Positions 1 to 11,928 of a stretch of 11,928 bases of DNA are shown here, one piece after another. Location of the stretch: assembly GCA_031283825.1 (NCBI GenBank), contig JAITAZ010000217.1, positions 1-11,928 of the forward strand, written 5' to 3'. Positions within the stretch are counted from its first letter, which is position 1, and every line of letters starts with the position of its first letter. The notes below the pieces were generated by a model that did not search any database, was not told where the DNA came from, and was given only the letters and a program-made list of their open reading frames with translations. This DNA is from Planctomycetaceae bacterium. Lineage in GTDB: Bacteria > Planctomycetota > Planctomycetia > Pirellulales > Thermoguttaceae. The translations under genes were made by a program, and so were the position numbers.

Positions 1-1158
1 CGCGAAGGCGGCGCGTCGCTTAATATACTGTCAGGAATCACCGCCGGTAACTTCGGCGCATTCTGGACAGGAGGCTTAATCGCCGTCCTAATGGCAATCG
101 CTTACGGAATCTCACTGTCCGGCTTAGAACCAATACTAGGTCCACACGCATCAATCTTCGCCTTCGGATTAGTCGCCTTCGGATTCCTCTGCATGGGACC
201 CGTAACCATCGCAGTCGATAGCTACGGACCCGTTACCGATAACGCTCAGTCAATTTTCGAATTGTCAAGAATCGAACAAATTCCAGATATTTCAAACGAA
301 ATAGAACGCGACTTCGGATTCACGCCAGATTTCCAACTCGGCAAACATTACCTCGAAGCAAACGATTCAGCCGGAAACACTTTTAAAGCAACCGCAAAAC
401 CCGTACTAATCGGCACCGCAGTCGCAGGAGCAACAACAATGATTTTCGCAATCTTCCTAATGCTAGAAAAAACAGGCGGATTACATCTCGAACTCACAAA
501 CGCACCAGTGATTTTAGGTCTGATTTGCGGCGGCGCTATCGTTTACTGGTTCAGCGGAGCTTCAATGCAAGCCGTAACCACCGGCGCTTATCGAGCCGTC
601 GAATTCATCAAAAATAATATGGATCTAAATAAAACCGAAGCCGATATAAACGATTCACAAAACGTAGTAAAAATCTGCACAAAATACGCACAAAAAGGAA
701 TGTGGAACATCTTTTTAGCCCTGATTTCACTCACGCTCGCATTCGCCTTTGTCGATCCTAACTTCTTTATCGCTTACCTAATATCCATAGCAATCTTCGG
801 TCTGTTCCAAGCAATCTACATGGCAAACGCCGGAGGCGCTTGGGATAATAGCAAAAAAGTCGTCGAAGTCGATCTCAAAGAAAAAGGCTCAGAACTACAC
901 GCCGCCGCCGTTATCGGAGATACAGTCGGAGACCCCTTCAAAGATACTAGCTCAGTTTCACTCAACCCAATCATAAAATTCTCAACCCTGTTCGGATTAC
1001 TCGCAACCGAAATCGCCTTGACATTACGACAGTCAACAGAATACGTCGGATACACCTGGCTTATATCAGCGACTTTCCTAACAGTCGGTTTGTTCTACGT
1101 CTGGAGATCCTTTTACGCAATGCGAATCCCAACTAAAGAAATTCACAAAAATAATTAA
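1..1158 (+). CDS. hppA: Membrane-bound proton-pumping pyrophosphatase, C-terminal part (5' end outside window)
   Basis: This integral membrane enzyme hydrolyses pyrophosphate and uses the energy to pump ions across the membrane. Frame 1 is open from the first base, and the residues before the first ATG (base 91) are clearly family sequence (REGGASLN), so the gene starts upstream. The 385 visible residues are about the C-terminal half of a usual 700-800 residue protein. Family signatures in order are GPVTIAVDSYGPVTDNAQS, GNTFKATAKP, GGAWDNSKK and GDTVGDPFKDTSSVSLNP, separated by hydrophobic transmembrane stretches. The lysine in GNTFKAT sits where K+-independent enzymes carry Lys and K+-dependent ones Ala, so K+ independence is inferred. 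The FKATAKP wording differs from the canonical TKATTKG and may place it in the divergent, Na+-inhibited H+-pump group; that is from memory of the family. The transported ion cannot be proven here. Third positions are rich in A and C. Confidence 0.95.
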   Translation, partial: REGGASLNILSGITAGNFGAFWTGGLIAVLMAIAYGISLSGLEPILGPHASIFAFGLVAFGFLCMGPVTIAVDSYGPVTDNAQSIFELSRIEQIPDISNEIERDFGFTPDFQLGKHYLEANDSAGNTFKATAKPVLIGTAVAGATTMIFAIFLMLEKTGGLHLELTNAPVILGLICGGAIVYWFSGASMQAVTTGAYRAVEFIKNNMDLNKTEADINDSQNVVKICTKYAQKGMWNIFLALISLTLAFAFVDPNFFIAYLISIAIFGLFQAIYMANAGGAWDNSKKVVEVDLKEKGSELHAAAVIGDTVGDPFKDTSSVSLNPIIKFSTLFGLLATEIALTLRQSTEYVGYTWLISATFLTVGLFYVWRSFYAMRIPTKEIHKNN

Positions 1159-1193
1159 ATTCAAAATAACGCTAAAAATAGGAAACAATTTTT

Positions 1194-2246
1194 ATGATAC
1201 CAATGCTTTTCCAAAACCTATCGCTTCAACTGAAATTAGCTCACCCACACGACTTGCTCTCGCGATACTTTTTCGACGACACAGAAATATTCGCAAATTT
1301 ATTGGAAAATTACGGCAAAACTCCAGTTATTCGACTGCTCGATTTGAAATCGCTCAAATGCGAATCGCCGACAATAATCGACAACCAACTCGAAGAAGTA
1401 ATCGGCGACTTGCTATATTCCACAAAATTCAAAAACGGTAACCACTCAAAAGTTTTCCTGTTTTTTGAACATCAATCAACCAAGATATCACAGTTTTGGA
1501 TATCATGCTTGAAAAAAATACTGAAATTTTACGAACAGTTCGCAAGCAATCCGAAAAACGCAATCGGGAAAGGCGGTAAATTTCCTTACCCGATTGTCGT
1601 TATACTCTACAACGGCGACACCCCATGGGGCGATTTCACACAACTAAAAGATATGCTATCATTGCCGCCCGAAGTAGATCGCGATTTACTATGGTTTCCT
1701 GTCATTATGATCGACTTGACGCAAATTAAACTCGAAGACATAATAGGTATGCCACCGCTAAAAGCACTTCTTGAATCATTGAAAACCGCAAAATCCGGCG
1801 AATTGCAAAACAGATTCGACCACATCATTGGACACTTCAACACAGTAAAAGACGACCCAAGAACTAAAAATTGGATAAACGCAATAACAAACTACACCCT
1901 AACAATAACAGAACTTACTAAAGAATTCGTAATCAAATCCATTTCAAAACTTTTTGGTAAAAAGGAGGCTGAAAAAATGTTCATGTCAACATTAGAAAAA
2001 AACTATCTAGAAGGTCAACTAGAAGGCGAAAGGAAAGGCGAAATAAAAGGCGAAATAAAAGGCAAACTAGAAGGCAAAAAAGATGCTGTTCTTAAATTGC
2101 TTCAAGCTCGATTTAAGAAAGTGCCTGATTTAATTTCGCGAGCTGTGAATTTGTATAGCGATCAGATTGCGTTGGATTCGTTACTTGTGCAAGCGGCAAC
2201 TTGCGAAACATTGGCAGAATTTCAACAAAATCTTGCACATATCTAA
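1194..2246 (+). CDS. Rpn-family recombination-promoting nuclease (PD-(D/E)XK, Transposase_31/YhgA-like)
   Basis: This 350-residue protein belongs to the Rpn/YhgA family of PD-(D/E)XK DNA endonucleases, annotated in databases as putative transposases. The family opening HPHD is at residues 17-20. The nuclease core shows Asp72 in GDLLYS and the E-x-Q pair Glu92/Gln94 in FEHQS, followed by PYPIVVILYNGDTPW (131-145). After residue 262 comes a highly charged, four-residue-periodic Gly/Glu/Lys segment (274-296) and a conserved tail ending in a CETLAEF motif. In E. coli, Rpn proteins promote RecA-independent recombination and are reported as antiphage toxins. The ATG at 1194 has AGGAAA nearby; 1203 is an alternative start. 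The gene contains an internal ribosome binding site and ATG at codon 262, described separately. Codon endings change from A/C to G/T near base 2085. The family call is firm; the biological role here is inferred. Confidence 0.88.
   Translation: MIPMLFQNLSLQLKLAHPHDLLSRYFFDDTEIFANLLENYGKTPVIRLLDLKSLKCESPTIIDNQLEEVIGDLLYSTKFKNGNHSKVFLFFEHQSTKISQFWISCLKKILKFYEQFASNPKNAIGKGGKFPYPIVVILYNGDTPWGDFTQLKDMLSLPPEVDRDLLWFPVIMIDLTQIKLEDIIGMPPLKALLESLKTAKSGELQNRFDHIIGHFNTVKDDPRTKNWINAITNYTLTITELTKEFVIKSISKLFGKKEAEKMFMSTLEKNYLEGQLEGERKGEIKGEIKGKLEGKKDAVLKLLQARFKKVPDLISRAVNLYSDQIALDSLLVQAATCETLAEFQQNLAHI
1957..1979 (+). promoter_or_regulatory. Internal ribosome binding site and start codon within the Rpn gene
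   Basis: AAAAAGGAGGCTGAAAAAATG places GGAGG at 1964-1968 and ATG at 1977-1979 with an 8 nt spacer. It is embedded in coding sequence for GKKEAEKM. The 28 bases 1957-1984 recur identically at 2248-2275 in front of the duplicate tail gene, where no coding constraint forces them to stay the same. Confidence 0.7.
1977..2246 (+). CDS. Candidate intragenic small protein from the 3' end of the Rpn gene (RpnS-like antitoxin)
   Basis: An in-frame ATG at codon 262 of the nuclease gene lies 8 nt after a perfect GGAGG (1964-1968), the best Shine-Dalgarno in the window and better than that of the full-length gene. Translation from it gives 89 residues: a short MFMSTLEKNYLEG start, a charged segment of repeated EGK/KGE tetrads likely to be helical, and the conserved RFKKVPDLISRAV tail. 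For E. coli Rpn proteins an internally initiated C-terminal product has been reported that inhibits the full-length toxin. The same architecture is seen here, and the adjacent duplicate starts at exactly the equivalent ATG. Expression and antitoxin activity are inferred, not shown by sequence alone. Confidence 0.55.
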   Translation: MFMSTLEKNYLEGQLEGERKGEIKGEIKGKLEGKKDAVLKLLQARFKKVPDLISRAVNLYSDQIALDSLLVQAATCETLAEFQQNLAHI

Positions 2247-2267
2247 TGTAAAAAGGAGGCTGAAAAA

Positions 2268-2561
2268 ATGTTCATATCAACGTTAGAAAGAACCTATCTA
2301 GAAGGTAAAATAGCAGGCAGATTAGAAGCCAAACTAAAAGCCAAAGTAGAAAGCAAACTAGAAGCCAAGCTAGAAGGCAAAATAGAAGCTCAAAAGGATG
2401 CTATTCTTAAATTTCTTCACATTCGATTTAAGAAAGTGCCGGATTTAATTTTGCAAGCTGTGGATTTGTATAGTGATCCGGTTGTGTTGGATTCGCTTTT
2501 TGATCGTGCGATAACTTGTGAATCGTTGACAGATTTTATAAGAGACCTTGTAAATATTTGA
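2268..2561 (+). CDS. Stand-alone duplicate of the Rpn C-terminal tail (putative free antitoxin or remnant)
   Basis: This 97-residue product matches only residues 262-350 of the upstream nuclease. It shares the MF(M/I)STLE start and the RFKKVPDLI tail, with about half the residues identical after that. Its central charged segment is about 8 residues longer (repeated AKLEAK/EGKIEA). It starts at an ATG behind GGAGG (2255-2259, 8 nt spacer), identical to the internal site of the upstream gene, and follows that gene's TAA by 21 nt. It is in the same frame as the nuclease gene and separated by that single stop, so rare read-through would fuse them. There is no nuclease core, so it cannot be an active Rpn. 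It is either a dedicated inhibitor of the Rpn protein, made as a second gene copy, or a fragment of a decayed tandem nuclease gene. The open frame and the preserved RBS favour function. It is not a textbook annotated family on its own. Confidence 0.7.
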   Translation: MFISTLERTYLEGKIAGRLEAKLKAKVESKLEAKLEGKIEAQKDAILKFLHIRFKKVPDLILQAVDLYSDPVVLDSLFDRAITCESLTDFIRDLVNI

Positions 2562-2609
2562 TGTATATTTTTTGTTAAGTTTAATTTTATTATTTTCCGA
2601 ATTTGTAAT

Positions 2610-4085
2610 ATGAGATTATTTAATCGATTTATTGTTAGTGTTTTGTTTTTGTTTATTTTTATTCCGTTGACGGTTTTTTCTCGCGAGCCGCAACCGGAAC
2701 GGACGGATTGGATTCTTAAGCGTGGTTATGGTATTTTTGTTCATTATTTGAATAATATTCAGAATGATGCAGAGCATGTTTCTAGTTTGGGGAAGTCAAC
2801 GTCGTGGGATGATTGTGTCAATGAGTTTAATGTAGAAATTTTTGCGGATCGTATGAAGGAAGCAGGGGCTGGTTATGTTATTTTTACGGTTCTTCAGCGG
2901 AGTCGTTTTATGATTGCTCCGAATGAAACTTATAATCGTTTAACGGGTTATAAAGCGGGTGAAGCTTGTTCTCGGCGAGATTTAATCGAAGAGCTTTATC
3001 AAGCGTTGCACAAACGGGACATTGACCTGATGCTTTATTTCACGGGCGATGCTACTATTGATGATCCGCAAGCTGCGAAGGGTTTGAAAATTAAATTTCC
3101 TATTACGGAAGAATTTATTTGCAACTGGTCGAGTGTTGTCGCCGAATATGGCAATCGTTATAAAGACAAGGTAAAAGGTTATTGGGTTGATGGTTGTTAT
3201 AGGCATCTTGGTTATGATGAGAAGTCGTTTAAAATTTTTGCGGCGGGTTTACGTGCGGGCAATCCTGATCGAATTATTGCGTTTAATTCTGGTGTTGGGA
3301 TGAAAGCTTATTCTAATTATGAGGATTATATTTGTGGCGAGCAAAATTCGTTTTCGTTATTGCCGAATGGGGGGCGATTTCTAAATGGCGAGCAGTGGCA
3401 TATTTTGTCTTTTCTTGGAATATCGCCGAAAAATATTTCTCTTGGTTGGGGGAGTCCGGGCGTATGTAAGACCAAGCAGGAGTTAGCGGAATATATTTAT
3501 CGTGTAAATTCTTTGGGCGGGGTTGTATCGATTGACGTGTTGCTTTATCGGGATGGTGAAATGGATCGGTCGCAGTTGGAGACATTAAAATCTTTGCGTG
3601 AGAGAATTGCTGTTTTAGCGAAAGAGCGGAATGCATGGAAGGAAGGTAAGGCTATTCCGGCGAAGAATATAGCTTGGAAGAAGCCGGCGAGGTTGCGGAG
3701 TAATGACAACAAGCGTGATTTACCGCCTAGTTCTGGTGTTATTCGTGCGGCGTGTAATGGAAATGATGGTAATTGTGATACGACAGCTGTTGGAGCGAAT
3801 GATTGGGCTTGGACGTATGAAGTTGATCTTTGTGAATTGATTAAGGTTCGGCGTGTTGTTGTTTCTTTTGGTGTAAGTTATCCGACGGAGGTAGAGATTT
3901 TCGCGGTTAATTCTGATGGAGGTGAAATTTCTCTTGGTCGTTTTAGTGATCAGAGAGGTCAAAGCCTTGATGTTTCATTTGAGTCAAAAGAGGCGTGTAA
4001 AGTGCGGGTTCGTTCTTACAAGCCGGATGGTCCGAACCAACTTGGCGGGCAGATGTCTATTTCCGAGTTGGAGGTTTATGAGTGA
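2610..4085 (+). CDS. Secreted GH29 (alpha-L-fucosidase)-like protein with C-terminal discoidin/F5-8C-type domain
   Basis: The 491-residue product begins with a signal peptide (basic MRLFNR, then a hydrophobic core 8-22, cleavage near residue 24), so it is exported. Residues about 33-340 resemble the GH29 barrel: GIFVHYL (41-47) fits the family GxFIHWG, FADRMKEAGAGYVIFT (78-93) fits the strand before the active site, and YWVDG (191-195) fits the WFDG nucleophile segment with Asp194. The family HHDGF motif is absent; the equivalent position reads LQRSRF, so it may be a divergent or differently specific enzyme. Residues about 375-491 form a beta-rich domain ending SISELEVYE, typical of F5/8C (CBM32-like) sugar-binding domains. 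No clear Shine-Dalgarno precedes the ATG. There is a 132-base gap before proS. Third positions are rich in G and T, in contrast to hppA. The fold call is fair; fucosidase activity is uncertain. Confidence 0.75.
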   Translation: MRLFNRFIVSVLFLFIFIPLTVFSREPQPERTDWILKRGYGIFVHYLNNIQNDAEHVSSLGKSTSWDDCVNEFNVEIFADRMKEAGAGYVIFTVLQRSRFMIAPNETYNRLTGYKAGEACSRRDLIEELYQALHKRDIDLMLYFTGDATIDDPQAAKGLKIKFPITEEFICNWSSVVAEYGNRYKDKVKGYWVDGCYRHLGYDEKSFKIFAAGLRAGNPDRIIAFNSGVGMKAYSNYEDYICGEQNSFSLLPNGGRFLNGEQWHILSFLGISPKNISLGWGSPGVCKTKQELAEYIYRVNSLGGVVSIDVLLYRDGEMDRSQLETLKSLRERIAVLAKERNAWKEGKAIPAKNIAWKKPARLRSNDNKRDLPPSSGVIRAACNGNDGNCDTTAVGANDWAWTYEVDLCELIKVRRVVVSFGVSYPTEVEIFAVNSDGGEISLGRFSDQRGQSLDVSFESKEACKVRVRSYKPDGPNQLGGQMSISELEVYE

Positions 4086-4217
4086 GGTGTAGTTGTGTGG
4101 TAGCTAAAAATTAACTGCTGATATGAAGACGTTTTTTTGAGTCTAGTTTGATTGGAGAAGATTGTTTTTTGGCGGTTAGTTGATATTTAATGTAACGATA
4201 ATTAAACTGAAATTACG

Positions 4218-5987
4218 ATGTATTGGTCGAATACACTGATTCCTACGATGAAGGAGACGCCGGATGGCGCGGAGATTCCGTCTCATGTATTGATGCTTCG
4301 TGCGGGGCTTGTGGCTCAAGTTATGGCTGGGGCATATACGTATTTACCTTTGGGGTTACGTTCTCTTCGCAAGGCTATGGAGATTGTGCGTAGCGAGATG
4401 GATCGGGTTGGTGCGAATGAGTTATTGATGTCGGCGATTTGTCCGATTTCGTTGTATGAGCAGACGAATAGGGTTGAAGCTTTTGGCAATGTTTTAATCA
4501 AGGCGGATTTGACGCGGGGCAACAAGAAGGTGCATGTTGTTTTTTGTCCGACGCATGAGGAGGAGGTAACGGATCTTGTGTCGCGTTTTATTTCTAGTTA
4601 TAGGCAATTGCCGATTATTTTGTATCAGATTCAGACGAAGTTTCGCAATGAGGAGCGTCCGCGTTTTGGGGTATTGAGGACGAGTGAGTTTTTGATGAAG
4701 GATGCGTATAGTTTTCACACGTCGATTGAGTCGCTTACGGAGACGTATCAGAGGATGTATGGTGCGTATTGGAGGATTTTTAATCGGTGTGGTTTACCGG
4801 TTTTAGCGGTTGAGGCGGAATCGGGACCGATTGGCGGTGATGCTTCGCATGAGTTTATGATTGTTTCGGCGAATGGTGAGGACGAGGTGGTTCATTGTGA
4901 GCAGTGTGGATATGCGGCGAACATGGAGAAGGCGGAGATTGGTTCGCAATCGTGTGATTATGTGCAGAAGAATGTTCAGTTGAAGGAGATTGCCGAGCTT
5001 GAAACGCCGAATGTTCATACGGTTGAGCAGGTGTGTAAGTTTCTCAAGGCGAAGTCGTCGAGGTTAATAAAGACGTTGATTTATGTTGCGGATGGTGATC
5101 CGGTTGCGATACTTATTCGTGGTGATCATGAGGCGAATGAGTATAAGATAAAGCGTCAATTGGGGGTGGAGGTTTTGGAGTTAGCGTCTCCTGAGGTTAT
5201 TGAGCGTGTTACGGGTGCGCCGGTTGGGTTTGCGGGACCAATTCGGATGATAGAGAAGATTCCGATTCATGCGGATTCGTGTGTGATGGAAATAGACAAT
5301 GCGATTGTGGGAGCGAACAAGCCGGACAAGCATCTTGTGAATGTGAATTCGATGCGTGATTTTATGCCGGAGCGGATTGGTGATTTTCGCAATGCGGTTG
5401 TGGGTGATGCGTGTCCGAAGTGTAGTGCTGCGCTTTCGGTGAGGAATGCGATTGAGGTTGGGCATGTATTTAAGTTGGGGACGAAGTATTCGGAGAGTTT
5501 GAATGCGAAATTTCTTGACGCTGACGAATCGCAGAAAACTATTATTATGGGGTGTTATGGTATTGGGATAAACAGGATAATTGCCGGATTGGCGGAGGTT
5601 TCGCATGATGATGCGGGGATTATTTTTCCTGTTACGATAGCGCCGTTTGAGGTGGTGATTTGTCCGATGAAAGTTATGGATGAAGAGTTGATGCGGCTTG
5701 TAAAAAAGATGCATGACGGGTTATGGGAGCGAGGCGTTGATTGTATTGTTGATGATAGAGATCAGCGGGCGGGTGTAAAATTTAAGGATGCGGATTTAAT
5801 AGGATTTCCGTTGAGGGTTGTGATTGGCGAGAAAGGATTAGCGGAGGGAAAGGTTGAGGTAAAATGGCGATGGGAAAAAGAAACAAGTATGTTACCAATA
5901 GAAAACGCTGTAGATAGCATTGTAAATTTAATAGAAAAAGAACGAAAAACCGGAGAAAGATTCTCAATCGTAAATCAAAAAAAATAA
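4218..5987 (+). CDS. proS: Prolyl-tRNA synthetase, bacterial type with editing insertion
   Basis: This cytoplasmic class II aminoacyl-tRNA synthetase charges tRNA-Pro with proline. Length is 589 residues, against about 570 for the E. coli enzyme. Motif 1 region: TYLPLGLRSLRKAMEIV (41-57). FCPTHEEEV (109-117) precedes motif 2, FRNEERPRFG (142-151) followed by EFLMKDAYSFH (157-167). Motif 3 is GCYGIGINRIIAG (445-457), with its Arg intact. Between motifs 2 and 3 lies the INS/YbaK-like editing domain (about 240-390), with GAPVGFAGP (333-341) and the SSRLIKTLIY segment, so it probably clears mischarged Ala-tRNA-Pro. Two CxxC pairs (Cys227/230 and Cys399/402) frame that insertion, as is usual in the family. 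The anticodon-binding domain is about 475-575. The codon endings are strongly G/T-rich until about base 5860 and then abruptly A-rich for the last 40 codons. No strong SD is seen before the ATG. Confidence 0.97.
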   Translation: MYWSNTLIPTMKETPDGAEIPSHVLMLRAGLVAQVMAGAYTYLPLGLRSLRKAMEIVRSEMDRVGANELLMSAICPISLYEQTNRVEAFGNVLIKADLTRGNKKVHVVFCPTHEEEVTDLVSRFISSYRQLPIILYQIQTKFRNEERPRFGVLRTSEFLMKDAYSFHTSIESLTETYQRMYGAYWRIFNRCGLPVLAVEAESGPIGGDASHEFMIVSANGEDEVVHCEQCGYAANMEKAEIGSQSCDYVQKNVQLKEIAELETPNVHTVEQVCKFLKAKSSRLIKTLIYVADGDPVAILIRGDHEANEYKIKRQLGVEVLELASPEVIERVTGAPVGFAGPIRMIEKIPIHADSCVMEIDNAIVGANKPDKHLVNVNSMRDFMPERIGDFRNAVVGDACPKCSAALSVRNAIEVGHVFKLGTKYSESLNAKFLDADESQKTIIMGCYGIGINRIIAGLAEVSHDDAGIIFPVTIAPFEVVICPMKVMDEELMRLVKKMHDGLWERGVDCIVDDRDQRAGVKFKDADLIGFPLRVVIGEKGLAEGKVEVKWRWEKETSMLPIENAVDSIVNLIEKERKTGERFSIVNQKK

Positions 5988-6065
5988 AAAATCAGAGGAA
6001 TATAAGAGGAATATAATCAAGGAAATTTGTTTTATCTATTGAGTCTTTAATCCTAGATTTAAAGT

Positions 6066-6259
6066 GAATCTCTAAAAATTAATTTTAAACCACAGAGGAC
6101 ACAGAGAACACAGAGAAAATTTTAATTTGAATCAAAACATAATTTAAATTTATTAAAGTAAAAATTTGGATTTAAATCAACATTTAATTTTTAAAAAATA
6201 TTCTCTCTGTGAACTCTGTGTTCTCTGTGGTTAATAAAAAAACGAGTTTTTAGAGATTC
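6066..6259. repeat. MITE-like palindromic element with nested inverted repeats
   Basis: Outer 13-base perfect inverted repeats GAATCTCTAAAAA (6066-6078) and its complement (6247-6259) enclose an inner pair. The inner left arm (6088-6120) and right arm (6200-6232) are reverse complements with about four mismatches over 33 bases and consist of CACAGAG-type units (AACCACAGAG...). The ~80-base centre is very AT-rich with no ORF. The CACAGAG/CTCTGTG wording is familiar from dispersed intergenic repeats in many environmental genomes. There is no transposase, so any mobility would be in trans. Confidence 0.75.
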
Positions 6260-6278
6260 CCAATAAGAGAGAAAATTT

Positions 6279-6304
6279 TTGTAACGATTAATTGTAACAA
6301 TTAA
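6279..6304 (+). repeat. Tandem 13-base direct repeat upstream of the BMC promoter
   Basis: TTGTAACGATTAA (6279-6291) is followed directly by TTGTAACAATTAA (6292-6304), one mismatch apart. It ends 12 bases before the predicted -35 box, a position suited to an activator or repressor. A related TGTAACGATAATTAA lies at 4191-4205, just before proS. Confidence 0.45.
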
Positions 6305-6315
6305 GTATAATTTTT

Positions 6316-6344
6316 TTGCAATCGTAAATTAAGCGAATTATAAT
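6316..6344 (+). promoter_or_regulatory. Predicted sigma-70-type promoter of the BMC shell gene
   Basis: A -35 box TTGCAA (6316-6321) and a perfect -10 box TATAAT (6339-6344) are separated by 17 bases. Transcription would begin near 6351, leaving a leader of about 20 bases with AAGG before the ATG at 6371. Confidence 0.6.
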
Positions 6345-6349
6345 TTACG
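6323..6349. promoter_or_regulatory. Palindrome overlapping the BMC promoter (possible operator)
   Basis: CGTAAATT (6323-6330) and AATTTACG (6342-6349) form a perfect 8-base inverted repeat with an 11-base spacer. It covers the promoter spacer and the -10 box, so a bound dimeric repressor would block RNA polymerase. The regulator is unknown. Confidence 0.5.
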
Positions 6350-6370
6350 GTTTTGACAAGGTAAATTATT

Positions 6371-6925
6371 ATGGGTAGAGCAGTTGGGGCGGTTGAGTTG
6401 TCTAGTATTGGGGTAGGATACAAAGTACAGGATTCTATTCTCAAAGAGGCTACGGTCGAGATGTTAGTCGCGCGTACGATTTGCAGCGGCAAATATTTTA
6501 TGATTTTCAGCGGAGGCGTTAGCGATGTCGATTCAGCTGTTGAATGCGCAGAACGTGTCGGCGGAGACGCACTAATTGATAGAATTTCTGTTGCGAATGC
6601 TTACGAAGGAATTTTTCCGGCATTAGGACAATCGGTAGTCTTGGATTCAGACAAAGTTGATTCTCTTGGTTTGATAGAAACATTCAGCGGAGTAAGCGTT
6701 ATTGTTGCCGCAGATTATGCCGGAAAGTCGGCGGATGTTACTTTGTTTAGATTACAAATCGCTATGGCGTTAGGCGGAAAAGGATTACTCCTAATGACAG
6801 GAAGCGTATCAAATGTTACAACCGCAGTTGCCGCCGCGTCTGAAGCCGTCCGTCAAAGAGGTTTATTAGTCTCAGAATTAGTAATCCCAAGACCAAATAA
6901 AGAACTATTCCAAGATTACATTTGA
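6371..6925 (+). CDS. Tandem-domain bacterial microcompartment shell protein, PduT-like (BMC-T)
   Basis: The 184-residue protein contains two BMC domains in tandem (about 4-90 and 97-181), so three chains form a pseudohexameric facet tile of a protein organelle. It aligns along its whole length with Salmonella PduT as I recall it: ELSSIG near the start, MLVARTICSGKYF (31-43), LGLIET opening domain 2, and ending GLLVSELVIPRP. Cys38 in TICSGK coincides with the PduT cysteine whose three copies hold a 4Fe-4S cluster at the trimer pore, so an electron-transfer or redox-pore role is inferred. Planctomycetes use microcompartments for fucose and rhamnose breakdown. No other shell or enzyme gene of such an operon is in this window, so this copy is solitary and has its own promoter. 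Early codons end in G/T and late codons in A/C. The start is supported by AAGG about 9 bases upstream. Confidence 0.93.
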   Translation: MGRAVGAVELSSIGVGYKVQDSILKEATVEMLVARTICSGKYFMIFSGGVSDVDSAVECAERVGGDALIDRISVANAYEGIFPALGQSVVLDSDKVDSLGLIETFSGVSVIVAADYAGKSADVTLFRLQIAMALGGKGLLLMTGSVSNVTTAVAAASEAVRQRGLLVSELVIPRPNKELFQDYI

Positions 6926-6982
6926 AAAAATAATTTTGCAGAAACGGAAATATTCAACTGAAATATTATCAATTTTTTTATC

Positions 6983-9205
6983 GTGTCATCAAGAAACGCC
7001 AATACATCTAAATCTAGCGTAAAAAAATCTGTCCGCGAATCCGGCAAGTCTAATTCTACGGAAAAATCTGTTCGTAAAAATGCTCGTAATAATTCTAACA
7101 ATAATTCTAACTCTAGCTCTAAAACTAAAACTAAAACAACAAGTAAAAACGAACCCGAAGTTTCTTGGCTTGTTATTCGCGATGCGAAAGAGCATAATCT
7201 TAAAGGTATAAATATTTCTTTTCCGATTGGTGCTTTTAGCGTCGTTACTGGAGTTAGCGGAAGTGGGAAAAGTTCGCTTGTTCACGATGTTATTTGGAAA
7301 TCTCTTGCCAAAGTTCTTAATCGAAATACAAGCGAGTCTCTTGCCAAAGTTAAATCGATTAGCGGAATTGAATATCTCAATAAAGTTATAAGCGTCAACC
7401 AGCAACCAATCGGACAAACGCCAACCTCAAATCCTGCGACCTACACCGGAATATTCGACCTAATCCGCGAACTGTTCGCCAAATTGCCCGATTCCAAACT
7501 ACGCGGTTACTCTGCAAGACGTTTCAGTTTCAACGTGCCGGATGGTCGATGCGAAAAATGCGAGGGTGCTGGTCAAATCAAAATTGAAATGCACTTTCTA
7601 CCCGACGTATGGATCACTTGCGACGCCTGCAACGGGAAAAGATACGATAGACAAACTCTCGACGTTAAATATCACGGTTACTCAATCGCGGACGTCCTCG
7701 AAATGACTTGTGCAGACGCGATAAAATTATTCGAAAACGTTCCGCGAATTCGTAAAACTTTACAGTTACTTTGCGATGTCGGACTAGATTATTTATCTCT
7801 TGGTCAATCTGCGCCGACATTGTCTGGCGGAGAATCGCAACGAATCAAACTCGCCTCCGAATTAACTAGACCTGATACCGGTCGAACTCTGTACTTGCTC
7901 GACGAACCAACAACCGGATTGCATTTCGACGACATGAATAAATTATTACACGTTATTCATCGGCTAGTCGATATCGGAAACACCGTGATCGTAATCGAGC
8001 ATAATCTCGACATAATAAAAAACGCCGATTGGATTGTTGATTTAGGTCCAGAAGCCGGAGATAACGGCGGATATTTGCTGTTTGAAGGAACGCCGGAAGA
8101 ACTAATAAATAGCGGCATCAAAAGCCACACGGCAGACGCTCTCAAGCCGATTCTGCAAAATGGTTTGTATCAAGAGCGAATGACTTTCGATTCGGCAAGT
8201 CTGGATGATTTGCATAACGATAACGTGTCGGACAAAGAACTCGGAATCGATAATAAAATGCCTTGGGAAAAAAACGGCATGAAATGGCATACGCAAGATT
8301 GTCTATGCCGTAAGGGAACTCCGGTCAAATGGGATGGAAAAATTCTGTCGGAGATTGTTAATCGGATTGAGTTGTCGGGTCAATTGGCGTCAACGGATTG
8401 GAATCATAAAGCGGTTGTGGAGATTTGTTCGGAGAAAAAATCGCTAGGCTGGTTTATGCGGGCGATTACAAACGACGAATGGATTTTAAGAATTAAATTC
8501 AAAACCGGAAGCGGCACGTTCAAACGAGATTCGCTTATTGCGTCGTTGGCGTTGAGACCGTTTAGCGAAATTGATTCAATACCGATTTATAACGCCGAAC
8601 CAAGAGTTAAAGTTCAACGAAACACAATACAATGGCAAGAAATCGAATTGCAGCTTCACTCGTTTGAGGAAATTGATCGTCCTCAATTTTACGACTTTTT
8701 AGACGTTGCGATTCAAGGGCTTTCGCGATTTACAAAGCCGTCGGAAAAGAAGCCGGCAGACCTTATGCCTTGGAATGTGTTGGGCGAGAAGTGGCATTTT
8801 ATCCAGCGAGGTTTAATAGGCGGCGATAAACTGATATGGGATACGTCGATGCTAACGGAGATTTTTAATCTCTTACGTGAAACTTCGCAGGACATAAAAA
8901 TTATCTGGACGAATAAATCTTTTGTGCAATTTTTTTGCGAAAACAGAAAAAATAATTTGTCGAATAAACTTACGGACGATCTACAAAAATTACCCTTCGC
9001 AACCGTACACACAAAACAAGTTGAATTTATTCAGTTAGATTTATATGTTGAGAAAAATTCGATTACGTCGGAAAAAATCGAAAAATTAGAATTCGAAAAT
9101 CAAGAAATCGAATCGCATAAAGATTACGACATAGTAAAATTAAATTTCAAAAAAGAAAACGATATAAAAAAATCAGCATTATTAAAGTTGTTGAAAGAAA
9201 TTTAA
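6983..9205 (+). CDS. UvrA C-terminal-half homologue with a single ABC module and a duplicated C-terminal extension
   Basis: This 740-residue ATPase is related to UvrA, the damage-sensing subunit of nucleotide excision repair. Residues 1-57 are a disordered Lys/Ser/Asn-rich stretch. Residues about 58-392 correspond to the second half of UvrA: Walker A GVSGSGKSS (90-98), the Q-loop region QPIGQTPTSNPATYTG (141-156), a zinc module Cys190/193 and Cys213/216, signature LSGGESQRIKL (280-290), Walker B YLLDEPTTGLH (304-314) and H-loop EHN (339-341). The first UvrA ABC module and the UvrB-binding domain are missing. Residues 427-740 are not canonical UvrA and contain two related modules beginning MPWEKNGMKWH (426) and MPWNVLGEKWH (595). 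Planctomycetes are known, from memory, for very large UvrA-like proteins; this may be a split part whose partner is elsewhere. The start is GTG: an in-frame stop at 6959 excludes much extension, and no SD is visible. Confidence 0.9.
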   Translation: MSSRNANTSKSSVKKSVRESGKSNSTEKSVRKNARNNSNNNSNSSSKTKTKTTSKNEPEVSWLVIRDAKEHNLKGINISFPIGAFSVVTGVSGSGKSSLVHDVIWKSLAKVLNRNTSESLAKVKSISGIEYLNKVISVNQQPIGQTPTSNPATYTGIFDLIRELFAKLPDSKLRGYSARRFSFNVPDGRCEKCEGAGQIKIEMHFLPDVWITCDACNGKRYDRQTLDVKYHGYSIADVLEMTCADAIKLFENVPRIRKTLQLLCDVGLDYLSLGQSAPTLSGGESQRIKLASELTRPDTGRTLYLLDEPTTGLHFDDMNKLLHVIHRLVDIGNTVIVIEHNLDIIKNADWIVDLGPEAGDNGGYLLFEGTPEELINSGIKSHTADALKPILQNGLYQERMTFDSASLDDLHNDNVSDKELGIDNKMPWEKNGMKWHTQDCLCRKGTPVKWDGKILSEIVNRIELSGQLASTDWNHKAVVEICSEKKSLGWFMRAITNDEWILRIKFKTGSGTFKRDSLIASLALRPFSEIDSIPIYNAEPRVKVQRNTIQWQEIELQLHSFEEIDRPQFYDFLDVAIQGLSRFTKPSEKKPADLMPWNVLGEKWHFIQRGLIGGDKLIWDTSMLTEIFNLLRETSQDIKIIWTNKSFVQFFCENRKNNLSNKLTDDLQKLPFATVHTKQVEFIQLDLYVEKNSITSEKIEKLEFENQEIESHKDYDIVKLNFKKENDIKKSALLKLLKEI

Positions 9206-9365
9206 TGACTCATGTTAAGCGATTGTTGCCCCTGATCAATTATCGCCTATCTGACGGACAACTACCGTATTAGAGATTCCATATTTGTTATTGTTCAAAG
9301 TATAGCTCCCCCTATTTTATTTTTTGATTTATTGATATAATGCCGCCCTTGATTTTGTGAAAAAA

Positions 9366-9467
9366 ATGTCCTCCGAAAAAAAAGTAGCAGACACTTGGTT
9401 TAAATCGGGGATTATAAAAAGCTCAAAAAAACGTCGTTCTGAGTTTTTTCGATCAGATTTAACCTAA
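9366..9467 (+). CDS. Possible 33-residue small protein (weak)
   Basis: ATG at 9366 to TAA at 9465-9467 encodes a lysine-rich 33-residue peptide beginning MSSEKKVADTWFK. A TATAAT box lies 25 bases upstream of the ATG, and an AU-rich hairpin with a T-run falls inside the frame. The absence of an SD and the small size make this uncertain. The same segment could equally be a short non-coding RNA from about 9348 to 9449. Confidence 0.2.
   Translation: MSSEKKVADTWFKSGIIKSSKKRRSEFFRSDLT
9416..9449 (+). terminator. Weak hairpin with T-run (possible terminator)
   Basis: AAAAAGCTCA (9416-9425) pairs with TGAGTTTTTT (9440-9449) in a 10-pair stem with one G-U, mostly A-U, and a 14-base loop. Stability is low. 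It could end a short transcript or transcription from the UvrA-homologue gene. Confidence 0.3.
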
Positions 9468-9474
9468 AATGTTC

Positions 9475-9501
9475 TTATTGTCCCTAATGTCCTTACTGTC
9501 T
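9475..9501 (+). repeat. Three imperfect 9-base tandem repeats (TTAnTGTCC type)
   Basis: TTATTGTCC, CTAATGTCC and TTACTGTCT follow each other without gaps about 60 bases before efpL. They look like a short degenerate intergenic repeat; no function is evident. Confidence 0.5.
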
Positions 9502-9557
9502 CTTAATGAAATTACTGCGAATAATATTTACGTAGTATATATAGTCAAAATTTTAAA

Positions 9558-10121
9558 ATGATAGCAAAAGAAATTAAACGCGGCGAAGTTGTGGTTTACA
9601 ATGATGCGCCTTGTATAATTGAAGGCGTAAACGTTCAGTCGCCGTCGGCACGAGGGGCGGCGACGTTGTATAAATTTCGCGCGCGTAATCTCGTAACGAA
9701 ACAAAAGATTGATTTCACGCTAAAAGGGACAGATTCTCTTAATCCTGCTGATTTCAGAAAAAGAGATGTAAAATATCTTTATAGCGACGCCGACGAATGC
9801 GTGTTTATGGACAACGAAGATTTCAACCAGTTCAATTTAAAAAAGGATGACATCGCGGATGAAATACGGTTTATAACGGAAAATCTCGAAGGTATAAGGG
9901 CGTTGATTTATAATGACGAATGCGTAGGAATTGAGTTACCGGCGGCGGTTTCGTTGAAAGTTAAAAAATGCGATCCGGCGGCAAAAGGAAACTCGGCTAC
10001 CTCAAGAACAAAACCAGCTACGCTAGAAACAGGATTAGAAATTCAAGTTCCAGAATATCTAGAAGAAGGCGAAATCGTAAGAGTTGATACAAGAACCGCT
10101 GAATTTCTAAGTAGAGCATAG
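9558..10121 (+). CDS. efpL: Elongation factor P paralogue of the EfpL/YeiP type
   Basis: The 187-residue protein has the three-domain EF-P build: KOW-like N-terminal domain (1-64), central OB domain (about 67-130) and C-terminal OB domain (about 132-187) ending in the family DTRTAEFLSR. EF-P-type factors bind stalled ribosomes between the P and E sites and speed peptide bond formation at consecutive prolines. The tip of domain 1 reads SPSARGAATLYK (28-39), almost identical to E. coli YeiP/EfpL (SPTARGAATLYK as I recall). It differs from the PGKGQAF loop of ordinary EF-P, so the tip residue is Arg32 rather than the modified Lys. EfpL is reported to work without that modification. Whether a canonical EF-P is encoded elsewhere cannot be seen. 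The next gene downstream encodes eight prolines in a row. No SD is visible before the ATG; the sequence there is A/T only. Confidence 0.92.
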   Translation: MIAKEIKRGEVVVYNDAPCIIEGVNVQSPSARGAATLYKFRARNLVTKQKIDFTLKGTDSLNPADFRKRDVKYLYSDADECVFMDNEDFNQFNLKKDDIADEIRFITENLEGIRALIYNDECVGIELPAAVSLKVKKCDPAAKGNSATSRTKPATLETGLEIQVPEYLEEGEIVRVDTRTAEFLSRA

Positions 10122-10172
10122 AAAAAAATATCAGTATTCATAATTCCGAATTTTCTCCTGTTGTTATGTTTA

Positions 10173-10207
10173 TTTTTCACGCAGGTTGTTTTAATTTGCA
10201 TGAAAAA
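10173..10207. promoter_or_regulatory. Inverted repeat, candidate upstream activator site
   Basis: TTTTTCACGCA (10173-10183) and TGCATGAAAAA (10197-10207) form an 11-base inverted repeat with one mismatch and a 13-base spacer. Its centre is about 180 bases upstream of the predicted sigma-54 start site, within the usual range for enhancer-binding proteins. Confidence 0.45.
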
Positions 10208-10343
10208 TTTAAGCAGAATTTATTTGACTTACGGAAAAAAAGACAAAAAAACTTAAATTTTAATTTTTTTTCACAACTATTGATAAGTTTACAAAATATT
10301 ACGCAAAAACAACTTGTAGAATTACTCTAAAAGACGGCAAAGT

Positions 10344-10359
10344 TTGGCACGCATTGTGC
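10344..10359 (+). promoter_or_regulatory. Sigma-54 (RpoN)-type promoter of the PEP-CTERM gene
   Basis: TTGGCACGCATTGTGC matches the consensus YTGGCACG-N4-TTGC at all but one position. The invariant GG (10346-10347) and GC (10358-10359) are exactly 10 bases apart. Transcription would start near 10371, giving a leader of about 125 bases. Sigma-54 control by a PrsK/PrsR pair is known for some PEP-CTERM/exosortase systems. Confidence 0.72.
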
Positions 10360-10384
10360 GACTATATTTTTGTCACACAATGCG
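10350..10384. repeat. Inverted repeat spanning the -12 box and start site
   Basis: CGCATTGTG (10350-10358) and CACAATGCG (10376-10384) are perfect 9-base complements with a 17-base spacer. The left arm lies upstream of the predicted start site, so this would act on DNA (operator) rather than as an RNA hairpin. Confidence 0.5.
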
Positions 10385-10430
10385 GCACTTATGAGTTTTC
10401 GTGTGGTGCGATAACTCAATTTAACTAGAG

Positions 10431-10463
10431 GTTGCTTTTTCAACAATTTTCAAAAAAAGCAAC
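10431..10463 (+). promoter_or_regulatory. 5' leader hairpin of the PEP-CTERM mRNA
   Basis: GTTGCTTTTT (10431-10440) and AAAAAGCAAC (10454-10463) form a perfect 10-base-pair stem with a 13-base loop, about 20 bases before the GGGGAGA ribosome binding site (10484-10490). It may affect mRNA stability or translation. Confidence 0.5.
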
Positions 10464-10495
10464 AAAACAATTTTAGGAAAAATGGGGAGAAAAAA

Positions 10496-11680
10496 ATGAG
10501 AATCCTAAATTTGAATGTAGCTTGCATCAGTCTAGCGATGCTTTTGGGCGTAACAATTTCTAATATAGAAATTGCAAACGCAGAAACCATTTATCTTGGA
10601 ACTGGAAGCCCAGTTTACAGTGGTGAAAACGGTACCACAAAAAATGTTACTGGAACTGTTACAGACAAAGATAAGAACGGTTTAGCTGATGGCGATGTAT
10701 TTTTGCGTGAAGCCTCTGATAAATATGGAGACAGTACAAATACTCGCGATGTGAATTGGTATGTTACTTACACAGACACATTTGCTTCCGAATACGATAA
10801 GTATTTTGCTGGAGACGCTTCTAAAATAAATGCGCGACGTGCTGCTGTTGAAGAATCGTTGAAAGGACATGGTAGTGAAGCTCTCGGATACAAAGACTCT
10901 TGGGTTTATGGACCTAGTGTGTCGAACTTTATAGGTTCGACTGGCGTTAAACCCGCTGGAGTTGTTTATGAAAGCTCAGCAGATTTATTGGGCGATATTG
11001 CTATGAATCAAGGCGGACTTTCGAATTTCGCAGTCGGTAACGCTGGCGTTTTGACAACTTTCGGCGGCGGCTTTTTTGACGAAGCCGGTCAATTCAAATA
11101 TGGTGCTGACGATAATATTACTTATACCGGAAATCATAGTGATGTGAGTAAACCAGAAGAGAAAGTTGGTTTTACGGCGGTTCAATCTGGTGTAGTTGCT
11201 TTCACAACTGGTTTTACCAAAGACGCAACAACGGCAGGATTCAATTATATCAATGGTACGTTTGCGGTTTTAGGCGAGTTGCTTGGAATTTATCTCAATG
11301 GTACGCTTTTGGATCCAAGTCAATATTTTTTGAGTGATGATATGATTAGCGGCGGTTATAATTATGCAGCAGAATATAATTTTGAAATTGACCTTAGTAA
11401 ATTTCAAGATTTGCTTGTGAATGGCAATAATAATCTTTCGTTCATGTTACTTGGTGTTCCGTTAGAATTTTCTGGCGTAGATAGCCACACTTATAACGAC
11501 AGCATGTCATTCATTCATTTTTCGGCAGACATAGTTCAAAACACTGAATCGATAATAGGTAATCCTCCTCCGCCACCACCGCCACCGTCAACTCCCGAAC
11601 CAGCGACGATGTTAATTGTCGGATTAGGAATCGCCGGACTTGGATTGAGAAAGAAACTAATGAGCAAAAAATCCGCGTAA
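10496..11680 (+). CDS. PEP-CTERM sorting-domain surface/exopolysaccharide-associated protein
   Basis: This 394-residue protein is predicted to be exported and handed to an exosortase. The signal peptide (1-29) ends in ANA, before ETIYLG. The C-terminus has the full tripartite sorting signal: PEPAT (367-371), a hydrophobic helix LIVGLGIAGLGL, then basic RKKLMSKK. Between them lies a mature region of about 320 residues rich in Gly, Asp, Asn, Ser and Thr with no recognised catalytic motif. A run of eight prolines (357-364, bases 11564-11587) stands just before the sorting signal, probably as a rigid spacer, and would demand EF-P/EfpL help in translation. The ATG is set by GGGGAGA six bases upstream. 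Expression is probably sigma-54-dependent, and a strong terminator follows, so the gene is monocistronic. PEP-CTERM proteins occur only in organisms with exosortase and extracellular polysaccharide loci, which must lie elsewhere. The function of the mature domain is unknown. Confidence 0.9.
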   Translation: MRILNLNVACISLAMLLGVTISNIEIANAETIYLGTGSPVYSGENGTTKNVTGTVTDKDKNGLADGDVFLREASDKYGDSTNTRDVNWYVTYTDTFASEYDKYFAGDASKINARRAAVEESLKGHGSEALGYKDSWVYGPSVSNFIGSTGVKPAGVVYESSADLLGDIAMNQGGLSNFAVGNAGVLTTFGGGFFDEAGQFKYGADDNITYTGNHSDVSKPEEKVGFTAVQSGVVAFTTGFTKDATTAGFNYINGTFAVLGELLGIYLNGTLLDPSQYFLSDDMISGGYNYAAEYNFEIDLSKFQDLLVNGNNNLSFMLLGVPLEFSGVDSHTYNDSMSFIHFSADIVQNTESIIGNPPPPPPPPSTPEPATMLIVGLGIAGLGLRKKLMSKKSA

Positions 11681-11732
11681 TAAATAGTTAATAAAAATTG
11701 AACTTCTACCTTCCGTAAAACATCAAAACAAG

Positions 11733-11772
11733 AGAGACCGAAAGGAATAAAAACCTTTCGGTCTCTTTTTTT
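11733..11772 (+). terminator. Intrinsic terminator of the PEP-CTERM gene
   Basis: AGAGACCGAAAGG (11733-11745) and CCTTTCGGTCTCT (11754-11766) form a perfect 13-base-pair stem with an 8-base loop, running into a run of seven T (11766-11772). This is the clearest terminator in the window. Confidence 0.95.
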
Positions 11773-11788
11773 GTAAACAGGTTTTTTA

Positions 11789-11820
<32 letters not shown>

Positions 11821-11832
11821 TAAAAACTCGTG

Positions 11833-11845
11833 AACGGTTACCGTT
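11833..11845. repeat. Short palindrome AACGGTTACCGTT
   Basis: Perfect 6-base arms around one central base, between the heptamer array and the terminal inverted repeat. It may be part of the repeat cluster or a protein-binding site; nothing further can be said. Confidence 0.4.
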
Positions 11846-11854
11846 AAACAACAG

Positions 11855-11928
11855 TAGAGACGCAATGCTTTGCGTCTCAATCGCTGATCTTTTGATCGAA
11901 CAATGAGACGCAAGGCATTGCGTCTCTA
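11855..11928. repeat. GAGACGCAA-type palindromic repeat element (REP/MITE-like), may continue past the window
   Basis: A 25-base arm (11855-11879) is repeated in reverse complement with one mismatch at 11904-11928. Each arm is itself a hairpin (GAGACGCAA with TTGCGTCTC), and the centre carries GATC-TTTT-GATC (11886-11897), so three stem-loops can form. Similar GTAGAGACGC palindromes are, from memory, dispersed in many cyanobacterial and environmental genomes. Confidence 0.8.

Follow-up and report, generated by a model that had tools for sequence, protein, structure and literature searches.

A conserved internal start signal in a planctomycete Rpn-family nuclease gene points to a probable intragenic antitoxin

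The window analysed here, a stretch of 11,928 nucleotides forming the whole of one contig (C639) in a 3.46 Mb, 73% complete metagenome-assembled genome (MAG; G000), carries a nuclease gene at 1194–2246 on the + strand with a second, stronger start signal inside it, which raises the question of whether one gene encodes both a toxin and the protein that restrains it. A preliminary description of the locus had noted that an internally initiated C-terminal product of E. coli Rpn is reported to inhibit the full-length nuclease, and this is borne out by Zhong et al. 2023 (PMC10327210). Working in E. coli, they describe a product that is initiated internally and acts as an antitoxin, repeats of four residues, and rpnS copies lying downstream, as well as a C. 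difficile gene that gives an internal product when cloned in E. coli. We conclude that 1194–2246 is very probably (roughly 0.83) a toxin-antitoxin gene-within-a-gene of this known RpnL/RpnS kind.

The nuclease ORF begins with an ATG behind a weak Shine-Dalgarno sequence and encodes an RpnL-type protein of 350 amino acids (aa). Its proposed membership of the Rpn family was confirmed by a match of residues 18–220 to PF04754 (Rpn / YhgA-like; E = 2.5 × 10−24, 86.5 bits against a cut-off of 21), and close relatives bear the Rpn family name in NCBI records; the NCBIfam subfamily model TIGR01784 scored 33.3 bits, under its curated cut-off of 52.1. Across an alignment of 50 sequences, D72, E92, H93, Q94 and S95 were invariant, supplying the catalytic acidic residue and the E-x-Q motif, and in an alignment with E. 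coli RpnE the D72 and EHQS of our protein pair with RpnE's own; judged by its residues, the catalytic motif is intact. The closest homologues were 44–58% identical to the protein, and Rpn genes 50–53% identical to 1194–2246 occur in two Planctomycetaceae MAGs, in agreement with the planctomycete origin first suggested for the window. G000 itself held 30 matches to the whole protein and 42 to a profile of its tail, some of them pieces, a wealth of paralogues that the preliminary description had overlooked. PADLOC, run on two proteins, returned no match; a sequence search of solved structures, including the tail against solved chains, gave no convincing match; and one scan of viral contigs with a single protein, which detects close relatives only, found none.

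Within this ORF, a Shine-Dalgarno sequence, AGGAGG at 1963–1968 (+ strand), lies 8 nt before the ATG at 1977–1979, which is codon 262 of the nuclease since (1977 − 1194)/3 = 261. Direct reading of the sequence thus agrees with the GGAGG, 8-nt spacer and in-frame ATG first reported for this site, and also with the claim that the internal signal exceeds the gene's own, where only AGGA is present, 10 nt upstream of 1194. Translation from the internal ATG would yield an 89-aa tail protein (1977–2246, + strand), in frame with the nuclease, whose designation as a predicted RpnS antitoxin draws on a tail-family alignment and on modelled helices. Immediately before this ATG the DNA is itself coding and reads KKEAEK. 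As taken, the gene starts at 2610, 4218, 6371, 6983 and 9558 lack a clear Shine-Dalgarno sequence upstream, and it is against these five that AGGAGG at 1963 and again at 2254 stands out. Two genomes of the same genus (L153, L154) contain 16S genes reaching the 3′ end, both with the anti-Shine-Dalgarno CACCTCC and both terminating in GGATCACCTCC, so the anti-Shine-Dalgarno is present in the genus; a search of G000 itself found no 16S gene. As to an internal promoter like that in E. coli, two sigma-70-like matches fall on the + strand between 1635 and 1744, and the region's total of 3 is not above the 4.5 expected by chance. The signal strongly argues for translation initiation at 1977 within the nuclease gene.

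Elsewhere on the contig, the ORF at 6983–9205 encodes 740 aa with a Pfam ABC_tran match, a weak SMC_N match and an unmatched C-terminal extension, and presumably resembles the C-terminal half of UvrA. The protein at 6371–6925 has two stretches matching the BMC domain and is likely a tandem microcompartment shell protein, and that at 10496–11680 ends in a PEP-CTERM sorting motif.

We evaluated the internal start against homologous ORFs collected by protein similarity, not by signal, from G000 and from its family, where 47 of 119 genomes gave a match, the stretches being picked from the best loci among the matches listed; leaving out 43 of 128 tail ORFs that were not full-length gave 85 non-redundant ones. 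To count as a signal, a Shine-Dalgarno sequence of 5 or 6 nt had to be followed, after 5–10 nt, by an ATG or GTG that was in frame and fell within the hinge region. With the hinge placed by a tail profile built mostly from tails cut at the signal-bearing Met, 75 of the 85 ORFs carried the signal, compared with 6.7 predicted by resampling synonymous codons at the observed codon usage and a maximum of 18 among 200,000 simulated totals. The excess persisted when one representative was kept per 40%-identity cluster (11 of 15 against 0.94 expected) and when four ORFs of a second nuclease family, described below, were removed (71 of 81 against 5.9). As a control, other in-frame ATGs of the same genes had such a signal in 3 cases out of 251.

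The subfamily of the 1194–2246 nuclease (at least 40% identical) carried a 5- to 6-nt hinge signal in 37 of its 39 members, against 3.0 expected, and GGAG likewise in 37; the two members without GGAG (L122, L124) have GAGG, 5 nt before the ATG. In 33 of the 37 the GGAG spans two codons, NNG-GAG, the glutamate codon following one for K, Q, T or M, even though these genes use AAA 944 times against 188 for AAG and GAA 996 times against 209 for GAG; in the remaining four it includes the glycine codon GGA, after K or E. No codon phase is unused by the 75 signals: they divide into 49, 17 and 9, and four of those 17 belong to second-family ORFs. That the GGAG letters stay while the encoded residues change is the clearest sign of selection on the nucleotides, and an origin of GGAGG–ATG in codon use or protein constraint is rejected by the synonymous resampling, the control ATGs and the phase shifts. 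The preliminary description had asked whether homologues retain the pair to an extent that their codons do not demand, and had named its absence from close homologues as grounds for refutation. They do retain it: the in-frame internal start at the tail boundary is conserved to a degree well above chance. Of 81 Rpn-type ORFs, 72 were examined for strong signals at their N-terminal start codons; 6 had one at any such codon, and every one of these was among the 35 examined members of the 1194–2246 subfamily. With strong signals this rare at the start of the nuclease itself, the tail protein would be made in excess of the nuclease.

The start had been placed at the beginning of a charged tail domain, and this fits a predicted model of the 1194–2246 protein in which one long helix spans residues 256–307 (52 residues) and is followed by helices at 312–319, 324–336 and 340–349. 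Tail residues 11–34, encoded at 2007–2078 (+ strand), consist of four-residue (12-nt) units, LEGQ LEGE RKGE IKGE IKGK LEGK. We propose that weak initiation at 1194 would produce a PD-(D/E)XK-type DNA nuclease, the toxin, and that strong internal initiation at 1977 would produce the 89-residue C-terminal tail alone. The long repeat-bearing helix of the tail would pair with the same helix of the full-length protein and keep the nuclease inactive; loss of this pairing would free the nuclease, probably in anti-phage defence. The tail thereby probably acts as an antitoxin on the full-length nuclease. That both products are made and bind one another, that binding inhibits, and that the system serves defence are points we infer by homology to E. 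coli.

The same internal start could instead supply a partner with a structural or regulatory role, such as a required subunit, the part that Cas11d plays for Cas10d. Conservation speaks to the importance of the product and not to its role, and the Cas10d/Cas11d pair, cited by Zhong et al. (PMC10327210), is an example of an internal product that assists. We nevertheless regard a partner role as unlikely, since the E. coli tail blocks the nuclease both in vitro and in vivo (PMC10327210) and since the combination of a strong tail start with a weak nuclease start fits an inhibitor made in excess.

The probable antitoxin is followed directly by a second version of itself. A tandem duplication, overlooked in the preliminary description and evident both in a repeat search (start-to-start distance 291) and by alignment, has as its first copy the 291 bp at 1957–2247 (+ strand), comprising start signal, tail and stop. 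The downstream copy has its own AGGAGG at 2254–2259 (+ strand), in the gap that separates the stop codon of the nuclease from the ATG of the copy and sharing a 28-nt identity with the internal site, and as a consequence of the duplication 2268–2561 (+ strand) forms a separate ORF, a stand-alone tail gene of 97 aa that matches the tail profile and is a second RpnS-like candidate. A 24-nt gap against the first copy corresponds to two extra four-residue units in the 97-aa copy, and tandem duplication has produced a second tail gene whose repeat number is now two units apart.

At least 31 adjacent tail pairs were found, and 27 were analysed after four with an unrecognisable hinge were dropped; in other loci, too, copies carry the start signal behind the toxin. 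Identity upstream of the ATG spans the Shine-Dalgarno sequence in 16 of 20 toxin-plus-copy pairs (median extent 18 nt), and the duplicated or kept unit is therefore the start signal together with the tail. By a best-hit test, 24 of the 27 downstream copies were closest to a tail within the same locus, the pattern that independent duplications, occurring repeatedly, would leave; 2268–2561 is one of the three that were not, scoring 139 against its neighbour and 147 against L036. Over the last 50 residues of the 27 pairs, pooled pN/pS was 0.34, indicating constraint, and our own pair is fast-changing (dN 0.27, dS 0.31). Two successive copies occur at some loci (L101, and C216 at a contig end); those at G000:C216 (L021, L024) are near-identical stand-alone tail genes in tandem, with a weaker GAGG start signal.

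Two of the 27 adjacent pairs had tails of equal length, and so did 9 of 116 unlinked pairs whose C-termini were at least 80% identical; among the 25 unequal pairs, L021 differs by a C-terminal extension only, and the choice of start codon accounts for part of the difference in one pair of L061. This comparison rejects the idea that length mismatch is peculiar to downstream copies, equal length being similarly rare in adjacent and unlinked pairs, and it follows that the repeats simply change fast. Downstream copies keep no repeat register with their neighbours. These data also bear on whether the stand-alone 2268–2561 might be the present working antitoxin, with the internal site a leftover of its birth. 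Its ORF is intact and its ribosome-binding site (RBS) identical to the internal one, but 75 of 85 ORFs retain the internal site, whereas only 20 toxin-plus-copy pairs could be analysed, and in 18 of those 20 the copy's tail length is unlike its neighbour's, when in E. coli RpnC the addition of one four-residue unit abolished neutralisation (Zhong et al., PMC10327210). We judge this possibility decidedly improbable and favour the internally started tail as the antitoxin.

The start signal and tail also occur behind a second, PD-(D/E)XK-like family, in which 27 of 32 ORFs (4 of 36 having been left out) had an internal start and tail. Its loci at G000:C677 (L012), C297 (L023), C25 (L019) and C11 (L080) supplied the four ORFs counted both in the 85 above and in the 32. 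The N-terminal part of this family has no match in a local copy of Pfam, and tails are up to 85% identical between the Rpn and second families. We tentatively suggest, while holding it somewhat less likely than its opposite, that start signal plus tail is a portable antitoxin module not belonging to Rpn alone. In these planctomycetes, tails would move between two or more PD-(D/E)XK-like families that show no alignment in their N-terminal parts, and the out-of-register tandem copies would serve as spare tail cassettes, exchanged when recombination occurs in the start region that they have in common. A single such event would alter both partners together, since one piece of DNA encodes the toxin's tail and the antitoxin. 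Three E. coli strains (L211, L212, L213) have an rpnE whose C-terminus is YpaA-like and lack ypaA downstream; in these a deletion looks to have put the downstream copy in place of the original tail, and they look like finished tail swaps. The apparent exchangeability of tail and nuclease parts makes a fusion origin plausible, yet a GGAGG–ATG that is a mere by-product of the K-E-A-E-K-M protein sequence or a functionless relic of an old gene fusion is extremely improbable and already contradicted, the signal having survived in most close homologues at identities (44–58%) where decay would be expected, and being kept with different residues, in all three phases and far above the resampled count.

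At this locus the sequence speaks for selection on the start of a predicted intragenic antitoxin, at a great distance from E. coli and C. difficile, the organisms of the cited work (PMC10327210). Many nuclease genes now annotated as transposase or hypothetical may, on this showing, hide a second protein omitted by annotation, and the antitoxin module may not be bound to one nuclease family. The role of the downstream copies, whether back-up antitoxin, decoy or tail cassette, becomes a testable question. A literature search, with most subscription journals outside it, yielded Zhong et al. as the single paper on this system and found nothing titled on planctomycete Rpn or on the second family; beyond the print found, what is new is the second-family module and the observation that copies match their neighbour's tail length no more than unlinked tails do.

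Among known systems, Cas10d/Cas11d, as cited by Zhong et al. (PMC10327210), likewise has a second product from an internal start, but Cas11d assists Cas10d, the large product, unlike the inhibitor predicted here. According to the same source, some stand-alone RpnS proteins are annotated as DUF4351 (PF14261); some tails in our set pass that model's cut-off of 25 (L025, 27.4 bits), whereas the 1977–2246 tail does not (14.9 bits). Its modelled fold is a long helix plus short helices, where RpnAS has a three-helix bundle (PMC10327210), and its 89 aa compare with 56–88 aa in the E. coli records read.

The closest counterpart is E. coli rpnE/ypaA (rpnES). Zhong et al. (PMC10327210) detected the YpaA protein and mention rpnE-ypaA-type fusions; in RefSeq, K-12 RpnE is annotated inactive and ypaA as a pseudogene. 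Repeat number differed in all six rpnE-ypaA pairs read, within a sample of 8 of 20 listed matches plus K-12 that was picked for length differences and whose strains are related, not independent. The 1194–2246 protein is 19% identical to K-12 RpnE, belongs to a different phylum and, unlike its E. coli counterpart, is known here from its sequence. What the two share is an Rpn nuclease with a strong in-frame internal start, a helix built of four-residue repeats, and a tandem stand-alone copy whose RBS is nearly the same as that of the first.
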